Source: an uncultured Coriobacteriaceae bacterium (lineage in GTDB: Bacteria; Actinomycetota; Coriobacteriia; Coriobacteriales; Atopobiaceae). Taken from it: 64,000 nucleotides of DNA. Below, in pieces: positions 1 through 64,000 of the stretch. The notes under the pieces were generated by a model. That model was not told where the DNA came from. It was given only the letters and a program-made list of their open reading frames with translations, and did no database searches. Each line of letters opens with the position of its first letter. Within the stretch, counting starts at the first letter, position 1. The stretch is from positions 124,001 to 188,000 of the forward strand of contig CADAAU010000001.1 in assembly GCA_902786015.1 (NCBI GenBank), given 5' to 3'. The translations under genes and the position numbers were made by a program.

Positions 1-518
1 GTATCGCACGTGGACAGGCCAGCGGGACCAACCGCATCTCGTTTGAACGCTACGTGCTCGGCTTCTACTTCGACCAGATCGTCATCTGCGCAAACAAGCG
101 CCTCTCGGTCATGTCGAGCGGTCATTACCAGCTGGTACGCAATGCCGAAGGCGAGAGTCGTGGCAAAGGCGGGCTTTCGCTCGACGTTGTTGACTATGCG
201 ACTGGCAAACGCCGTCCCGTGTCGTCGCTTTCGGGTGGCGAGAGCTTTGAGGCGTCACTTTCGTTGGCTTTGGGACTCTCTGACTATGCCCAGCAGCGTG
301 CAGGAGGCATGCATTTGGACACGGTGTTCATCGACGAGGGGTTTGGATCGTTGGATCCCGATTCGCTCGAGCAGGTCATGCGCGTGCTCTCCGACCTTGC
401 CTCTGGCGACTGTCTGGTGGCCATCATCAGCCATGTGGAAGAGCTCGAGAAGCGCATTGAGCAGCGCGTCGAGGTAAAGGCGAGCGCAAAGGGCAGCCGC
501 GTGCAAGTGGTGACGTAA
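1..518 (+). CDS. sbcC: SbcC-type nuclease ATPase, C-terminal end (5' truncated by window)
   Basis: The reading frame is open from base 3, so this is the C-terminal ~171 residues of a longer protein. It carries the second half of an SMC-like ABC ATPase: the GQASGTNRISFERYVLG segment typical of SbcC just after the window edge, the ABC signature LSGGESF (about 226-246), the Walker B stretch TVFIDEGFGSLD (about 322-357) and the switch histidine in IISHVEEL. In the family SbcC works with the SbcD nuclease to open hairpins and process DNA ends. SbcD and the coiled coil lie outside the window. A Rad50-like protein is the only serious alternative; the signature fits SbcC well. Confidence 0.9.
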   Translation, partial: IARGQASGTNRISFERYVLGFYFDQIVICANKRLSVMSSGHYQLVRNAEGESRGKGGLSLDVVDYATGKRRPVSSLSGGESFEASLSLALGLSDYAQQRAGGMHLDTVFIDEGFGSLDPDSLEQVMRVLSDLASGDCLVAIISHVEELEKRIEQRVEVKASAKGSRVQVVT

Positions 519-519
519 C

Positions 520-618
520 AGGGCGGGGGAGGTTATGTGCCTGGGCTCAGACAGTCCTCGCTCCCGAGCCCCTGCTCACTGCGGAACTCGCGCAGGCACA
601 TAACCTCCGCCCCCCGCC
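520..618. repeat. Hairpin repeat, copy 1 (conserved-loop family)
   Basis: Directly after the sbcC stop. Left arm 522-543 and right arm 593-618 pair almost perfectly around the core GAGGTTATGTGCCTG / CAGGCACATAACCTC. The loop holds ACAGTCCTCG (551-560) and GCGGAACTCG (581-590), the two blocks shared with copies near 19 kb and 56.5 kb. It also sits between convergent genes, so it may end transcription, although there is no T tract directly after it. Confidence 0.85.
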
Positions 619-668
619 TTTTCCATTGTCCGGGTGCTTTGTACACTACCAGGAGGACTCTTTCATCC

Positions 669-1715
669 TTATCCGAGGAGGGGTTGGTCGTAGGCGTAGA
701 GCGCGAGGTTGATCTCGTAGATGTCGTATTGTCCGTGGTCGATGAAGTACTCTACGATGACGTCACGCGCGTCGGCGCGGGTGAGGGCGAATCCAGCTCG
801 CTCCAGCAAAAGGCGTGTGTCGTCGGCCGTGAGCTCAAGCGCGATGGCAAGCGCGAGTACCGTGGCCTTTTTTGGCTGGTAGGCGGGATTGTTGCGAATC
901 TTTGAGAAGTGCTGGCGACTTATGTTGGCGCGCTTGTACACTTCGCTGTCCTTGAGGTGGCGCTCGTCGATCATAGCAAGCAACGTCTGCGAAAAACCGG
1001 CGTCCACTCGCTCCAGTAACCGGTTGAGGGCTGGGAATCGCCGTCCCCTTGGTCGGGCGGCACCTTGTGGCGCAGATGCCGCCGCGGGCGCTTGCGGAGC
1101 CATCCTCTCTTCTTCACGGAAACTTGGGGTCGGTGCCGCGAAAGGCCGTTCCCACTGGAGTCGCCTCTGTACGTGCTGCTCGGCATAGAGGTCGTTGATG
1201 AGGGCGGTGATGGGGCCAAAGCGTCCGTCTGCCGCCCTCATTGCCTCGATGTCAAAGAGGGTAAGATACACGTCCAGTTCGTGATCCTCGGCTGCCAAGA
1301 ACGTGCGAATCTCGTCGAGCGCCACGTCGATGGCCTGTTCCTTGGGATAGCCATAGATGCCCGATGAAATGAGCGGAAAGGCTATGGACGTGTCACCGAG
1401 TTCGAAGGCGAGCTCGAGCGATGATCTATAGCAACTGCGCAGGGCTTGTTCCTCGCCGGAATTGCCGCCACGCCAGATGGGTCCGGGGGTATGGATGACG
1501 TGACGCGCGGAAAGCGCGAATGCTGGAGTCGCAACGGCCGTTCCCGTGTCACAATGACCGATTTTGTCGCAGGCTGCTTGTAGCTCGCGTGCGCCGGCGG
1601 CGGAAAAGATTGCTCCGCACACGCCACCGCCACGACGAAGCTGCTCGTTCGCGGCGTTGACGATGGCGTCCACGTTCATGCGGGTGATGTCGTTGCGCAA
1701 GATGGTAAAGGGCAT
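669..1715 (-). CDS. Macrodomain protein with a C-terminal helix-turn-helix-like extension
   Basis: 348 residues. Residues 1 to about 165 form a macrodomain (ADP-ribose or O-acetyl-ADP-ribose binding/hydrolysis): DAIVNAANEQLRRGGGVCGAIF is the ligand loop and SSGIYGYPKEQA the second loop of the MacroD/YmdB type. A basic, Pro/Ala-rich linker (about 195-225) leads to a helical domain (about 230-348) whose segment SEVYKRANISRQHFSKIRN looks like a DNA-binding helix-turn-helix. The start at 1715 has a strong GAGGAGG ribosome site. It follows the zinc-ribbon gene on the same strand but is separated from it by a terminator, so it is probably transcribed alone. The enzymatic half is secure; the role of the C-terminal half is inferred. 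Confidence 0.85.
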   Translation of the reverse strand: MPFTILRNDITRMNVDAIVNAANEQLRRGGGVCGAIFSAAGARELQAACDKIGHCDTGTAVATPAFALSARHVIHTPGPIWRGGNSGEEQALRSCYRSSLELAFELGDTSIAFPLISSGIYGYPKEQAIDVALDEIRTFLAAEDHELDVYLTLFDIEAMRAADGRFGPITALINDLYAEQHVQRRLQWERPFAAPTPSFREEERMAPQAPAAASAPQGAARPRGRRFPALNRLLERVDAGFSQTLLAMIDERHLKDSEVYKRANISRQHFSKIRNNPAYQPKKATVLALAIALELTADDTRLLLERAGFALTRADARDVIVEYFIDHGQYDIYEINLALYAYDQPLLG

Positions 1716-1733
1716 CTCTCCTCCTCAAGCATA

Positions 1734-1788
1734 AGACGCTTTGCCGGGCGGCTCGTCTGGGTGAGACAAGCTGCCCGGCAAAGCGTCT
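1734..1788. terminator. Long inverted repeat / terminator-like stem
   Basis: Perfect 16-base arms AGACGCTTTGCCGGGC (1734-1749) and GCCCGGCAAAGCGTCT (1773-1788), extended inward with a few mismatches. It lies between the end of the reverse-strand zinc-ribbon gene and the start of the macrodomain gene. No clear T tract. Confidence 0.65.
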
Positions 1789-1813
1789 CACGACATCCGC
1801 CTGTTGTGGACGG

Positions 1814-2017
1814 CTATTCGGACTTGGACTTGCTGCCCGTGTTGCGTTGGTCTGTGTTATAAAAGCCCGATCCCTTGAACACGATTCCCGAAGTCCCAAA
1901 GACCTGTTGTGCGACGGAGCCGCATGTCGGGCAGATGATTTCGGGGTGCTCTGCCATCGGGTGCTCGACCTCAAACTGCGTGCCACACGAGGGGCACTGG
2001 TAATCGTAGCGTGCCAT
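1814..2017 (-). CDS. FmdB-family zinc-ribbon protein
   Basis: 67 residues starting MARYDYQCPSCGTQFE with two CxxC pairs (CPSC, CPTC) that form a zinc ribbon, followed by the family's GTSGIVFKGSGFYNTD tail and a short Ser/Lys-rich end. The family is often called FmdB or a putative regulatory protein; its molecular job is not settled. The upstream gene (2144 onward) runs the opposite way, so the two diverge from a shared ~125-base spacer. Confidence 0.88.
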   Translation of the reverse strand: MARYDYQCPSCGTQFEVEHPMAEHPEIICPTCGSVAQQVFGTSGIVFKGSGFYNTDQRNTGSKSKSE

Positions 2018-2143
2018 AACGAAACCTTTCGATCTTGCGAATTTCGAAGATATACCTTACCAGATTTGCGTTCGGCAACAGCATCCTTTGACAAATCCAT
2101 CCCTGCTACAATGGGGACGCATGCCGCGAGGAGGGAGCGACAA

Positions 2144-3469
2144 ATGGCCATACAAGGTGCCATCTTTGACTGTGACGGGACGCTTCTGGACTCCATGCCC
2201 ATGTGGACATCCACCTGCGTCGGACTGCTCAGGCGTTATGGCGTTCGCGATGCAGAGAGGGTGTTTGCCGAGCATGAGTCGCTGGACATGGACAAAAAGT
2301 GCTATTGGTATCACGACAACCTTGGGATAGGGGAGAGCGGAGAAGCCCTCTATCGTGAGCTGTGGACCATGGTGGAGCGCGCCTACCAAACCGAGGTGCA
2401 GCCCTTCGCCGGCTGCAAGGAGTTCTTGGATGAGCTGGCTCGTATGGGAGTGCCCATGGTCATTGCCAGTTCGACTCCTACCGCGCTGCTGCGTTCGGCA
2501 CTCATGGCACATGGACTGCTTGAATACTTTGATGAGCTCGTGTTTGCGGGAGACGTTGGTCGGGGCAAGGAATATGCGGACGTATATTTGGAGTCGCAGC
2601 GACGACTCGGCACGCCGCGGGCCGACACGTGGGTGTTTGAGGATGCGCCTTTCGGTGTGAGGTCGGCAGCTCGCGCCGGTTTTCCCGTAATGGCCCTGCT
2701 CAATGACCACGACGGTAGGGACGAGACATTTTTGCGCACATGGGCAACGACGGTCGCCCGAGGTTATGAGGGCGTCCATCCCGCTCAGTTGTCGGAGCTT
2801 GCTCCTCACGTGATGAGGGCCCTTGTTGTAAATGGGTCGCCCGAACCGAGCTCTGCCGGGCTCGTGGCCCGCTTGGCCAAAGAGAATGATTGGGTGGTCG
2901 CTGCAGACCATGGCGCGCAGGTCGCACGTTCGGCAGACATTGACCTAGACCTTCTGTGTGGCGACGCGGACTCGGCTAGCCACGAGGCACTTGGGTGGGC
3001 CCGTTCTGTGGCGGCATCCGAGCGTAGCTTCCCCGTAGAGAAGGACGACACCGACCTCGGACTCGCCATCGCCTGTGCGGCCGAGGAGGCCGAGCGTCGC
3101 GGATCGGCACTACGTCTAACCGTGACCTGCACATGCGGCGGAAGGCCCGACCATGCCCTTGCGGTGTGGGGTGTGATTGCGCGCTATGTGCATGCAGCTC
3201 CACGTATGGTGGAGGATGGCTTCGAATGTCGCATTCTCTCCTCGGAGGGGGAGTCCACATGGTGTCTTGAGGCCGTGCCAGGACAGACGATATCGGCGAT
3301 CGCGCTGGCCGATAACACTGTTGTCAGCGCTCGGGGCGTGCGCTGGTCGCTCGACCATGCCCGGATGCCCGTATTGAGTGATCGCGGCGTCTCGAACAAG
3401 GCCATCGACAAAACATGCGAGCTAACCTGCCATTCCGGTATTCTTGCCGTGTTTCTTCTGCAGGATTGA
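2144..3469 (+). CDS. HAD-family phosphatase fused to thiamine pyrophosphokinase
   Basis: 441 residues from the ATG at 2144, chosen because GAGGAGGG sits at 2128-2135 and the HAD nucleophile motif begins at once (IFDCDGTLLDS, Asp9/Asp11). Residues 1 to about 215 are a beta-phosphoglucomutase-like HAD hydrolase (SST motif II, EDAPFGVRSAARAG motif IV). Residues about 226-441 are a thiamine pyrophosphokinase: CGDADS (272-277), KDDTDLGLAI, GGRPDHALA and a C-terminal SNKA. The TPK half would make thiamine diphosphate from thiamine and ATP; the HAD half could dephosphorylate thiamine phosphates or an unrelated sugar phosphate. The frame runs straight through with no stop, so the fusion is real in this sequence. 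Confidence 0.88.
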   Translation: MAIQGAIFDCDGTLLDSMPMWTSTCVGLLRRYGVRDAERVFAEHESLDMDKKCYWYHDNLGIGESGEALYRELWTMVERAYQTEVQPFAGCKEFLDELARMGVPMVIASSTPTALLRSALMAHGLLEYFDELVFAGDVGRGKEYADVYLESQRRLGTPRADTWVFEDAPFGVRSAARAGFPVMALLNDHDGRDETFLRTWATTVARGYEGVHPAQLSELAPHVMRALVVNGSPEPSSAGLVARLAKENDWVVAADHGAQVARSADIDLDLLCGDADSASHEALGWARSVAASERSFPVEKDDTDLGLAIACAAEEAERRGSALRLTVTCTCGGRPDHALAVWGVIARYVHAAPRMVEDGFECRILSSEGESTWCLEAVPGQTISAIALADNTVVSARGVRWSLDHARMPVLSDRGVSNKAIDKTCELTCHSGILAVFLLQD

Positions 3470-3470
3470 G

Positions 3471-3493
3471 GCGATGGGAAGCGATGGGGGTAC
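3471..3493 (+). repeat. GCGATGGG element, copy 1
   Basis: Two tandem GCGATGGG units followed by GGTAC immediately after the stop of the HAD-TPK gene. Related to the perfect hairpin at 10488-10520 and half copies at 9251-9268 (inverted) and 36069-36083. Confidence 0.5.
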
Positions 3494-3537
3494 TGTCTGT
3501 CATTGCATGGAATTCACATCTCCTTCACGAAGGATTG

Positions 3538-3546
3538 TGGTATAGT
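3538..3546 (+). promoter_or_regulatory. Extended -10 promoter for rpmB
   Basis: TGGTATAGT (TG at 3538, TATAGT 3541-3546), about 70 bases before the rpmB start. No convincing -35 box, as expected of extended -10 promoters. Confidence 0.55.
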
Positions 3547-3614
3547 CTCTATGTTTTGTGAGTAGAGCGCCTAAGGTCACATCCCGCCGAGGCGCCGCCA
3601 TTGGAGGTTTTGTC

Positions 3615-3803
3615 ATGTCCAAGGTATGTGAGATTTGCGGCAAGCACCCCGTTGCCGGGCGTTCCATTTCGCACTCGTTTCGCACGGTCAACCGCAAGTT
3701 CCGTCCCAATATTCAGCGCGTCACCATCGTAAAGGACGGACACAAGCGCAAGATGAACGTCTGCACCCGTTGCCTGAAGAAGGGCAACTTGGCACGCAGC
3801 TAG
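3615..3803 (+). CDS. rpmB: Large-subunit ribosomal protein bL28
   Basis: 62 residues from ATG 3615 (GGAGGT at 3603-3608). MSKVCEICGKHPV at the start and NVCTRCLKKG near the end give the four cysteines of the zinc-binding L28 form. An in-frame extension back to 3558 is not homologous and lies between promoter and ribosome site, so it is rejected. A promoter at 3538 and a terminator at 3832 make this a single-gene unit. Confidence 0.97.
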   Translation: MSKVCEICGKHPVAGRSISHSFRTVNRKFRPNIQRVTIVKDGHKRKMNVCTRCLKKGNLARS

Positions 3804-3831
3804 CGTTTGGGGCAAGCCAGGACACTGCAAG

Positions 3832-3870
3832 AACGGCCGCCGCATCGTGGTGGCCGTTTTGCGTATTTTT
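3832..3870 (+). terminator. Rho-independent terminator of rpmB
   Basis: AACGGCC (3832-3838) pairs with GGCCGTT (3852-3858), followed by T-rich sequence to 3870. Confidence 0.8.
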
Positions 3871-3897
3871 GCAAAACATTCCATATGTGCTAGATGC

Positions 3898-3906
3898 TGG
3901 TATAAT
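3898..3906 (+). promoter_or_regulatory. Extended -10 promoter for the Asp23-fakA-recG run
   Basis: TGGTATAAT, a perfect -10 with TG extension, 33 bases before the Asp23 gene start. Confidence 0.65.
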
Positions 3907-3938
3907 CACGTGGATTCATCATTCGAGAGGGGGCTCAT

Positions 3939-4283
3939 ATGGCTACAACCGTCCCTGGTATGCTACGAGTTTCAAATGACGTCATCGCAGACCTTGCCGG
4001 GTATGCCGCGCTTGAATGCTACGGCGTCGTAGGTATGGCACTTACCGACGAGGAGCAGGGTGTCGCTCGCTTGCTGCCCATTCATCGCCTGCGCAAGGGT
4101 ATAGGGGTTTCGCTGGACAACAACACCATTGTGGTCGACTTGCACGTCGTGCTCGAGCAGGGCGTAAACATGTCGTCCGTTGCGGCCAACCTCGAAAGCA
4201 CGGTCAAGTTTCTTCTCGACCAGATTGCCGAGCTCACCGACGTCAAAGTGCGTGTTCATGTGGAGGGCATGCGCTCCCACTAG
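3939..4283 (+). CDS. Asp23/Gls24 (YloU-type) envelope-stress protein
   Basis: 114 residues, the short YloU form of the Asp23 family: VPGMLRVSNDVIADLAGYAALECYGVVGMA at the start (discussed as two parts, recognition plus helix), the central DNNTIVVDLHVVLEQGVNM strand and a C-terminal VKVRVHVEGM. It sits directly before fakA, as yloU sits before yloV in Bacillus. The family is linked to envelope or alkaline stress; its biochemical role in this short form is not known. ATG 3939 is preceded by GAGAGGGGG. A second, longer Asp23 protein is at 31755. Confidence 0.88.
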   Translation: MATTVPGMLRVSNDVIADLAGYAALECYGVVGMALTDEEQGVARLLPIHRLRKGIGVSLDNNTIVVDLHVVLEQGVNMSSVAANLESTVKFLLDQIAELTDVKVRVHVEGMRSH

Positions 4284-4334
4284 TTATGCCCTTAGCACAT
4301 CTGTACGTTATCTAGAAACAGAGGTCCTAGTCCC

Positions 4335-5996
4335 ATGATATCGACCGACATTCGTGCTTGTTTTCCCGTCGCTGCCCGCGCGCTGCAAGACAAGGCCGAG
4401 GAAATCAACAAGCTCAACGTCTTTCCCGTACCCGACGGCGATACGGGTACCAACATGTCGTTGACGCTCGCCACCGTTGTGCACGAGGTGGAATCCTTGG
4501 CCGACAGCGCTTCCATGGAGGACGTTGCCCAGGCCATTACGCATGGTTCCCTCATGGGGGCTCGCGGCAATTCTGGCGTTATAACCAGCCAGATTCTTCG
4601 TGGCGTGGCCGAGGGACTCGTACCCGTGAAGGGCGAGCACGCAACACCTGCCGAGATTGCCGCGGCATTGCGCAACGGCGTGACGGTGGCGTTCAAGGCC
4701 GTGCGCAAGCCGGTGGAGGGTACCATCCTCACGGTTTTGCGTGACGTGTCGAATGCGGCAGATCAGCTTGCGCGCAATCGCGACATGACGGCCGACGATA
4801 TGCTCGATCAGCTTGTAGTGGAGGCGTACGAGTCCGTGGCACGTACCCCCGACCTGCTGCCGGTTCTTAAGGAGAACGGCGTCGTCGACTCGGGCGCCTT
4901 TGGTCTGGCGACTTTCATAGAGGCCTTTGTCAACGCATATCGTGGTCGCGGGGAGGTCCTTACCGACTTCCAGACGACGGTAGGTGCCGGCAGCGCGAAG
5001 GACCATGTGGCAAACGTCGTCGACATCGAAATCAACGACGACTGGGAGGGGTCGGAATTCCGCTACTGCACGGAGTTCTTGTTCCACGCAGACTCGCCGC
5101 TGTTCGACGAGGAAGCGTGCCTGCGTTACTTCTCGTCCATGGGTGACTGCGAGCTGCTCGTGGGATCCAATCCGGACTTTAAGTGCCATGTGCACACCAA
5201 TCGCCCCGACCGCGTGATTAGACACATGCTCCATCGTGGCCAGGTGTTCAACGTCTTTGTCCACAACATGGACCTTGAGGCGCAGGAACGCACGGAAGGC
5301 ATTCGTGCCGACAAAAGCGATGCAGAGCACAAGGCATTGGGTTTCGTGGCGGTAGCTGCTGGTAGCGGAGAGGCCGAGATTCTTTCGTCCTTGGGCGTAG
5401 ACGTGGTGGTGCAGGGTGGACAGACAATGAATCCGTCTACCGCCGACATCCTGCAGGCGGTTGAGTCCTGCAACGCCGACGAGGTCATCATATTGCCCGA
5501 CAACGGAAACATTCGCATGGCTGCGGAGGCTGCCGCCAGTGCATGCGAGTCGTGCACTGCATACGTAGTGCCCACGCGCTCGGTACTGCAGGCATTTGCC
5601 GCCATGATCGTGGTGGATTCCGAGCTCGGTGCCAAAGAGAACGCCGAGGCCATGGCCGAAGCGGTGCAGGATGTGCGAGACGGCGAGGTGACTACGGCCG
5701 TACGCGACTCTCAGGCGGCCGACGGGTCTCCCATACACGCGGGAGACGTTATGGGAATCCAAGACGGAAAGATCAGCGTCGTAGGCTCCGATGTGAGGAC
5801 CGTGGCAATCGACCTCATCAACCTCATGCAAGACGAGGAGGAGGGAGATACGCTGACCATCCTTGCCGGAAGCGACCTCTCTGACGAGGACTTTGAGGAG
5901 CTGCAGGATGCCATAGCAGAGGCTCAGCCCGACCTCGAGATCGACGCGCATCGTGGCGAGCAGCCGCTCTATCCCGTCATTTTCTCTATAGAGTAA
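4335..5996 (+). CDS. fakA: Fatty acid kinase catalytic subunit FakA (DAK2/YloV family)
   Basis: 553 residues. The N-terminal Dak-type kinase domain has the ATP/Mg loop FPVPDGDTGTNM (residues about 30-41) and MGARGNSGV (about 74-82). The middle and C-terminal parts match the YloV layout (VVVQGGQTMNPSTADIL; LPDNGNIRMAAEAAA; final DLEIDAHRGEQPLYP). FakA phosphorylates fatty acids that a FakB (DegV) partner presents; no FakB is in the window. The position after a YloU-type Asp23 gene and before recG is the conserved Gram-positive arrangement. A long antisense open frame over the gene is a shadow. Confidence 0.93.
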   Translation: MISTDIRACFPVAARALQDKAEEINKLNVFPVPDGDTGTNMSLTLATVVHEVESLADSASMEDVAQAITHGSLMGARGNSGVITSQILRGVAEGLVPVKGEHATPAEIAAALRNGVTVAFKAVRKPVEGTILTVLRDVSNAADQLARNRDMTADDMLDQLVVEAYESVARTPDLLPVLKENGVVDSGAFGLATFIEAFVNAYRGRGEVLTDFQTTVGAGSAKDHVANVVDIEINDDWEGSEFRYCTEFLFHADSPLFDEEACLRYFSSMGDCELLVGSNPDFKCHVHTNRPDRVIRHMLHRGQVFNVFVHNMDLEAQERTEGIRADKSDAEHKALGFVAVAAGSGEAEILSSLGVDVVVQGGQTMNPSTADILQAVESCNADEVIILPDNGNIRMAAEAAASACESCTAYVVPTRSVLQAFAAMIVVDSELGAKENAEAMAEAVQDVRDGEVTTAVRDSQAADGSPIHAGDVMGIQDGKISVVGSDVRTVAIDLINLMQDEEEGDTLTILAGSDLSDEDFEELQDAIAEAQPDLEIDAHRGEQPLYPVIFSIE

Positions 5997-6010
5997 CCTA
6001 GGGCGCATCG

Positions 6011-8170
6011 ATGGCGACCACGGCAAGCGTCAGTGATGCGGCGGGTCGCATCGAGCGTACCTGCAAACTAGGTGACAGTTGCAGTTGCCTGCGTTACGTA
6101 ACCGGCAAACGTGCCGATGCGTTGCGCAGGCTTGGCTTATATAGGGTGCGCGACGTTCTTTATCACCTGCCGAATCACTACTTGGACTTTACGCGTGTGG
6201 TGCCCATCGGGTATGCCGATGTGGGTAGCGACGCCACCGTGGTGGGCCGAATCGACAAAGTCACGCTCAAGCGACCTAAGCCACGCATGCAGATCGTCGA
6301 GGTGAGCGTCGTGGACGACACCGGAATGCTCTTGGCCACGTTCTTTCGGCAACCATGGATTGCCGACCAGTTCAAGGAAGGCGATTTGGTGGCGCTCTCG
6401 GGCAAGGTGACCTTTGCCTATGGGTTCAAGCAGATGCGACCGAGCTTCCACGAGCTGTTGTCTGCGGGTGAGGGTGCCAGCTACGCGCGCGTGCTGCCGG
6501 TACATCCTGTGGGGGAGGGCGTGAGCGCGTCATGGATGCGTCGCATCGTTGCCTGCGCATTGGCCGATACGGGTGACGTGTGCGATGCGATCCCCGCAGA
6601 GCTTGTGAGTAAACGTGGGCTCATGACCATGGCACGGGCCCTGCGTGAGGTGCACTTCCCGCAGTCGCTCGAGTCAGCGGAGGAGGCGAGGAGGCGTTTG
6701 GCCTACGACGAGCTTCTTACCCTTCAACTCACGCTGCTCACGCGCCAGCACCTTGAGCTTGCGGGCACGGTGCCCGTAGCCCACGAAACGGAAGGCCCTC
6801 ACGTCCGGCGTCTTTGCAATGCACTGCCGTTTGTTCTCTCTGACGAGCAGCGGGTGGCATTGAGCGAAATATTGGGCGATATGGCCGCGCCACGGGTGAT
6901 GAACCGTCTTTTGCTGGGCGACGTTGGCACGGGAAAGACCGTCGTTGCAGCCGTTGCCCTCGCTGCGGTTGCCGACACCGGCACACAGGCGGCGATGATG
7001 GCACCTACCTCGGTGCTTGCCAAGCAGTATGCGTCGAGTGCTGGCCCGCTGCTCGATGCCGCGAACGTGTCGTGGGCACTCGTGACGGGAGCGACGCCGG
7101 CAGCAGAGCGTGCTCGAACGGTGGAAGCGCTTGCCACGGGACGCCTGAGCTGCGTCTTTGGGACCACGGCGCTTCTTTCTGACGACGTGGAGTTTGCACG
7201 CCTAAGCTTGGTCGTCATCGACGAGCAGCATCGCTTTGGCGTGAACCAGCGCGCGTCGCTGCGTGGCAAGGGAGCCGGGGCGGACCTACTTTCCATGACG
7301 GCGACACCCATTCCTCGTACGCTCGCACTTTCGGTATATGGCGACATGTCGTGTTCGCGTATTGCTCATCGGCCAATCGCTGGTGCGGGAGTTACCACCA
7401 AGGTCGTGTCGCCCGAAAACTCTGATTTGGCCTATGGGGCGATTCGAGATGCCGTTGCTGCTGGCCATCAGGCATATGTCATTTGTCCGCTTGTGGACGA
7501 GCGCGACGATGGAAGCGAGCTAGACGATGTGCCCGAGCGTTCCAGGGCACAAACCAAACAGCTCCATGCTGCCACCACGATGGTCGAAAGTCTTGCTCGA
7601 AGCCAACTCAGGGGCATGCGCCTCGATGTGCTTACGGGCAGGATGAGCGCAGAAGAAAAGGATACGGTAATGGCGCGGTTTAGGGCCGCGCAGATCGACG
7701 TCTTGGTCTCGACGACAGTGGTCGAGGTAGGTGTTGATGTGCCTAATGCCACCGTGATGCACATATATGACGCCGATCGCTTTGGGCTTGCGACGTTGCA
7801 TCAGTTGCGCGGGCGTGTGGGTCGTGGCAAGGATGCGGGAATGGTGTATTTGGAATGCGCGGCTGGTCCGCGATCTCCCGCTCGGCAGCGACTTGCAGCT
7901 TTGGAGGCGACGACCGATGGATTTGAGCTGGCGGAGCTGGATCTGAGCCTTCGGCGCGAGGGAGAAGTGCTGGGGTATAGGCAGCATGGTGGCGTAATGC
8001 TGAGCGTATGCGACCTTTCGGCCGATGCCGATTTGGTAGAGGCCGCGCATGAAGACGCACGAGAACTCGCACAGACGGATCCCGATCTCTCGAGTTCCCG
8101 CAATGCGGCCTTGGCATGGGAGTGTCAACAGCGCTATGGTGCTTACTTTTCGGAGGTTGAGCGAGCATGA
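6011..8170 (+). CDS. recG: ATP-dependent DNA helicase RecG
   Basis: 719 residues. An OB-fold wedge domain (about 60-165) precedes two helicase domains: motif I GDVGTGKT (about residue 300), motif II IDEQHRFG (about 400), TATPIPRT, and motif VI QLRGRVGRG (about 597), all in RecG spelling. It reverses stalled forks and branch-migrates junctions. Start ATG 6011 lies 14 bases after fakA and rsmD begins in its stop (ATGA), so it belongs to a translationally coupled string. Confidence 0.96.
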   Translation: MATTASVSDAAGRIERTCKLGDSCSCLRYVTGKRADALRRLGLYRVRDVLYHLPNHYLDFTRVVPIGYADVGSDATVVGRIDKVTLKRPKPRMQIVEVSVVDDTGMLLATFFRQPWIADQFKEGDLVALSGKVTFAYGFKQMRPSFHELLSAGEGASYARVLPVHPVGEGVSASWMRRIVACALADTGDVCDAIPAELVSKRGLMTMARALREVHFPQSLESAEEARRRLAYDELLTLQLTLLTRQHLELAGTVPVAHETEGPHVRRLCNALPFVLSDEQRVALSEILGDMAAPRVMNRLLLGDVGTGKTVVAAVALAAVADTGTQAAMMAPTSVLAKQYASSAGPLLDAANVSWALVTGATPAAERARTVEALATGRLSCVFGTTALLSDDVEFARLSLVVIDEQHRFGVNQRASLRGKGAGADLLSMTATPIPRTLALSVYGDMSCSRIAHRPIAGAGVTTKVVSPENSDLAYGAIRDAVAAGHQAYVICPLVDERDDGSELDDVPERSRAQTKQLHAATTMVESLARSQLRGMRLDVLTGRMSAEEKDTVMARFRAAQIDVLVSTTVVEVGVDVPNATVMHIYDADRFGLATLHQLRGRVGRGKDAGMVYLECAAGPRSPARQRLAALEATTDGFELAELDLSLRREGEVLGYRQHGGVMLSVCDLSADADLVEAAHEDARELAQTDPDLSSSRNAALAWECQQRYGAYFSEVERA

Positions 8171-8745
8171 GAATTGTGGGAGGCACGTGGCGCAATCGTA
8201 CGTTCGATACGCCCGAAGGGCGAGCAACCCGACCAACGACCGACCGCATGCGGGAGTCGATTGCTTCAATGGTCCTCGCAGCACAGGGGCTCGATCTGAG
8301 CGACTGTTCCGTTCTGGATGCCTTTGCAGGATCGGGGGCTGTCGGGCTTGAGCTTCTTTCGCGAGGGGCTCGTAGTTGCACGTTTTGTGAACGTGACCGC
8401 AAGACGTCGGCCCTCATCAGAAGGAATTGCCAGAAGATGGGGGCTGGCGAAGCTGTGTGGCGCGTGCTGTGCGGTGACGTGTTTCGGCTGGCGGAGCGAG
8501 GTCTGTGGGGTGCTCCGTTTTCGGTGGTCTTTCTCGATCCGCCTTACGCGATGGATGCGAGGGAAGTCGCGCGGTTGGTGGAGGCGTTGGGCGAAACGGG
8601 TCAGCTTGCGTCAGACGGTTTGGTCTTGTATGAGCGCTCGAACAGAGGAGAAGAGCTGCCGCTCACTGGCGCGCGGCTCATTCGAACGCGTAAGATGGCA
8701 TCGAGCTGCATCGACTTGCTTCGGATGGGAGAATACGATGAATAG
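8167..8745 (+). CDS. rsmD: 16S rRNA (guanine-966-N2)-methyltransferase
   Basis: 192 residues; the start overlaps the recG stop by four bases. RIVGGTWRNRTFDTPEGRATRPTTDRMRE (N-terminal rRNA-binding region, described here in outline), the SAM motif DAFAGSGAVGLELLSRGA and the catalytic LDPPYAM identify the RsmD/YhhF family. It methylates G966 in assembling 30S subunits. recG-rsmD-coaD is a common order. Confidence 0.95.
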   Translation: MRIVGGTWRNRTFDTPEGRATRPTTDRMRESIASMVLAAQGLDLSDCSVLDAFAGSGAVGLELLSRGARSCTFCERDRKTSALIRRNCQKMGAGEAVWRVLCGDVFRLAERGLWGAPFSVVFLDPPYAMDAREVARLVEALGETGQLASDGLVLYERSNRGEELPLTGARLIRTRKMASSCIDLLRMGEYDE

Positions 8746-9250
8746 CAGTCCTACCCATGTAGTGCTTCCCGGTACCTATGACCCCATCACATTGGGGCAT
8801 CTTGACGTAATTGTGCGGGCAAAGCGGCTGTTTGGCCGCGTCACGGTCGCTGTTGCTGCATCGAGGTCCAAGCATGGCGTGGGGACGATTTTTTCGCTGG
8901 ACGAACGTGTGGTCATGATTCGAGACGCGCTTATCGAAAAGGGTGTCGAGGGCGTGGACGTCTTGCCGTTCGAGGGCTTGCTGGTGAACTTTTGCAGAGA
9001 GGTGGGGGCCAGTGGCGTGGTTAAGGGTTTGCGTGCCGCGACGGATTTTGAGTACGAGCTTCAACAAGCCGACCTCAACGCCCATCTAGCGCCCGACATC
9101 GAAAGCGTGTTTGTAATGGCGAGCCCGCAGTATGGCTATGTTTCATCGTCCATCGTGCGTGAGCTCGCATCGCTCGATTCGACGGTTGACACCCTTGTCA
9201 CTGCAAACGTTGCCGCATGCCTTGCCGAGCGCTACGGCCACAAGGATTGA
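8738..9250 (+). CDS. coaD: Phosphopantetheine adenylyltransferase (CoA synthesis)
   Basis: 170 residues from ATG 8738, overlapping rsmD by eight bases; the frame is open further upstream but only this start gives the conserved N terminus HVVLPGTYDPITLGH. That motif has the TxGH nucleotidyltransferase signature. VKGLRAATDFEYELQQADLN and SSSIVRELA complete the family signatures. It adds AMP to 4'-phosphopantetheine to give dephospho-CoA. Length matches the family. Confidence 0.96.
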   Translation: MNSSPTHVVLPGTYDPITLGHLDVIVRAKRLFGRVTVAVAASRSKHGVGTIFSLDERVVMIRDALIEKGVEGVDVLPFEGLLVNFCREVGASGVVKGLRAATDFEYELQQADLNAHLAPDIESVFVMASPQYGYVSSSIVRELASLDSTVDTLVTANVAACLAERYGHKD

Positions 9251-9268
9251 GTATCCCATCGGTTGCTT
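9251..9268 (-). repeat. GCGATGGG-type element, inverted half copy
   Basis: GTATCCCATCGGTTGCTT directly after the coaD stop; its complement AAGCAACCGATGGGATAC matches the element at 36069-36083 with two changes. Confidence 0.45.
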
Positions 9269-9409
9269 CAACAGTAACGGGTTCCATCCATTCGTCCGGC
9301 CGCCTACAGCTATCTGTGGGCACATGAGCGCATAATCTGCTACCATAGGCGATACTGTTGGTTAGTTTAGCTAAAGATGCCGCACATGCCATCACGAAAG
9401 GAGTTCCGA

Positions 9410-9907
9410 ATGGAGCCAGGAGAGGAAATTGAAGCCCTGGTCGACGAGCTCGAGCAGATAGTTGCCGACGCAAAGTCACCCTTCGGTGGTGGCGGGCAGC
9501 GAAAGATTGTTGACGCGCAAGACATCTACGAGATTCTTGACGAGATGCGCCGCGTGTTTCCGCGTGAGTTCCAGGACGCGCGTCGCATCATTCGCGAAGA
9601 GGGCGAGATGCTCGATCGCGCACAGAAACAGGCAGATGCCATCATCGCCGATGCTCAGCAGCAAGCGATGGTAATCGCGGGCGATCAGGAAATCGTCCGT
9701 CTTGCCGCCCAGCAGGCCGAGAACATCCGCGACGCCGCTTCTCAATATGAGCGCGACACACGTTACAACGCCGAGGAATATGCAGATACGGTGCTCGCCC
9801 ATCTTGAGGACAACCTGCGTTCTATGACGGGTACGGTGACGCGTGTTCGCCAGACCCTAAACGAGAACTCAGGTTCAAACAACCAGTCCAACTCCGTAAC
9901 CTGGTAG
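9410..9907 (+). CDS. Conserved coiled-coil protein, function unknown
   Basis: 165 residues from ATG 9410, with AAAGGAG at 9397-9403; the upstream in-frame ATGs lack a ribosome site. After EEIEALVDELEQIV comes an almost continuous, highly charged alpha-helix (about 55-145) rich in Ala, Gln, Glu and Arg with heptad spacing (ARRIIREEGEMLDRAQKQAD), then a Ser/Asn tail. No signal peptide or membrane segment. It resembles the DivIVA-like or ATP synthase b-like helical proteins often seen between coaD and the DUF177-rpmF pair in Actinobacteria; that is a resemblance, not an assignment. Confidence 0.75.
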   Translation: MEPGEEIEALVDELEQIVADAKSPFGGGGQRKIVDAQDIYEILDEMRRVFPREFQDARRIIREEGEMLDRAQKQADAIIADAQQQAMVIAGDQEIVRLAAQQAENIRDAASQYERDTRYNAEEYADTVLAHLEDNLRSMTGTVTRVRQTLNENSGSNNQSNSVTW

Positions 9908-9923
9908 GGTTTGAGGTTGCTTC

Positions 9924-10487
9924 ATGGATAACGTTATCATCTCGCTTGACGATCGCCTTGCCGATGCGGGCGACACGCTCAACGTTGCCGCACATCTTGA
10001 CTTGCAATCGTTCGCACTGGGCGAGCGCGAGTTCGTGTTGCCGCAAGGGGCCGACTACGACGTCGTGCTCACAAACGCAGGCGAGGGAATCTTGGCCACG
10101 GGCGTGCTGCGAGCACGTGTGAGCGCAACGTGTGACCGGTGTCTTGACGATACTGAGTTCGATATCGCGGGTGAGGTTGACGAGTACTACCTGTTTAGCG
10201 AGCCCGATCCAGGAGTGATGGAAGAAGACGAGGAAGAGGGTGCCGACTATTCGCTCGTCGGAGCTGACTCCACCATCGACCTCACGGATGCTCTAACATC
10301 AGCCCTCGTTATGGAGCTGCCCTATGTGGTGCTCTGCAAGGATGACTGTGCGGGACTGTGTCCGGTATGTGGAGAAAATCTTAATCGCGTTGATTGCGGA
10401 CATGCAGAGCAATTGGCGCGAGAGGCAGAGGAGGAGCGCATGGCAAACAGCCCGTTTGCCGCGTTGCGCGACCTCAACCTCGAGTGA
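9924..10487 (+). CDS. DUF177/YceD family protein
   Basis: 187 residues. The central ILATGVLRARVSATCDRCL is the YceD hallmark (strand then CxxC), followed by an acidic stretch, MELPYVVLCKDDC and a C-terminal cysteine cluster GLCPVCGENLN. YceD-family genes sit before rpmF across bacteria and plants, and in plants the homologue affects 23S rRNA accumulation; a role in rRNA or ribosome maturation is inferred. Starts 16 bases after the coiled-coil gene. Confidence 0.88.
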   Translation: MDNVIISLDDRLADAGDTLNVAAHLDLQSFALGEREFVLPQGADYDVVLTNAGEGILATGVLRARVSATCDRCLDDTEFDIAGEVDEYYLFSEPDPGVMEEDEEEGADYSLVGADSTIDLTDALTSALVMELPYVVLCKDDCAGLCPVCGENLNRVDCGHAEQLAREAEEERMANSPFAALRDLNLE

Positions 10488-10520
10488 GGCAAGCGATGGG
10501 GAGTATCCCCATCGCTTGCC
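10488..10520. terminator. Perfect 15-bp hairpin after the DUF177 gene
   Basis: GGCAAGCGATGGGGA (10488-10502), loop GTA, TCCCCATCGCTTGCC (10506-10520), starting on the base after the stop codon. No T tract. It is the full-hairpin member of the AAGCGATGGGG element family. Confidence 0.7.
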
Positions 10521-10594
10521 CTGACAGCATGCCACCATGCATTACAGATTGCCTGCTGTAAATCGTGTGCATGCTGTTTCTTGGATGAATCTTG

Positions 10595-10603
10595 TGATAT
10601 AGT
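10595..10603 (+). promoter_or_regulatory. Extended -10 promoter for rpmF
   Basis: TGATATAGT (TG 10595, TATAGT 10598-10603), 72 bases before rpmF; the arrangement copies that of rpmB. Confidence 0.55.
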
Positions 10604-10674
10604 GCGTGTTTACGTGCGTTTGGCAAGACCGCCTGCCGGCTCGGTGGGCGAGCAAGGACAAGAGAGGTCATACG

Positions 10675-10854
10675 ATGGCAGTACCTAAGCAAAAGAAGGG
10701 CCGCGGCGCCACCCATACTCGTCGCTCGGCTAACAGCAAGCTCGCTACTCCGGCCCGTTCCGAGTGTCCGCGTTGCGGTGCCCCCAAGCTCCCGCATCAC
10801 GTGTGCCCAAGCTGTGGCTTCTACAAGGACCGTGAGGTCATCGTTACCGAGTAG
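10675..10854 (+). CDS. rpmF: Large-subunit ribosomal protein bL32
   Basis: 59 residues from ATG 10675 (AGAGAGGT upstream). MAVPKQKKGRGATHTRRS is diagnostic, and CPRCGAPKLPHHVCPSCG supplies four zinc-binding cysteines. The frame is open further upstream to 10606 but that part is not L32. Followed by a clear terminator. Confidence 0.97.
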   Translation: MAVPKQKKGRGATHTRRSANSKLATPARSECPRCGAPKLPHHVCPSCGFYKDREVIVTE

Positions 10855-10875
10855 CATCGTAGCGGCTTACCTAGG

Positions 10876-10909
10876 AGGCCGGCCCTTCTGGGTCGGCCTT
10901 TCTTTGTTT
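10876..10909 (+). terminator. Rho-independent terminator of rpmF
   Basis: AGGCCG...CGGCCT stem with inner GCCC/GGGT pairs, then TTTCTTTGTTT. Confidence 0.85.
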
Positions 10910-10929
10910 GTGGCCGAGAGGAGAGCGTG

Positions 10930-11922
10930 ATGTCACGTATTTGTGTTGACGCAATGGGTGGGGACGAAAGTCCCGAGGTGGTATGTGAGGGCATTGCTCT
11001 GGCGCTGCAAAACGATCCGACACTTACGGTGCTCGTGGCCGGAACAGACGAGGTGGTCACCCCCTTCAGCGAGGCGACCGATCGTGCGGAACCGCTTGTG
11101 GCGTCTGAGGTCATTGGCATGGCCGAGCATCCGGCAGAGGCCGTACGCAAAAAGAAGGACTCGAGCATCGTGCGAGGCTGCGCTGCCGTGCGTGCGAAGG
11201 AGGCCGATGCGTTCTTTTCGGCTGGATCCACCGGAGCTGTGTTTGCAGCAGCGACGATGGGAGTCGGCCGCATACGTGGCATCAAGCGCCCCGCCTTGGC
11301 AACGCCGCTGCCTGGCATCGGCGGCCACAACACCGTCGTGCTGGACTTGGGCGCAAATGCCGACGTGCGTCCGGAGTCCATCGTGCAGTTTGCCCAGATG
11401 GGAGCTGCCTACTCTCGTGCGATTCTAAACGTCGCGAACCCCAAGGTGGGTCTGCTTTGCAATGGTGAGGAAGATACCAAGGGCTCCGAGCTCGCGCTCT
11501 CGTATCACAAGGCACTCGTGGAGGCGGACTGCGGCTTCGTGGGAAACGCCGAGGGCAGCGATCTGTTGCTTGGTGACTTTGACGTTATTGTTACCGATGG
11601 CTTCACGGGCAATGTCGCGCTCAAGACCGTGGAGGGTACGGCTAAGTACATTCTTTCTGCCCTCAAGGAGGCGATTGCGCAATCCACGCGTGCAAAGATT
11701 GGTGCGCTTATGCTCAAGCCCGCGTTGGGTGGCGTCAAAGACAATCTTTCGGGCGATGCGCACGGTGGTGCCGTGCTGCTTGGCCTCAAGGCGCCCGTCT
11801 TCATTGGACACGGTGCCACGAGCGTAAAGGCAGTCGCATCGGGAACAGCTGCTGCTGCCGCCGCCGTTCGCAGCGGGCTTGTGGACAAAATCACCGAGGG
11901 GCTTACCTCGTCGGCGCAATAG
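10930..11922 (+). CDS. plsX: Phosphate acyltransferase PlsX
   Basis: 330 residues. ATG 10930 preferred over the adjacent GTG 10927; GAGAGGAGA lies just upstream. CVDAMGGDESPEVVCEG at the N terminus, GSTGAVFAAAT and DGFTGNVALKTVEGTAK identify PlsX, which turns acyl-ACP into acyl-phosphate for phospholipid synthesis. It opens the plsX-acpP-rnc-smc-ftsY-ffh run. FabD and FabG, often present between plsX and acpP, are absent here. Confidence 0.96.
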   Translation: MSRICVDAMGGDESPEVVCEGIALALQNDPTLTVLVAGTDEVVTPFSEATDRAEPLVASEVIGMAEHPAEAVRKKKDSSIVRGCAAVRAKEADAFFSAGSTGAVFAAATMGVGRIRGIKRPALATPLPGIGGHNTVVLDLGANADVRPESIVQFAQMGAAYSRAILNVANPKVGLLCNGEEDTKGSELALSYHKALVEADCGFVGNAEGSDLLLGDFDVIVTDGFTGNVALKTVEGTAKYILSALKEAIAQSTRAKIGALMLKPALGGVKDNLSGDAHGGAVLLGLKAPVFIGHGATSVKAVASGTAAAAAAVRSGLVDKITEGLTSSAQ

Positions 11923-11980
11923 TACAATCTAGGGGTTCAATTCGCCCACACCTTACGTGGGCCAACCATAAGGAGAAACA

Positions 11981-12217
11981 ATGGATCGCAATGCAATCTT
12001 TGCCAAGGTCAAGGACTTGGTTGTCGAGACACTTGAGTGTGACGAAGCGCGCATTACAGAAGCCACACGTTACGATGAGCTGGGTGCCGACTCGTTTGAC
12101 CTGCTCGAGCTTGTGACGGCCTTCGAGGACGAGTTCGGCATGACCATGGATGACGACGCCCTCCAGCAGATCGAGACCATCGGCGACTCCGTCGATGCGA
12201 TTGTCGCCGCACAGTGA
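11981..12217 (+). CDS. acpP: Acyl carrier protein
   Basis: 78 residues, acidic, with the phosphopantetheine attachment serine in GADSFDLLELV. AAGGAGA precedes ATG 11981. It carries growing acyl chains; the match with plsX upstream is the usual one. The D-S-F-D-L spelling (rather than D-S-L-D) is common in Actinobacteria. Confidence 0.95.
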   Translation: MDRNAIFAKVKDLVVETLECDEARITEATRYDELGADSFDLLELVTAFEDEFGMTMDDDALQQIETIGDSVDAIVAAQ

Positions 12218-13005
12218 AGCTCCACGCACGCGTGCGTGAGGTCGAGAGAATCTGCGATCACGAGTTCACCAACAAGGACTTAGCGATTTCGGCCATCACG
12301 CATCGCTCCGCGGCAGAAGGGCTGCCCGTCAGTGCGTCATATGAGCGTTTGGAGTTTTTGGGAGACTCGGTGCTGGGGTCAATCGTGGCGACCTCGCTCT
12401 TTGAGCAGTTCCCCCGTATGGACGAGGGTGGGCTTACCCGCATAAAGACGGCCCTCATCGCCGGTAAGACGCTGGCCGATGTGGCAGACGGTCTGGGTGT
12501 GGGGCCACTCATACGCTTTGGCGAGTCGGAGCGGGGCACGGGCACCCGAGGCATGCGGAAGGCACTTGAGGACGTCTACGAGGCGCTGGTCGGCGCCCTA
12601 TATGTGGACGCCGGTTCGAGCAAGGCCGTGGAGTTCGTGGAACGTACGCTCATGCCGCGCATGTCTGCCGATTTGGCAAGGAAACCGCTGTCTTATAAGT
12701 CGCAGTTGCAGGAGGTCGCACAGCGCGACCTCCGTACTGGCCCCACGTATAAGCTCGTGTCGGAAGAAGGTCCCGCGCATACGCCCACCTTCACGTCGGT
12801 GGCGCTCGTAAAGGGTCGTCGTGTGGGGCGTGGATCTGGTCACTCAAAGAAGGATTCCGAAAACGCGGCTGCGCTCGATGCACTGAGGAACATGGGATAC
12901 CTACTAGATAACGAGTCAAATACGGTCGATGTGCGTACAAAGGGTGGTGGACCTCAGCAAAAGAGTGGGAAGTCCGCCGCGACGGGGGAGGGTGCATGCA
13001 CCTAA
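12214..13005 (+). CDS. rnc: Ribonuclease III
   Basis: 263 residues starting at GTG 12214, which overlaps the acpP stop (GTGA). The catalytic helix YERLEFLGDSVLG and the second acidic site EDVYEALVGALYVDAG are intact; a double-strand RNA-binding domain follows (about 160-230: SYKSQLQEVAQ ... GSGHSKKDSENAAALDAL). The last 30 residues are a Gly/Lys-rich tail. It processes rRNA precursors and other duplex RNA. It overlaps smc by ten bases. Confidence 0.96.
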   Translation: MKLHARVREVERICDHEFTNKDLAISAITHRSAAEGLPVSASYERLEFLGDSVLGSIVATSLFEQFPRMDEGGLTRIKTALIAGKTLADVADGLGVGPLIRFGESERGTGTRGMRKALEDVYEALVGALYVDAGSSKAVEFVERTLMPRMSADLARKPLSYKSQLQEVAQRDLRTGPTYKLVSEEGPAHTPTFTSVALVKGRRVGRGSGHSKKDSENAAALDALRNMGYLLDNESNTVDVRTKGGGPQQKSGKSAATGEGACT

Positions 13006-16000
13006 AGTCGCTCACCCTGCGGGGCTTCAAGTCGTTTGCCGACAAGACCACCATGTTGTTTGACGAGGGTCTCAACGTGGTGGTGGGTCCCAATGGATCT
13101 GGAAAGTCGAACATATCGGATGCCATCCTCTGGGTCTTGGGCGAGCAGAGCGCAAAGATGCTGCGTGGCCAGGCGATGGAGGATGTTATCTTCTCGGGCT
13201 CCTCGGCACGCAATCCCGTGAGTGTAGCCGAGGTTACGCTCGTGCTCGACAATTCCGACGGCACGCTTCCGGTGGACTACAGCGAAGTGGCCGTTACCCG
13301 GCGAATGTATCGGTCGGGTGAGTCGGAGTATCTTATTAACGGCACCGCAAGTCGTCTGATGGACGTGACAGACATTCTGCACGATTCGGGCTTGGGCCGC
13401 GAGATGCACTCCATCATCAGCCAGGGCAACCTCGACTCGATTCTTTCGAGCCGACCCGAGGATCGCCGAGAGCTCATAGAAGAGGCAGCGGGCATCTCGA
13501 AGCACCGTCGGCGCAAGGCCCGCTCGGAGCGCAAGCTCAAGAGCATGGATGACAACCTCACCCGTGCCAAAGACGTGAGCCGCGAGATCAATCGTCAGCT
13601 CAGGCCTTTGGAGCGCCAAGTGGGCAAAGCACGGCAGGCGCGCGAGATACAGGATCGCCTCCGCGAGTTGAGCCTTTCGCTCGCCGTGGACGACCTGCGC
13701 ACGCTGCAAGAGAGACATAACGCCTTGAGCGCGCGTTCGCGAGAAGCGGAGGCTGCGGCATCGCTGGCAAAGATGCGGCTCGGAGAGCGGACCTCGGAGC
13801 TCGAGCGATATCAGAGCCTCTTGGAGGAGAAGGGCATCTTTGTGGGCGACTTGGGGGCACAGCGCTCCCGTCTTGCCGACCAGCTTGCCCGACTGAGGGC
13901 CGACAAGCGCCTGCTCAAGGAGAAGGGCCGCAACATGCGCGCCCGTATTGCCGACTTGGAATCGGGCATGGCGTCATCTCGACGCGATCGAGAGCAGGCA
14001 CGTGAGGAACTCGAGCGCGTGGAAGGCGATCTTGCCGAGGCGCGTGCGAACTGGGACGAGCTCAAACGCCAAGTGGACGAGCTCGTGCCCGTAGCGCGTG
14101 AGGCGAAGGCGCAACGCAAAGAGCAAGGACGCCAGTTGGCTCAGGCCCAAGCCGACCAACGAGCCGCGCAGCGTATGGCCGACCAAGAGACGCTTGCTCA
14201 CGCAAAACTGCGCGACCAAGTGAGCAATGCCGAAGTGGAGGACAACCTCCTTGCGAACCGTCTCGCGCAGCTCGACGAGCAGGTGAGCACGTGTGAGGAG
14301 CGTCTTTCCGAGCGGAAGCGCCGCCATGACGAGCTCGCTGCTTCGCTCGACGAGATGCGTGCCGCAATCGATACCTCTGCCTCGGAGGAAAGGCGACTCA
14401 AAGACGTGCTGCGTACCGCTCAGGACGAGGTCCGCAAGGCGCGTGGCGAACTTGAGGGTCAGCGTGCGTCGCTTTCTGCGCTCCAGAAGGTGGACGAGCA
14501 GGCGGAACGTACGAGCCCGCTCGTGACGGCGATAATGAACAACAAGTCGGTGTCTGCGCTGGTCGAATGCCGTCTCGCAGACCTCATAGAGGCGCCTGAG
14601 GAGCTCGAAGACGTAATTGAGCATCTATTGGGCGACGACCTGGCCAGCCTTGTGGTCGCTTCCGGATCCGATGCGGAACAGGTCGCCCGTGCCGCGCGCG
14701 AAGTGCGTGGAGCGAGTGGAACTGTGACGCTCGTCAGTCGTTCGGCTCCCGCTTACGACTCACCGTCCGACGCACCTGGCGAATCCCTGCTAGCGCGGGT
14801 TCGCATGGACGAGCGTGCCGAGGGTGTCTTGAGCGCATTGCTAGGAGGCGTGCGCGTGGTGGGATCAACCGCTGACGCGCTGAGGGCACATGACGCGCTG
14901 CCGTCACTCACTTACGTGAGTCGTGACGGTGCTTACGTGCTGCCTGACGGACGTATCGTGGTGGGAGAACGTGCCGGTGCCGAGCGCGGTGCCCTTGAAC
15001 GTAAACGCTCCATACGCTCTCTTCGAGAGTCGCTACCTCCGCTCGAGAATCGCCTCAAGGAGGCAAACGAGCGCGTGTCCACGTGCGAGCGCGACCTCGC
15101 CAACGTGCGTGAGGTTGCGGCGCGTTCGCGTCAGGAACGGGCGCGCATTTCGGGCGAGCTCTCGTCGGTAGATGCCGAGAGCAAGCGGCTGCAGGCTCAG
15201 CTTAAGTCCGCCCAAGGCGAGCATGAGCGCGTGGAGCGCCAGCGCAAGGAGGCGGCGAGCAAGGCCGAGGCTGCGCGCGAGCGTATCGAACGGCATCGGC
15301 GTGCCGCCGAAGAAGCCCAAGCGCGTGCCGAAGAGGCTGCCGTACAGGCCGAGGAGGCTGCCGCACGGCGCAACGAGGCGTCGCGTGCCGAGGACGAGGC
15401 CGAGCGCAAGGTTTCGTCGGCACGTCTCAGACTCGCCACGGTGCAGGAGCGCAAGAACAACCTCATCATGCGATCCGACGAACTTCGTGCTCGCCTTTCT
15501 CGGCTCGAGCGCACGGCGGAGTCTTCCGAGCGTGACGTTCGCGACTTGCGGGCAAAGATTCTGCGGGTAGCCCCGCTTGAGGAACGGTACGAGGCGATTG
15601 AGTCTCGCGTGCTCGAATGGTCGGCGCGCATCGAGGACCGCGCGTCCTTGGCGGAAGCCGACTCGGAGGAGCTCAAGCAGACCATTGGTAATGCTCGCCG
15701 ATCCGTGGACGAGGTTCGCTCTGAGCTGGAGCGATATCAGGAGCGTGCCGGAGAGGTTCGTGTGGAACAGGGCAAGGTGGAAGTGCAGGTCGAGGCGGCC
15801 GTGGCCTCCCTTGAGGAGATGGGTGCTAATCTCGCTGAGGCCCTGCAGCTGCCTGCGCCCGAGGACCGCGAGGCATACGAGGCTGAGGTGGCGGATCTAA
15901 AGCGACGCCTTTCTGCCCTAGGCCCGGTCAACGAGGTCGCGATGGACGAGTACGCGCGCCTCAAACAGCGCAGCGACTACATCACGGAACAGGTTGCCGA

Positions 16001-16535
16001 CTTGGAAACTGCGCGCAAGTCCCTTGCAAAGATCACGGCTGCCATCGAGCGCCGAATGCGCCGACAGCTGTTGGTAATCTTTGACCAGGTGAATGCGAAC
16101 TTCTCCGAAGTCTTTGCGCTGCTGTTTCCTGGCGGAAAGGCATATTTGGAGATGACCGATCCCGACCACGTGTTTGACACGGGCATCGAGATCGTGGCCC
16201 AGCCGCGTGGCAAGAAGCTGCAAAAGATGATGCTCATGAGCGGCGGCGAGAAGAGCCTTACGGCGCTAGCGCTGCTCTTTGCGGTTTACCGCACGCGCAC
16301 CGTGCCATTCTACGTGTTCGACGAGGTCGAGGCGGCCTTGGATGACTCGAATCTTGGAAAGCTTCTCGATGCGATGGAAGAGCTGCGCAAATCGACGCAA
16401 CTTATCGTAATATCGCATCAACGCAGAACGATGGAACAGGCGGACGTGCTGTATGGCGTGTCCATGCAGGCCGATGGCGTGAGTCACGTTGTTTCTCAGC
16501 GCCTCGACCAATCGGGAAGGGTGGTGGATGCCTAA
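12996..16535 (+). CDS. smc: Chromosome condensation ATPase SMC
   Basis: 1179 residues, full family length. Walker A GPNGSGKSNISDAI at about 33-46, two long Arg/Glu/Ala-rich coiled coils, a hinge at about 505-660, and C-terminal signature LMSGGEKSLTALAL (about 1078) with Walker B FYVFDEVEAALDD. It loops and condenses chromosomes with ScpA/ScpB, which are not in the window. It is transcribed with rnc and ftsY; all three overlap. Confidence 0.97.
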   Translation: MHLKSLTLRGFKSFADKTTMLFDEGLNVVVGPNGSGKSNISDAILWVLGEQSAKMLRGQAMEDVIFSGSSARNPVSVAEVTLVLDNSDGTLPVDYSEVAVTRRMYRSGESEYLINGTASRLMDVTDILHDSGLGREMHSIISQGNLDSILSSRPEDRRELIEEAAGISKHRRRKARSERKLKSMDDNLTRAKDVSREINRQLRPLERQVGKARQAREIQDRLRELSLSLAVDDLRTLQERHNALSARSREAEAAASLAKMRLGERTSELERYQSLLEEKGIFVGDLGAQRSRLADQLARLRADKRLLKEKGRNMRARIADLESGMASSRRDREQAREELERVEGDLAEARANWDELKRQVDELVPVAREAKAQRKEQGRQLAQAQADQRAAQRMADQETLAHAKLRDQVSNAEVEDNLLANRLAQLDEQVSTCEERLSERKRRHDELAASLDEMRAAIDTSASEERRLKDVLRTAQDEVRKARGELEGQRASLSALQKVDEQAERTSPLVTAIMNNKSVSALVECRLADLIEAPEELEDVIEHLLGDDLASLVVASGSDAEQVARAAREVRGASGTVTLVSRSAPAYDSPSDAPGESLLARVRMDERAEGVLSALLGGVRVVGSTADALRAHDALPSLTYVSRDGAYVLPDGRIVVGERAGAERGALERKRSIRSLRESLPPLENRLKEANERVSTCERDLANVREVAARSRQERARISGELSSVDAESKRLQAQLKSAQGEHERVERQRKEAASKAEAARERIERHRRAAEEAQARAEEAAVQAEEAAARRNEASRAEDEAERKVSSARLRLATVQERKNNLIMRSDELRARLSRLERTAESSERDVRDLRAKILRVAPLEERYEAIESRVLEWSARIEDRASLAEADSEELKQTIGNARRSVDEVRSELERYQERAGEVRVEQGKVEVQVEAAVASLEEMGANLAEALQLPAPEDREAYEAEVADLKRRLSALGPVNEVAMDEYARLKQRSDYITEQVADLETARKSLAKITAAIERRMRRQLLVIFDQVNANFSEVFALLFPGGKAYLEMTDPDHVFDTGIEIVAQPRGKKLQKMMLMSGGEKSLTALALLFAVYRTRTVPFYVFDEVEAALDDSNLGKLLDAMEELRKSTQLIVISHQRRTMEQADVLYGVSMQADGVSHVVSQRLDQSGRVVDA

Positions 16536-17442
16536 AATGGCTCTTTTCGACCGACTCAAGGACGGGCTCTCTCGTTCCAGACAGACGATGAACGAGATCT
16601 TCTACCTCGGCGGCGAGGTGGACGATCAGTTTTGGGAGGACCTCGAGGATACCCTCGTCATGGGCGACATGGGTGCCGAGGTGGCGTTTCAGGTGGCCGA
16701 CGACCTACGTGAGCAGGCCGCGCGTGAGGGTCTTACGCGGGCCGACCAGATTCGCGATGCGTTGGCAACGCGCATTGCCGCCGAGTTCACACCCAAGACG
16801 TGGGACCCATTCGTGTACCTGCCTTCGTGCGTACTTTTTGTGGGCATCAACGGAGCGGGAAAGACGACGACGGTGGGCAAGCTTGCCAATGTAGCGCACA
16901 ACCAGGGCGTGAAATGCCTCATCGGCGGGGCAGACACGTTCCGTGCGGCAGCTATCGAGCAGCTCGACGTGTGGGCCGAGCGCGCAGGTATCGAGATGGT
17001 GACGCGTGAGCGCGGTGCCGATCCGGCGAGCGTATGCTTCGAGGTGCTTGAGCGTGGCGAGCAGATTGGTGCTCAGCTCACGCTTATCGATACGGCCGGA
17101 CGTCTGCATACTTCGGCTGACCTCATGAGCGAACTGGGAAAGGTGGTGCGTGTCACGCGCAAGCGTGCCTCATGCAAGGTGTTCGTCGTGCTTGTGATAG
17201 ATGCGACCACCGGGCAGAATGGCCTTTCTCAGGCCAAGGAGTTCAACGACGCACTCGACTTGGACGGCCTAATTATCACCAAACTCGACGGTACCGCAAA
17301 GGGCGGCATCGCCGTGGCCATCTCGCATGACCTCAAACTTCCCATCCTGCGCATCGGCGTGGGTGAGAGCATCGAGGACCTGCAACAGTTCAATGCCAAG
17401 GACTTTGCCCGCGCGCTCGTGGGCGCATCGGAAGGGGTGTAA
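16528..17442 (+). CDS. ftsY: Signal recognition particle receptor FtsY
   Basis: 304 residues from ATG 16528 (AAGGG at 16517-16521), overlapping smc by eight bases; ATG 16537 is possible. N domain then GTPase: GINGAGKTTTVGKLA (about 106), DTAGRLHTS (about 188), TKLDGTAKGG (about 251). The acidic N-terminal A domain of Gram-negative FtsY is absent, as usual in Gram-positives. It docks SRP-ribosome complexes at the membrane; its partner Ffh is the next gene. Confidence 0.96.
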   Translation: MPKMALFDRLKDGLSRSRQTMNEIFYLGGEVDDQFWEDLEDTLVMGDMGAEVAFQVADDLREQAAREGLTRADQIRDALATRIAAEFTPKTWDPFVYLPSCVLFVGINGAGKTTTVGKLANVAHNQGVKCLIGGADTFRAAAIEQLDVWAERAGIEMVTRERGADPASVCFEVLERGEQIGAQLTLIDTAGRLHTSADLMSELGKVVRVTRKRASCKVFVVLVIDATTGQNGLSQAKEFNDALDLDGLIITKLDGTAKGGIAVAISHDLKLPILRIGVGESIEDLQQFNAKDFARALVGASEGV

Positions 17443-17445
17443 TCG

Positions 17446-18927
17446 ATGGCAGTATTCAGTAGCCTATCGGACCGTTTGCAAGACACCTTTGACAAGCTCA
17501 GGGGCAAGGGTCGCCTAACGGAAGACGACATTAACGTCGCGATGCGCGAGATTCGTCTGGCGCTACTCGAGGCCGACGTAAACTTTAAGGTTGTGCGGGC
17601 ATTCGTTGCGCGCTGCAAGGAACAGTGCCTTGAGGCTGAGGTGCTCAGCTCGCTCAATCCTACGCAGAATGTCGTGCGCATAGTGCTCGACGAGCTCGTT
17701 AAGCTGCTGGGCTCAACTGATGCCGAGTTGCAGCTTCCCGCAACGCGCAAACCCAACGTCATCATGCTCGTGGGTCTGCAGGGCTCGGGCAAGACGACGG
17801 CCGCAGCCAAGCTCGCCTACTTGCTCAAGGGACAGGGCCGCAAGCCGTTGCTGGCTGCCTGCGACGTACATCGTCCGGCTGCGGCCGACCAGCTCGAGAC
17901 GCTGGGCAGGGAGGTTGGCGCGCCGGTGTTTCGCGGTGACGGCAAAGATGCCGTAGCCATTGCTCGCGAGGCCGTTGAGCATGTGGCCAAGCTTAGAGGC
18001 TGCGACCTGGTGATCGTGGACACGGCCGGTCGACTGCAGATCGACGAGGTCATGATGCAGGAGGCCGTTGACATTCGCGACGCCGTGAAGCCCGACCAGA
18101 TCCTTATGGTGGTCGACGCTATGACCGGCCAGGACATCGTGAGCGTCGTGAACACGTTCAACGAGCGCATGGACTTCGACGGTGTGATCATGTCGAAGCT
18201 CGACGGCGACGCACGCGGCGGTGGCGCACTTTCGGTGCGTGAGGTCACGGGCAAGCCCATCATGTTCGTGAGCCAAGGCGAGAAGCCCGATTCGCTTGAG
18301 GTGTTCCATCCCGACCGCATGGCGCGTCGCATCTTGGGCATGGGCGACGTCATTGGCATCATCGAGCAAGCCGAGAAACTCTCTGACGAGCAGTCTGTGC
18401 GCGATGCCGAGCGCATGCTCATGGAGGGCTTCACCATGGACGATATGCTCACGCAGCTCAATCAGGTTCGCAAGATGGGCGGTATGCGCAAGCTTGCGGG
18501 CATGATTCCCGGCGTGGATCGCGCCATTGCCCAAAGCGGACGCGAGGTGTCCGACGAGCAGATCATTCCCATCGAGGCGATGATTCGCTCAATGACCAAA
18601 GAAGAGCGTGCGAAGCCGCGCATCATCAACGGACAAAGGCGCAAGCGCATCGCACAGGGCTCTGGCCACTCGGTACAAGAGGTCAACACCCTCATCAAGC
18701 AGTGGGAGCAGATGGACAAGATGATGAGCTCCCTGCGTGGCATGGCCTTGGGTGGTGGCGGCCGTCAGATGGGTCGCGGCATGGCCGACATGATGCGCAA
18801 CATGGGCATGGATCCGGCGGAGGCCAACAAGATCGCGCGTATGGGTGCTGCAGCAGGTGGCGGCAATCGTCAACAACGTCGTGGTCGTCCCAAGAAGAAG
18901 GGCAATCAAAAGAAGCGCCGCCGCTAG
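17446..18927 (+). CDS. ffh: Signal recognition particle protein Ffh (SRP54)
   Basis: 493 residues. NG GTPase domain with GLQGSGKTTAAAKLA (about 109), DTAGRLQIDE (about 191) and SKLDGDARGGGAL (about 249); a methionine-rich M domain (about 300-440: MDDMLTQLNQVRKMGGM, GSGHSVQEVN) that binds signal peptides and 4.5S RNA; and a Gly/Met/Arg-rich tail. Starts three bases after ftsY. The ylxM gene found between them in many Firmicutes is missing. A small AGGTTGT/ACAACCT stem (18926-18947) overlaps the stop. Confidence 0.97.
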   Translation: MAVFSSLSDRLQDTFDKLRGKGRLTEDDINVAMREIRLALLEADVNFKVVRAFVARCKEQCLEAEVLSSLNPTQNVVRIVLDELVKLLGSTDAELQLPATRKPNVIMLVGLQGSGKTTAAAKLAYLLKGQGRKPLLAACDVHRPAAADQLETLGREVGAPVFRGDGKDAVAIAREAVEHVAKLRGCDLVIVDTAGRLQIDEVMMQEAVDIRDAVKPDQILMVVDAMTGQDIVSVVNTFNERMDFDGVIMSKLDGDARGGGALSVREVTGKPIMFVSQGEKPDSLEVFHPDRMARRILGMGDVIGIIEQAEKLSDEQSVRDAERMLMEGFTMDDMLTQLNQVRKMGGMRKLAGMIPGVDRAIAQSGREVSDEQIIPIEAMIRSMTKEERAKPRIINGQRRKRIAQGSGHSVQEVNTLIKQWEQMDKMMSSLRGMALGGGGRQMGRGMADMMRNMGMDPAEANKIARMGAAAGGGNRQQRRGRPKKKGNQKKRRR

Positions 18928-18950
18928 GTTGTGAGTTCTAACAACCTGCA

Positions 18951-19123
18951 GGGACGCAGGGTATGTCCCTCTTACTCGAACAGTCCTACCTGTCCGCATG
19001 GAGGCAGGGTATGTCACTCGTGCTCAAACAGTCCTCGGCTTCGCCTGCGGAACTGCGCCGAGAGACATACCCTGTCTCCATGCTCCCGTTGCGGAACTGC
19101 ACGTGAGGACATACCCTGCGTCC
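18951..19123. repeat. Nested hairpin repeats, copies 2a (outer) and 2b (inner)
   Basis: Outer arms GGACGCAGGGTATGTCC (18952-18968) and GGACATACCCTGCGTCC (19107-19123) pair perfectly over 17 bases. Inside the outer loop sits a second complete copy: arms 18997-19015 and 19064-19082 pair over 19 bases with one G-T wobble. The inner loop 19028-19054 (ACAGTCCTCG...GCGGAACT) is identical over 27 bases to that of the copy at 56551-56577. Outer-loop remnants ACTCGAACAGTCCT and TTGCGGAACTGC flank the inner copy. Confidence 0.9.
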
Positions 19124-19176
19124 TCCCTTTGCTGAGAAAGTATGTTCGGTTGTTTTTTGGCATATGTCTGCTTCTG

Positions 19177-19258
19177 GCAAGGGCGGGATTATGTGGCTGT
19201 GCGAGTTTCGCAGCGCAGCGAGGACTGTCTGAGCACAGGCGCATAACCCCGCCCTTGC
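19177..19258. repeat. Hairpin repeat, copy 3 (opposite orientation)
   Basis: 26-base arms 19177-19202 and 19233-19258 with three mismatches (core GCAAGGGCGGG...CCCGCCCTTGC). The loop read on the reverse strand gives TCAGACAGTCCTCG ... GCGAAACTC, the conserved loop of copy 1, so this copy is inverted. Confidence 0.85.
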
Positions 19259-19303
19259 TCTGACTGCGGAATCCTTACGTGATCAGATTCCAGCAGGGGA
19301 ACT

Positions 19304-20122
19304 CTATTTGAACAGCTCCCACATGGCCACGGCACCGGCGGCGGCAACGTTGAGGGAGTCGACGTTGCGAGCCATGGGGATTATCACGCTCTTGTCGCAG
19401 GCGTTGATGACGGATGTGGTAAGACCCGGACCCTCAGCGCCCAAGAAAAACGCGATTCTCGCATCGTGGCCGAGTTCGTGCCGAACATCTGTCAGCGATA
19501 TGGCGTCATTGCGGAGGGCTAAGGCTAGGCACGAGAATCCCTCTGACTTGAGGATGCCCATCAGCTCGTTTGGCCAGGGTTTGGGAGCAAAGGTCCAGGG
19601 GACACGAAATACGTTGCCCATGGATACGCGTACGGCACGCCTGCAGAGTGGGTCTGCGCATGTGGGTGCCACAATGACGCCGTCGGATCCGAGGGCGGCC
19701 GCATTGCGAAACGTGGCGCCAACGTTCGAGGCGTCTGTCATTCCCTCCAAAACCACCAGCCGCTTGGAGTTGGCAACCAGGTCCCCAATGGAGGGTGGTG
19801 CCGGTCGGCGCATTGCGCACAAGGCCCCTCTTGTTACCCTATATCCTGTGAGTTTCTCGGCCTCGTCTGGTGGCAACACATATATAGGTATTTCTTTGGG
19901 AATGTCCTTGAGTACGTCGTCCATCGTTTGGAGTCTCCGCTCGTCAAGCAAAAAGGCAAGGGGCTCGACACTCTCTTCCAGTGCCACGCGAATCGCCGTT
20001 TGCGATTCGGCAACGAGCATGCTGCGCTTTGGATCGAGCCGGTTTCGCAGCTGGTGATTGGTGAGACCGCAGAACGCATCGAGTCTCGTGTCATTTGCGT
20101 TGGCAACTCGTATGATTGTCAT
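19304..20122 (-). CDS. SpoU/TrmH-family RNA ribose methyltransferase
   Basis: 272 residues from ATG 20122 (AAGGGAC upstream on the reverse strand); an in-frame extension to 20269 lacks a ribosome site. An N-terminal substrate-binding region (about 25-100) precedes the SPOUT knot with all three motifs: DASNVGATFRNAAALG, FFLGAEGPGLT and IPMARNVDSLNVAAAGAVAM. It would 2'-O-methylate a tRNA or 23S rRNA nucleotide; which one cannot be told. Divergent from the L,D-transpeptidase gene. Confidence 0.9.
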   Translation of the reverse strand: MTIIRVANANDTRLDAFCGLTNHQLRNRLDPKRSMLVAESQTAIRVALEESVEPLAFLLDERRLQTMDDVLKDIPKEIPIYVLPPDEAEKLTGYRVTRGALCAMRRPAPPSIGDLVANSKRLVVLEGMTDASNVGATFRNAAALGSDGVIVAPTCADPLCRRAVRVSMGNVFRVPWTFAPKPWPNELMGILKSEGFSCLALALRNDAISLTDVRHELGHDARIAFFLGAEGPGLTTSVINACDKSVIIPMARNVDSLNVAAAGAVAMWELFK

Positions 20123-20231
20123 GAAACAAGTCCCTTTTTTGTAAGAATCCTCGTCATTAGGGTAATATACCGCTTGCACGAAAACACATGACGCTCGCAA
20201 CTGCACAATGATAGCTACGAAGGGTGTGGTC

Positions 20232-22496
20232 ATGTCCACAAACGAACATGAAGCCAATGAAGAGCGCAATTATTCCTACGCTGACCAATCAACCAACAAT
20301 TCGTCCGACGCACTGGATGCCGACCAACTAGACGCTACGGGAGCGATGCCCACGGCGGAGCATGAGCCCGTTGTGATAACGAGTTCCGATACAAATGCTC
20401 AGGCTATGCCGATTGATTCCCCGTTATCGGGAACCCAGGTTGAGGATGTCTTTGCCGATGATGCCATTGTCCAGGCTGAGCCGATGGCGATGTACGAGCC
20501 AATGCCGATGGGCGATACGACGGCCTATGCAGATTCGACGCAGCCCGAAGCCGGGGAGACGGGGACAGATGAGGCATCAGAACAATCCGGTGTCGACGAT
20601 GTCCCCACTAATGAGGGAAAGCATTTTGCCGAGTCGGTCGCCACTTCCGATCAGTCCGTGACGGAACAGTCTGCGGACATTGTTGATCCAGCGAATGAAG
20701 CAGACCTGTCTGCGAACGCATCGCATCAGGCTGATGCGCCTGCGCAGGTCGATGCCTTTGCGACCACGCCTATGCCTGCATCTGCCTTTTGGGGGGAGGG
20801 CGAAGGCATGCCGCAGCCTCCAGTAGAGCCGCAGCCCTCAGCGCAACCGCAGATTCCTACGCAACCTCAGGTCGACGCGCAGCCTCAAGCCTCTGCTCAA
20901 CCGCAGGGGCCTAGCGTTCGCTCCGAGCTGCTAAATCTTCCGAGTTTGGATGAGGACTCCCAAAAGGCTGCTGACACTTCCGCGGCCGATGTTACAGAGG
21001 TGCCTCCCGCCCCAGAGCCTATAAGCAGTGCTCCCGTCGCCGAAGGCGTCGCGCCTGCGGCAAATAAGGTCGGCAGCACCTTCGACAAAGGCGGCACCGG
21101 TCGTCGCGTGCTCGTTATCTTGGGCATTATTTTTGGTGCGCTCCTTATTGTGTACTTGATTGGCGCACTCTTCTTTATGTCGCACTTCATGCCCAACACG
21201 CGGGTCAATGGCGAAGAGGTCTCGGGCATGTCGGTTGACGATTTGGCCGCACATATCACCGAGCGTGGTGCAAGCTTCCAGACGCACATTACCGGTGACG
21301 GCCTCGACTTCCCGATTGCGGCGAGCGACATCGACCTCAAATACGATGGCGCTGCTTACGGTGCGGAGGCTGGCAGCCAGATCGGTCCATGGAAATGGCC
21401 CGTGAGGGTTTGGAAGTCTCACGACTTCACAACGAGTACCGGCATCACCTTCGATGAGCGTAAGGTCGAGGATATTGTGGGTGCTGCCGTGGACGGCCTC
21501 AATGCACATACGCAGCCTCCCACCAACGCAACGATGAGCTTTGACGAGTCTAAGCAAGAGTTCGTAACGGTACCTGACGCTTTGGGCACTATGGTCGACC
21601 GGAGCCATACCATCGAGACGGTCGAGAATGGAATTCGAACGTTGCAGAACGAAATCGTGCTTCAGGAAGCCGATCTTACGCAACCGGTTGTGCGTGTCGA
21701 TGACGAGCGTTTGGCCACAGTAATTGGGGAAGCAAACAAAATCGTGAAGGCAAGCATCCCCATGCACATTGCAGGTCGTGATGCCGGTGCTGTCGATGCG
21801 ACGCTTCTTAAGGATTGGCTCGGTACGAACGAGAACGCCGAGCTCACGGTTGACCTCGAGAAGGTTAAGGCATGGGCTCAGGGTCCGCTGTCAGACCAGT
21901 TCGACTCCGTTGGCAAGGAGCGCAGGTACATGCGCCCCGACGGTAAGCAGGTGAGCGTTGCGGGTGGCGACTATGGTTGGAACCTCGATGGTGAGGCTTT
22001 GGCTAACGTCATTGCCGACAATCTGCGACAGCTTAAGGTCGACCCTATCGATGTGCCCATGAAGGCACAAGCGGCTGAGTGGAACCCTGGCGGTGCGGAT
22101 TGGGGCAAGCGCTACATCGACGTTGACATTGCCGACCAGACCGTGCGCGTTTACGACGAGAACTCTCAGCTCGTGCTCGAGAGCGCGTGCGTGACCGGCA
22201 TTCCTGATCATGCGACTGACGAAGGCGTCTATCAAATCTATGAGCATTCGATGAACGTTACGCTCGTTGGCTTTGACTACAACGGTGATGGCCAGCCCGA
22301 CTATCAGACGCCCGTGACCTACTGGATGCCCTTCAACGGTGGCCAGGGACTGCACGATGCATATTGGCGTGGAGCATTTGGTGGTGACATTTACCTGTAT
22401 GATGGTAGCCATGGATGCGTGAACCTGCCGAGTGACGTTGCAGCCCAGCTCTTTGAGTGGGCACACGAGGGTGACGTGGTGGTCGTGCACTCGTAG
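20232..22496 (+). CDS. Membrane-anchored L,D-transpeptidase (YkuD) with long cytoplasmic N terminus
   Basis: 754 residues from ATG 20232. Residues 1 to about 285 are acidic, Gln/Pro/Ala-rich and disordered-looking, with QPQ-type repeats near 200-235. One membrane helix (about 289-315, VLVILGIIFGALLIVYLIGA) puts the rest outside: two peptidoglycan-binding type-4-like segments (about 320-620) and a YkuD domain (about 625-754) with His708 in GLHDAYW and catalytic Cys729 in SHGCVNLP. It makes 3-3 cross-links in peptidoglycan or anchors ligands to it. The size of the cytoplasmic part suggests intracellular partners or phosphorylation (inference). Confidence 0.9.
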   Translation: MSTNEHEANEERNYSYADQSTNNSSDALDADQLDATGAMPTAEHEPVVITSSDTNAQAMPIDSPLSGTQVEDVFADDAIVQAEPMAMYEPMPMGDTTAYADSTQPEAGETGTDEASEQSGVDDVPTNEGKHFAESVATSDQSVTEQSADIVDPANEADLSANASHQADAPAQVDAFATTPMPASAFWGEGEGMPQPPVEPQPSAQPQIPTQPQVDAQPQASAQPQGPSVRSELLNLPSLDEDSQKAADTSAADVTEVPPAPEPISSAPVAEGVAPAANKVGSTFDKGGTGRRVLVILGIIFGALLIVYLIGALFFMSHFMPNTRVNGEEVSGMSVDDLAAHITERGASFQTHITGDGLDFPIAASDIDLKYDGAAYGAEAGSQIGPWKWPVRVWKSHDFTTSTGITFDERKVEDIVGAAVDGLNAHTQPPTNATMSFDESKQEFVTVPDALGTMVDRSHTIETVENGIRTLQNEIVLQEADLTQPVVRVDDERLATVIGEANKIVKASIPMHIAGRDAGAVDATLLKDWLGTNENAELTVDLEKVKAWAQGPLSDQFDSVGKERRYMRPDGKQVSVAGGDYGWNLDGEALANVIADNLRQLKVDPIDVPMKAQAAEWNPGGADWGKRYIDVDIADQTVRVYDENSQLVLESACVTGIPDHATDEGVYQIYEHSMNVTLVGFDYNGDGQPDYQTPVTYWMPFNGGQGLHDAYWRGAFGGDIYLYDGSHGCVNLPSDVAAQLFEWAHEGDVVVVHS

Positions 22497-22523
22497 CCGC
22501 TAGATTGCAAACGTGAGCAAATG

Positions 22524-22555
22524 GCGGCCTGCTCCCTTGGGGGCAGGCCGCTTTG
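22524..22555 (+). terminator. Rho-independent terminator after the L,D-transpeptidase
   Basis: GCGGCCTGC (22524-22532) and GCAGGCCGC (22543-22551), then CTTTGC. Confidence 0.75.
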
Positions 22556-22575
22556 CATGAAACCACTGTCTTTTG

Positions 22576-22586
22576 GACAACTTGTC
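22576..22586. promoter_or_regulatory. Palindrome upstream of the ECF sigma gene
   Basis: GACAACTTGTC, 60-70 bases before the sigma factor start and followed by an AT-rich stretch. A plausible operator or part of an autoregulated ECF promoter; not proven by sequence alone. Confidence 0.3.
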
Positions 22587-22645
22587 ATACTTTTTTGAAA
22601 GGATATGGGCTTCTCATTCGTGTATAGGGTGTAGGAGGTACGCGA

Positions 22646-23260
22646 ATGGAAGCAGTCATCAACGCCTTAAACCAAAAATCGATTTCCAACTCGGTTGCGA
22701 GGGTCTATTATGGTGCCCCAAGGACAAGTTCAAATTCTGTAGTGCGGGCGAAATCAGGCATGAGGGTACGGGCAGACATAGAGAGCGCGATGGTGGTGCA
22801 CGCCGATACGGTCATGCGTGTGTGTTCCGTCTATCTGCGCGAGCCTGCGGATCGTGAGGATGCCTTCCAAGAGACGTTTTTGCGCTACGCCCGCTATGAG
22901 CGGTCATTCAATGGGGACGAGCACCGCAAGGCATGGCTTATTCGCGTGGCATCCAATGTGTGCAAAGATCAGCTAAAGAGTTCCGCCGCGCGAACCGAGT
23001 CGCTCGACGCCTTGACGGAGGATGGGCTCGCAGTCACGGGAGACGACGGGCAAGAGGGACAGCGCGTACTCGAGCATTCCGAGGTGCTCGACGCGTTGCG
23101 CGGAATCGATCAACGCTATGGTATCGTGCTGTATCTCAAGTATTTCGAGGGCTATACGGCTGCGCAAATTGCAAAGCTTCTGGATATGCCAGAGAACACC
23201 GTCTACACAAACCTGTCACGCGGGAAACAGAGGCTCAAGGGGGTGTTAGGCCATGAGTGA
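22646..23260 (+). CDS. ECF-type RNA polymerase sigma factor
   Basis: 204 residues, GGAGGT before ATG 22646. A ~45-residue N-terminal extension precedes sigma region 2 (about 48-110, DREDAFQETFLRYAR and AWLIRVASNVCKDQLK) and region 4 (about 150-200, YGIVLYLKYFEGYTAAQIAKLL, MPENTVYTNLSRGKQRLK). The next gene overlaps it by eight bases and encodes a membrane protein placed like an anti-sigma factor, so the pair probably senses an envelope signal. Confidence 0.93.
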   Translation: MEAVINALNQKSISNSVARVYYGAPRTSSNSVVRAKSGMRVRADIESAMVVHADTVMRVCSVYLREPADREDAFQETFLRYARYERSFNGDEHRKAWLIRVASNVCKDQLKSSAARTESLDALTEDGLAVTGDDGQEGQRVLEHSEVLDALRGIDQRYGIVLYLKYFEGYTAAQIAKLLDMPENTVYTNLSRGKQRLKGVLGHE

Positions 23261-24254
23261 GAACAACCGGGATTGGGAACTCGATTTCGAGGAGTTCGAT
23301 TGGAGCGTTTCGGATAGGGTCGATTCTGACGACGCTGCACTAGGCGAGCTTTTCTCAACGTTCGATGACGTCCGTGCAAGCGAGAGCCTGCGCGCATCGA
23401 CGCTCAAGGCGGTTTTCGCTGAGGAAGATTTGCAAAAAGACGAGCATGGCGCCAGCAGTGCGAGGCGCGCGAATGGGAAGCGAGGTCGAACCCGCCGAGG
23501 CGACAGACCCATAGCGGCGCGTCTTCGTCGTATCCGCCGAGTTTTGGCGACTGTGTGCGTTGCGCTTATGATCGCAGGAGCTGCTACATGGTTTGTCCCA
23601 CTCACCAGCATTGCCGTAGAACAGGATGACCTTTCGGTGGTGTTTGGCGTCAACGTGTATGGAATGACTGTCTCAACTACGACGCAAGGGGACCTGAGTG
23701 AGCAGGCAGTGGCGCAGGCTGGAGTAACGAACAAGACGTACGAGGACGCAATTTCGCGTGTCCTCGATGCGTATGGAAAGCTGACTCCCAATGGGGTATC
23801 TAGTGCCGCGAATGTAAGCGTACGCGCGCCCATGGGCTTTGGTGGTGATGCCATCCGTCGTGGTGCTGAGCACGTGGCCGATGAGCACGCACCTTCAACA
23901 AATAAGGTTCCGGAGAATCAGGGATCTGCAACGCAAGGCTCAGAACCCGAATCTCCGCAAGGCCAAACTCAGACACCAATGCAAGGCCAAGTGACTCAAC
24001 AGAGCCAGCCAACTGAAGGCTTACCATCTTCTAACGAACAGCTGCTCAATACACAAGCGCCCGCGAGCGACGATGGGGCCCCAGCCTTGCCTCCGTCCGG
24101 ACAGGGCGAGGAGCCCAACGGCGAGGGAGCAATGCACGGACAAGCCGATATGGTGGAGTGGCAGGACATACCCCAACAAGACCTTTCGCTGCAAGGAGCG
24201 CCTCCCGGAGCAGACATGGGCTCTGCGGGCGCTGCAGGAGCTTTTGACCGATAG
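23253..24254 (+). CDS. Probable membrane anti-sigma factor (RsgI-like)
   Basis: 333 residues, translationally coupled to the sigma gene. Residues 1 to about 90 are acidic then basic and cytoplasmic; one membrane segment (about 94-113, VLATVCVALMIAGAATWFV). The outer part begins IAVEQDDLSVVFGVNVYGMTVSTTT, which resembles the RsgI-type domain of Clostridium anti-sigma factors, and ends in about 130 residues rich in Gln, Pro, Gly and Ser that look unstructured. No zinc-binding ZAS motif seen. Gene position makes the anti-sigma role likely; the ligand is unknown. It converges on the next gene with a 12-base gap. Confidence 0.72.
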   Translation: MSENNRDWELDFEEFDWSVSDRVDSDDAALGELFSTFDDVRASESLRASTLKAVFAEEDLQKDEHGASSARRANGKRGRTRRGDRPIAARLRRIRRVLATVCVALMIAGAATWFVPLTSIAVEQDDLSVVFGVNVYGMTVSTTTQGDLSEQAVAQAGVTNKTYEDAISRVLDAYGKLTPNGVSSAANVSVRAPMGFGGDAIRRGAEHVADEHAPSTNKVPENQGSATQGSEPESPQGQTQTPMQGQVTQQSQPTEGLPSSNEQLLNTQAPASDDGAPALPPSGQGEEPNGEGAMHGQADMVEWQDIPQQDLSLQGAPPGADMGSAGAAGAFDR

Positions 24255-24266
24255 GCGCAAGTAGGC

Positions 24267-24797
24267 TTACGGGATGTAGACGATGTCGGTGTTCTTTAAG
24301 GCCGAGGCAATGCGCAGACACGCGGAATAACAGAGGACAGCGCTGTACGCATATGTCAATGCCTCTGGCGATCGGAGAAACACTAGGCACAACAGTGCCG
24401 CGATGACAGTCGTAATGCTCGTAAAGAGCTGCATCCTGTAAGGCGCATGGAGCTTGCGGGCCTCAAGCGCGCGCATGAGGCTCATTCCTCCGTCAAAGAT
24501 AAGGACCGCAGAGAGGAAGAGTGCCAAGTAGATGGGGGAGGACTCCAAAAGTGTCACGGAAAAGAGACCGAGGTCAAGCGCAATGATGCTCACATACAGC
24601 ATCCTCATGCCGCCCACCATGTGTCGTGCCATGGTGATGTAGAAAATCAAGGTGCGCAGACCATACACGATGAGCGAAATGCTCAGGAGAATGATTATCA
24701 AATGGATTCCGATTTGTGGTTCGGCGACGAGGACGAGACCACAAAAGATGATGGCGAGTCCAATCAATATGTTTGCAATACGATAAAGTTTACCCAC
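24267..24797 (-). CDS. Multi-pass membrane protein (DUF308/HdeD-like)
   Basis: 176 residues from GTG 24797, chosen over an ATG 21 bases upstream because AAGGAGG lies six bases before the GTG and nothing precedes the ATG. It overlaps the preceding DUF6765 gene by eight bases. About six membrane helices in pairs (IANILIGLAIIFCGLVLVA; IIILLSISLIVYGL; and others) with few charged loops, as in HdeD-type DUF308 proteins. Function unknown here. Confidence 0.75.
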   Translation of the reverse strand: MGKLYRIANILIGLAIIFCGLVLVAEPQIGIHLIIILLSISLIVYGLRTLIFYITMARHMVGGMRMLYVSIIALDLGLFSVTLLESSPIYLALFLSAVLIFDGGMSLMRALEARKLHAPYRMQLFTSITTVIAALLCLVFLRSPEALTYAYSAVLCYSACLRIASALKNTDIVYIP

Positions 24798-25959
24798 GGC
24801 CAATCCTCCTTGCGGCATCCGAGATCAAAACCAGGTAGTCTTTCATCCCGGCAAAGGCGCCCTCGCGGTATTCGATGGAACGCCCCGCCAAGGGGTTGCC
24901 AGAGGAATAGATTTTGTTTGTGACCATGCCCTTTTGTTCGAGAGCCGCAAGGATAAACTTTCCAAGGAAGGTGTCGTTCTTTTCGTCGGGACTGGCACAG
25001 AGGTATTCTTGCTGGTATTTGTCGAGCGAGAAGTCTTCGAGCGTGCGACCCGTGATGCTGGTGGCCAGCGCATGCCACTCGTCCATTATATCCAACTGTC
25101 GTTTGACCAAGAAGGAGCGAATGCGGTCTTCCCAGGGTGCGACGGTGCTCGTGGCGTAGCGCTCTGTCTCAAATGACTCATGGCTACCATGCAGGAACGA
25201 CAAGGCATACACCATCTGACAAAAGGCCTTATAGTAATCGGACGGATTGTCCTTCAAGATTTCGTGGTACTCTGCCCAGGCGGGAAGGTATTTGTAGCGC
25301 GCAAAACTGTAGTCGGGTAGGTGCCCCGCCCTGCCATGGCCAAGATTCATGACGGTGTTCTCGCTGTTCATGGTAGGGGTGCACGTAAAAATGCCGGTGC
25401 TGAGGTCGTCTCCCGAAAGGCTGTTGCGAAACTTCACGGGCTGCTCGTCGATGGAGCCATCCTCTCGTGTTACGAGCTCCACGACGTTACGACTCATGTT
25501 GTTGATGACGAGCGATGGCGTCCCGGCGAAATAGCGATGTGCCCATGTGTCGGCCAACACGTGTACGGCAAGACCTGCGGCCTGCAGTCCCTTGCCCTTT
25601 GCGAGGCGTACGGTCTCCCTTAGGAGGGGGCCGTTCGTGTCACAGATCAGACGGTATTTGTTACGATACCGTCTCCCTCCCTTGCCGACCTCTCTGTTTA
25701 GGTCGTAGGGCAAAAAATGGAACGACGCCCAAATGCGCGTAATGTCTTGCAGACCGAGTATGTCTGTGCGCGCGTTCGCCATCTCGAAGGCGAGTTGCGT
25801 CGTTGCTGCGGACAGGGGCGCTTTGAGAGCGGCCAGGAAGCTGCGCGAGCAGTGGTCTACGAGTTCGGCGCTGTAGGCAATGGCCATGCTCTCCTCATGA
25901 GAGTATCCTGCCAGACTCGCTGCGCAGTAGGTGCCGTAGTAGTGAAAGTCACGTTGCAT
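24790..25959 (-). CDS. DUF6765-like protein, possible phospholipase C/nuclease fold
   Basis: 389 residues starting MQRDFHYYGTYCAASLAGY. No signal peptide or membrane helix. Histidines and aspartates recur in helical context: FHYYGTY, ELVDHCS, HVLADTWAHRYFAG, LGHGRAGHLPDY. That pattern resembles the metal-binding helical core of zinc-dependent phospholipase C and the uncharacterised DUF6765 family. It lies between two small membrane proteins in one reverse-strand operon (five-base gap upstream, eight-base overlap downstream), suggesting action at the membrane. Enzyme activity is inferred from pattern only. Confidence 0.65.
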   Translation of the reverse strand: MQRDFHYYGTYCAASLAGYSHEESMAIAYSAELVDHCSRSFLAALKAPLSAATTQLAFEMANARTDILGLQDITRIWASFHFLPYDLNREVGKGGRRYRNKYRLICDTNGPLLRETVRLAKGKGLQAAGLAVHVLADTWAHRYFAGTPSLVINNMSRNVVELVTREDGSIDEQPVKFRNSLSGDDLSTGIFTCTPTMNSENTVMNLGHGRAGHLPDYSFARYKYLPAWAEYHEILKDNPSDYYKAFCQMVYALSFLHGSHESFETERYATSTVAPWEDRIRSFLVKRQLDIMDEWHALATSITGRTLEDFSLDKYQQEYLCASPDEKNDTFLGKFILAALEQKGMVTNKIYSSGNPLAGRSIEYREGAFAGMKDYLVLISDAARRIGRG

Positions 25960-25963
25960 GGCG

Positions 25964-26455
25964 TCAGCCCTCCAAGGCAGCGCTCAGACGACGTGCGCGC
26001 AGGCACGAAACGATGAGCTGAAGGTCGGAGAAGGCTGACAAGATGGATATGGTCAAATGGACGATGGTTTCATCAACCGAATACTCTGATTGCGTGGCGA
26101 GGAAGACCTCCACCCCGATGAAAAGCACGTCGAGTACGACAAAGATGCCTGCGAGCACAAGGTAGAAGGAGCCGCGTTCCTCGCCGCGGCTTTCGCGACG
26201 CGCGCAGACGCCAACATAAACCTGTATGAGCATCAGCAAGATCATAAAGACGAGCATGGCGACTATGGACTGCGTGGAGCTAATTACCTGCTCCCAACCA
26301 GTTGACATGCCCTCTTGGAGGGAGGAGGTGGCAAGCATGTTCAAGCCGCCCTCCGCCATCGACCATAGCCCCAAGATCATGGTGCCAGTGCCTGCAATAT
26401 ACAGTGTGTCGCGATGGCGCCTGAGTAGCGCCTTTTGGTCTTCATATGTATCCAT
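25964..26455 (-). CDS. Four-helix membrane protein, function unknown
   Basis: 163 residues. Charged N terminus (MDTYEDQKALLRRHRD), then about four membrane segments (LYIAGTGTMILGLW; SIVAMLVFMILLMLIQVYVGV; FYLVLAGIFVVLDVLFIGVEV; a weaker last one) and a basic C terminus. First gene of the reverse-strand trio with the DUF6765-like and DUF308-like genes. Not recognised as a named family. Confidence 0.7.
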   Translation of the reverse strand: MDTYEDQKALLRRHRDTLYIAGTGTMILGLWSMAEGGLNMLATSSLQEGMSTGWEQVISSTQSIVAMLVFMILLMLIQVYVGVCARRESRGEERGSFYLVLAGIFVVLDVLFIGVEVFLATQSEYSVDETIVHLTISILSAFSDLQLIVSCLRARRLSAALEG

Positions 26456-26624
26456 GAACCTAGTCTAACGCTTCTTTGACGTTCGTGTGCGATAAGGTTC
26501 CGAACCTACAGTTCTTACAGGTCCAACAGGTCAAATGTCGTGCATTTCTTGCGTGAGGGCTTTTCTGTGGAGGACTTTTCCGCTAGCATAGCTTCGTTTG
26601 TGAACCATTGAGTAAGGAGATCGC

Positions 26625-27422
26625 ATGTCCGGACACTCTAAGTGGGCTACCACTAAGCATAAGAAGGCGGCAATCGACGCAAAGCGTTCGTCGCTCTTCT
26701 CTAAGCTGTCGCGCAACATCACCGTCGCAGCCAAGGTTGGCGGCGATCCCAATCCCGACAACAACGCGTCCCTCGCTGCCGCCGTCGCGCGTGCCCGGAT
26801 GGTGTCCATGCCCAACGCAAAGATTAAGGCTGCCATCGACAAGGCGTTTGGCGCCGGCTCCGATGCGGCCGTCTATTCCGAGATTGCCTACGAGGGCTAC
26901 GGCCCTGCGGGTGTGGCTTTTTACGTCGAGTGCCTTACCGACAACAAGAACCGCACCGCGGCTGACGTGCGCTCCGCATTCACGCACTCGGGCGGTAGTC
27001 TTGGCACCAGTGGATCCGTTGCCTTCCAGTTCGAGCGCAAGGGTTCCATCGCCGTCGAGAAGGTCATCAAGAGCGACGACAAAAAGATTCCCGATCGCGA
27101 GAATGCCGTGGATGAAGATGAGTTCATGATGGCTGTTGCCGAGGCAGGCGGAGACGATTACGAGGATGCGGGTGACGAGTGGATCGTATGGACTGCCTAC
27201 GACCAGATTCAGCCTGTTGTCAAGGGCCTCGAGGAGCAGGGCATCACGGTAAAGGGCTCCGAGCTCACACGTGTTCCCACCACGCCCACGCAAGTGAGCG
27301 TCAACGACGCCAAGAAGGTCCAGCGTCTTGCTGACCGTCTTGACGAGCTCGAGGATGTCCAGAACGTGTACAACACGATGGACGTGACCGACGAAATCGC
27401 CGAGGCGCTCGACGCGGAGTAG
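26625..27422 (+). CDS. YebC/PmpR-family protein
   Basis: 265 residues starting MSGHSKWATTKHKKAAIDAKR, the unmistakable YebC start; AAGGAGA precedes ATG 26625. The rest follows the family (NAKIKAAIDKAFG; GPAGVAFYVECLTDNKNRT; GSLGTSGSVAFQFERKG). YebC proteins act as transcription regulators or, as shown for some, as translation factors that relieve ribosome stalling at proline stretches. Slightly longer than the usual ~250 residues because of an inserted Asp/Glu-rich loop near residue 165. Confidence 0.95.
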   Translation: MSGHSKWATTKHKKAAIDAKRSSLFSKLSRNITVAAKVGGDPNPDNNASLAAAVARARMVSMPNAKIKAAIDKAFGAGSDAAVYSEIAYEGYGPAGVAFYVECLTDNKNRTAADVRSAFTHSGGSLGTSGSVAFQFERKGSIAVEKVIKSDDKKIPDRENAVDEDEFMMAVAEAGGDDYEDAGDEWIVWTAYDQIQPVVKGLEEQGITVKGSELTRVPTTPTQVSVNDAKKVQRLADRLDELEDVQNVYNTMDVTDEIAEALDAE

Positions 27423-27426
27423 CCCA

Positions 27427-28380
27427 TTGCGCCAAGAGATGACACGAGAGGCAGCCGAGGCAATCCTCGAGCTGCCTCAGCGCTATACAAAGGAAGACGT
27501 TCGACACGCCTACACGGAGCTGGCGCGTACGTATCATCCCGATGCGGCGGCAAAGAGCCACATGGATCCTGCGGAGGCACAACGCCTGATGGTCGAGGCC
27601 AACAAGGCGAATGCCGCACTCAAGCCGTTCTTTTCCGAGCAGCCCGATAGGGTCATGGAGCGTGTCGGAGGCATATCGTACGGCTATGCGGATGTTGACT
27701 GGCGTGCCGGGGCGCACTCCAACGCGTCGGATTCCTCGGACTTCTGGGACTTTGCGGAGGATTGGGGTGCGGAGCCAGCGCCCGAAAGAGTCCCGCTGAG
27801 CGTTCGATCGGTGCTTCTGGGCCCCGTTGTGCTTCGTGCCTCGTTCATAGTGGGTTTCGCATTGCTATGGTGGAATGTCTTTCCTTTGCTTGCGCACAAC
27901 TTGGGGCGTTTCCTACCAGCGGGCGCATGGACCGTGCGCGATGTCGCCCGTCTTGTGATGGCGATGGTGTACCCATCGTATCTGCTGGTTTACGAGGCCC
28001 TGTCGGGCCATATCTCGAATTTCGTCCGCGAGATTCTGAATGGAGCGGTCTCGTGGATTACGCGTAACTACGTGGACCTGCGGCCTCACAGTGCGAGCTA
28101 TGGGTGCGCATTGTACAAGCTGCTGCGAGAGCAGGTATATGGCCTGCTCATGGCGCCAATCGTGCTTTGGTTGGCAGGAATGTGCGTGGACGCCGTTACG
28201 CCGGTGGGGAAGGTCCTCTTTGGTGTGGCCGCCGTGGCACTTGGCATCGATACGCTTGCCGCGTTCGTGCACGGAGGATACGTCAACACATGGACCGTGG
28301 CGCTAGCAGAACGCGTTGAGGCTCAGTACCTGCTAATGCGCGCCAACCTCCTCAAGCGCTGCGGCAAGTGGCTCGGATAA
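27427..28380 (+). CDS. J-domain membrane protein
   Basis: Up to 317 residues from TTG 27427; ATG 27439 is a possible start and has no better ribosome site. N-terminal J domain (about 8-65) with the HPD tripeptide in LARTYHPDAAA. Then a Ser/Asp-rich linker and three or four membrane helices (about 135-160, 170-200, 245-285). J domains stimulate Hsp70 (DnaK); here DnaK would be recruited to the membrane. It follows yebC by four bases, so it is probably co-transcribed. Client unknown. Confidence 0.8.
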   Translation: MRQEMTREAAEAILELPQRYTKEDVRHAYTELARTYHPDAAAKSHMDPAEAQRLMVEANKANAALKPFFSEQPDRVMERVGGISYGYADVDWRAGAHSNASDSSDFWDFAEDWGAEPAPERVPLSVRSVLLGPVVLRASFIVGFALLWWNVFPLLAHNLGRFLPAGAWTVRDVARLVMAMVYPSYLLVYEALSGHISNFVREILNGAVSWITRNYVDLRPHSASYGCALYKLLREQVYGLLMAPIVLWLAGMCVDAVTPVGKVLFGVAAVALGIDTLAAFVHGGYVNTWTVALAERVEAQYLLMRANLLKRCGKWLG

Positions 28381-28404
28381 CTAAGGCACCTCCGCAACGG
28401 GGGT

Positions 28405-28531
28405 TGAGCTGATTTTCCGTTTCGTGTGGCGATTTGAGCTCGGATTTCGTTTGGTGTGGCAGGGCGAGCCACACCAAACTCGTTTTCAGCCCAAGACGGC
28501 TCGTCATGAGCTTGATTTTGTTTGGTGTGGC
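28405..28531. repeat. Three direct copies plus one inverted copy of a ~26-base motif
   Basis: A pattern GAGCT-N2/3-ATTT-N2/3-TTTsGTGTGGC occurs at about 28406-28430, 28436-28460 and 28508-28531. An inverted GCCACACCAAACTC (28469-28482) pairs with the second copy to give TTTGGTGTGGC / GCCACACCAAA around a seven-base loop. It lies between two convergent genes, so bidirectional termination is likely for the paired part. Confidence 0.7.
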
Positions 28532-28565
28532 ATGCCGGACTGCCTGTCTTGTGCCGTCTGCTGGG

Positions 28566-29879
28566 TTAATTGAGCATCTCGCCGGGATTGCCGCCCGAGT
28601 TGATGATTCCCATCATGGTTTTGAGTTCGGTCTCGTTTGCTATGACGTAACTTACGCCATCTATGGTGTCGGTGGTGGATGGGACGGACGCGGAGTAGAC
28701 AATGGGGTTCGAGAGCTTGAACCGGATGATGAGCGGAGCTAAGTTGTAGCAACGCATATCAGTACCGACAAGGTCGCCCAGGCGTTCGAGTGCTCCGGGC
28801 ATTTGCTTGGGGGAAAGCGAGAGCATGCGATTTACGATGGCGTTGATAAGAAGGCGCTGGTCTTCTTGACGCTGGAAATCGCCGCGCTCAAAGCCGTAAC
28901 GCGTTCGAGCCCATGCGACGGCGGTCTCGCCATCGAGCGTCTGCGTGCCAGCTTCGATGTCTGCTCCGGAATGCTCGGGATCGTATGCAGCAACGGGCAC
29001 ATTCACGGTGACGCCACCCAAATAGTCGACGAGGCCCGCGAGTTCCTCGATGTGGATGACCGCAACGTGTTGTATGCCGACACCCGTGAGTTTGCTTACG
29101 GCACGGACTGCCCCGCCTGCGCCATCGAAGGCATATGCGGCGTTGATCTTTTGCATGCCATGGCCTTCGATTTCGACACGCGTGTCGCGAGGAATCGAAA
29201 GCATCGTGAGCTTTCCCCCGATGAGGTCCACGCGAACCAAGATCATGGTGTCGCTTCGTGAGTACGTATCGCCTTCCTGCTGGTCGGATCCAAGCGCAAG
29301 CACGTAGTAGGGAGCGCCGGGCACCGACCACGAGAGCGTGCCGTCGACCGTCCGCTGCTCTTGAGGGGTAAAGGCGAGCCGCTCGTCGATGGGGTGGGCA
29401 ACAACCCAATAGATGCCTATCGACAATGCGATGAAGATGAGAATCGTCACCAAACAACCGTGACGACCGCGTCGGCGTGGACGACGCTGACGGGGAGGTC
29501 GCTGGGGCCGCTGTGGGCGAGGCGCCTCGTACGGCGCGGCCTGTGGAGGAGACTCCGCGAAGCGGTCGTCATACTCTTCGCGTGATTCCTGTCGTTTGGG
29601 CCTTCGTCTAAGTATGCGTGGCTTGTCTGTGATGGAGGGCTGGCGGTCAAAGGTACCCTGATCCACCAGGGGCCTCTTGCGTACCATGGTCTTTGGGAGG
29701 GAGTCGCTAGGACTTGGCGTGCTTTGCGGATACTCCCAGCCCATCGTATCCTGGGGGTTCTCTGACGTATCGACGTCGGGAAAGGTGTCGTCATCGACGT
29801 AGTCGAAGTTTCCTTCTTCCTCCGGATCGTCTTCGTCCCACAGGTCAACGGGGTCGTACTCGTCATAGGGATTGCTCAT
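28566..29879 (-). CDS. LytR-CpsA-Psr family wall glycopolymer transferase
   Basis: 437 residues. A 140-residue cytoplasmic N terminus, first acidic (DEYDPVDLWDEDDPEEEG) then Arg/Pro-rich, one membrane helix (141-161, GCLVTILIFIALSIGIYWVV), then the LCP domain (about 192-345) with SDTMILVRVD, MLSIPRDTRVEI, INAAYAF, VDYLGGVTVNV and AWARTRYGFERGDFQRQEDQ. LCP enzymes move lipid-linked glycopolymers onto peptidoglycan. The long charged N terminus is typical of actinobacterial members and may be phosphorylated (inference). GAGGA precedes ATG 29879. Confidence 0.93.
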   Translation of the reverse strand: MSNPYDEYDPVDLWDEDDPEEEGNFDYVDDDTFPDVDTSENPQDTMGWEYPQSTPSPSDSLPKTMVRKRPLVDQGTFDRQPSITDKPRILRRRPKRQESREEYDDRFAESPPQAAPYEAPRPQRPQRPPRQRRPRRRGRHGCLVTILIFIALSIGIYWVVAHPIDERLAFTPQEQRTVDGTLSWSVPGAPYYVLALGSDQQEGDTYSRSDTMILVRVDLIGGKLTMLSIPRDTRVEIEGHGMQKINAAYAFDGAGGAVRAVSKLTGVGIQHVAVIHIEELAGLVDYLGGVTVNVPVAAYDPEHSGADIEAGTQTLDGETAVAWARTRYGFERGDFQRQEDQRLLINAIVNRMLSLSPKQMPGALERLGDLVGTDMRCYNLAPLIIRFKLSNPIVYSASVPSTTDTIDGVSYVIANETELKTMMGIINSGGNPGEMLN

Positions 29880-30150
29880 TGCATATCCTCACGTCTGATC
29901 CTACAGTATAAAGAAACATGATGGTAGCACGGGCTGGCTGCGCGTCCGACGCATTTGGAAAGTACCAACAATCCCGTCATACGATAAGCGACAGGAGGCG
30001 GTTGCGACTGGTTCGTATGTACGCATCCGCATTCATGTGGCACTCACCGTCTCCCGAATTGTGCATATCTTTTCAACCGGCGAGCATACGGATAAGAGTA
30101 TCCTAGTACCTGCTATGCCTTGTGCGGATTCCTTGTGAGGAGGTAAATAT
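29880..30150. other. Divergent spacer, no gene seen
   Basis: 270 bases between two divergent operons. A reverse-strand TATACT (29906-29911 complement) could be the LCP gene -10. Toward the AmaP operon I see TATCCT near 30098 but no firm promoter. No tRNA or structured RNA was recognised. Confidence 0.4.
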
Positions 30151-30945
30151 ATGAACTGGTTCAAACGTCTTTGTCTGTTCGTATTCTCTTTGTCCGGACT
30201 GGCGTCCCTTGCGGCGCTTAGCCTCACCTATGCGGGCCCATGGCAAATACAGGCACGCACGCTCGTCTTGGAAGTCCGTTGGTATTACTATGCCTTGTGC
30301 GCTCTCGTATGTATATCGGTTATTGGACTGCTGCTCACCCTGATTCGCTCGCTGTTTGCTCCTCGCAACCCACGCGAGACGATTGTGGCGGAGGTCGAGG
30401 GCGGAGACATAATCGTTACACGTACGGCTATAGTGTCTCAGGCAAGACATGTGGTCGAGGGCGAGGGGAACTTCGTCGCTAGCTCCATACACGTGAGAGT
30501 GCGTAAGCGCGGCCACGTGCGTGTGAGCATGCGGGTGACGCCGCGCCGTCCGGTTGATGTCGTAGCCAGTGGCGAGGAGCTGTATGCCAAGCTTGCGTCA
30601 GGGCTCGCAGAGGTCTGCGGCGATAGCGTCACGTCCATCAACCTCGTCTTTACCGATCCGGAGCAGTTTGACGATGGCCCAAGCGTGGGGGTAGAAGCGA
30701 GCAATACCGCGAGCCAAAAGCCCGTAAGCCAAAGGCGGGCAGGTAAATCAGAGAGTTCCGTGTCATTGCCGTCCGAGCGCTTTGGTTTGGCACAACAAGA
30801 GGAGGAGCAGACTTCGTCTGAGCTCACCGTTGCGGTTGTCTCGAATCTGCCGAAGCGAGATGATGAGGTTGCCACGCAGGAACCTGCCGAAGCTTCGGTC
30901 ATTTCAAGCGAGGCACCCAAAGACACAAGCGTGGAGGAGGTGTAG
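30151..30945 (+). CDS. AmaP-like alkaline-shock membrane anchor
   Basis: 264 residues. Two N-terminal membrane helices (about 7-30, LCLFVFSLSGLASLAALSL; and 44-67, ALCALVCISVIGLLLTLI), then a small soluble domain with an Asp23-like strand pattern (SSIHVRVRKRGHVRVSMRV) and a Ser/Glu-rich tail. This is the layout of AmaP, which holds Asp23 at the membrane in Staphylococcus. The next two genes are a DUF2273-type protein and an Asp23 protein, exactly the conserved partners. Confidence 0.85.
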   Translation: MNWFKRLCLFVFSLSGLASLAALSLTYAGPWQIQARTLVLEVRWYYYALCALVCISVIGLLLTLIRSLFAPRNPRETIVAEVEGGDIIVTRTAIVSQARHVVEGEGNFVASSIHVRVRKRGHVRVSMRVTPRRPVDVVASGEELYAKLASGLAEVCGDSVTSINLVFTDPEQFDDGPSVGVEASNTASQKPVSQRRAGKSESSVSLPSERFGLAQQEEEQTSSELTVAVVSNLPKRDDEVATQEPAEASVISSEAPKDTSVEEV

Positions 30946-30948
30946 TCG

Positions 30949-31704
30949 ATGGCAGAGCAAAACAGCCCGCGCGTGGCTATTCGAGCATCGGTCGAGACGA
31001 GTGCACCGGCTCCTTCTGACGGTGGGGCCGTGGTAGGTACGCCTCGAGTTTCTGCCGAGTCTGCGTCGGTGAGCCGCCTTTCCGCTCCGCGTTCTCAAAT
31101 CGAACAGCCCGCTCGCGTGGAAGAGGTGCCGCAAACTCAGGCTTCGGCGCCTGTGACAAGTGCGGCCCCATCCATACGACCTTCCGTCAATGTGGCACAG
31201 CCAGTGGTCGAAGCACCTGTTACACAGGAGGTTCCGGTTGCTAGGCAGGCGCCACGAGCCAGCGTGGCAGTCGAGTCCCAGCCAGCGTCCCAACCGAAAC
31301 CGACGCCACAACCGCAACCGACGCCACAACCGCAGTCCCAGCCACAGCCTCAGTCGGCACCACAACCACAGCCGAACTACAGGGACCAGAGCCAGTCCAC
31401 GGCTGAGCAATCACAGCCTGAGGCACCTCAACCCAAAGAGTCGGCAAAGAAAAGCCCTGCGGTGCGAATCTCCGTGTCGGAATGGGTGCATCGCACGTTC
31501 CCCGGGCATGAGCATGCGTTTTGGGGTGGCGTTATAGCGGTGTTTGTGGCACTTTTGGTGTTCGCCATCGGTATAGGGCGTGTTATCTTTATTGTTGCCT
31601 TGGTCGTTGTGGGCGTCGCCGTCGGCCAGATCATAGACGGCGATCCAAAGATGATCAATGCGGTTCGCGACCTGATTGACAGCGATCGCAAACGGGAATA
31701 CTAA
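30949..31704 (+). CDS. DUF2273-type small membrane protein with a long Pro/Gln-rich N terminus
   Basis: 251 residues starting three bases after amaP. The N-terminal ~170 residues are Ala/Pro/Ser/Gln-rich with PQPQP repeats (about 120-145), low complexity. The C-terminal ~70 residues match DUF2273: FWGGVIAVFVALLVFAIGIG and a second helix VALVVVGVAVGQII then DGDPKMINAVRDLID. DUF2273 genes normally encode ~70-residue proteins beside asp23 and amaP, so the long extension is unusual. Confidence 0.82.
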   Translation: MAEQNSPRVAIRASVETSAPAPSDGGAVVGTPRVSAESASVSRLSAPRSQIEQPARVEEVPQTQASAPVTSAAPSIRPSVNVAQPVVEAPVTQEVPVARQAPRASVAVESQPASQPKPTPQPQPTPQPQSQPQPQSAPQPQPNYRDQSQSTAEQSQPEAPQPKESAKKSPAVRISVSEWVHRTFPGHEHAFWGGVIAVFVALLVFAIGIGRVIFIVALVVVGVAVGQIIDGDPKMINAVRDLIDSDRKREY

Positions 31705-31754
31705 CTGCGGACTATGCACGAGAAGACGTGCAGGATTACGGAAAGGAGCATCAT

Positions 31755-32276
31755 ATGGGTGTCGCAACAGAGGTTCGCGAGGATACAAAAGATCAGGTCT
31801 CCACGGTTGTAGCCGGTGGGGAGGATGCGCAGGATATCGTTACCACGAGCGAGGAGGACGTCATAAGCGAGGACTCGCTCACGTTCTCGAATGGCGTTAT
31901 CGAAAAGATCGTGGCGATTGCCGTTCGCGTGGTTCCAGGCGTGGTTGGCATGAAGGGCGGTTGGGTCAACCGCGTACAGGATGCCTTCGGTGCGCGTGAC
32001 GTGCGCAAGGGCGTGACCGTTGAGGTGACCCCCGAGAGCTCGGTGCGCGTCAACATCTCCATCCTCATGGAGTATGGATCCTATGCGCCCAAGGTGTTTG
32101 ACGACGTAAAGAAGTGCGTGGTCAACCAGGTTACCGGCATGACTGGCCTTGAGGTTGCGGGCGTGAACCTGCGCATCGAGGACGTGCTGACCGCCGAAGA
32201 GATTCAAGAGCGCAACCGTCGTCGTGGCGAGCTGCCCGAGGGCGAGGAAGAAAACAAGGAAGGGACCGAGGAGTAA
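31755..32276 (+). CDS. Asp23/Gls24 family envelope-stress protein
   Basis: 173 residues from ATG 31755 (AAAGGAG at 31742-31748). An acidic N-terminal ~45 residues precede the Asp23 fold: LTFSNGVIEKIVAIAVRVVPG, MKGGWVNRVQDAF, KGVTVEVTPESSVRVNISILM, and the C-terminal GLEVAGVNLRIEDVL. Third gene of the AmaP-DUF2273-Asp23 operon; the three probably form a membrane-linked Asp23 layer. Distinct from the short YloU-type paralogue at 3939. Confidence 0.92.
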   Translation: MGVATEVREDTKDQVSTVVAGGEDAQDIVTTSEEDVISEDSLTFSNGVIEKIVAIAVRVVPGVVGMKGGWVNRVQDAFGARDVRKGVTVEVTPESSVRVNISILMEYGSYAPKVFDDVKKCVVNQVTGMTGLEVAGVNLRIEDVLTAEEIQERNRRRGELPEGEEENKEGTEE

Positions 32277-32328
32277 TATCTAAGTAGCCGAGGTCCTAGC
32301 CGTTTTGGCGGACAGAGTCACGTATTGG

Positions 32329-32361
32329 GGCCTGCGCACATCGCTGCGCAGGCCTGTTTTT
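32329..32361 (+). terminator. Rho-independent terminator of the Asp23 operon
   Basis: GGCCTGCGCA (32329-32338), short loop, TGCGCAGGCC, then TGTTTTTC. A strong, classical terminator. Confidence 0.9.
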
Positions 32362-32474
32362 CAATCGTGGGGCAGTTATTCTTGGACATAGGCTATGACG
32401 CGGTTGCCGTCTCGCGTGCGATGTGCGGGGTTCAGTCGAGTGGCTTATGGAGGAGCGGAGAGAGGTGCGATGGC

Positions 32475-33527
32475 ATGATCGAGGGTCAACGACGAGCATC
32501 TGGGCGTTTCGGCTGGATAGATGAGGCGAGAGCCTTGGGTGCCTGTGTCATCGTGCTTCTTCATGTACTGGTGAGTACGTCACTGGCAATGGAATTGGGC
32601 CTTCAACGTCAGGTTGTCTATACGATCGTGGAGATTATCGGCTGCCGTTGGGCGGTGCCGGCGTTCTTTGTCGTATCGGGCGCACTGATGCTCGATCCTC
32701 AGCGCGAGATGGGATGGGATCGTGTGTTCGCTCATGTCCGCCGCATGCTGCTCGTGATTCTTATCTTTGGAACGTTTTTTGCCGCGATGGAGGAAGTGTG
32801 GGTCCGGCTGCGAGAGGGCATGGCGATAGGTCCGAGCATCGTGCTCTTTGTGCTGCGCGACGTCCTTACGATGCAGACGTGGGATCACCTCTGGTTTGTG
32901 TATGCGATGGCGGGAGTGTATTTGCTCGTGCCGGCCATGCGCTGGGTTCGTCAACGGTTTGGCGAGTGCGGTCACCTCGTGATGACCGGCGTGACTTTTA
33001 CCCTCTTTCTGGTGATTCCCACGCTCATGGGAGGAGCACCTTCTGCGGGCCCCATCTCTTCGTTCTTTTGGAACGTCGCGGCGGGCATTGCCTGCTATTG
33101 TGTGGGAGGTTGTTTGGCCAGATGGAGGCTGTCTCCGGCATGGGTCGCCGTAGGCGTGGGCTCGGTCATCATCATGGTGGTCGTGAGCATTATAGGTGTC
33201 GGTTCTGGCGAAGGGGATCGATCGTTTCTCTTTATGCAGGGAAGCTGCTTCTCGTGTTTGTATGCGGTATTTATACTCATGTTGCTGAGGTACTTTGTAG
33301 GTGAGGCTCCGCTCGATTCGGAATCCATAATGGCGGGCCTCGCAAAGGACAGCTTTGGAGTGTATCTTATCCACCCGCTCTTCATTCACTTGGGCCTGCT
33401 GGTGATTCAGCCTGAGGGCATGATTCCCGTGCTGTATGAGGTCGCCTTTGCGTGTGTGGTAGCCATTGCGTCAGTTGGCGCCACACGAGCGCTCAGGCAT
33501 GTTCCAGTTATAAACACTATTCTCTAA
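32475..33527 (+). CDS. Acyltransferase-3 family membrane protein
   Basis: 350 residues from ATG 32475, chosen because GAGAGAGGTG lies eight bases upstream and the family start (FGWIDEARALGACVIVLLH) follows; the open frame before it spans the terminator. About ten membrane helices, with catalytic-type His in VIVLLHVLVST and the GCRWAVPAFFVVSGALML segment typical of O-acetyltransferases (OafA/WecH-like). It likely acetylates a surface polysaccharide or peptidoglycan; the substrate is unknown. Nearly abuts the UvrA-like gene. Confidence 0.87.
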   Translation: MIEGQRRASGRFGWIDEARALGACVIVLLHVLVSTSLAMELGLQRQVVYTIVEIIGCRWAVPAFFVVSGALMLDPQREMGWDRVFAHVRRMLLVILIFGTFFAAMEEVWVRLREGMAIGPSIVLFVLRDVLTMQTWDHLWFVYAMAGVYLLVPAMRWVRQRFGECGHLVMTGVTFTLFLVIPTLMGGAPSAGPISSFFWNVAAGIACYCVGGCLARWRLSPAWVAVGVGSVIIMVVVSIIGVGSGEGDRSFLFMQGSCFSCLYAVFILMLLRYFVGEAPLDSESIMAGLAKDSFGVYLIHPLFIHLGLLVIQPEGMIPVLYEVAFACVVAIASVGATRALRHVPVINTIL

Positions 33528-33535
33528 GGCGAAAA

Positions 33536-36043
33536 ATGTCGAAGGTCAAAACCATAGACGTGCGCGGAGCGCGCGTGCACAATCTCAAGAACGTGAATGT
33601 GAGCATACCGCTCAACCAAGTGGTGGGCATTGCGGGCGTGTCTGGCTCGGGCAAGTCGAGTCTTGCCATGGGCGTGCTTTATGCCGAGGGGTCCAGGCGC
33701 TACATGGATGCGCTCTCGACCTATACGCGCCGCCGCATAAGCCAGGCGGGTCGAGCGGACGTGGATGAGGTGCTGCATGTGCCGGCTGCGCTTGCGCTTC
33801 GCCAGCGCCCGGGCATAGCGGGGGTACGTTCGACATTTGGCACCTCTACCGAATTGCTCAACCATCTGCGGCTGCTGTTCAGCCGGCTTGGAAGCCATGT
33901 GTGTCCCAACGGGCATCACGTTCCTCCCTCGATGGCGGTTGCCTTGGAACAGAGCTTGGTGTGCCCCGTTTGTGGAGAGGAGTTTATGGGTCCCGGGGCC
34001 GAGATGCTGGCCTTCAATTCCGATGGCGCCTGTCCCGAGTGTGCGGGTACGGGGACCGTGCGCAAAATTGACGAGTCGACGCTTGTGCCAGACGAGTCCA
34101 AGACCATAGACGAGGGCGCCGTCGTTCCTTGGGGACATCTTATGTGGTCGCTCATGAAGGACATTGCCCGACAGGCAGGTGTGCGTACCGACGTGCCCTT
34201 TGCCGACCTCACCGCAGACGAGAAGGAATTCGTGCTGCATGGTGCGCCCGACAAATACCACCTGCTCTACCACAACGAGAAGACCGGTACGGCAGGCGAG
34301 ATGGACTTTACCTACTACAGCGCCGTTCATTCCGTCCAGAATGCCTTGGCAAAGGTCAAGGACGAGAAGGGTCTGAAGCGTGTTTCGCGCTACCTCGAGG
34401 AGGCTCCGTGTCCCGCATGTGGAGGCACGCGGCTTTCGGATGCCGCCCGCGCGCCGCTCGTGAGGGGCATCAACTTGGCCGAGGCCACTGCCATGACGCT
34501 CGACGAGCTGGTCGAATGGGTGGCGGGAGCGCCCGAGAGCATGCCTGCCGACATGAGACCAATGGCCCGCACGATTGTGGACAACATGGCGGAGCCCATG
34601 CAGCGCCTGCGTGAACTCGGCTTGGGATACTTGTCGCTCGACCGAGCAAGCGCGACTCTCTCTACGGGCGAGCGTCAGCGCGCACAGCTCAGTCGTGCCG
34701 TTCGAAACCGGACGACCGGCGTGTTGTACGTGCTGGACGAGCCGTCAATAGGCTTGCATCCCTCGAACGTCGACGGATTGCTGCGCGTGATGGAAGACCT
34801 CGTAGAAGACGGAAATTCCGTTGTGGTGGTCGACCACGACGTCCAAGTGCTGCGCGCGGCCGACCACCTCGTGGAGGTAGGGCCAGAGTCGGGTGCCGGT
34901 GGCGGGCAGATCGTGTGTCAGGGTAGCGTGGAACAGGTTGCGCGCGATCGTGCTTCTCGCATCGGAGGCTTTCTTTCGGGCGAGCGTAAGGTCGCGGCAC
35001 GGGAGTGTTGCGCCGCGGAGGAGGTGTTCGCAAACGGGGAGGTGCGCATCGAATGCGGAGCTATCCATACTGTGCGTCCGCTTGTGGCGAGCTTCCCGCG
35101 TGGCAGACTCACCTGTGTGACGGGTGTCTCGGGCTCGGGTAAGACGACGCTTGTCTTGGAAGGCCTGGTACCGGCGTTGCGAGCTGCGACGGCACCGCAG
35201 GAACCTGATGCGCCGCGCATGCCCATCCACGTGCACAATATCGATGCCGAGGGCATTCGTCGTGTGAACCTCATTGACTCTACGCCCATCGGGGCCAACG
35301 TGCGCTCGACGGTGGCAACGTATTCGGGCGTGCTTGACGATCTGCGCCGGGCCTATGCCGCGACCCCCGAGGCGAAGGAGCGCGGACTCAAGATGGGAGC
35401 GTTCTCGTACAATACCGGCTCCTTGCGGTGTCCGACTTGCGATGGTACGGGGTCCGTCTCGCTCGATGTGCAGTTTCTTCCCGACGTGGACGTGGTCTGT
35501 CCCGATTGTCGAGGTTCGCGCTACGGACGCGAGGCCTACGAGGTGCTGCGCGCGCCAGGCAGGGGATCAAACGGGCCGGGTTTGTCGCTTCCCAACCTCA
35601 TGGCCATGACGGTCGACGAGGCGCTTGGGGCCACGGAAGGTCTGCGCAAAGCGCATTCGAAGCTTGCCACGCTGAGCAGCTTGGGATTGGGATACCTTAC
35701 CCTTGGCGAGGCGACGCCGGCACTCAGTGGAGGGGAAGCGCAGCGGCTCAAGCTTGCTAGCGAGATGGGGAAGAGCCAGGAAGATGCGCTCTTTGTGTTT
35801 GACGAGCCCACTATCGGGCTGCATCCGCTCGATGTGGAAGTGCTGCTTGGCGTTTTGGAGCGACTTGTTTGTGCTGGCGCCACCGTCGTGGTCATAGAAC
35901 ATGACCTCGATGTAATTGCCAATGCCGATTGGGTAATCGATATGGGCCCAGACGGCGGCAACGCGGGCGGACGTATCGTATGTGCCGGAACACCTGCCGA
36001 GATAGCGGCCTGCCCACAGAGCATAACCGGTCGATATCTGTAG
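33536..36043 (+). CDS. UvrA paralogue (double ABC ATPase, short form)
   Basis: 835 residues from ATG 33536. Two ABC ATPase halves: Walker A GVSGSGKSSL (about residue 32) and GVSGSGKTTL (about 529); signatures LSTGERQRAQLSRA (about 375) and LSGGEAQRLKLASE (about 729). Zinc-type cysteine pairs are present (CPVCGEEF, CPECAGTGTV, CPACGGTRLS, CPTCDGTGSV, CPDCRG). It is about 110 residues shorter than housekeeping UvrA, consistent with class II UvrA proteins that lack the UvrB-binding insertion and are linked to drug resistance or self-protection. No uvrB or uvrC nearby. Confidence 0.85.
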   Translation: MSKVKTIDVRGARVHNLKNVNVSIPLNQVVGIAGVSGSGKSSLAMGVLYAEGSRRYMDALSTYTRRRISQAGRADVDEVLHVPAALALRQRPGIAGVRSTFGTSTELLNHLRLLFSRLGSHVCPNGHHVPPSMAVALEQSLVCPVCGEEFMGPGAEMLAFNSDGACPECAGTGTVRKIDESTLVPDESKTIDEGAVVPWGHLMWSLMKDIARQAGVRTDVPFADLTADEKEFVLHGAPDKYHLLYHNEKTGTAGEMDFTYYSAVHSVQNALAKVKDEKGLKRVSRYLEEAPCPACGGTRLSDAARAPLVRGINLAEATAMTLDELVEWVAGAPESMPADMRPMARTIVDNMAEPMQRLRELGLGYLSLDRASATLSTGERQRAQLSRAVRNRTTGVLYVLDEPSIGLHPSNVDGLLRVMEDLVEDGNSVVVVDHDVQVLRAADHLVEVGPESGAGGGQIVCQGSVEQVARDRASRIGGFLSGERKVAARECCAAEEVFANGEVRIECGAIHTVRPLVASFPRGRLTCVTGVSGSGKTTLVLEGLVPALRAATAPQEPDAPRMPIHVHNIDAEGIRRVNLIDSTPIGANVRSTVATYSGVLDDLRRAYAATPEAKERGLKMGAFSYNTGSLRCPTCDGTGSVSLDVQFLPDVDVVCPDCRGSRYGREAYEVLRAPGRGSNGPGLSLPNLMAMTVDEALGATEGLRKAHSKLATLSSLGLGYLTLGEATPALSGGEAQRLKLASEMGKSQEDALFVFDEPTIGLHPLDVEVLLGVLERLVCAGATVVVIEHDLDVIANADWVIDMGPDGGNAGGRIVCAGTPAEIAACPQSITGRYL

Positions 36044-36068
36044 CAAGGCATCCGGAAGGTAAGTAGAA

Positions 36069-36083
36069 AAGCGATGGGGATAC
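36069..36083 (+). repeat. AAGCGATGGGGATAC element, half copy
   Basis: Shortly after the UvrA-like stop; same 15-base motif as one arm of the hairpin at 10488-10520. Confidence 0.45.
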
Positions 36084-36134
36084 TTGTGCCATGGAACGCG
36101 GGACTTGGATTCCTGGAGAGGAGACGCCACGCCA

Positions 36135-36497
36135 TTGCCAAAACAGAACTGCACCGCTGAGGACTACTGGGCGTTGCCCGAGGGCGTGCGCGCCGAGCTC
36201 ATCGACGGCGAGCTGTGGGACCTCGCCTCGCCGAGCAGGGTGCATCAGGAGATCGTGCATGCGCTCGACATGGGAATAGGGAACCACATCGACTCCCACG
36301 GCGGTCCGTGCAAGGTCTACCCGGCGTCGTTCGCGGTGAACCTGTTTGCCGACGAGCTCGTAGCTGCTGTAGCGGTCCACCCACACCCTGACACGCAACT
36401 TACGTGGCATTGCCTCCCGGCCCTCGGGAAAGCGCGCACGGCAGTCAAGCCCGCGGACAGGAGGCCGTTCGGCGGACCTATAGGAACATGCCCATGA
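36135..36497 (+). pseudogene. Truncated Uma2-family nuclease gene
   Basis: From TTG 36135, residues match the Uma2 (PD-(D/E)XK) start: TAEDYWALPEGVRAELIDGELWDLASPSRVHQEIV, split here as TAEDYWALPEGVRAE and LIDGELWDLASPSRVHQEI, then HIDSHGGPCKVYPASFAVNLFAD. After that point (about 36354) the family's catalytic PDVSVV and EIVSP segments are missing and the frame continues in unrelated sequence to a stop. So roughly the last 100 residues have been lost by deletion or insertion. It ends 20 bases inside the convergent ATPase gene. Confidence 0.75.
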
Positions 36498-37800
36498 ACT
36501 GGGGCAGCGTCACCTTTGCCCCGTTCCTGCCCGAGTTGCCGTCCACGAGCTTGTATGCCACCCTTGGCTCGTATTGCTCCATAAAGGTGTTGAGGGACAC
36601 GGTCGCGCCCCTGGACGACTTGACCTCCACAGGAACGACCGCGCCGTCCCGTTCCATGAGGAACTCTATCTCCTGGGCGCTGTTCGCCCGTTTGTAGTAG
36701 CGGACCTCGATTCCTCGCTTGTGGAGCAGGTCGAATACGAGGTTCTCGTATATGCCGCCCTTCGCCGGGCCCTTGAGCGTGTTTCTCACGAGCGCCACCT
36801 GCGTCTCGCGCCCGAAAAGGTGCGTGAGGAGTCCCGTGTCGGTGACGTAGATCTTGAACTCGCTCGGCTCCTCGTAGGCGGCCAGCGGAAGGAGCGGCAC
36901 GGACACGTTGTGCACGTCGCGCACCAGCCCCGCATCGATGAGCCAGTCGATGGCCGTGCCGAACTTGCGCGCGCTGCCACCACGCTCCACCTTGCTGTAC
37001 TGGAACTTGGTGTTCTCCTTCGCGAGCTGCCTGGGCACGGACCGGTAGAGCCGCATGATCTTTGGCTTGTCGACGTTGGAGGCGTATTTGTCCGCATCGT
37101 CCTCGTAGGCGTTGAGAATCTTCTCCTGAGCAGAGAAGGCCTCCTCAAAGCTGTGGGTGTCCATGAACGTGCTCACGACCTCGGGCATGCCCCCAACGAC
37201 GAGGTACTCCCGCAGCAGGTCCTGGTAGCGCTTGAGGACCTGGTCGGGAAGGCGCTCGGCCGTGCGCGCATACTCTCTGAGCGTGTCGATGGCCTCCGTT
37301 CCCGCGCCACACGCCCACAGGTATTCCTCGAAGTCCAGCGCATGCATGTGCACCTCGCGTTCGTAACCCACGGGCACCGAGGTCTCCTTGGGTGGGGCGT
37401 CGTTGGCGCCCTTGTAGTGGATGCCCAGCAGGGAACCCGACGCCACGACGTCAAGGCGGCCGTCCATGGCAAGGAACTTGAGGGCCGTCCGAGCCTTCTT
37501 GCAAGCCTGCACCTCGTCGAGGAAGATGAGCGTGCCGCCCGGCACGAGCCTTACGTTACTCATGTACAGGGAGATGCGCTTGTAGATTTCCGTGGGTTCG
37601 AGGCTGCCTTCGAATATGGCTTTGTGCTGTGGGTCTTTGAGGAAGTTTATGTATAGGTAGCTCTCGTACTCGGCGATCCCGAACTGCTCGATGATGTAGG
37701 TCTTGCCCACTTGGCGCGCGCCGTTTACGAGCAGGCACTCGCGGGCTCCTCTGGCCTTCCATTCCAGCAGGCGGTCGTAGAACCTTCTGCGTAGTCTCAT
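36478..37800 (-). CDS. AAA ATPase with C-terminal DUF4143 domain
   Basis: 440 residues. Walker A NGARQVGKTYII (Lys33), Walker B TLIFLDEVQACKKA (about 90-103), sensor ASGSLLGI, the family's ALDFEEYLWACG, and the DUF4143 domain (about 200-400) ending in a PD-(D/E)XK-like stretch EIEFLMERDGAVVPVEVKSSRG. DUF4143 ATPases are abundant, strain-variable proteins of unknown purpose, suspected in defence or mobile-element biology. The gene sits at the edge of a degraded accessory region, and three regularly spaced repeats lie just upstream. Confidence 0.9.
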   Translation of the reverse strand: MRLRRRFYDRLLEWKARGARECLLVNGARQVGKTYIIEQFGIAEYESYLYINFLKDPQHKAIFEGSLEPTEIYKRISLYMSNVRLVPGGTLIFLDEVQACKKARTALKFLAMDGRLDVVASGSLLGIHYKGANDAPPKETSVPVGYEREVHMHALDFEEYLWACGAGTEAIDTLREYARTAERLPDQVLKRYQDLLREYLVVGGMPEVVSTFMDTHSFEEAFSAQEKILNAYEDDADKYASNVDKPKIMRLYRSVPRQLAKENTKFQYSKVERGGSARKFGTAIDWLIDAGLVRDVHNVSVPLLPLAAYEEPSEFKIYVTDTGLLTHLFGRETQVALVRNTLKGPAKGGIYENLVFDLLHKRGIEVRYYKRANSAQEIEFLMERDGAVVPVEVKSSRGATVSLNTFMEQYEPRVAYKLVDGNSGRNGAKVTLPQFMGMFL

Positions 37801-37838
37801 GTGACCCCCCTATATGATTAGCCTGTTGACCTGGTAAA

Positions 37839-37918
37839 ATGCATCGAATTAGACGTTATATACTGAGTATAATGCATTGTTTTAGATTTACACTCAGAGA
37901 AATATGCATCGTTTTGGA
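37839..37918. promoter_or_regulatory. Three phased ATGCATyG repeats upstream of the DUF4143 gene
   Basis: ATGCATCGAATTAGA (37839), ATGCATTGTTTTAGA (37872) and ATGCATCGTTTTGGA (37904) are spaced 33 and 32 bases, about three helical turns. A palindrome TATACTGAGTATA (37858-37870) and a TATAAT-like box fall between the first two. This looks like an operator array for one or both flanking directions. The ATPase starts at 37800 on the reverse strand. Confidence 0.6.
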
Positions 37919-38048
37919 GGACAAATGCGGAGAGGGAGCACGATTGGTTTGCGGCTGTCAAGCTTTGGTCCCCACCGCGCAGCTCTCGGCGCCGAGACCA
38001 CTTTTTGGTCCGTAGGCTTACTCACCCGTAGTCGCGAGCATCGAGTGC

Positions 38049-38117
38049 GGCACCGTAATCAAGCTCCCCACCCCCACCCGCGATGGCTACCGCTTCCTCT
38101 ACTGGAGGGGCTCTCAG
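38049..38117 (+). pseudogene. Fragment of a repeat-type surface protein
   Basis: The frame from 38049 reads GTVIKLPTPTRDGYRFLYWR then GSQYI, the InlB/Flg_new-type beta-repeat segment (KLPTPTREGYEFLYWKGS) of LPXTG surface proteins in Coriobacteriia. Neither start nor sorting signal remains and the frame dissolves after about 25 residues. Confidence 0.6.
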
Positions 38118-38441
38118 TACATCCCTTCCTTTCCAACATGGGGTTTGTTCGCGCCGGGCCGCGGAAGATGGGATGGTCGAGCGAGGCCTCATGAGGTTCA
38201 CCGTGAGGGCGCTTTTTTGTGCTCGTCACCGCCTCTCCCGCAGCGCAACAGACGCCTCGTTCGAGCAGGGAAAAGGACGCAGCGGGCGGGGAAGGTTGTC
38301 CCGGCCGGATCGGCTTTGGGCTGGAAATCACTTTCGTGTGGGTCTCTTCGCCACGGGAAAGGCATTCTCGGCTCAAAAGGCCACACGATTTGCATCGCAC
38401 GCGACAAAGAAGGGGCTGTTGCTGCCTCGCATGACATGAAT

Positions 38442-38609
38442 TCCGTTACTGCGCGGCGGTTGCGAACTGCTACGCAAATGCGTACGGTTAGCGACCCCTA
38501 AGCCTCCGTCTTTGCGCAGTGGTTGTCGACCGCCACGCAAAATCGGACGTTTGCCAACTCTCAAACCTCCGTTCCTGCGTGGCGGTGCGAGCAGCCGGGC
38601 AAAACCGGA
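38442..38609. repeat. 63-base tandem repeat, 2.7 copies, each able to fold
   Basis: Units begin TCCGTT at 38442, TCCGTC at 38505 and TCCGTT at 38568, exactly 63 bases apart. Each holds an inverted repeat; in unit 2 TTTGCGCAGTGG (38511-38522) pairs with CCGCCACGCAAA (38530-38541). The units differ by many substitutions, so the array is old. Confidence 0.75.
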
Positions 38610-38663
38610 GGCACGGCCAGGCGCCCAACGCGACAGGGCGCGATTCTAGCTCCCCCTGCCCTC

Positions 38664-38770
38664 AATTACGCAGATCGCAGCACGTTGTGCGTAATTGGCC
38701 GTGCCAGGCGTCGTGCCAGCTGGCCTTTCTTGGAAAACTACGCACATCGAATTGCGTTGTGCGTAATTAC
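38664..38770. repeat. Two AATTACGCA/TGCGTAATT hairpins
   Basis: AATTACGCA (38664-38672) with TGCGTAATT (38688-38696), and ACTACGCA (38737-38744) with TGCGTAATT (38760-38768). Both loops contain ATCG and end in GTTG before the right arm. Two copies of one small palindromic element. Confidence 0.65.
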
Positions 38771-39042
38771 TTGCTGGCGTGCGAAATCCGAGCACTGGCG
38801 CCGCTCCTTTGCGTGGGCTCGGGCGCACGGTTCGCGCTACGAAACCTGCGGCCGTGCGAGTCGTGTACACTGGCGCCACGAAGCGCCGGAAGGCCTCTTG
38901 ATCACACGGGCGAATCCGCTCTCCGCCTCGTGCCAACTGCGGCTTTGCGGCCCCAGGCCCAAGCTGTGCACGCTATTCGACGTCGGCGAGAACCGGAGCG
39001 TCTCGCGTGCTACCATGGGAGGCAGGCAGACGGGAGGCTAAG

Positions 39043-39564
39043 ATGGGCATGTACGTAAACCCGGGCAACGCGGGGTTCGCAGGCATACTTTCGGGCGAAT
39101 ACGTCGACAAGACCGGGCTCATCGCCCTCGTGAACGCCGCCATCGGCACGCCGAACAAGCTCGTATGCTCCACGCGCCCGCGCCGCTTCGGCAAGACGTT
39201 CGCCGCCGAGTCGCTGGTGGCCTACTACACGTGCGGCGCCGACTCGCGCTCCCTCTTCGAGGGGCTCGACATCTCCCGCGACCCGAGCTTCGAAAAACAC
39301 CTCAACGCCTACAACGTGATCCACCTGGACATGACGGCATTTCGTGGAGCCGCCGACGTGGTGTACCTCCCCAGGTGGGGCGACCCGGCGCCGGCGCTGG
39401 TTGTCGAGCTCAAGTGGGACCGCTCGCCGGAGGCCGCGATCGCCCAGGTGCGAGACCGCGACTACCCGGCCGTGCTGCGCGGCTGGGGCGGGCCGATTCT
39501 CCTGGTGGGCATAACCTATGAGCGCAAGTCCAAGCGCCACGTCTGCCGCATCGAGGAGGCGTAG
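39043..39564 (+). pseudogene. AAA-ATPase_like/DUF1703 gene with a large in-frame internal deletion
   Basis: 173 residues from ATG 39043 (CGGGAGG upstream). Residues 1-97 match the N terminus of the AAA-ATPase_like family: YVDKTGLIALVN, the nucleotide loop STRPRRFGKTFAAE, SLFEGLDIS, NVIHLDMTAF. Residues 100-173 match the C-terminal DUF1703 nuclease-like domain: ADVVYLPRWG, VVELKWDRSPEAAIAQVRDR, ILLVGITYERKSKRHVCRIEE. Full-length relatives have about 500-570 residues, so some 350 residues are gone between LDMTAFRG and ADVVYLP, with the frame kept. It could still make a mini-protein, but the ATPase is not functional. Confidence 0.75.
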
Positions 39565-39771
39565 CTCCCGCCGTGCGGTATAGTTCCACGCCCCTCACGG
39601 TATGGTATAACGATTGAAGGGCATGAAGGTGTCTTGGCTCGTCGGACGAGGCCTGCGGTGGATGTGTTCGAGGACTTGGCCAAGGAGTATGGGGCATGAC
39701 GTACGAGGTCGTGCTTAGTTGCATATCGGGACAGCCATTGTAGGCCATAAGTACGCGCGGAAGGTAAGGGC

Positions 39772-41661
39772 ATGGCACGGCGCAAAACGAAATCGCATGA
39801 GTACGTGCAGGGTCGTAAGGTCCTTGAGGACGAGTTCTTGCCCATGACGCGCGCGGCAATGCAGAGGCGCGGCTGGGACCAGTGCGACTTCGTATACGTA
39901 TGTGGCGATGCATATGTGGATCATCCCTCGTTTGGTATGGCGATTATCAGTCGCGTGCTGGAGTCCCATGGATTCAAGGTGGGCATAATCTGCCAGCCGG
40001 ACTGGCGCGATCCAACGAGCGTTACCGTGCTCGGAGAGCCGCGTTTGGCCTTCTTGGTGTCGTCCGGGAACATGGACTCGATGGTCAATCACTACACGGT
40101 TGCCAAGCGTAGGCGCGAGGCCGACGCCTACTCTCCTGGTGGAAAGATGGGTCTGCGGCCCGACCATGCCTGTGTGGTATATGGCAACCTCATCCGTCGA
40201 ACCTACAAGCACGTGCCCATCGTGCTCGGTGGCATCGAGGCATCATTGCGACGGCTTGCCCACTATGACTACTGGTCGGATGGGCTCAAGCGCTCGATTC
40301 TGCTCGACTCCGGCGCCGACCTCATTGGGTACGGCATGGGCGAGCATTCCATCGTAGCGATTGCCGAGGCACTTGACGCAGGCCTTAGCGTACAAGACCT
40401 GTCGTTCATCCCGGGAACGGTCTACAAGGCGCGCAGTACCGACCAGTGCGATAGGCCCGTGGTGTTGCCGAGCTTCGAGGAACTCCAAGACGACAAGACC
40501 AACTATGCCAAGAGCTTTGGCATGCAGGTACGCGGCCTTAACCCGTATCTCTCACACCCCCTTGTGGAGGAATATCCGCACGGCATCTATGTTATCCAGA
40601 ACCCACCGGCGGAGCCCCTTACCACGCCTGAGCTCGATGCCGTATACGAATTGCCGTATGCAAGGGCGTATCATCCGTGCTATGAGGACGCGGGTGGCAT
40701 TCCCGCGTTCAGTGAGGTGAAGTTCTCGCTCACGAGCAACCGAGGGTGTTTGGGGGAATGCTCGTTCTGTGCGCTTAATTTTCATCAGGGGCGCATCATC
40801 CAATCACGTAGTGACGAGTCTCTGCTTGCCGAGGCGGAGGCCATGACGCGCGACCCCGAGTTCAAGGGAAACATTCACGACGTGGGCGGACCTACGGCGA
40901 ACTTCCGCGTACCTGCGTGCCAGAAACAGCTTTCGCGCGGAGCCTGTTTGGGACGTAGATGCCTGTCGCCGGAGCCCTGTAAGCATCTAACGGTGACCCA
41001 CAAGTCGTACGTGCGCCTACTTCGTAAGCTGCGTGCGTTGCCGGGCGTCAAACGAGTGTTTGTGCGCAGCGGAATCCGGTTTGACTATGCGCTGCTCGAT
41101 AAGGACCACACCTTTATTCGCGAACTCGCAGAGCATCACACTTCTGGGCAGCTGCGCTTGGCTCCCGAGCACGTCTCGGATTCGGTGCTGCGCGTCATGG
41201 GGAAACCACCCAACAACGTATACCAGCGATTTTGCAAGGAGTTCGAGCGTGCGTCCCAGGATGCCGGCAAGGAGCAGTACGTGGTTCCGTACCTCATGAG
41301 TAGCCATCCGGGCTCGACGCTGACCGATGCCGTGAAGCTTGCCGAATTCTGTCGCGACTTGGGCTACAACCCCGAGCAGGTGAGCGACTTCTATCCTACG
41401 CCGTCGACCGTCTCGACGTGTATCTATTACACGGGGCTCGATCCGCGCACCATGAAGCCCGTGTATTGTCCCACCGACCCACATGAGAAGGCGCTGCAGC
41501 GAGCGCTCATCCAATACCGAAACCCCAAGAATCGCAAGCTCGTGATGGAGGCGTTGCGCCGCGCACATCGGACGGACCTCATCGGCTATGGTCCGAAGTG
41601 CCTCGTGCGTCCGGACGCATCAGGGGAAAAGAAGCCCCGATATCACAAAAGCGGGCGGTAG
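39772..41661 (+). CDS. YgiQ-family radical SAM protein
   Basis: 629 residues. The N-terminal DVCGDAYVDHPSFG-type segment reads YVCGDAYVDHPSFGMAIIS, followed by GKMGLRPDHACVVYGN and VPIVLGGIEASLRRLAHYDYW, diagnostic of YgiQ. The radical SAM cluster cysteines are Cys326, Cys330 and Cys333 in SNRGCLGECSFCAL. The C-terminal part has the YgiQ PEHVSDSVLRVMGKP and DFYPTPSTVSTCIYYTG motifs. The reaction is unknown for the family. Not linked to neighbours by overlap; likely its own unit. Confidence 0.93.
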   Translation: MARRKTKSHEYVQGRKVLEDEFLPMTRAAMQRRGWDQCDFVYVCGDAYVDHPSFGMAIISRVLESHGFKVGIICQPDWRDPTSVTVLGEPRLAFLVSSGNMDSMVNHYTVAKRRREADAYSPGGKMGLRPDHACVVYGNLIRRTYKHVPIVLGGIEASLRRLAHYDYWSDGLKRSILLDSGADLIGYGMGEHSIVAIAEALDAGLSVQDLSFIPGTVYKARSTDQCDRPVVLPSFEELQDDKTNYAKSFGMQVRGLNPYLSHPLVEEYPHGIYVIQNPPAEPLTTPELDAVYELPYARAYHPCYEDAGGIPAFSEVKFSLTSNRGCLGECSFCALNFHQGRIIQSRSDESLLAEAEAMTRDPEFKGNIHDVGGPTANFRVPACQKQLSRGACLGRRCLSPEPCKHLTVTHKSYVRLLRKLRALPGVKRVFVRSGIRFDYALLDKDHTFIRELAEHHTSGQLRLAPEHVSDSVLRVMGKPPNNVYQRFCKEFERASQDAGKEQYVVPYLMSSHPGSTLTDAVKLAEFCRDLGYNPEQVSDFYPTPSTVSTCIYYTGLDPRTMKPVYCPTDPHEKALQRALIQYRNPKNRKLVMEALRRAHRTDLIGYGPKCLVRPDASGEKKPRYHKSGR

Positions 41662-41696
41662 CCAGGCAAACCTGCTATCGCTGCTATACTGGTGCC

Positions 41697-41849
41697 GTGC
41701 GCAAGAGACGTGATGACAAGGGCTAGGCGTTGTTGCTCGCCGATGTCGGTGCGTTCGTGGGGACGTTCGTGGAGGTCGTCTCGCCGAGTGAATGGGATAC
41801 GATCACGGTGCCGACGGCTATCCTCGCGACACTTCTAGTCCTGTGCTGA
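41697..41849 (+). pseudogene. Small membrane-protein ORF broken by an amber codon
   Basis: From GTG 41697 the frame reads VRKRRDDKG, TAG at 41724, then ALLLADVGAFVGTFVEVV, SPSEWDTITVPTAILATLLVLC and TGA at 41847. The reading looks like a short basic head followed by two hydrophobic stretches. A TATACT at 41684-41689 lies eight bases before the GTG, which would give a leaderless transcript. A CAG-to-TAG change would explain the stop. Tentative. Confidence 0.3.
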
Positions 41850-41920
41850 AGTTTGAATGTGGCCAATGAGAACCGGCATCATCTGCAAATTATAGTAAAT
41901 GTATACATATATAGATAATT

Positions 41921-42031
41921 GCTTCCCAAGCTGCTTCATAAGCACAGCCGGTCCCTCTCTCCCCACCAAAACGCTCACGGAGTCGGCCCCGAAAGCACCC
42001 AATCCTGCAGTTATGAAGCAGCTTGGGAAGC
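41921..42031. mobile_element. MITE-like element with perfect 21-bp inverted arms
   Basis: GCTTCCCAAGCTGCTTCATAA at 41921-41941 (written in two parts: GCTTCCCAAGCTG, CTTCATAA) is exactly complementary to 42011-42031. The 69-base interior is GC-rich while the flanks are AT-rich, pointing to an inserted or folded unit. No transposase gene is present, and no target-site duplication is obvious. The surrounding 41850-42155 otherwise holds no gene I can support. Confidence 0.5.
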
Positions 42032-42155
42032 AGAATACTGATAAACCATATAGAAAAGCTAGCTTGCAATTTGCTGTGGTTTTATTAATAATGCAACCGT
42101 ACAGCTTTTGTTCATGAGCCTGAATTGTGGACTCGTGTGAGATTGGAGGAAGGTT

Positions 42156-44627
42156 TTGAGGCAACAAAAGCACGGGACGGGAAGCAATGCGAGAATTATG
42201 GCATCTATCGTTGCCGCGCCATTGCTCTGCATGGGATTAATGCCTGCGCCTGCGTTGGCCTATGTGGCCGGTACTGATGCGTTGGCAAACAAGGAGTACA
42301 TGTCCTCCACAGAGGTAGTGCCTGGGGAGGAAGATGGACAAATTGATAACTCCCAAGTCATTTTGCAATCGGAGAAGTCGTTCACGACCGGTGACAATGT
42401 TTCCGATAGTTCGGAAATGGGCATATCGGTCGGGACGAACGATTATGGCGAGACTGATCTCAAATCCTTGCTCGATGACAAAACAAAAGAAGTTGCATCC
42501 CAAATCCGCGAGGAGGCTGGCGAGGATGCATCTATTGCTCATCTTGTCGAGGTGTTGTATCTGAGACTGGGTAGGGTTTCGGTCGATTTTGACTATCCCA
42601 AAGACGATCGGGACGCGAAGTCGCAGGCAATTGCTGCCTTGAGCGGCGAGCCGTCGACGCCGCGCGGGCTTTGTGATGCTTTTGAGGCCGTGGCGCGACA
42701 GTTGGGGATTGACTGTAGGACGATTGAAGGCGCCGACGGCTCGCGTTGGAATTTGGTGCTTGTGGATGGCGCTTGGTACCATGTGGACGTTGCTGCCGCA
42801 GCTGCCGAGTTTGCGGGACATGGTGATGTGTCGAATGGTGATGTCCCGCGTAAATGGTTGCTTGTGGGAGATGCCACGATTACCTCTATCGCGTTGGCAC
42901 GCTCGCCGTGGCAGGCGGTCGACGGGCAAGACGGGGAGATTCCCGCGGCCCAAAACGACTGGACCAATGACGACGGTTCTGGGCTTAGTGCCCAGGGAGA
43001 GACAAGAGACCTCTCTGCGGCAAAGGTGGAGGCAATTGCGGATCAGGCCTACACGGGAAAGGAGATAACTCCCCAGCCAATAGTCACGCTTGGGGGAACG
43101 ACGCTGCAGCTTGGCACGGACTATTCCGTCGCGTATACGGATAACGTCAATCCTGGAAAGGCGACGGTAACTATAACGGGTGCGGGATCATATACTGGTA
43201 CGTGTAACTCGAGTTTTGCTATCGTGGTTCCAAGCGTGTCTTATCGCGTCCACGTCCAAACGTATGGCGACCAAGAAGCAAGGAATGACGGTGGAGTCGC
43301 AGGTACCTCTGGCGAGTCCAAGCGTCTGGAAGGCATATGGATTAGCCTTGGCTCTGGTTTTCCTGTTTCCGGTGGCATTACCTATCGTACACACGTCCAA
43401 ACGTATGGCTGGCAGGACTGGAGTTCCGATGGTCAGATGGCCGGCACAACTGGCGAGTCCAAGCGTCTCGAGGCAATAGAAATCAAGCTTACTGGCGATA
43501 TGGAGCAGGCGTATGACGTCTACTATCGTGCCCATGCGCAACGCATCGGCTGGCTGGCTTGGGCAAAGAATGGTGAGACTGCCGGCACATCGGGGCTTTC
43601 TTATCGGCTCGAGGCCATGCAGATTGTGATAGTGCCAAAAGGCGAAGCCGCTCCAACAGATGTTGCCGAAGTATCTTCTGCCGTTTCGTTTGCGTATTTG
43701 GGAAACCCCGGAGTTACCTATCATTCCCACGTGCAGACGTATGGGTGGCAGGATTGGGTCAATGACGGAGAGATGAGTGGAACCACGGGTGAGTCAAAGA
43801 GGCTCGAGGGTTTTGAGGCGAAGCTTGGTGCATCGGCGAATGGTGGCATAGAGTATCGAACGCACGTCCAGACCTACGGTTGGCAGGACTGGAAGGCGGA
43901 TGGTGAGATGTCGGGAACCGAGGGAGAGTCCAAGCGCCTGGAAGCGCTGCAGATTCGTTTGACGGGTGATCTGGCAAATCACTTTGACGTATGGTATAGG
44001 ACGCATGTGCAGACTTTTGGATGGCTTGGATGGGCAAAGAACGGAGAATCTGCAGGTACCGAGGGCCTTTCTAGGCGTATGGAAACGATGCAGGTGTGCA
44101 TTCTTCCCAAGGGATCTGCTGCCCCCGGTAGCACGGATCAAGCGTTTTTGGATAAGGATCCCACGCTTAGCGGCGATCCGGAGCTCGATGCGATGATTGG
44201 CCAGTTCATTGGCCAGACAGGTACGGGCTATGAAGGCCTGCGTCGTGCATATGACATCATCAGTAGTTATTTGTATAGTCAGGGAAACAGGTGGCCAGGT
44301 CCCAATTGGGAGGAATGGTCGATTCCCTACGCCAAAGAGATGTATCTCAATCACACGGGCAACTGTTATCGCTACGCTTCGCTCATGTGCTGGACGGCGC
44401 GAAGGCTTGGATATGATGCCAAGGTCGTTCCTGGATGGATTCCAGGAAGAGTGAACCCTCGCTGCGACCATGGATGGGTCGAGGTGTTTCTCGACGGTCA
44501 GATATACGTTATCGATGCCGAGATGAATGGCAACGATGGCTATCCCGAGTACAACTGGTTCATGATTAAGTATGCGGATGCGTTTCTGCGTTACTACGAC
44601 CTGAACGACAACCGGATACTTCGATAA
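42156..44627 (+). CDS. Secreted wall protein: two transglutaminase-like domains around six ChW repeats
   Basis: 823 residues from TTG 42156, with GGAGGAAGG at 42145-42153. Signal peptide (about 1-36: IMASIVAAPLLCMGLMPAPALA). A first transglutaminase-like domain (about 110-230) has Cys173 and Asp211 in YHVD, but the usual HAW histidine position reads SRW. An Ig-like YTGKEITPQPIV domain (about 299-357) follows, then six ChW repeats (about 360-655, e.g. YRTHVQTYGWQDWSSDGQ), in two sets of three. A C-terminal transglutaminase-like domain (about 675-823) keeps Cys737, His772 and Asp787. ChW repeats bind peptidoglycan or surface partners; the C-terminal domain may act as a protease or cross-linker. 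Confidence 0.88.
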   Translation: MRQQKHGTGSNARIMASIVAAPLLCMGLMPAPALAYVAGTDALANKEYMSSTEVVPGEEDGQIDNSQVILQSEKSFTTGDNVSDSSEMGISVGTNDYGETDLKSLLDDKTKEVASQIREEAGEDASIAHLVEVLYLRLGRVSVDFDYPKDDRDAKSQAIAALSGEPSTPRGLCDAFEAVARQLGIDCRTIEGADGSRWNLVLVDGAWYHVDVAAAAAEFAGHGDVSNGDVPRKWLLVGDATITSIALARSPWQAVDGQDGEIPAAQNDWTNDDGSGLSAQGETRDLSAAKVEAIADQAYTGKEITPQPIVTLGGTTLQLGTDYSVAYTDNVNPGKATVTITGAGSYTGTCNSSFAIVVPSVSYRVHVQTYGDQEARNDGGVAGTSGESKRLEGIWISLGSGFPVSGGITYRTHVQTYGWQDWSSDGQMAGTTGESKRLEAIEIKLTGDMEQAYDVYYRAHAQRIGWLAWAKNGETAGTSGLSYRLEAMQIVIVPKGEAAPTDVAEVSSAVSFAYLGNPGVTYHSHVQTYGWQDWVNDGEMSGTTGESKRLEGFEAKLGASANGGIEYRTHVQTYGWQDWKADGEMSGTEGESKRLEALQIRLTGDLANHFDVWYRTHVQTFGWLGWAKNGESAGTEGLSRRMETMQVCILPKGSAAPGSTDQAFLDKDPTLSGDPELDAMIGQFIGQTGTGYEGLRRAYDIISSYLYSQGNRWPGPNWEEWSIPYAKEMYLNHTGNCYRYASLMCWTARRLGYDAKVVPGWIPGRVNPRCDHGWVEVFLDGQIYVIDAEMNGNDGYPEYNWFMIKYADAFLRYYDLNDNRILR

Positions 44628-44664
44628 TACATAGTTTGGTTGACGGAAGAGAGAGGATTGCCCC

Positions 44665-45450
44665 ATGGCGAACAGACAGACGCTCAAGTGTGTGGGAACG
44701 AGTGTTATTGCCGGTGCTTGTGCAGCACTGCTGAGCGTTACGCTCGTTGCGTGCGGATCGAATCAGCCAGAAGACACGGCGAATACGCAGCAGCAGGTTG
44801 CTCAGACGGAGCCCGCTGCGACGGTTGACGAGAAAGAGCAAAGCTCGGCTCCCCAGACGACGAACGCCACCTCCATTGGCGAGTCGGGGAGCGAGGCGAC
44901 GAAAGTCGAGGTCATCAATGGACTGAAATCGGACGTGACTTCGTTCAAGATGCGTTCTTCAGCCGATACCAGCTGGGGAGCGGAGCTACTCAAGAGTGGC
45001 GAGACAATAAAGAGCAACGGCATGGTTGAGTTGGGGTTCGTAAATAAGGACGATGTGGACTCATACGACATAATCGTGGTGGACGTGAATGGCACCAAGG
45101 TCGAGGTCGATGGCCTTGATCTCGTCTCCATCGCAGAGCTAAAAATCCAAGTTGACGCCAACGGCAGTGGCTACGCAACCTTCAAGGGCACTGACGGAAG
45201 TACGGGAACGACCGAGCAGAAACAAGACGGCGGTTCTGACGACGGGGCTGTGGCTGCGGCGACAAACGAGCAAAACCAATCGGATGAGGCTTACAGTAAC
45301 GATTACGCGGAACCTGTCAGTAGTCCCGAACCGGTGGAGACGTATGTTGAGGTGGCTCCCGAGCCGGTTGTTGAGGTGGCTCCCGAGCCGGAGACACCCG
45401 CTCAGACAGCTGACGATTGCACTCGCGATAACGTGGTGCTCGACATCTAG
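44665..45450 (+). CDS. Lipoprotein, function unknown
   Basis: 261 residues. Lipoprotein signal peptide with lipobox LVAC (Cys about 30: AALLSVTLVACGSN). After an acidic Ser/Thr/Gln linker (31-75) comes a small beta domain (about 76-165: VEVINGLKSDVTSFKMRSS, LKSGETIKSNG, YDIIVVDVNGTKVEVDGLD). The tail is low complexity with EVAPEPVVEVAPEPE repeats. The gene follows the ChW protein by 37 bases and shares its terminator, so the two may work together at the surface. Confidence 0.8.
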   Translation: MANRQTLKCVGTSVIAGACAALLSVTLVACGSNQPEDTANTQQQVAQTEPAATVDEKEQSSAPQTTNATSIGESGSEATKVEVINGLKSDVTSFKMRSSADTSWGAELLKSGETIKSNGMVELGFVNKDDVDSYDIIVVDVNGTKVEVDGLDLVSIAELKIQVDANGSGYATFKGTDGSTGTTEQKQDGGSDDGAVAAATNEQNQSDEAYSNDYAEPVSSPEPVETYVEVAPEPVVEVAPEPETPAQTADDCTRDNVVLDI

Positions 45451-45498
45451 TGCAGACAGTTTGGCACAAAACTACATGGGAAGTCTGTGCCAGACAAT

Positions 45499-45548
45499 AA
45501 AAACGCGCCACCCCCTGCTATGCACGTTGCCACCGGGGTGGCGTTTTG
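45499..45548. terminator. Bidirectional terminator
   Basis: GCCACCCC (45506-45513) pairs with GGGGTGGC (45535-45542), with AAAAACGC before and GCGTTTTG after. It separates the lipoprotein gene from the convergent propeller-MFS gene. Confidence 0.85.
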
Positions 45549-45565
45549 TTACCTTTTGCCGTGCG

Positions 45566-48514
45566 CTAGGTGTTGCGCATCACGGTGGAACGCGTGGTGG
45601 CAAAGAAAAGAATCGCACAGGACACGCAGAGAACTCCGAGCACAAGCGGAGCCGACCTGCTCTCCTGCGTCACCAAAAAGCCCAGCATGAGGGGGCGAAT
45701 CACCAGCTCGACGCTGTTCGTGGCGAACATCGCGCCGGTCGCCTTTCCCGCAGGCAGCCCGTGTTTCTTTGCGGAACTCAGCCACATACCCTTCCATCCG
45801 TCGGAGGCCTTCTTTAGCACTCCTACGAGAGCGATGGCAAATACCGCCCAGTACAAGGTGTTGTTGAGCAAAAACAGAAGGAATGTCGCGCCCAGTAGTG
45901 CGACTGCCGAAATCGACACGCTCCATTTTCCATGCCTGCTTTCTAGGCTCTCGATAAGTGGAATGCAGACGAGCACCACGAGCTGGCCGAGTACGCACAA
46001 ATTGTTGATTGTCGCCGTACTCAATCCGACGTTCGAGGAGAAAAGCGGGAAGAGGAACGAGTTGTATCCGGCGGCGATGGTCGCGGGAAACATGATGAGC
46101 AAGGTATCCGCAAGTGTCTCGCGGCTAAAGAGGAATCGGCGCAAGATGATGCGTGTGTTCTCGTCGCGGTTGCGCTCGCGTTCGAGCGGTTTTCCGTTGG
46201 CGGGGAAGAGCATGAGCGCAAACATCATCACTGCCAGGCTTGCCAAGGCGACAACGACGTATACCCATGCGTTGCCGAGGGTCGATGCGGCAAAGGCGCC
46301 AAGCACGGTGCCAAATGCGGCAGCGGAAGTGTCGGTGCGCTTGATACCCCCGGCGGCGAGCTGCTGCACCTCTGGCGTCTCGGCACGGCGCGGCAGTGAG
46401 TAACTCAGTGTGTAGAGCAGGCCAAAGGGAAGCGCCATGGTGAGCTTGGCCGCGCAATACAGCTCAAAGCTTCCTTTGCCTACGGCCATCATTGCCGCGA
46501 GCGCGCCTAGAGCCATGATGGCCGCGCTGCGCGCCATGAGCTTTCGGAGCTCTATGCGTGGGCCAAAGAAGCCATATGCAGCATGACCGACCGCCATGCC
46601 CAAACCGAGCATGACCGCTGGTAGTGCCACCAACATGGCGTTGCCTGCATGTGAAGTCTGCTGCAAAAGTGCCTTGGCAATGAGGGTGCTCATCACGGCG
46701 TCGATGCTCGAGAGCGTGGTGACGCAGAACGAGAACGGTCTGGTGAGGACCGCCAGCGAGTCTTTTGCATTGCTACGCTGGAGCTCGCGATACGTAAGCA
46801 GGCAACGACCGCAGTGGCGAATCTCTACGTACGAGATATACACCACGAGCAAGATTGCAAGAATCGCGATGGTGCGTTCCAAGAGCGTGTCACGCAAGGT
46901 TGCTTCGAACGATTTTTGGCTGCTGCCGATTTCAATGACTCCGACTATCGAAGTGCTATCAGCGGAGGGAATGCTCACCAGACGGTATTGTGTCTCGTCG
47001 TAGAGGGACTGTCCCTTATGTAAATCGTCGCTCATGGTTTCGGGCGAGAAGGCCGCCTCAATGTTTGGGGTGGTGGAGGGGTTGTTGGAGCTAGTCCCCA
47101 TGACGTTTTCCATGGCACTGTCGTAAAGATAAAAGATGCCCTTTTCGTCTTTTGCATATACGGCGAAGTAGCTACCGACCTCGTTCGTGTTGGCTGATGT
47201 GCACAGGGAGCCCACAATGTCGTCGACGTTCGAGAGTGCGTTATATGCCTCAACAAACGAACTGTCGCTACGTCGGAATGCGTCGCGTTTGCCACACAAA
47301 ACCAAATCGTCTCTTAGCTTGGGCGAAACCTCTTTAAGATAATCGGCGAAGGTATTGATTTCGTTGGCTCGAATCGAGAGCGACTGTTTGTACGATCCAT
47401 AGGATGCATAACCAAGGGCGATTGCCATTGATACGACGACGGTGGTCGAGGCAAAGAGCGCTCCGAGACCGCCGATGCCATCTTTGATAACGGCGCGAGC
47501 CCAATGAATGATTGCCCATACGAGGAGCGCGACGAGCGCGATGCGGCAGGCCCATGCGATTGCTACATAGAACGAAAGGAGGGGGTCAAGCGGAACAGTG
47601 CTGAACTCAGTGACGGGGTTACCGGAGAAGTCGTAGATTCCTATCATATTGTTTCCAGAGCTGCATCCGCACACGAGACTTTCGTTCGCATGAAGATGCT
47701 CGTACCTGTGACCTTTCGCAAACGGGATCGCTTTCATTGACTCGTCAACAAGAAAGAGGTCTCCCGAAATGTCGTCCGAGACGATGACGGTGCCATTCTT
47801 TGTCATGTCTACGGCGAGTAGGGTCTTGTTGTCGAGTGCGAAGGCGTCCGATCCAAACATGGCGTCGTTGATGAGGCCTTGAGGACCGACGATTATGAAG
47901 TCGTTGAGCTCGTAACTAAAGCCCACGTCGTGTACAAGCGGGACTTCTAGGTCGTACGACGAGATGACATTCGCCGAGTCGGTTGTGTCTGCCAGCTGGA
48001 CAAAGTCGATGGATGCCTTGTTTTCCTCTTCATCTTCCCTATAAACTGCGGCGATGGCTCCTCTGTCTGAGTCAAATATGGATACGATCGAACGAACGAT
48101 GGAGACGCTTTTTTTGGTTTCGTACACGATGGAAGAGTTTCTGCCCTTCATGTCGTATCGAACGATGCGTTCCTGCTCGATGAGGTCGCCGCCCTTGTAG
48201 TGACGAACGCCACACACATACAACGCATTGTTTGATATGCACACGTCGGTAATGGCGTCAACGGGGGAGTTGAGGGAATCGAGGCTGACGATAGCCGTGA
48301 GCTGGTGCTTATCGTTGAGGACAAGGAGGCGGCGAGCTTCCTTGTCCGCCACAAGTGTAATGTCGCCGTTGGAGTCACTCGCGACGGGCGTTTCGAGCGC
48401 GATGGGAGAGAATGGCGAGGAGGGGAGTACGGTCCCAAAGGACGCAAGCGTTACAAGCGTGCTTATGACGGCGATGATTCCAACGACGATCCGGATGATG
48501 GTTCGCTTGTTCAT
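45566..48514 (-). CDS. Propeller-sensor-MFS transporter fusion protein
   Basis: 982 residues from ATG 48514 (AGGAGA upstream on the reverse strand); the longer open frame reaches into the GH3 gene and is rejected. Order: membrane helix 7-25; a beta-propeller-like region about 45-305 (repeats such as DITLVADKEARRLLVLND and NMIGIYDFSGNPVTEF); helices about 312-337 and 347-370; a Cache-like sensor about 371-540 (FAVYAKDEKGIFYLYD, YRLVSIPSADSTSIVGVIEIG); helix about 546-563; then a ten- to twelve-helix MFS transporter (about 590-980). The MFS part has GLGMAVGHAAYGFFGPR and a late GVLKKASDGWKGMW. Encoded 29 bases after the GH3 gene, so probably one operon. I know of no described family with this order. 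Confidence 0.8.
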   Translation of the reverse strand: MNKRTIIRIVVGIIAVISTLVTLASFGTVLPSSPFSPIALETPVASDSNGDITLVADKEARRLLVLNDKHQLTAIVSLDSLNSPVDAITDVCISNNALYVCGVRHYKGGDLIEQERIVRYDMKGRNSSIVYETKKSVSIVRSIVSIFDSDRGAIAAVYREDEEENKASIDFVQLADTTDSANVISSYDLEVPLVHDVGFSYELNDFIIVGPQGLINDAMFGSDAFALDNKTLLAVDMTKNGTVIVSDDISGDLFLVDESMKAIPFAKGHRYEHLHANESLVCGCSSGNNMIGIYDFSGNPVTEFSTVPLDPLLSFYVAIAWACRIALVALLVWAIIHWARAVIKDGIGGLGALFASTTVVVSMAIALGYASYGSYKQSLSIRANEINTFADYLKEVSPKLRDDLVLCGKRDAFRRSDSSFVEAYNALSNVDDIVGSLCTSANTNEVGSYFAVYAKDEKGIFYLYDSAMENVMGTSSNNPSTTPNIEAAFSPETMSDDLHKGQSLYDETQYRLVSIPSADSTSIVGVIEIGSSQKSFEATLRDTLLERTIAILAILLVVYISYVEIRHCGRCLLTYRELQRSNAKDSLAVLTRPFSFCVTTLSSIDAVMSTLIAKALLQQTSHAGNAMLVALPAVMLGLGMAVGHAAYGFFGPRIELRKLMARSAAIMALGALAAMMAVGKGSFELYCAAKLTMALPFGLLYTLSYSLPRRAETPEVQQLAAGGIKRTDTSAAAFGTVLGAFAASTLGNAWVYVVVALASLAVMMFALMLFPANGKPLERERNRDENTRIILRRFLFSRETLADTLLIMFPATIAAGYNSFLFPLFSSNVGLSTATINNLCVLGQLVVLVCIPLIESLESRHGKWSVSISAVALLGATFLLFLLNNTLYWAVFAIALVGVLKKASDGWKGMWLSSAKKHGLPAGKATGAMFATNSVELVIRPLMLGFLVTQESRSAPLVLGVLCVSCAILFFATTRSTVMRNT

Positions 48515-48543
48515 GTTGCGTTCTCCTAGGGCATGGTCCCTGC

Positions 48544-50886
48544 TTAGCGCACGGGCTTTACGGTCAGAATGAGCGAAAGAACGCGTCGCGCCGTCCTTTG
48601 CAACTCCGCGCGGGTTATGCCATCGGGCTTGTCGAGCGATTCGAGCAGGCTGCGATGCACGCGATAACCACGAATAATCCGACCCATGTTGCCGGGCATA
48701 AGTACGTCCACACCGGCGCGGACGCGATAGGCGTTGTCGCGCAGTGCGGGAAACTCGGGCGACCTCGAGCGTTGCATCCACCAGTCGGTGATGACGACGC
48801 CGTCGAAGCCCCATTCGTCGCGGAGCACGGTGGTCACGAGGTCGAAGTTATAGTGCGACCAGACGCCGTTGACTTTGTTGTAACTGGTCATGATGAGTCG
48901 CGGTCGTGACTCGCGCATGCAGATGGCAAAGGGCCGCAAATACACCTCACGCAAGGTCCTCTCGTCGACGCGTACGTCGAGCGAGTTGCGGTCGAGCTCT
49001 TGGTTGTTGCAAGCAAAGTGCTTGGGGCAGGCCTCGACGCCAGCTGAGCGTAATCCTCGCACGACGGCAGATGCCATGTGGCCGCTGACGACGGGGTCTT
49101 CCGAGAAATACTCGAAGTTACGCCCGCAAAGCGGACTGCGATGCAGGTTCATGCCGGGGGCGAGCAGCACGTCGACGCCAGCGCTTGCCGTCTCGTAGCC
49201 GACGAGTGCGTAGAGGTCGCGCACTAAATCGACGTCCCAAGTGCTGGCAAGCGCGGTCGCGCACGGTATGAGTGAGCAGCGTCGTGCCAGGCGTGCTCCA
49301 GAGGGGCCGTCGGCGCAGGTGATGGTGGGGATTCCGCGACGCTGCAGGTCGTGCGTGATACCACCAAAGACCCCTGCGTTGCCAGGGGCGCCCAAAGAGC
49401 TGTTCATCGTGCCGGCTCCGCGCGTGAGGGCCTCGAGTTCGGCGAGGGATAGCTGTGCTATGAGGACGTCGAGGGACTCGCGCCCCGTAGAGACATCCTC
49501 ATACGATACCGGCTCTCCCACATGCCGTGACAGGGTGGGCAGGTGGTAAATGTGCTCCAGTATGCGTGACCGTAGATCGACGTCCTTCGAGCAGATGGGG
49601 ACGAGCTCGTCAAAGACAAGGTCCTCGTCGAGCATGCCCTTGCTCACGAACGTCTTGTTTGCCCTAAAGCGATAGTCGCCTTGCTCAAGCACGAAGGCGC
49701 GACGCGCAGTGTCGAATACCGCTAGGTCCTCAAGGGGTACGTTGATTTCGACTTCCTCGTATGCACCTGGGTCGATTTCGCCCGTCTTTGCGAAGCCTGC
49801 CACCACGAGCAGTGGTTTGTCGATGACGCCGCGAGGTGGTTCGCACCACAGAATGACGGTCTCGCGGCCTCGGTATGTGCCCGTGTTTGTGACGCGAAGA
49901 CGTACCCTCACGTCGGAGCCGCTCCGCTTGCACATGAGCGTTTCGAAGGAGAAGCTGGTGTACGAAAGGCCATGCCCCAGCTTGTAGCGCACGTCATACG
50001 GTCGATAGGTGCAGAGGTGTCGGTATCCCACAAACACCCCCTCGTCGTACTCCTGGCTCTTTGGTTTGCCAAACGTCACGTTGCTGGGGTGATCGTCGAG
50101 ACTTCGCGCGATCGCATCGGTGAGGCGACCTGACGGACATACCCTTCCGTACAGAACGTCTGCCATGGCGTTTCCCGCCTCCATGCCTCCCGGCCATGCG
50201 ACGAGTACGGCGCCGATTCGATCCTCGTACGCGTCGATCCACGAGAGGTCAATGAGGTTGCAGACGTCCAAAATCACGACGGTTCGCTCGAAGGCGTCGG
50301 TGACGACGTCGAGCAGGGCGCGCTCGCCCTTGCTAAGGTAATAGCTTCCGGGTTTTGGCACGAGGTCTTGGTCTTCACCTGCAGAGCGCCCGATGACGAC
50401 GACGGCCGTACGGGACGTCGCCGCGGCCGCGCGGGCGAGGGTGGCCGAGACGGGCATCTCGGGAAGGCCAGTCGGCCAGTGGCCCCAAAAGCCTTCGTCA
50501 GATCCGTGTTTTGGATCGCCACACCACACGCGATAGATTTCGGAGAGCACGTGGTCGTACGAGACGCCCAGGTTGTCCAGCCCGTCGACGAGGTTTACGA
50601 GGTAGGGAGGATTCACGTCGCCGCCGCTGCCCTTTCCCATGTGTACCCAGTCAAGCTGGCAGCGACCAAACACTGCGATGGGGGAGCTTGGCGAAAGGGG
50701 CAGCGTCCCATCGTTTTCGAGCAGGACGCATCCATCGGCCGCGGCACGTCGCAAAATCGCTGGTATCCCGGTTGCCGCATCACCGCCGTCCGATGGAGTG
50801 ACGGAATCCTGCGCCAATCCAGTGCCCATGTACGCTTTGATGACGGTTCGTATGGCCTTCTGTGCGGGTCTCGTTGCATCTATCAT
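48544..50886 (-). CDS. Glycoside hydrolase family 3 enzyme, permuted domain order
   Basis: 780 residues, no signal peptide, so cytoplasmic. The GH3 C-terminal domain comes first (about 45-290: DGCVLLENDGTLPL, AWPGGMEAGNAMADVLYG, SGRL), then a fibronectin-III-like domain (about 325-410), then the catalytic TIM barrel (about 470-770). The barrel has GADGPSG-type CADGPSGARL, LAPGMNLHRSPLCGRNFEYFSEDP (given in outline), KHFACNNQELDRN, and the nucleophile Asp701 in VVITDWWM. The permuted order is known in some GH3 subfamilies. It likely hydrolyses beta-glucosides or related glycosides imported into the cell. Confidence 0.9.
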   Translation of the reverse strand: MIDATRPAQKAIRTVIKAYMGTGLAQDSVTPSDGGDAATGIPAILRRAAADGCVLLENDGTLPLSPSSPIAVFGRCQLDWVHMGKGSGGDVNPPYLVNLVDGLDNLGVSYDHVLSEIYRVWCGDPKHGSDEGFWGHWPTGLPEMPVSATLARAAAATSRTAVVVIGRSAGEDQDLVPKPGSYYLSKGERALLDVVTDAFERTVVILDVCNLIDLSWIDAYEDRIGAVLVAWPGGMEAGNAMADVLYGRVCPSGRLTDAIARSLDDHPSNVTFGKPKSQEYDEGVFVGYRHLCTYRPYDVRYKLGHGLSYTSFSFETLMCKRSGSDVRVRLRVTNTGTYRGRETVILWCEPPRGVIDKPLLVVAGFAKTGEIDPGAYEEVEINVPLEDLAVFDTARRAFVLEQGDYRFRANKTFVSKGMLDEDLVFDELVPICSKDVDLRSRILEHIYHLPTLSRHVGEPVSYEDVSTGRESLDVLIAQLSLAELEALTRGAGTMNSSLGAPGNAGVFGGITHDLQRRGIPTITCADGPSGARLARRCSLIPCATALASTWDVDLVRDLYALVGYETASAGVDVLLAPGMNLHRSPLCGRNFEYFSEDPVVSGHMASAVVRGLRSAGVEACPKHFACNNQELDRNSLDVRVDERTLREVYLRPFAICMRESRPRLIMTSYNKVNGVWSHYNFDLVTTVLRDEWGFDGVVITDWWMQRSRSPEFPALRDNAYRVRAGVDVLMPGNMGRIIRGYRVHRSLLESLDKPDGITRAELQRTARRVLSLILTVKPVR

Positions 50887-50988
50887 GTATTCTCCTCACT
50901 GCTTGAGATAAAGTATATGGGTTTGATTCAAATCTGCCAGAGTCACGGGTCCAAGAGTCTTGATTCGTGTCTGACGAGAGGAGCGCAT

Positions 50989-52218
50989 ATGGGCGCACAA
51001 AAGAGTTTTGACGACCTCGGTCTGACCGGCGAGGTGCTGGCTGCCGTGAATGAGCTCGCTTACGTGGAGCCAACTCCTGTGCAGATGAAGGCGATTCCCG
51101 CGATTCTTGCCGGACGCGACGTTATGGCTGCGGCACAGACGGGCACGGGCAAGACGGCGGCGTTTCTCTTGCCAACCATGAGTAGACTCGATCGCGTGGG
51201 CCGTCGAAGAGGACCATCCATGCTCGTGGTGACGCCCACGCGCGAGCTGGCACAGCAGATCGTGGAGGTCGCCAGCGTCATTTGTGCCCACACGCATCAT
51301 CGAAGCGCGAGCGTCGTCGGTGGCGTGGGTTACGAGCTGCAGCGAGCGGCGCTCAAGCGAGGGTGCGACGTGCTCGTTGCCACGCCGGGTCGCCTGCTCG
51401 ACCTCATGGGAGAGGGAGCCTGCAGTCTGGGAGACGTTGAGGTGCTCGTGCTCGACGAGGCGGACCGCATGCTCGACATGGGCTTCTTGCCCGACATGCG
51501 GCGCATCGTCGCGGCGTGTCCCCAAAATAGACAGACGCTGCTGTTTTCGGCGACGCTCTCTGACGACGTGCTCCAGAACGTGGGAACGCTCGTGCGCGAT
51601 CCCGTGCGCATCGAGGTTGCACCCAAAGGAACAGCGGCGCAGACAATCGAGCAGTACGTGCTGGGTGTTTCGGCAGAGGCAAAGAAGCGTGTGTTGGTGG
51701 AGGTTCTCAGGCGTGAGGGGGCGGATCGAGTCATCGTATTCTGTAGGGGGAAGCATCGCGCGGACCATCTGTGTCGCATTCTTTGCAAGAAGGGCTTCTC
51801 GGCGGCTCCGATCCATGGCAATCGATCGCAAAACCAACGGGCTCGTGCGTTGGCGCAATTCCGTTCGGGCGAGGTGGGGATATTGGTTGCCACTGACGTG
51901 CTGGCCCGTGGTATCGATGTCTCGGAAGTGTCGTATGTGGTCAACGTTGATGTTCCGCATGAGGCGGAAAGCTATATCCATCGCATCGGGCGCACCGGTC
52001 GTGCCGGCGTGCGGGGATGGACGCTCATGTTCGTGGATGAGGACGAGTACCTGGACCTGCGTGACATTGAGCGGCTTATGGGCAAAAAGATCGCCGACTA
52101 TCCAAAGGCGGAAGGACTCGATGTGGGCGAACACCCCGCGCGTCTTGATCCCGCACGATCGCCCCGCGATCGCCTGCCGAGCAAGAAGGCACGCAAGAGG
52201 ACGGGCAGGCGCAGATAG
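50989..52218 (+). CDS. DEAD-box RNA helicase (RhlE-like)
   Basis: 409 residues from ATG 50989 (GAGAGGAG upstream); the upstream part of the open frame is antisense to GH3. Q motif, AQTGTGKT (motif I, Lys56), PTRELAQQ, TPGRLLDLM, VLDEADRML (II), SATL (III), RGIDVSEV and YIHRIGRTGRAG (VI). A short basic tail (LPSKKARKRTGRRR) would bind RNA. Probably acts in ribosome assembly or RNA decay. Divergent from the GH3 gene with a ~100-base spacer. Confidence 0.94.
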   Translation: MGAQKSFDDLGLTGEVLAAVNELAYVEPTPVQMKAIPAILAGRDVMAAAQTGTGKTAAFLLPTMSRLDRVGRRRGPSMLVVTPTRELAQQIVEVASVICAHTHHRSASVVGGVGYELQRAALKRGCDVLVATPGRLLDLMGEGACSLGDVEVLVLDEADRMLDMGFLPDMRRIVAACPQNRQTLLFSATLSDDVLQNVGTLVRDPVRIEVAPKGTAAQTIEQYVLGVSAEAKKRVLVEVLRREGADRVIVFCRGKHRADHLCRILCKKGFSAAPIHGNRSQNQRARALAQFRSGEVGILVATDVLARGIDVSEVSYVVNVDVPHEAESYIHRIGRTGRAGVRGWTLMFVDEDEYLDLRDIERLMGKKIADYPKAEGLDVGEHPARLDPARSPRDRLPSKKARKRTGRRR

Positions 52219-52285
52219 ACCAGTATCGACCTAGCCCTCTCCATATGTCAGAATGTTTAATGTAGGGGATGTGCGGGGAGGTTGT

Positions 52286-52639
52286 ATGGCCCAACAGCTC
52301 TTGGTCGATTTATATGGGTGTGACCCCGCGTTGCTCGATGACCCGGCGAAGGTGTCGGCAGCAGCGCAGTCGATCGTGCGCAGCATTGGTGCCGAGGTGG
52401 TGGACGAGCTCGTCCACAAGTTCGAGCCCGTGGGCGTAACCTATGTTGCGATTATAACGACCTCGCATGTGTCCATACACACGTGGCCCGAATTACGGTA
52501 TGCCGCACTCGACGTGTTTTCGTGTTCTGACGGAGTGCCGGCGGCGATCGCACAAGCGGTGGGCAGCGCGTTCGGAGCGACCAGCAGTTGCGTAAAGAGC
52601 GTGACCAGAGAAATTGGAGGAGGCAATTATGAGGTATAA
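52286..52639 (+). CDS. speD: S-adenosylmethionine decarboxylase proenzyme-like protein
   Basis: 117 residues from ATG 52286 (GGGGAGG upstream). Self-cleavage region ITTSHVSIHTWPE: Ser60 would become the pyruvoyl group, His65 and Cys80 (LDVFSC) match the catalytic His and Cys of the short bacterial SpeD/SpeH class. The residue before the cleavage serine is Thr rather than the usual Glu, which could affect processing. It overlaps the DUF4178 gene, and an aminopropyltransferase follows, so the cassette likely makes spermidine or a related polyamine. Confidence 0.85.
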   Translation: MAQQLLVDLYGCDPALLDDPAKVSAAAQSIVRSIGAEVVDELVHKFEPVGVTYVAIITTSHVSIHTWPELRYAALDVFSCSDGVPAAIAQAVGSAFGATSSCVKSVTREIGGGNYEV

Positions 52640-53882
52640 CGTAGGAAACGACCTGAGCGTCCAAGGCGTGCGTTATCTGATACTCGGTTCCATTCTCTAC
52701 AAGGACAACGCCCACGGGGACGAGTGGGAGGAGTATAGGCTCCGCAATCACGACGACAGGAGCGAGTCTTGGCTCTCCATCGACATGGGAAACCAAGAGT
52801 ACGAGATGTCCTTTATGATAGGTGCGTCCAAGGCTCCTGACGGGTTTAAGCTGGTAGACTCCGGAACCCAGGTGGTGAGGGGACGCGCGGGCAACGTTGA
52901 CGTCGACATGGGCGAGACGGCTCAGTACGAGACTTGGGAGGATGCCTCCGGGGAACACACCTATTCGGTTGAGCGCTGGAGCGATGAGGTGGAGTATTCC
53001 CGGGGAATGTATGTTGCCCTTGACGACATCAAAGACCTCGGACCTTCTCCTGACGCAAAGAAGGTGAAGTCCTCATCTTCGGGCGTGGGTGGACTCATCA
53101 TTGCCATGTTGGTGGCCGTCGCAATCGGGATGTCGGCGCTATTCTTTGGGGAACGCAACAACACCGACGTGGCCAAGCTGCTTAATGTGAGCGGCGAGTA
53201 CGTACTCGTAAAGGAGGCTTCCACCTCGAATGACGTGTTGGTCTACGCCACTGCGAAGTCGGTCGACGACGCGAGCAAAGACATCATCAACAAGCTCGAG
53301 GGAGAGGTGCAGTCAGTCAAGGAGGACGAGGACGGAACGACGGTCGCGCTGCTTACCGGCAACGAATACATATTGGTCTACGAAGATGTCGGCAAAGACG
53401 ACTTTGACGACGGGGATGACACGCAGGCGAGCAGCGAAGAGCAGACGAAGGCCCCAAATACGGGAGAGACGAAGACTGGGGCAGAGGCACAGGACGAAGA
53501 TGAGGAGGAGGCAAGCGCGGCAGAAGACACGGCAACCAGCAATGACGTGAGCGCACAGTCTGTCTCGGAGTTGATTTCTAACGCAGCTAGTCGAACTTTG
53601 GTGCAAGTTACGAGTCGCCGTCATGCCTATACGACCGACAAGAGACCATATCACTCCAGGTATCTTACCTATCGATGGTATCGCACCTTCTATCGCGCGG
53701 TGGCATATGAGGCCGACACAAAGTCGTACTCGAAAGACGAGTCCTCGTATAGTAACTACAATGGCGAGACGTCAGTGGATAGCACCTCTACCAGCGCCTA
53801 CGAAACATACGCGAGGAGCATCCGGCAACAGAGCGCCGATGCAAAGAAGACATCTGGTGGCGGGACCTCAAGTGGCAAGTAG
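52629..53882 (+). CDS. DUF4178 membrane protein
   Basis: 417 residues from ATG 52629 (GGAGGAGG at 52617-52624), overlapping speD by 11 bases. Residues about 1-140 form a DUF4178 domain (VQGVRYLILGSILYKD, EWEEYRLRN, WLSIDMGNQEYEMSF). One membrane helix follows (about 155-177, GLIIAMLVAVAIGMSALFF), then a soluble domain with an acidic linker and a Ser/Tyr/Arg-rich C-terminal part (YLTYRWYRTFYRAVAYEAD). DUF4178 genes recur beside speD and membrane spermidine synthases in Actinobacteria. Its own activity is unknown. Confidence 0.8.
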   Translation: MRYNVGNDLSVQGVRYLILGSILYKDNAHGDEWEEYRLRNHDDRSESWLSIDMGNQEYEMSFMIGASKAPDGFKLVDSGTQVVRGRAGNVDVDMGETAQYETWEDASGEHTYSVERWSDEVEYSRGMYVALDDIKDLGPSPDAKKVKSSSSGVGGLIIAMLVAVAIGMSALFFGERNNTDVAKLLNVSGEYVLVKEASTSNDVLVYATAKSVDDASKDIINKLEGEVQSVKEDEDGTTVALLTGNEYILVYEDVGKDDFDDGDDTQASSEEQTKAPNTGETKTGAEAQDEDEEEASAAEDTATSNDVSAQSVSELISNAASRTLVQVTSRRHAYTTDKRPYHSRYLTYRWYRTFYRAVAYEADTKSYSKDESSYSNYNGETSVDSTSTSAYETYARSIRQQSADAKKTSGGGTSSGK

Positions 53883-55419
53883 GCACGCGGGATCTACGGA
53901 GGAGCGGGAGGGACTCATAGAGTATCGTCCGCTCCTCTTTGTGGTGCTCATCATATCTGGATGCTCCATGTGCTACGAGCTCATCATAAGCGCGTTGAGC
54001 ACGTATCTTTTGGGCAACAGCGTACTGCAGTATTCGGTGACCATCGGACTGTACATGGCGGCGATGGGCCTAGGCGCCTATCTTTCCAAGTTCGTGACTC
54101 GTCGGCTGTTCAGGCGCTTCGCACAAATCGAGCTGGCGGTAGGACTTTTGGGGGGAACGAGCTCGCTCGTGCTGTTCCTAGCGCACCTGTACCTGCATGG
54201 GTTCAGGATCCTCATGTATGCCCTCGTGATTCTTATCGGCATATTGGTGGGAGCCGAAATCCCCATACTCACACGCATCGTGGAGGAAGACAAGAGGCAC
54301 CTGCGTCTTGCGCTCTCGTCAATATTTTCCATCGACTACATGGGAGGGCTCATCGGCGCGATTGCGTTTCCGCTGCTCCTGTTGCCTCAGTTGGGTTTTT
54401 TTGCCACGTCGTTTTTGTGCGGGCTCATCAATTGCATTGCCGCCTCCATCGTGTTGTGGCGCTACGGTCGGCGCATCGAGGGCGTGGCGTCGCTCAGAGT
54501 CGTGGCAGTGGTGCTCATGGTGGTTATGGCTGTGGGTATGGTGGCGTCCGATCGTCTTTCTACCATGGTTGAGGGCGGGCTTTACCGCGATCACGTTATT
54601 GTCTCGGAGCAGACTCCCTACCAAAAGATCGTGCTCACGCGACGTGTCGATGACTTGCGTCTGTTTTTGGACGGAAACATCCAGTTCTGTTCTCGTGACG
54701 AATATCGATATCACGAGGCGCTCGTTCACGTTCCTATGGCGATGGCGCCCACGCACTCGCATGTCCTCGTGCTCGGCGGAGGTGACGGTCTTGCCGCACG
54801 CGAGATCCTTAAGTACGACGACGTGAGTGACATTACGATTGTCGATATCGACCCGAGCATGACGCAGCTGTGTGCTCAAGACGAGGCCATCGTACGTCTA
54901 AACGAGGGCTCGCTTGTGGACCCACGAGTGAGGGTATGCAACGAGGATGCCAAGCAGTTCTTGCAAGAGAGTCATGATGGGTATGACGTTGTGATAATAG
55001 ACCTGCCTGACCCCAACAGTGAGGCCCTCAACCAGCTCTACACCGATTCGTTCTATCGCCTCGTCGGGAACCATCTTGTGGACGGCGGGGTATTCGTCAC
55101 CCAGTCGACGAGTCCCTATTTTGCGCGCGAAGCGTTTTGGTGCATCAATCAGACGATTTCGTCGGAAGGATTCCACGTCTTGCCCTACCATCTCAATGTG
55201 CCTTCGTTTGGGGAGTGGGGCTTCAATGTCGCGTCGCGGACGGAGCTACACCCCGACGTCAAGATAACGGTGCCGACCTCGTACCTCACGAGTCAAAACG
55301 CTCCGGCGCTCTTTGCGTTCGGTATGGACGAGTCAAAGCCTTCCCACATGAGTAAAAACACACTCAATCACCCCGTGCTCATCGAGTACTACAACAAGGC
55401 GCTTGTTGAATGGGGATAG
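53872..55419 (+). CDS. Membrane-fused polyamine aminopropyltransferase (SpeE-like)
   Basis: About 515 residues from GTG 53872, overlapping the DUF4178 gene by 11 bases; earlier in-frame starts lie deep in that gene. Seven membrane helices (about 20-230: CYELIISALSTYLLGNSVLQ, AAMGLGAYLSKFV, EIPILTRIVEEDK) precede a spermidine-synthase domain (about 245-515). The SAM-type fold motif is VLVLGGGDGLAAREIL (about 296-311), then TIVDIDPSM, IIDLPDPNSEALNQLYTDSFY and TQSTSPYF. The asparagine-containing DLPDPN loop replaces the D-x-x-D-P of soluble SpeE. Transfers aminopropyl groups from decarboxylated SAM, which the speD product would supply. Confidence 0.87.
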   Translation: MASRHAGSTEEREGLIEYRPLLFVVLIISGCSMCYELIISALSTYLLGNSVLQYSVTIGLYMAAMGLGAYLSKFVTRRLFRRFAQIELAVGLLGGTSSLVLFLAHLYLHGFRILMYALVILIGILVGAEIPILTRIVEEDKRHLRLALSSIFSIDYMGGLIGAIAFPLLLLPQLGFFATSFLCGLINCIAASIVLWRYGRRIEGVASLRVVAVVLMVVMAVGMVASDRLSTMVEGGLYRDHVIVSEQTPYQKIVLTRRVDDLRLFLDGNIQFCSRDEYRYHEALVHVPMAMAPTHSHVLVLGGGDGLAAREILKYDDVSDITIVDIDPSMTQLCAQDEAIVRLNEGSLVDPRVRVCNEDAKQFLQESHDGYDVVIIDLPDPNSEALNQLYTDSFYRLVGNHLVDGGVFVTQSTSPYFAREAFWCINQTISSEGFHVLPYHLNVPSFGEWGFNVASRTELHPDVKITVPTSYLTSQNAPALFAFGMDESKPSHMSKNTLNHPVLIEYYNKALVEWG

Positions 55420-55516
55420 GCTACAAAAAAGTCGTGTTTTTGGTGTCGAAACTGAGCAAAGTGGCGCACAATAGAATCATCTGGCAAAAGATGTGTTTGA
55501 AGATGGGAGAATCTTA

Positions 55517-56470
55517 ATGGCAGAGGAAGCAAAGCGTCGTCTGGTAACGCGTAGCGATTTTGACGGCCTCGTATGTGCGATGATTCTCAAGGAGCTCGAC
55601 CTTATTGATGATATCAAGTTCGTACACCCGAAGGACGTGCAAGACGGCAAGGTGGACATCACGTCCAATGACATCACCACCAACCTTCCGTTTGACCCGC
55701 GTGTAGGCTTGGCGTTCGACCATCACGAGTCGGAGCTCACGCGCAACAAGGACATAGACTATGCGGGTCGCTACATTATTGACGGCGATGCAAAGAGCGC
55801 TGCCCGCGTTGTGTACGATTACTATGGCGGCAAGGAGGCACTGCCTCGCATCACCGACGAGCTCATGTGGGCGGTCGACAAGGGCGATTCGGCCGACTTC
55901 ACGCTCGAGGAGATTCTGAATCCCGAAGGTTGGGTGCTCATGAACTTCCTCATGGATGCGCGTACGGGTCTGGGACGCTTCCGCGAGTTCCGCATCTCGA
56001 ACTATCAGCTTATGATGAAGCTCATCGACGAGTGCCTCGAGCATTCGGTGGACGAGGTCCTTCAGGATCCCGATGTCCAGGAGCGCGTTGAGCTTTACTT
56101 CGACCAACAGGAGCGGTTCAAGAAGCAGGTCGAGAACCTTGCCCGAGTCGAAGGACGCGTAGTCGTGCTCGACCTTCGCGATGAGGATGTCATCTATGCG
56201 GGCAATCGCTTCATGGTCTATGCGATGTATCCTCAGACCCAGATTTCGGTACATGTTGCCTGGGGCTTCCGCAAACAGAACACCGCAGTCATGATCGGAA
56301 AGTCGATTCTGGACAAGCGCAGCAAGGCAAACATCGGCGAGCTGTGCCTCACCTACGGCGGTGGCGGCCACGCCAATGCAGGCACGTGCCAGATCGACAA
56401 CGACAAGGTCGATGCCGCTCTGCCCGATATCATTGCTGCCCTCAACGCAGACTGCACGCCTGTAGAGTAG
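55517..56470 (+). CDS. DHH-family phosphoesterase
   Basis: 317 residues from ATG 55517 (GGGAGA upstream; an in-frame GTG at 55493 is less likely). RSDFDGLVCAMIL holds the first aspartates, VGLAFDHHESE the DHH motif, DELMWAVDKGDSADF the third metal site and GGGGHANAGTCQ the DHHA1-type glycine motif. The family includes exopolyphosphatase-like and oligoribonucleotide/cyclic dinucleotide phosphodiesterases; the substrate here is open. No membrane segment. Confidence 0.88.
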   Translation: MAEEAKRRLVTRSDFDGLVCAMILKELDLIDDIKFVHPKDVQDGKVDITSNDITTNLPFDPRVGLAFDHHESELTRNKDIDYAGRYIIDGDAKSAARVVYDYYGGKEALPRITDELMWAVDKGDSADFTLEEILNPEGWVLMNFLMDARTGLGRFREFRISNYQLMMKLIDECLEHSVDEVLQDPDVQERVELYFDQQERFKKQVENLARVEGRVVVLDLRDEDVIYAGNRFMVYAMYPQTQISVHVAWGFRKQNTAVMIGKSILDKRSKANIGELCLTYGGGGHANAGTCQIDNDKVDAALPDIIAALNADCTPVE

Positions 56471-56504
56471 AGCGTCCGTTCAGTCTCCTCGCTCCCAACA
56501 GGGG

Positions 56505-56625
56505 CAGTCCTCGATCCCGGCAGGGACGGAGGTTATGCATCTGTGCTCGAACAGTCCTCGGCTTCGCCTGCGGAACTCGCACAGACACATAACCTCCGTC
56601 CCTGCTCTGCTGTAGAACTCGCGCG
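56505..56625. repeat. Hairpin repeat, copy 4, inside a broken older copy
   Basis: Inner arms CAGGGACGGAGGTTATG (56521-56537) and CATAACCTCCGTCCCTG (56588-56604) pair perfectly; CTGTGC (56541-56546) and GCACAG (56579-56584) continue the stem. The loop 56551-56577 equals that at 19028-19054. Outside it, CAGTCCTCG (56505-56513) and GAACTCGCGCG (56615-56625) are the two halves of another copy's loop. Confidence 0.85.
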
Positions 56626-56728
56626 GGACAGGCAATAAGCAGTGATTCCGATGCTGTGGGTGGGCCTGGCAGACATTTGATATGGTTTTCCTTCCAGAGT
56701 TTTCAACACTGCATATAATTCTCTCGAT

Positions 56729-56749
56729 GGCCTCGAATGAGGCCTTTTT
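56729..56749 (+). terminator. Short hairpin and T run, just after a TATAAT box
   Basis: GGCCTC/GAGGCC stem followed by TTTTT (56745-56749). A TATAAT at 56714-56719 lies only 10 bases upstream. The rest of 56640-56987 contains no gene I can support; a weak AGAACG/CGTTCT stem is at 56873-56888. Confidence 0.65.
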
Positions 56750-56987
56750 GTCTCGTTTTGCGTTTTTGCTTCAAATTGCGCATGAACTCACATGGCGTTT
56801 ACCTGCGTAAATGCAGGATTTCGGGAACTAGCTGCTCAATATGCGCGAGTTTGGTGTCACCTCGTCCAAAAAAGAACGATTCCGTTCTGGTGAGGCGACG
56901 TAACCTTTAGATACGGGATTTCAACAACGCTCACAGCTCTACACAGCCGCTATCGCAGACGTCAGACAGGCGTCGGGAGGGGGAATC

Positions 56988-57809
56988 ATGGCGCATACCG
57001 CGATGTTCTCGGACGCAGGGGTGCGATACCACACAAATCAGGATGCCGCCTGCATTCAGGTGGCGCGCACATGCCTGGGAGAGGCTGCCCTGCTTGCGGT
57101 GTGCGACGGGGTCGGTGGACTTGCGTGGGGAGAGCTCGCGAGCGCTACGGTCGTGGATGGGTTCTGCAGATGGTTTAGAAAGAAGCTGCCCAAGGAGCTG
57201 CCAGGACTGATGCGGGGAGGCCTGGCAGATGGTCGAGGCGTAGAGGCAGAGTGGCGTGTCTTGCTCTCGCGTCTGAACGAGGTGCTTCTCTCGCACGGTC
57301 AGGGAGCCGGCCATCTGCTCGGGACGTGCGTGTCTGCCGTGTTTGTGCTGGGCGGCGACTATGTGGCCGTACAGGTGGGAGACGGGAGGGTCCTCAAATT
57401 AGGGCGTGGTTTCTATGAACAGATAAGTGAGGACCAAACGCTCTTGGCGCACAAGCTACGAACCAGGACGATCGCAAGCGAGCGGGATGCGCCTGCCACT
57501 GACGCAAACACCATCTTGCAGGCCGTTGGCTCGCAAAGGGATCTGCGACCCGTCTTCTACCACGGTAGCGTTGAGCCGGACGAGTTGTTGGTCGTCTGCT
57601 GCGATGGTATCTGGCGCAAAGTCGGAAATACTGGCATTTACAACATGTTTGGTCGCGTGGACTTCTGTGACGAAGGCCAGCTTGATGGTGTATGCCAAGA
57701 ACTGGCGCGGCATGCCTTGTCTTTGGGCGAGACGGACAACATGACGGTAGCTTGCCTTTCTGGTGACCTTGAGCGCTCTCGAAGGGGGGATGCGCGATGC
57801 GACCGGTAG
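56988..57809 (+). CDS. PP2C-family Ser/Thr protein phosphatase
   Basis: 273 residues; GGGAGGGGG before ATG 56988. PP2C metal-site motifs in order: DAGVRYHTNQDA, AVCDGVGGLAWGELAS, VGDGRVLKLG, VVCCDGIW and ETDNMTVACL. An insertion-free, compact, cytoplasmic domain with no membrane segment. It overlaps the kinase gene by 13 bases, the classic pairing in which it reverses kinase phosphorylation. It heads the four-gene module that ends with the giant Ig-like protein. Confidence 0.92.
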   Translation: MAHTAMFSDAGVRYHTNQDAACIQVARTCLGEAALLAVCDGVGGLAWGELASATVVDGFCRWFRKKLPKELPGLMRGGLADGRGVEAEWRVLLSRLNEVLLSHGQGAGHLLGTCVSAVFVLGGDYVAVQVGDGRVLKLGRGFYEQISEDQTLLAHKLRTRTIASERDAPATDANTILQAVGSQRDLRPVFYHGSVEPDELLVVCCDGIWRKVGNTGIYNMFGRVDFCDEGQLDGVCQELARHALSLGETDNMTVACLSGDLERSRRGDARCDR

Positions 57810-59773
57810 CGATTGGCAGTGTCATTGATGACAAGTACGAGCTGGTAGGAAAAATCGGTCGCGGTGGCATGTCGATCGTGTGGCTCGGTAAGGACGTGCG
57901 CCTTGGCAAGATGTGGGCCATCAAGGAAGTGCTTCCCAGTGAGGGTGGAGAGCGTGGTCGTCTGTTGAGGAAGGCCATCGTGGATGAGGCAAACTTCATG
58001 AAGCGCCTCGACCATCCGGCAATACCGCGCATTGTGGACATCATAGACATGGGCACCGAACTCTTTGTGGTGATGGACTATGTAAACGGGCAATCGCTGG
58101 GCAGGCTTCTGTCCAATCGGAAGAAGCCATTTGCGCAGGAAGACGTGGTCCGTTGGGGCATAGAGCTATGCGATGTGCTGTCCTACCTTCACGCCTATAC
58201 GACTTCGGAGGGCGAACGCCACCAGATCGTATACAGGGACATGAAGCCCGCCAATCTCGTACTCCGTGACGACGGGTCGGTTCGTCTTATTGACTTTGGC
58301 GTATGCTGGGAGCGCGTTGGAGGAGAAAACAACGACGGATTGATCGTTGGGACTCCAGGTTATGCAGCGCCTGAGCAGCTGCCCGCTACCGCTCATCCCA
58401 CGCGACTTTCTCCCGAAGTGGTCATCGATGGTCGCGTCGACGTGTATTCGCTCGGTGCGACGCTCTATAGCTTGGTCACGGGCCACGTTCCAAAGATGAG
58501 CCATGGCAAAGACGGCGTGCGTACCGTGTCGTTCGTTATGCAACCCATTCGAGAGTGGGACCCCAAGCTCTCGGAGGGACTCGAGCACGTTATTGGAAGA
58601 GCGACGCAAAAGGACCCCTCCAATCGTTATCAGACCATTGAGGAGATGCGCTACGACCTCGAGCACTACGTGCAGCTGACGAGCGAGCATCGAAAAAAGC
58701 AAATGCGCAAGGTCACGGAGTTCAGACATTGGGTAGCCGCGGCGGCGACATGCTTTCTTTGCGGGGCGGCATTTGTGGGTCTCTCGATCATTACGCGGGC
58801 AACCACCTATGAGGCGTGTATGCGCGAGGCGAGCATCGCCTCCAAGGAGGCGGGAGCCGACGGGACTCCTTCTGATGCAGAAGCTCTCTATTGTACGGCG
58901 ATTGAGACTGACCCAACACATGTGGAACCGTTCGAATCGCTGCTCCATGACGTGTACGAGGCGGACAACGTTTTTACTCCTGACGAGGAGGCGCGTTGGA
59001 GCGCGATCTTTCGTGCCCATGAGGCGGTCATACGTCCGAACGCTGGTTATGCCCGTCTGTGCTTCGAGGCGGGCGTGTGCTACCTGTGCTTCTATGGCGC
59101 GGATGCGGCGGAGTCGGATGGCTCCGCATGGGGGCAAGCGGCCATCTTGAATGCGAGCAAGTCTCGGGCGTGGTTCGAGCGTGTATGTCGTACTTGCGAC
59201 GTGTCGTGGGAGAGGCAAGCTGATGGCGATCCTCTGTCTATGACTTTTGAGAAGGGCCTGCAGACTATCGATGACGCCGATGTGCGCGCCGCCGACGCCT
59301 ACCTGCGCATCGCAGAGTTCAACGACATAAAGCAGCGTGCCGCTCGTGAGGGCAGAGCGGCCGGGGACGAGTATCAGAGGTTTTGGAACGCCCTCTGTCA
59401 GACGGTGCGAACCGCCCCGTCTTGTATAGAGGGGGTCAGGATTCGGCTGTATCTCATTGCGTTCGAGGCGATTGCCGCAGATGACGTCCTGGGCGGCATC
59501 TATCGAAAGGCACTTGAAGACGGACGAGTCGACGAGTCGTATGACGAGGTGCGTTCCCTGCTCGATTCGGTGCTGGAAGGCGTTCATGACGATGGGTTGC
59601 GCGGGTTCGTAGAGGCTCCGGGAAACGCCAACGTGTATGGACCGATTTATCGATACATCGTCTCCAACGAGGGCCTCGCATACCAAAACGTTGTGCAGAC
59701 ATACGAGAATCCCGTCGCCCGTACAGATATGGCGACCCAGCAATCCGGACGAGAGGAGCAAGCATGGAACTGA
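57797..59773 (+). CDS. Transmembrane Ser/Thr protein kinase with Cys-rich extracytoplasmic domain
   Basis: 658 residues. Kinase domain about 13-300: GRGGMSIVW loop, Lys43 in WAIKEV, catalytic VYRDMKPANL (Asp148, Lys150; Tyr in place of the usual His), DFG Asp166, GTPGYAAPEQ and DVYSLGATLYSLVTG. One membrane helix (about 313-333, VAAAATCFLCGAAFVGLSII). The outer ~320 residues are helical, TPR-like and rich in cysteine (RLCFEAGVCYLCFYG, RVCRTCDVSW), with no PASTA repeats. Kinase identity is firm; the ligand sensed by the outer domain is unknown. Overlaps both neighbours. Confidence 0.92.
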   Translation: MRPVAIGSVIDDKYELVGKIGRGGMSIVWLGKDVRLGKMWAIKEVLPSEGGERGRLLRKAIVDEANFMKRLDHPAIPRIVDIIDMGTELFVVMDYVNGQSLGRLLSNRKKPFAQEDVVRWGIELCDVLSYLHAYTTSEGERHQIVYRDMKPANLVLRDDGSVRLIDFGVCWERVGGENNDGLIVGTPGYAAPEQLPATAHPTRLSPEVVIDGRVDVYSLGATLYSLVTGHVPKMSHGKDGVRTVSFVMQPIREWDPKLSEGLEHVIGRATQKDPSNRYQTIEEMRYDLEHYVQLTSEHRKKQMRKVTEFRHWVAAAATCFLCGAAFVGLSIITRATTYEACMREASIASKEAGADGTPSDAEALYCTAIETDPTHVEPFESLLHDVYEADNVFTPDEEARWSAIFRAHEAVIRPNAGYARLCFEAGVCYLCFYGADAAESDGSAWGQAAILNASKSRAWFERVCRTCDVSWERQADGDPLSMTFEKGLQTIDDADVRAADAYLRIAEFNDIKQRAAREGRAAGDEYQRFWNALCQTVRTAPSCIEGVRIRLYLIAFEAIAADDVLGGIYRKALEDGRVDESYDEVRSLLDSVLEGVHDDGLRGFVEAPGNANVYGPIYRYIVSNEGLAYQNVVQTYENPVARTDMATQQSGREEQAWN

Positions 59774-60225
59774 CGACCCAACGACTCTTTCTTATGGCTG
59801 CGGCAATTGCGTTCGCGGCGGGTGCGGCGTTAGCGGTAATGGCGCTGCGATGCTATGTGCGTTACGACATACGAGGCGTTCGCGACGACCTATCCGGGCG
59901 CATGCGTCAGCGCATGCTGGCAGAACAGCACGTGTACGCCACGCTCCTCGGGGGGGCGAATGCAGACGATGCCGCTCACGTATGTCTGGGCGCTTACAAC
60001 CAAGAGCAAAGACGAGGAGCCGATGACGCGGCAATGAGTAAGTCGGGCGACGAGGAGACGCTTTGCCATCTGGGACATGACGGGGCTGGTGTTGACGACG
60101 AGGCGCCTACAGAGATCTCAGCTTTGGGAGACGGGGGCCTTTCGGGCGACTTCGAGTTGATCACAGACGTTTGCGTCACGCATGCGGAAGGCATCGATTG
60201 CGGGGAGTGGGGTGACTGTGCATGA
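59764..60225 (+). CDS. Small single-pass membrane protein, function unknown
   Basis: 153 residues; the start overlaps the kinase by ten bases. One N-terminal helix (about 8-28, LFLMAAAIAFAAGAALAVMAL), then a basic stretch with LSGRMRQRMLAEQ and an acidic, Gly-rich tail. No catalytic motif seen. Tight coupling to the kinase and to the Ig-like gene (ATGA overlap) suggests it works with them, perhaps as an adaptor or kinase substrate (inference). Confidence 0.75.
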   Translation: MELTTQRLFLMAAAIAFAAGAALAVMALRCYVRYDIRGVRDDLSGRMRQRMLAEQHVYATLLGGANADDAAHVCLGAYNQEQRRGADDAAMSKSGDEETLCHLGHDGAGVDDEAPTEISALGDGGLSGDFELITDVCVTHAEGIDCGEWGDCA

Positions 60226-63200
60226 CGTGGTGGGACCTTCGCCAATATGCTCCCTTGGGCAAGACCGTCCTTTCGGGGCTCCTTTCGGTTACGACCGTGG
60301 GGCTTCTTACGCCCCAGTCGATTCCGCGTGCTTGGGTCATCGGATCCGCAGCAGACGAGCCTGTGGCAGATGACATGCCGCAGGTAGACGATGATGATAC
60401 CTGGAACTTGCTTTGGGAGGGAGCGCCTCTCCTCGGAGGTGAGGAGCTCGTATCTGGAACGCGCGAGCATGCGGCGTGCTACCAGAGTGGCGAGTTGCAC
60501 GTGGCTTGGCGTGGGGCAGATGTCGCGGGCGAATACCGCGTGTCATTGGGGTTGGACGAGGAGTCGTTCGACCTTGTGGCAGCTGAGCGTACGGGTGAAC
60601 AAGGCGTCTATGAGGCGTGCTTCGTCCTGGAGGACGGCCTTTACCATCGGCTTGCCCTGCATGTCGAAGACGCTGGTGGAAACATGCTGGAGTCGACGTT
60701 CGAGCACGTTCTGGTGACTACCCGTCAGCCAAGGTATCGGGCGCTCTGGGACATGGCGGGGGATGGGAGCGTTGTCGACGGCACTACCTACTATTCCGAG
60801 CACCGTACGCTGACCATTTCCGTGGAAGATCCATGTCCTGGTGATGACCTGTCCATCGTGGCGAATGGGGAGCGGCTTGTCGCACAGAGGACAGAGGACA
60901 CGCAGACATACACGCTCGAGTGCGCGCGTGACGGGAAGTACGAAGTCGAGCTTGAGGGCGCGGACGAGCTTGGTCGCGTTCCCGACCGTGCCTCGGATGG
61001 TCTACCGCTGCCCATGAGTTTTGTGGTGGACACGGCGTCTCCTACGGTGCGCGTGCTCTATGACGGTGCTGAGTTGTCTGACGACAGCTTGCATGAGGGT
61101 TGCCTTTATGTTTCAAACAGGCCTCGCGTGACCATTGAGGTGTGCGACGACAACCTTGACCTCTCGTCGTTGCGGATTGCCGGGCGGGCATTCGACACGT
61201 GGGAGCGCAAGGGGAACTCGGCTTTTCTCGACCTGCCAGACGACATGCCTCTTGACACGGCGCTTCGCGTCACGGGATCTGACCTTGCGGGAAATATGCT
61301 TCCTGACGGGCACTGGGTGGCTCCCGTTGTCATTGACAAAGAGGCGCCGAGCGTGGAAGTGGTAGAGCCCATGAATCCGACGGCGAGCGCCACGAGTTCG
61401 GAAGGGACGGCGCTTTTCTTTGCGGGGGAGTCGTCGATTGAGCTTCGTGTCATAGACAACGAAGGGCTTGCCTCCATCGAGGTGGAGCCGAGTGATGCGT
61501 GCTCCGTATCTCCTGAGCATATTGTACCCGGTACGTGCAGCGAACACATCTCGATTCGCTTGCTCGAAGGAGAAGAGTTTGGTCGTGACGTGACGGTGAG
61601 GGTGTGCGATCTTGCGGGAAACTGGTGCACATGGTCCATCGATGCGTGGGGCGAAGCGAGCGAGGCCGGCGAGAGCCGTCCGTCCCAAAACGCCGCTGTG
61701 TGCCAGGACGGCACCGGTGCTCCGGTCTTTCCCCTCTTTCTCTTGAGCGATGCAACTCCTCCCGAGGTGAGGGTCGAAGGAGTCGAGGATGGATGTGCCT
61801 ACGACGAATGCCCCCTCGTGCGGGTCTCCATTGACGAGGAGAGCTCCGAACATCTTGTGGCGTACGAGGGTCCGGCATTTGCCGACCAATGTGTCCTCGC
61901 CGTGTTCGAAGGGGGTCTGCATGACGAGAGGCCCACTATCCGTGAGGAAGTGTCATTGTACGTGCGGGACTTTACGCCCAATGCCCTCACGGGACGTTGG
62001 GAGGCTACTACGCGCGTGCCCAAAGAGGGAACCTATGCGTTGCGAGCTCAGCTTGTCGACGTTGCTGGTAATGCCTCGGCACTTTGGGAGTGCCATGTGG
62101 TGGTCGACACAATGCCGCCGGCTTGCAGCGTTTCCTTCGTGCGTGATGACGTGCACACCGAGGAACATGAGGACGAGTTCTATCGCACTCCGCGAAAGGC
62201 GATCGTCCGCATCCAAGAACGAAACTGGGACGATTTGCGGCAACTGGAAGTTCGTGCGGTCTCGGAGGATGGCACTACGCGCGCACTTGGGGCAAATGAC
62301 TTTCGAGCCGAGGATGACGATTGGCATGTATGTGAGGTCGAATTTGAGCATGAGGGCGAGTATCGGCTCCTGTGTGATGCAACCGACGTTGCCGGAAACG
62401 TCATGGATCCATGGCATGGTCCCTCATTCGTGGTAGACCTGACCGATCCCGTGGTCGAGGTCACCTACGACGGGGAGGAACTGACGAAGGGCAGGTTTGC
62501 GCGAACCCCCCGTACGGCAACCATCAAGGTCATCGAGCGAAACTGGGGCGGTGACGAAAACTGCACCGTGGAAGTTGCGATGAGAAACGCGGCATCCTCG
62601 AGCGTTCCACAACCTTCTGCCTGGCGTGTTGTAGACTCCATGCGGCCTGACGAACATGTGTGTAGTGTTGCGCTCGACCGTGACGGTGTCTATGTGCTGC
62701 GCGTGAACGGTCGCGACCGAGCAATGCGCTCCCTGCGATGTGGGAGCCATGAGGGCTTTGTCGACGAGTTTGTGGTAGACACGCAGGCTCCATCCGTATC
62801 TATAGACTTCCTGCCTTCTTCATATACCGAGCACGATGGAATCATGTACCTGAATCACGCCCTCGAGGTGCCTGTGAGCGTGCAAGACCGCAACCTTGAC
62901 GCGGAGCAGAGCACGCTCGGGTGGGACGGTACGAGCATAACTTGCGGCGGGGTTGACGCATGGGAAGTCGAGGAGTCCGACCAGACTGGCATGGTGACGC
63001 GAAGCCGAACCCTAAGGTACGGCCATGGATTCCATACGTCACCGTCAATGGCTGCGAAAGATCTTGCGGGCAACGAAACGGTGCAGGTGGGGAGACCCTT
63101 TGTAGTGGACCTCGAGGCTCCAAGGCTTGTCTCGGTCTCGAGTACGGACATGCCAGCGGCTGCATACGATTGCGAGACACCAGAGGGGAAGGGGGAGCTG

Positions 63201-64000
63201 CAAGTCTTCGATCGTCCGACTCGTCTGGTGTTTGAAGTCGAGGACCAATACCTTCTTGATGGAGCAAGCATCTACGATCCGGATGGCCAATACCGTCTGG
63301 AACAAAACGTTGGGCGGGGAAATGCAAAAGGCAGCGCGGTTGTCAGCCTTGTGGATGGAACGGACTCTCACGAGAGAGAGTCCTATGACAGGGACATCGT
63401 GTTCAGCGTGGCCGACATTGCGGGCAACCGACATAGCTGGACGCTTGACAAACGGGGCAACGTGGTCGCCGACACGGTTTCGCAGGGGATAGAACCCGGT
63501 CTCAACGGCACGGACTCCAACCTGCTTGCCCTCATGCAGGACACGATTGCTCCCACGATAGAGGTAAAGGGAGTCGAACCTGGCATTGTTACGAACCAAA
63601 CCCAAGTTGCGGACGTGAACGTACACGAATTCAACTTCTCGTTCCTGCGGCTGCTGAGGCCACGCGACGTGGCGGTTCGCGTCACGTGTCGTGATGCGAC
63701 GCCGGAGGGGAGAACTCGTGTCGAGGAATTTGACGTCTCGAGGTTCGAGGGGACGGATCCAGCATGGTCGATGACCAAGGAGTTTGCAGCGGACGGAAAC
63801 TATGCGATGGAGGCCTTCTTTACCGATGTGGCTGGACACCCGTCCAATCGCGTGCAGATTGGCGAGTTTACCGTAGACAAGACTCCTCCCGTCATAGAGG
63901 TGAGCTGGGACCACGGACTCGATGAGGCACGGGCGCATGGAGGTCGGCGATATTTTGCAACGACGAGGTGCGCGACCGTAGTCGTGCACGAGCACAACTT
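60222..64000 (+). CDS. Giant Ig-like-repeat surface protein (3' truncated by window)
   Basis: At least 1259 residues; the frame is open from ATG 60222 to the window end. A hydrophobic stretch VLSGLLSVTTVGLLT (about 16-30) looks like a signal peptide. About nine Ig-like modules of ~95-140 residues follow, each opened by a linker of the type VVDTASPTVRV or VDLTDPVVEVTYDG (near 61022, 61330, 61744, 62102, 62433, 62774, 63103, 63536, 63872). Modules carry a V-x-(E/D)-x-N-(W/L/F) turn (IQERNW, VIERNW, VQDRNL, VHEFNF) and end in D-(L/V/I)-AGN. Probably a surface adhesin or stalk. No sorting signal is visible in the window. Confidence 0.85.
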   Translation, partial: MTWWDLRQYAPLGKTVLSGLLSVTTVGLLTPQSIPRAWVIGSAADEPVADDMPQVDDDDTWNLLWEGAPLLGGEELVSGTREHAACYQSGELHVAWRGADVAGEYRVSLGLDEESFDLVAAERTGEQGVYEACFVLEDGLYHRLALHVEDAGGNMLESTFEHVLVTTRQPRYRALWDMAGDGSVVDGTTYYSEHRTLTISVEDPCPGDDLSIVANGERLVAQRTEDTQTYTLECARDGKYEVELEGADELGRVPDRASDGLPLPMSFVVDTASPTVRVLYDGAELSDDSLHEGCLYVSNRPRVTIEVCDDNLDLSSLRIAGRAFDTWERKGNSAFLDLPDDMPLDTALRVTGSDLAGNMLPDGHWVAPVVIDKEAPSVEVVEPMNPTASATSSEGTALFFAGESSIELRVIDNEGLASIEVEPSDACSVSPEHIVPGTCSEHISIRLLEGEEFGRDVTVRVCDLAGNWCTWSIDAWGEASEAGESRPSQNAAVCQDGTGAPVFPLFLLSDATPPEVRVEGVEDGCAYDECPLVRVSIDEESSEHLVAYEGPAFADQCVLAVFEGGLHDERPTIREEVSLYVRDFTPNALTGRWEATTRVPKEGTYALRAQLVDVAGNASALWECHVVVDTMPPACSVSFVRDDVHTEEHEDEFYRTPRKAIVRIQERNWDDLRQLEVRAVSEDGTTRALGANDFRAEDDDWHVCEVEFEHEGEYRLLCDATDVAGNVMDPWHGPSFVVDLTDPVVEVTYDGEELTKGRFARTPRTATIKVIERNWGGDENCTVEVAMRNAASSSVPQPSAWRVVDSMRPDEHVCSVALDRDGVYVLRVNGRDRAMRSLRCGSHEGFVDEFVVDTQAPSVSIDFLPSSYTEHDGIMYLNHALEVPVSVQDRNLDAEQSTLGWDGTSITCGGVDAWEVEESDQTGMVTRSRTLRYGHGFHTSPSMAAKDLAGNETVQVGRPFVVDLEAPRLVSVSSTDMPAAAYDCETPEGKGELQVFDRPTRLVFEVEDQYLLDGASIYDPDGQYRLEQNVGRGNAKGSAVVSLVDGTDSHERESYDRDIVFSVADIAGNRHSWTLDKRGNVVADTVSQGIEPGLNGTDSNLLALMQDTIAPTIEVKGVEPGIVTNQTQVADVNVHEFNFSFLRLLRPRDVAVRVTCRDATPEGRTRVEEFDVSRFEGTDPAWSMTKEFAADGNYAMEAFFTDVAGHPSNRVQIGEFTVDKTPPVIEVSWDHGLDEARAHGGRRYFATTRCATVVVHEHN

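Follow-up and report, generated by a model that had tools for sequence, protein, structure and literature searches.

UhpC is an MFS-type sensor which acts through the UhpB kinase, and PknD is a signalling protein of Mycobacterium tuberculosis which carries an extracellular NHL propeller. Cache receptors signal across the membrane along a C-terminal helix, which feeds a kinase or a methyl-accepting output domain; the membrane LuxR-type regulators form a class with a C-terminal DNA-binding output. The nearest functional parallel to the protein described here is DcuS-DctA, where a Cache sensor is reported to cooperate with a transporter (PMC8307970, PMC4280142). A survey of Cache domains describes them as the input part of kinases, cyclases, chemoreceptors and similar outputs and gives known signal-transduction outputs for all families but one (PMC4822843); the words transporter and MFS never occur in its main text.

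Within the 64,000-nucleotide stretch of DNA which we analysed, here called the window, a gene on the minus strand (45566..48514) encodes a protein of 982 residues with 16 transmembrane (TM) helices. Its parts, all of which lie on the minus strand, are in order TM helix 1, an NHL-type beta-propeller, a hairpin of two TM helices, a single Cache domain, TM helix 4 and a 12-TM MFS domain, an assignment based on the structural model, hydropathy and a frame which is kept in relatives. A preliminary description of this DNA had proposed that a propeller, a Cache-like sensor and a complete MFS transporter are joined in one 982-residue protein; models, profiles and fold comparisons confirmed this, structure prediction found both outer domains, and we consider the three-domain architecture in one chain to be close to certain. 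The coordinates given there were correct, with the open reading frames placing the gene on the minus strand; the plus strand of 45566-48514 is full of stops. The gene starts with an ATG at 48514, 7 bases after a Shine-Dalgarno-like AGGAGA read in the sequence (48522..48527, minus strand), and its stop codon ends at 45566. A longer open frame to 48814 extends back into the upstream GH3 gene; the nearest relative (L031) starts in the same register as the window protein, at an ATG of its own. The gene is followed by a terminator-like hairpin and then a T run (45495..45545, minus strand), which were read by eye.

Pfam recognises MFS_1 alone in the window protein (PF07690, residues 596-899, E = 1.1e-15, 57.8 bits against a cut-off of 33.4), and the propeller and the Cache domain therefore needed independent proof. 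An AlphaFold2 model based on 28 aligned relatives (mean pLDDT 82.5, pTM 0.67) contains a TM helix at residues 3-25, 22 strands within 45-304, helices at 311-345 and 350-395, a mixed alpha/beta domain at 397-533, a long helix at 536-581 and then the MFS helices. Hydropathy gave 17 segments; one of them (512-530) corresponds to a strand of the Cache domain and the other 16 to TM helices, four of which lie ahead of the MFS. The short loops which are presumed to be cytoplasmic have a net positive charge, and from hydropathy and loop charge together we therefore predict that the propeller and the Cache domain lie outside and that the MFS is entered from the cytoplasm. The N-terminus, the MFS entry and the C-terminus are all cytoplasmic in this predicted 16-TM topology. 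The MFS reaches to within 9 residues of the C-terminus, its loops are short and a cytoplasmic output domain is absent.

TM helix 1 (residues 3-25, 48440..48508; model and hydropathy) anchors the propeller, which is predicted to be extracytoplasmic and spans about residues 27-308 (47591..48436) on the evidence of the model strands and PDB profile matches. The profile of residues 24-310 found 22 PDB sequences at E ≤ 10, of which 21 were beta-propellers: two Tako8 (best E = 4e-9), 17 Pizza designs, which we take to be derived from the PknD propeller, TRIM3 and PknD itself, with NFAT5 as the non-propeller exception; several of the propeller matches had no single stretch which passed on its own. 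In the model the 22 strands fit about six blades, which is probably the true number.

The propeller is followed by the TM hairpin (residues 309-371, 47402..47590; model and hydropathy), whose second helix continues into the stalk of the Cache domain (residues 372-535, 46910..47401; separate model and fold comparison). When folded alone the sensor region gave a model of pLDDT 86.4 and pTM 0.84, with helices at model positions 2-24 and 47-72 followed by five strands. The Cache superfamily has been delimited by a PAS-like sheet preceded by a long N-terminal helix (PMC4822843), and both are present in this model. Fold comparison with the periplasmic domain of CitA gave Z 13.6 and an rmsd of 2.3 over 124/124 chain residues, and further matches included DcuS (3by8, Z 11.8), WalK, DctB, TlpB and a formate receptor, with many Cache sensors at Z 10-13. 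The best Foldseek row was WalK, at an E value of only 1.5e-3. No Pfam Cache model matched the window protein at E 0.1, and sCache_3_2 was matched in 1/16 family members (E = 0.0016). The placement of the domain between TM helices on the extracytoplasmic side is a prediction from hydropathy and the charge of the flanking loops. Residues R382, R410, N444, G447, Y449, Y453, D456 and G459 are invariant in 22/22 aligned rows, and R410, N444, Y449, Y453 and D456 may face a pocket. An hhalign comparison with DcuS was weak (E = 0.062, 32 columns) and the ligand-contacting Arg and His residues of DcuS were not clearly matched; with an alignment this weak, assignment of a ligand from DcuS residues was dropped.

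Model and hydropathy place TM helix 4 and a positively charged cytoplasmic linker at residues 536-590 (46745..46909). Linker residues E564 and C568 are present in 22/22 rows and C571 in 19/22. The resulting CxxC (568/571, 46802-46813), found in 19/22 rows, is juxtamembrane on the cytoplasmic side and could have a metal, redox or structural role.

The complete 12-TM MFS domain (residues 591-975, 45590..46744) was assigned by Pfam MFS_1 and by fold comparison (VIA Z up to 36.6) as having a DHA1-like fold. Its matches were VMAT2 (Z 36.6) and SotB (36.2), with NorA and MdfA also in the range Z 33-37; DHA1 proteins (VMAT2, SotB and NorA on top) are thus the nearest folds, with other MFS within a few Z units, and identity to the DHA1-type matches was 9-16% in the listed rows. 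The fold search with the whole model listed MFS chains only and was uninformative on other folds. MFS_1 was matched by 16/16 family members and the drug efflux model TIGR00880 by 15/16, but the window protein itself does not match TIGR00880. The motif A signature of DHA1 antiporters carries Asp-Arg. Here the Asp is absent, position 652 being S in 16, R in 3, P in 2 and A in 1 of 22 rows, and R653 is kept in 21/22. Asp605 (codon 46700..46702), which lies in the break of MFS TM1, is invariant both in the close rows (22/22) and throughout a divergent set of 10 rows.

We compared this protein to other genomes and found relatives in every same-genus genome searched (16/16; 19/60 relatives overall). 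A scan of one genome per species, made with a pair of peptide patterns that reach no further than close relatives, gave 29 loci, including 21 with intact single frames of > 900 aa. The eight which were not intact comprise two with a broken frame (L045, L048), five cut at contig ends (L047, L050, L052, L053, L055) and L059 (7959-10226), in which residues of about 449-705 are missing with the frame kept, probably through assembly collapse. Copies in G013 and G270:C13 appear split into two frames. All but one of the 29 loci are labelled as Coriobacteriales, its families or its class, the remaining one being labelled only as actinobacterium, and the names of many records refer to gut samples from sheep, yak or roe deer. 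Order-wide, 15/297 genomes matched at 1e-10, and in a phylum sample 2/296 matched at 1e-5, namely the window's genome and one short MFS-only match. No relatives of the fusion were found in the plasmids searched, and the MFS profile found none in the PDB at E 0.01; within the searches made, the family's relatives were found only in Coriobacteriales. Two clades, one of them the main one, are seen in a tree of 27 rows, all without internal stops, along with the second copy of the window's genome and copies of other genera on long branches.

Copies which share only 18-21% identity with the window protein can be aligned to it in every part, and the divergent set of ten has 17 invariant columns, including Asp605 in MFS TM1 and Glu564 just after TM4. 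The fused form is therefore conserved in relatives, and the suggestion that separate genes had been joined by a sequencing or assembly error is ruled out by the 21/29 intact loci, the same-genus genomes and these distant copies. Over 22 rows, mean pairwise identity rises from 0.335 in the propeller and 0.391 in the Cache domain to 0.476 in the TM4-linker and 0.535 in the MFS. That the MFS is the most conserved part and Asp605 is invariant is as expected if the transport core still works, and the combination of a conserved core and variable outer domains is consistent with inputs which change around a shared mechanism of transport or conformational change. When each domain was searched apart in the window's own genome, it was found only in the two fused copies and a propeller remnant. 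This remnant (L098, G000:C2:131419-131850) has an internal stop and is probably a decayed third copy of the fusion.

The genes beside the fusion vary and include an aminoacyl-tRNA synthetase, a Na+/H+ antiporter, an Fe-ADH, a nitroreductase, SpoIIE, EAL/GGDEF and a peptidase. No conserved regulator or kinase was found with Pfam among 40 selected neighbour proteins, one of them from the window, and no C-terminal DNA-binding output was found in any member read, all of which end just past the last TM helix. Elsewhere in the window, 42156-44627 encodes a protein with ChW repeats and a transglutaminase domain (Pfam), and after it 44665-45450 encodes a small protein whose signal is lipoprotein-like; the window's genus is very rich in ChW repeats. 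A 598-residue protein (53623-55419) has a spermidine-synthase domain at 361-541 only, its N-terminal 360 residues having no Pfam match. The minus-strand ORF upstream at 50896-52134 looks spurious, being a histidine-rich antisense frame.

Five genomes, which belong to three families of the order, have genes of a peptide export system beside the fusion or about 3 kb from it. In G278 and G303 (L036, L054) the fusion comes directly after a mini-HlyD, a C39-peptidase ABC transporter and another ABC transporter, in G011 (L038) the mini-HlyD and both ABC transporters come after it, and in G014 (L037) an ABC1 frame comes after it. NCBIfam names this pair NHLP bacteriocin export ABC1 and ABC2, with matches above cut-off in L036 and L038; the ABC1 of L037 is below cut-off (766.6 against 853.3). 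In G057 the same ABC pair lies within 10 kb together with a radical SAM/SPASM gene and a MarR-like frame (named by eye), and the first ABC gene starts about 2.8 kb from the fusion. ABC2 was found in 43/297 genomes, comprising 14/15 with the fusion and 29/282 without it (P = 3e-12), and outside the window's genus the corresponding counts were 6/7 and 29/282 (P = 1.3e-5); counted by genus they were 6/7 and 17/100 (P = 3e-4). All these counts are uncorrected for kinship and habitat. As a control we used the ChW surface repeat, which has an equal prevalence (45/297 genomes). It was found in 10/15 fusion-bearing genomes overall with the window's genus included (P = 4e-6), in 2/7 outside that genus (P = 0.22) and in 2/7 by genus (P = 0.49). 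We treat the co-occurrence with NHLP genes as a lead which is confounded by related genomes, shared habitat and large genomes. The NHLP-type operons themselves contain a strongly shortened HlyD (L036:2948-7883, L054:2936-7853, L038:11043-15998 and L107:4293-9071), for which the HlyD match covers the first 56-59 of 421 positions, below cut-off, in L036, L054 and L038, and which in L107 was seen only by sequence reading; this short adaptor may represent a distinct export variant in Coriobacteriales.

We tentatively favour the reading that the fusion is a sensor-controlled secondary transporter, and would put its probability a little short of even. The Cache domain, alone or with the propeller, would detect an external molecule, and the propeller could bind a peptide, a glycan or a partner protein. 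The last Cache strand would pass into a helix of about 46 residues (536-581) which crosses the membrane and is joined to MFS TM1 by a short conserved linker; in the AlphaFold2 model this helix is continuous from the Cache domain into the membrane. Ligand binding would shift the conformational balance of the MFS, so that transport, probably export, is switched on or off. We assign control of the transporter to the outer modules because this helix leads to MFS TM1 and any other cytoplasmic receiver is absent. The conserved MFS with its invariant Asp605, the TIGR00880 matches and the confinement of the three domains in the own genome to the fused copies, apart from the propeller remnant, also speak for this reading, whereas the missing Asp of motif A and the lack of a clear match to the DcuS ligand residues speak against it. 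Export would be preferred over import, given that DHA1 antiporters have the nearest folds and that the GH3 of the window is no conserved partner. The protein would then be a sensor-controlled exporter, possibly acting in peptide-antibiotic traffic or immunity. The proposal in the preliminary description of a ligand-gated transporter or transceptor is supported as a sensible class of mechanism.

Its further proposal, that a GH3 in the same operon points to glycoside uptake and cleavage, did not hold. A GH3 with inverted domain order (C-terminal domain first; Pfam) does lie on the same strand and ends 29 nt upstream of the fusion (48544..50886, minus strand), which speaks for an importer whose substrate is cleaved by the neighbouring enzyme. 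However, a GH3 like that of the window was found at 0/19 related loci whose upstream sequence extends for 2 kb or more (tblastn to E 1e-3), and the GH3 genes (Pfam) that are present in 21/22 genomes with the fusion adjoin it only in the window's, some copies at contig ends not being judgeable; in G270 and G138 the two genes share a contig at distances of about 45 kb and > 500 kb. Most same-genus genomes carry GH3 frames of 773-811 aa with the same partial profile match (about 60-315) on other contigs. A general partnership with GH3 was rejected, since the neighbourhood is not conserved, and with an MFS fold which is nearest to exporters rather than sugar importers we regard a glycoside importer as very improbable. 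It is also improbable, if rather less so, that the outer domains sense no ligand and instead position an ordinary MFS pump as its cap or adhesive scaffold: of the three domains the propeller diverges most, and WalK, whose extracellular domain is not known to have a small ligand, is among the Cache fold matches, but the five Cache residues which may face a pocket are invariant in 22/22 rows.

A transceptor or pure receptor, in which the MFS senses or relays without transport and signals through a separate partner protein, in the manner of UhpC with UhpB or DctA with DcuS, deserves more weight and is unlikely rather than improbable. Cache and NHL modules are receptor parts, the conserved juxtamembrane Glu564 and Cys568 could form a docking site, and in DcuS/DctA a Cache kinase is reported to work with a transporter as co-sensor (PMC8307970, PMC4280142). 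Against this, the fusion has no output domain, the neighbours scanned include no conserved kinase or regulator and the transport core is strongly conserved. A narrower form of the sensor-controlled transporter, in which the fusion is an accessory of peptide natural products (an exporter, immunity pump or peptide sensor working with NHLP-type bacteriocin export systems), is rather unlikely. The NHLP genes near the fusion argue for it, as does the co-occurrence with ABC2, which holds outside the window's genus and by genus, unlike that of the ChW control. However, the window's own copy, like most others, lies away from any NHLP cluster, neither ABC1 nor ABC2 is present in the fusion-bearing G171, and in the 22 genomes, where ABC1 reaches up to 7 copies per genome, 4/76 ABC1 matches adjoin the fusion against 1/67 GH3 matches, which is no clear difference; the confounding of the co-occurrence also weighs against it. 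In its boldest and doubtful form, the favoured reading would make the fusion a Cache-gated MFS exporter, the first case of direct single-chain control of a transporter by Cache, the most abundant extracellular sensor module of bacteria, by which gut Coriobacteriales sense and expel NHLP-exported peptide antibiotics, their own or those of competitors.

The individual domains of the fusion are known, and their combination is apparently undescribed, as the literature searches turned up no account of a Cache-MFS or a propeller-MFS fusion. If this family does place a Cache domain directly on an MFS, a clade of gut bacteria would offer a single polypeptide in which allosteric control of a secondary transporter by an extracellular ligand could be tested directly. 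The DHA1 drug/proton antiporters (VMAT2, SotB, NorA and MdfA) share the 12-TM fold of its MFS, whereas the fusion lacks the motif A Asp and adds two large outer domains and four TM helices. The sCache kinases CitA and DcuS have, as in the fusion, a Cache fold between two TM helices and a C-terminal helix which runs into the membrane, but they carry a kinase where the fusion has an MFS transporter in the output position, and dicarboxylate-site residues of their type are not clearly recognisable in the fusion. PknD, which was among the profile matches, likewise has an NHL-type propeller outside the membrane on a signalling protein; its partner domain is a kinase, whereas in the fusion the propeller precedes the Cache domain and the transporter. 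UhpC shares the MFS fold in a sensing role, but has no outer domains and works via UhpB. DcuS-DctA, finally, consists of two proteins with a non-MFS transporter which informs the sensor, whereas the fusion is one chain in which information would probably pass in the reverse direction, from sensor to transporter.

Follow-up and report, generated by a model that had tools for sequence, protein, structure and literature searches.

A kinase, phosphatase and small membrane protein operon in a predicted type VII secretion locus of Coriobacteriia

Overview

The analysed window, a stretch of 64,000 nucleotides of a rumen-type Coriobacteriia genome (G000:C1:124001-188000), ends in four overlapping genes encoding a phosphatase (TsxF), a kinase (TsxD), a small membrane protein (TsxH) and an Ig-like protein (TsxI). 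The explanation that we consider probable is a joint one: the genes F-D-H-I belong to a type VII secretion locus of the T7SSd/T7SSe type, and together with FHA domains the kinase and the phosphatase would form a docking switch. The family comparison covered about 100 relatives.

The window and its downstream region

All four genes lie on the plus strand. TsxF (56988..57809, 273 aa) is a phosphatase of the PP2C (PPM) type with matches to PP2C_2 (6.3e-8) and to Stp1-like proteins (8.4e-30). TsxD (57797..59773, 658 aa) is a membrane Ser/Thr kinase (Pkinase, 1.3e-40). TsxH (59764..60225, 153 aa) is an ORF for a small single-TM protein that matches no Pfam family and contains candidate Thr sites. 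TsxI (60222..64000) is a multi-Ig-like protein (Big_13, 6e-20; Big_3_3) that runs past the window edge. The recomputed overlaps of 13, 10 and 4 bp agree with the ORF list and bear out the earlier note, in which the four genes were taken for one translational unit. Upstream, at 52253-55419, three successive ORFs were recognised by reading: the first resembles adenosylmethionine decarboxylase, the second encodes a TM protein and the third resembles a membrane spermidine synthase.

The adjacent sequence was analysed in the segment L007 (C1:180000-199999), where the window coordinate equals the L007 coordinate plus 55999. The genes that follow TsxI are on the same plus strand. A WXG100 protein (L007:9533-9820; 71.1 bits at G000:C1:189541-189795) is encoded between TsxI and EssC. 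The latter (L007:9857-14458) has an N-terminal FHA domain and FtsK_SpoIIIE domains, and scores 785 bits against TIGR03928 (cut-off 778.4). A gene for a DUF4176 protein separates EssC from a second WXG100-like gene (L007:14837-15169), a candidate A2 whose PF06013 match (23.7 bits, E 1.6e-4) is under the cut-off of 27.3. The next ORF (L007:15015-16520; 501 aa, the start is probably later) encodes a product whose C-terminus is rich in glycine and for which no informative family was found. Its homologues adjoin other type VII loci (L075, L076, L102, L112), and the product is a candidate type VII substrate. It is followed by genes for a 201-aa protein, also with no informative family, another DUF4176 protein, a YukD-like protein of 91 aa (B; L007:17391-17666, family-level match to PF08817), and a DUF6382-FHA protein (TsxJ; end at L007:18679). 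In the latter, FHA is matched at 5e-11 and DUF6382 at 25.9 bits, just under the cut-off of 26.7; DUF6382 is matched in 12 of the 18 members of the TsxJ family. For B, PF08817 is matched by 8 of the 19 aligned family members (best 3.6e-7). The 91-aa protein itself, searched alone, had no match in Pfam, and a sequence search of B against PDB gave nothing better than E 0.64.

Thus the extended contig contains the end of the Ig-like gene, the secretion genes and an FHA gene, and the sequence to the right, which could have assigned the Ig-like gene to an unrelated operon, proved to be the same operon. According to the earlier note, no described system matched. This does not hold: WXG100 and EssC come next and the gene set fits T7SSd/T7SSe as published (PMC11217815), hence a matching system is described. 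By its gene content, the locus belongs with the type VII systems described as T7SSd and T7SSe.

The published classification assigns the genes A, C, D, H and I to T7SSd (Olsenella, Bifidobacterium), and T7SSe of Bacillota adds A2, B, F, J and K (PMC11217815). TsdI/TseI are Ig-like, TsdH/TseH are short single-TM proteins, TsdD/TseD are membrane kinases, TseF is a phosphatase and TseK has a single TM helix and a short stretch in the cytoplasm (Garrett, Higginson and Palmer 2024, PMC11217815); the ubiquitin-like B is stated to be missing from all T7SSd loci (PMC11217815). In the locus considered here the T7SSd set A, C, D, H, I is complete, and the T7SSe-type phosphatase TseF and DUF6382-FHA protein TseJ are both found. 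Homologues of B occur in 22 Coriobacteriia loci, and related loci reside in MAGs named Coriobacteriaceae or Coriobacteriales (e.g. L133, RUG14419). Since B in Coriobacteriia loci matches YukD, the absence of B from T7SSd and the restriction of T7SSe to Bacillota fail as a phylum rule. By sequence comparison, Actinomycetota too possess the T7SSe gene set, which is at odds with the published division by phylum.

Conservation of the gene order

In a survey of 298 Coriobacteriia genomes, the TsxD family was delimited by scores above 160 bits, ordinary PknB-type matches being at most 130. It is present in 25 genomes, and EssC (1e-50 or better) in 28. Gene neighbourhoods were compared in 40 loci and in 80 named loci from a genome scan. 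In 89 related kinase loci the sequence extends far enough to either side. Of these, 70 have the phosphatase directly upstream of the kinase and 86 have TsxH directly downstream, and the Ig-like protein follows in 72, so that the arrangement is not a matter of chance. The complete order F-D-H-I is observed in 56 of these 89 loci; conservation of the four-gene order in relatives had been set as a test in the earlier note. In nine of the 28 EssC-positive Coriobacteriia genomes the EssC loci lack the TsxD family (L083, L097, L115-L120); these are possibly other type VII subtypes.

The kinase TsxD

TsxD consists of a kinase domain (residues about 14-280), a TM helix (about 310-335) and an extracytoplasmic TPR-like helical domain (about 337-658). 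The catalytic residues Lys43, Asp148, Asn153 and Asp166 are invariant in 66 TsxD sequences from two phyla. AlphaFold models are confident for the whole protein and for the outer domain (mean pLDDT 91 and 92.5), and structure comparison places the kinase-domain fold closest to PknB. The first 50 positions in a profile search with the outer domain match TPR proteins to 1e-33. The structural matches are loose, the best Z of 10.7 not being distinctive for a helical repeat. The outer part is thus predicted to be a TPR-like helical repeat.

The protein contains no PASTA repeats; Pfam sees the kinase domain alone, and the NF033483 score is 184.6 bits against a cut-off of 450. With no PASTA and a TPR-like outer domain, identity as a PASTA muropeptide sensor was rejected. 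The earlier description of the outer part as helical and different from PASTA stands, whereas "Cys-rich" describes a trait of this species that the family does not share: there are nine Cys residues here, two to seven in the eleven nearest relatives tabulated, and 1.4 on average over the other 56.

Homology of TsxD to EssB likewise gained no support. PF10140 (EssB/YukC) has no match in the genome (the B. subtilis control was positive), and comparison of the outer domain by Foldseek and VIA-align produced TPR-type repeats, with no EssB/YukC chain among the matches listed. A different proposal sees TsxD as the equivalent of the EssB/YukC pseudokinase with an active kinase domain, that is, a structural part of the secretion system in which kinase activity is secondary. 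We regard it as possible, if doubtful. The topology is shared, comprising a cytoplasmic kinase fold, one TM helix and a helical outer domain (PMC9600267, PMC11217815); the FHA domains of T7SSb EssC bind the EssB pseudokinase domain (PMC11217815), and EssB/YukC is itself missing from this genome. On the other hand, the outer domain is TPR-like with no EssB chain among its listed matches, the catalytic residues are invariant, and the module occurs without EssC.

The phosphatase, the FHA domains and the Ig-like protein

The metal-binding motifs of TsxF (RxxNQD, DGVGG, GDGR, DG, DN) appear intact by reading. The phosphothreonine-binding FHA residues (R, S, H, N) are kept in EssC and TsxJ of this genome and of most relatives.

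The complete TsxI has 1756 aa, compared to the more than 1259 residues given in the earlier note, and ends at L007:9493, corresponding to window coordinate 65492. It has a signal-like hydrophobic N-terminus, and a C-terminal TM helix followed by a short basic tail. No LPXTG was found in the complete protein, and a sortase-linked fibre was rejected for this reason. Since the TM helix is present and LPXTG is missing, TsxI looks like a membrane-anchored, wall-spanning protein. Phospho-signalling had been linked earlier to a giant surface fibre: the link to a large surface protein is supported, but TsxI does not look like a sortase-linked fibre. Two genomes of the same genus have two kinase modules each (L077/L076 in G014, L079/L078 in G012), and one of the Ig-like proteins has about 3150 aa.

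Threonine motifs in the TsxH tails

Proteins of the TsxH family have one N-terminal TM helix and a tail with a median length of 146 residues. The charge after the helix is of the positive-inside type (+2.3 vs -0.4), and therefore the tail is likely to be cytoplasmic. In 90 non-redundant tails the motif T-x-[VIL]-L has 297 sites, compared to 17.9 +/- 4.4 (maximum 32) in shuffled sequences; as shuffling destroys tandem repeats, this count partly reflects duplication. The number of tails in which the motif occurs, 69 of 90 against 15.7 in the shuffles, is unaffected by this. When Thr is replaced by Ser, Gly, Ala, Tyr or Asn, there is no excess over the shuffles in the same tails. The preceding residue is usually Glu, Gly or Asp (E-T-T-V-L, G-T-E-V-L, A-T-T-L-L).

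In 78 other N-terminal-TM proteins of these loci the motif was observed 16 times with 15.0 expected, and it is not enriched in their WXG100 (A), B, EssC (C) and Ig-like (I) proteins. Weaker signals are seen in TsxD (a slight 1.4x), in TsxF (1.95x) and in the TsxJ linkers beside the FHA domain (3.8x). The C-terminal tail of the PP2C phosphatase in L077 carries the Thr motif DLPTMVEGD twice, and the linkers of DUF6382-FHA and trypsin-FHA proteins bear GETTVLG and GTTVLV (L094-L095, L077, L090, L092).

The ligand preference of FHA domains follows the pT+3 rule (PMC5549992). The sites read from the sequences, acidic, restricted to Thr and with Leu at +3, suit phosphorylation by a Ser/Thr kinase as well as binding by an FHA domain. 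There is no association between the number of TsxH motifs and an FHA gene in the sampled flank (p = 0.99; the flanks are limited).

The TsxH tail in the window has just two acidic candidate Thr residues, T99 (GDEETL) and T116 (DDEAPTEI), neither with Leu at +3. The strict motif is represented by the juxtamembrane T60 alone (ATLLGG), which has no acidic context, and the closest relatives keep one acidic Thr site. With sites so few and not strict, this species may have a weaker switch or one of another kind. The C-terminal box of this protein is FELITDVCVTHAEG; a conserved C-terminal box of the IHT-D/E-E type, F-x-I-x-K-D-I-x-I-x-H-T-D/E-E-x-I, is found in 44 of the 90 tails (L148, L160, L182 and others).

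Modules without EssC

EssC is missing in six of the 25 TsxD-bearing Coriobacteriia genomes and in 18 of the 50 genomes reached via named loci. These 24 entries correspond to 22 distinct genomes, two being shared, and 21 of the 24 also have no WXG100 match. Intact operons amid housekeeping genes were observed in Konateibacter massiliensis, Thomasclavelia cocleata DSM 1551, Falcatimonas sp. MSJ-15 and Fusibacillus kribbianus isolates. The FHA partners at EssC-less modules are DUF6382-FHA or trypsin-like-FHA proteins; around L087, L089, L178, L191 and L192 the stretch read contains no FHA gene. Fusions of a trypsin-like protease domain to FHA lie beside EssC-less modules in L090 (4004-5749) and L092 (6784-8865), and are a possible alternative effector there.

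In the kinase tree, the window's genus clusters with EssC-less modules (SH-aLRT 99), apart from the T7SSd kinases of Olsenella and Bifidobacterium, and orphan (EssC-less) TsxD sequences are scattered over several places. In the EssC tree, the sister of the same genus is an Olsenella sequence. A kinase tree constrained to the grouping of the EssC tree is worse by 395 units of lnL (p-AU 1e-4); this p-value is indicative only, as the groups were chosen after the trees had been seen. Thus the unit of the kinase, TsxH and the Ig-like protein is separable from EssC, and the two trees conflict. We read the conflict, on phylogenetic grounds, as module exchange; the alternative is differential loss.

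These observations bear on the view that D, H and I (with F and J) are obligate parts of the T7SSd/e machine, and that genomes without EssC have lost it recently or have gaps in their assemblies. These genes are indeed core components in the published scheme (PMC11217815), EssC is present in most TsxD-bearing genomes (19 of 25 and 32 of 50), and D-H-I adjoins A-C throughout the window's genus. Still, this view is unlikely, given the 22 distinct EssC-less genomes, isolates among them, with intact operons amid unrelated genes, the general lack of WXG100 in the same entries, the rejection of the EssC grouping by the kinase tree for the post hoc group, and the several tree positions of orphan TsxD.

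Proposed mechanism

As EssC-less modules exist, the phospho-switch may be regarded as a general envelope module that is coupled to type VII secretion here and is not a part of it by origin. A broader proposition is that F-D-H-I is a widespread stand-alone system for signalling at the envelope in Actinomycetota and Bacillota, with a kinase that senses through its TPR domain, the multi-site TsxH tail as an FHA-docking scaffold and a wall-spanning Ig-like protein, recruited more than once to type VII secretion and acting through other FHA effectors (DUF6382-FHA, trypsin-FHA, zinc-ribbon-FHA) elsewhere; we consider the case for and against it evenly balanced. It is very unlikely that TsxD and TsxF are a cell-wall homeostasis switch similar to PrkC/PknB-PrpC, with general substrates and placed beside type VII genes by operon convenience: although the kinase fold is closest to PknB, TsxF resembles Stp1 and orphan four-gene operons sit among housekeeping genes, TsxD has no PASTA repeats, and the adjacency of D and H in 86 of 89 loci and the Thr-only motif, found mainly in H and J, indicate dedicated substrates.

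The docking switch could operate as follows. The TPR-like outer domain of TsxD would detect a surface partner, for which TsxI and the cell wall are plausible candidates. The kinase would then phosphorylate Thr residues of the TsxH tail on the cytoplasmic side, and also of the TsxJ linker. The FHA domains of TsxJ and of the EssC N-terminus might dock on the multiply phosphorylated tail, and docking would recruit or switch the ATPase or another effector at the membrane, with TsxF resetting the switch. TsxI, its C-terminal helix in the membrane, may span the wall as a surface element by analogy with EsaA in T7SSb. In genomes without EssC the switch would act via other FHA proteins, e.g. trypsin-FHA or zinc-ribbon-FHA. 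It is more likely that assembly at the membrane is controlled than the export or assembly of TsxI, which the earlier note had suggested.

The T-x-[VIL]-L repeats suggest a specific role for TsxH, which would then connect the kinase and the phosphatase with the conserved FHA domain of EssC, a link missing so far. The EssC-less module changes what counts as a component of type VII secretion, and it indicates that common gut Bacillota and Coriobacteriia have a signalling system without the type VII machine.

Comparison with known systems

The locus resembles T7SSd of Actinomycetota (Olsenella uli, Bifidobacterium) in having WXG100, EssC with a phosphothreonine-competent FHA domain, the kinase TsdD and the small TM protein TsdH. 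The large Ig-like TsdI has an N-terminal signal and a C-terminal TM helix, as TsxI does, and EssC of the window's genus groups with Olsenella EssC. However, T7SSd lacks, by the wording or the implication of its description, the phosphatase F, the YukD-like B, the DUF6382-FHA protein J and a second WXG100 gene, whereas F, B, J and a second WXG100-like gene are present here, and TsxD belongs to a different clade from the Olsenella and Bifidobacterium kinases.

Like T7SSe, the locus has B, F and J in addition to the T7SSd genes, together with a candidate A2 whose match is below the cut-off. In contrast to the present Coriobacteriia locus, T7SSe has been reported from Bacillota only, and the gene order also differs: F-D-H-I-A-C-...-B-J here and C-B-A-A2-J-F-D-H-I in L159, L153 and L171. 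The EssB/YukC pseudokinase of T7SSb is missing here.

The nearest tested analogies for the proposed switch would be PpkA-TssL-Fha and GarA. In the type VI secretion system, the kinase PpkA, the phosphatase PppA and the FHA reader of Fha-TssL act on Thr of a membrane component, and this activates the secretion ATPase complex (PMC3953482). This is a likeness in the manner of working; the machine is unrelated, and a single TssL Thr contrasts with the repeated sites in the disordered TsxH tail. In the ETTS-FHA switch of GarA/OdhI, Thr sites beside the FHA domain are phosphorylated by a Ser/Thr kinase (PMC5448819), and similarly the TsxJ linkers have sites of the ETTVLG type ahead of the FHA domain. 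However, GarA/OdhI is a metabolic regulator, whereas TsxH, a membrane protein in its own right, has many sites.

The definition of T7SSd and T7SSe in 2024 relied on gene neighbourhoods; it assigned no function to TsxH and suggested phospho-control in general terms (PMC11217815). In the literature beyond that paper no description of the module of the kinase, TsxH and the Ig-like protein was found. Compared to the published account, the present analysis adds the T7SSe set in Actinomycetota, the separable module, and the TsxH tails with T-x-[VIL]-L sites.
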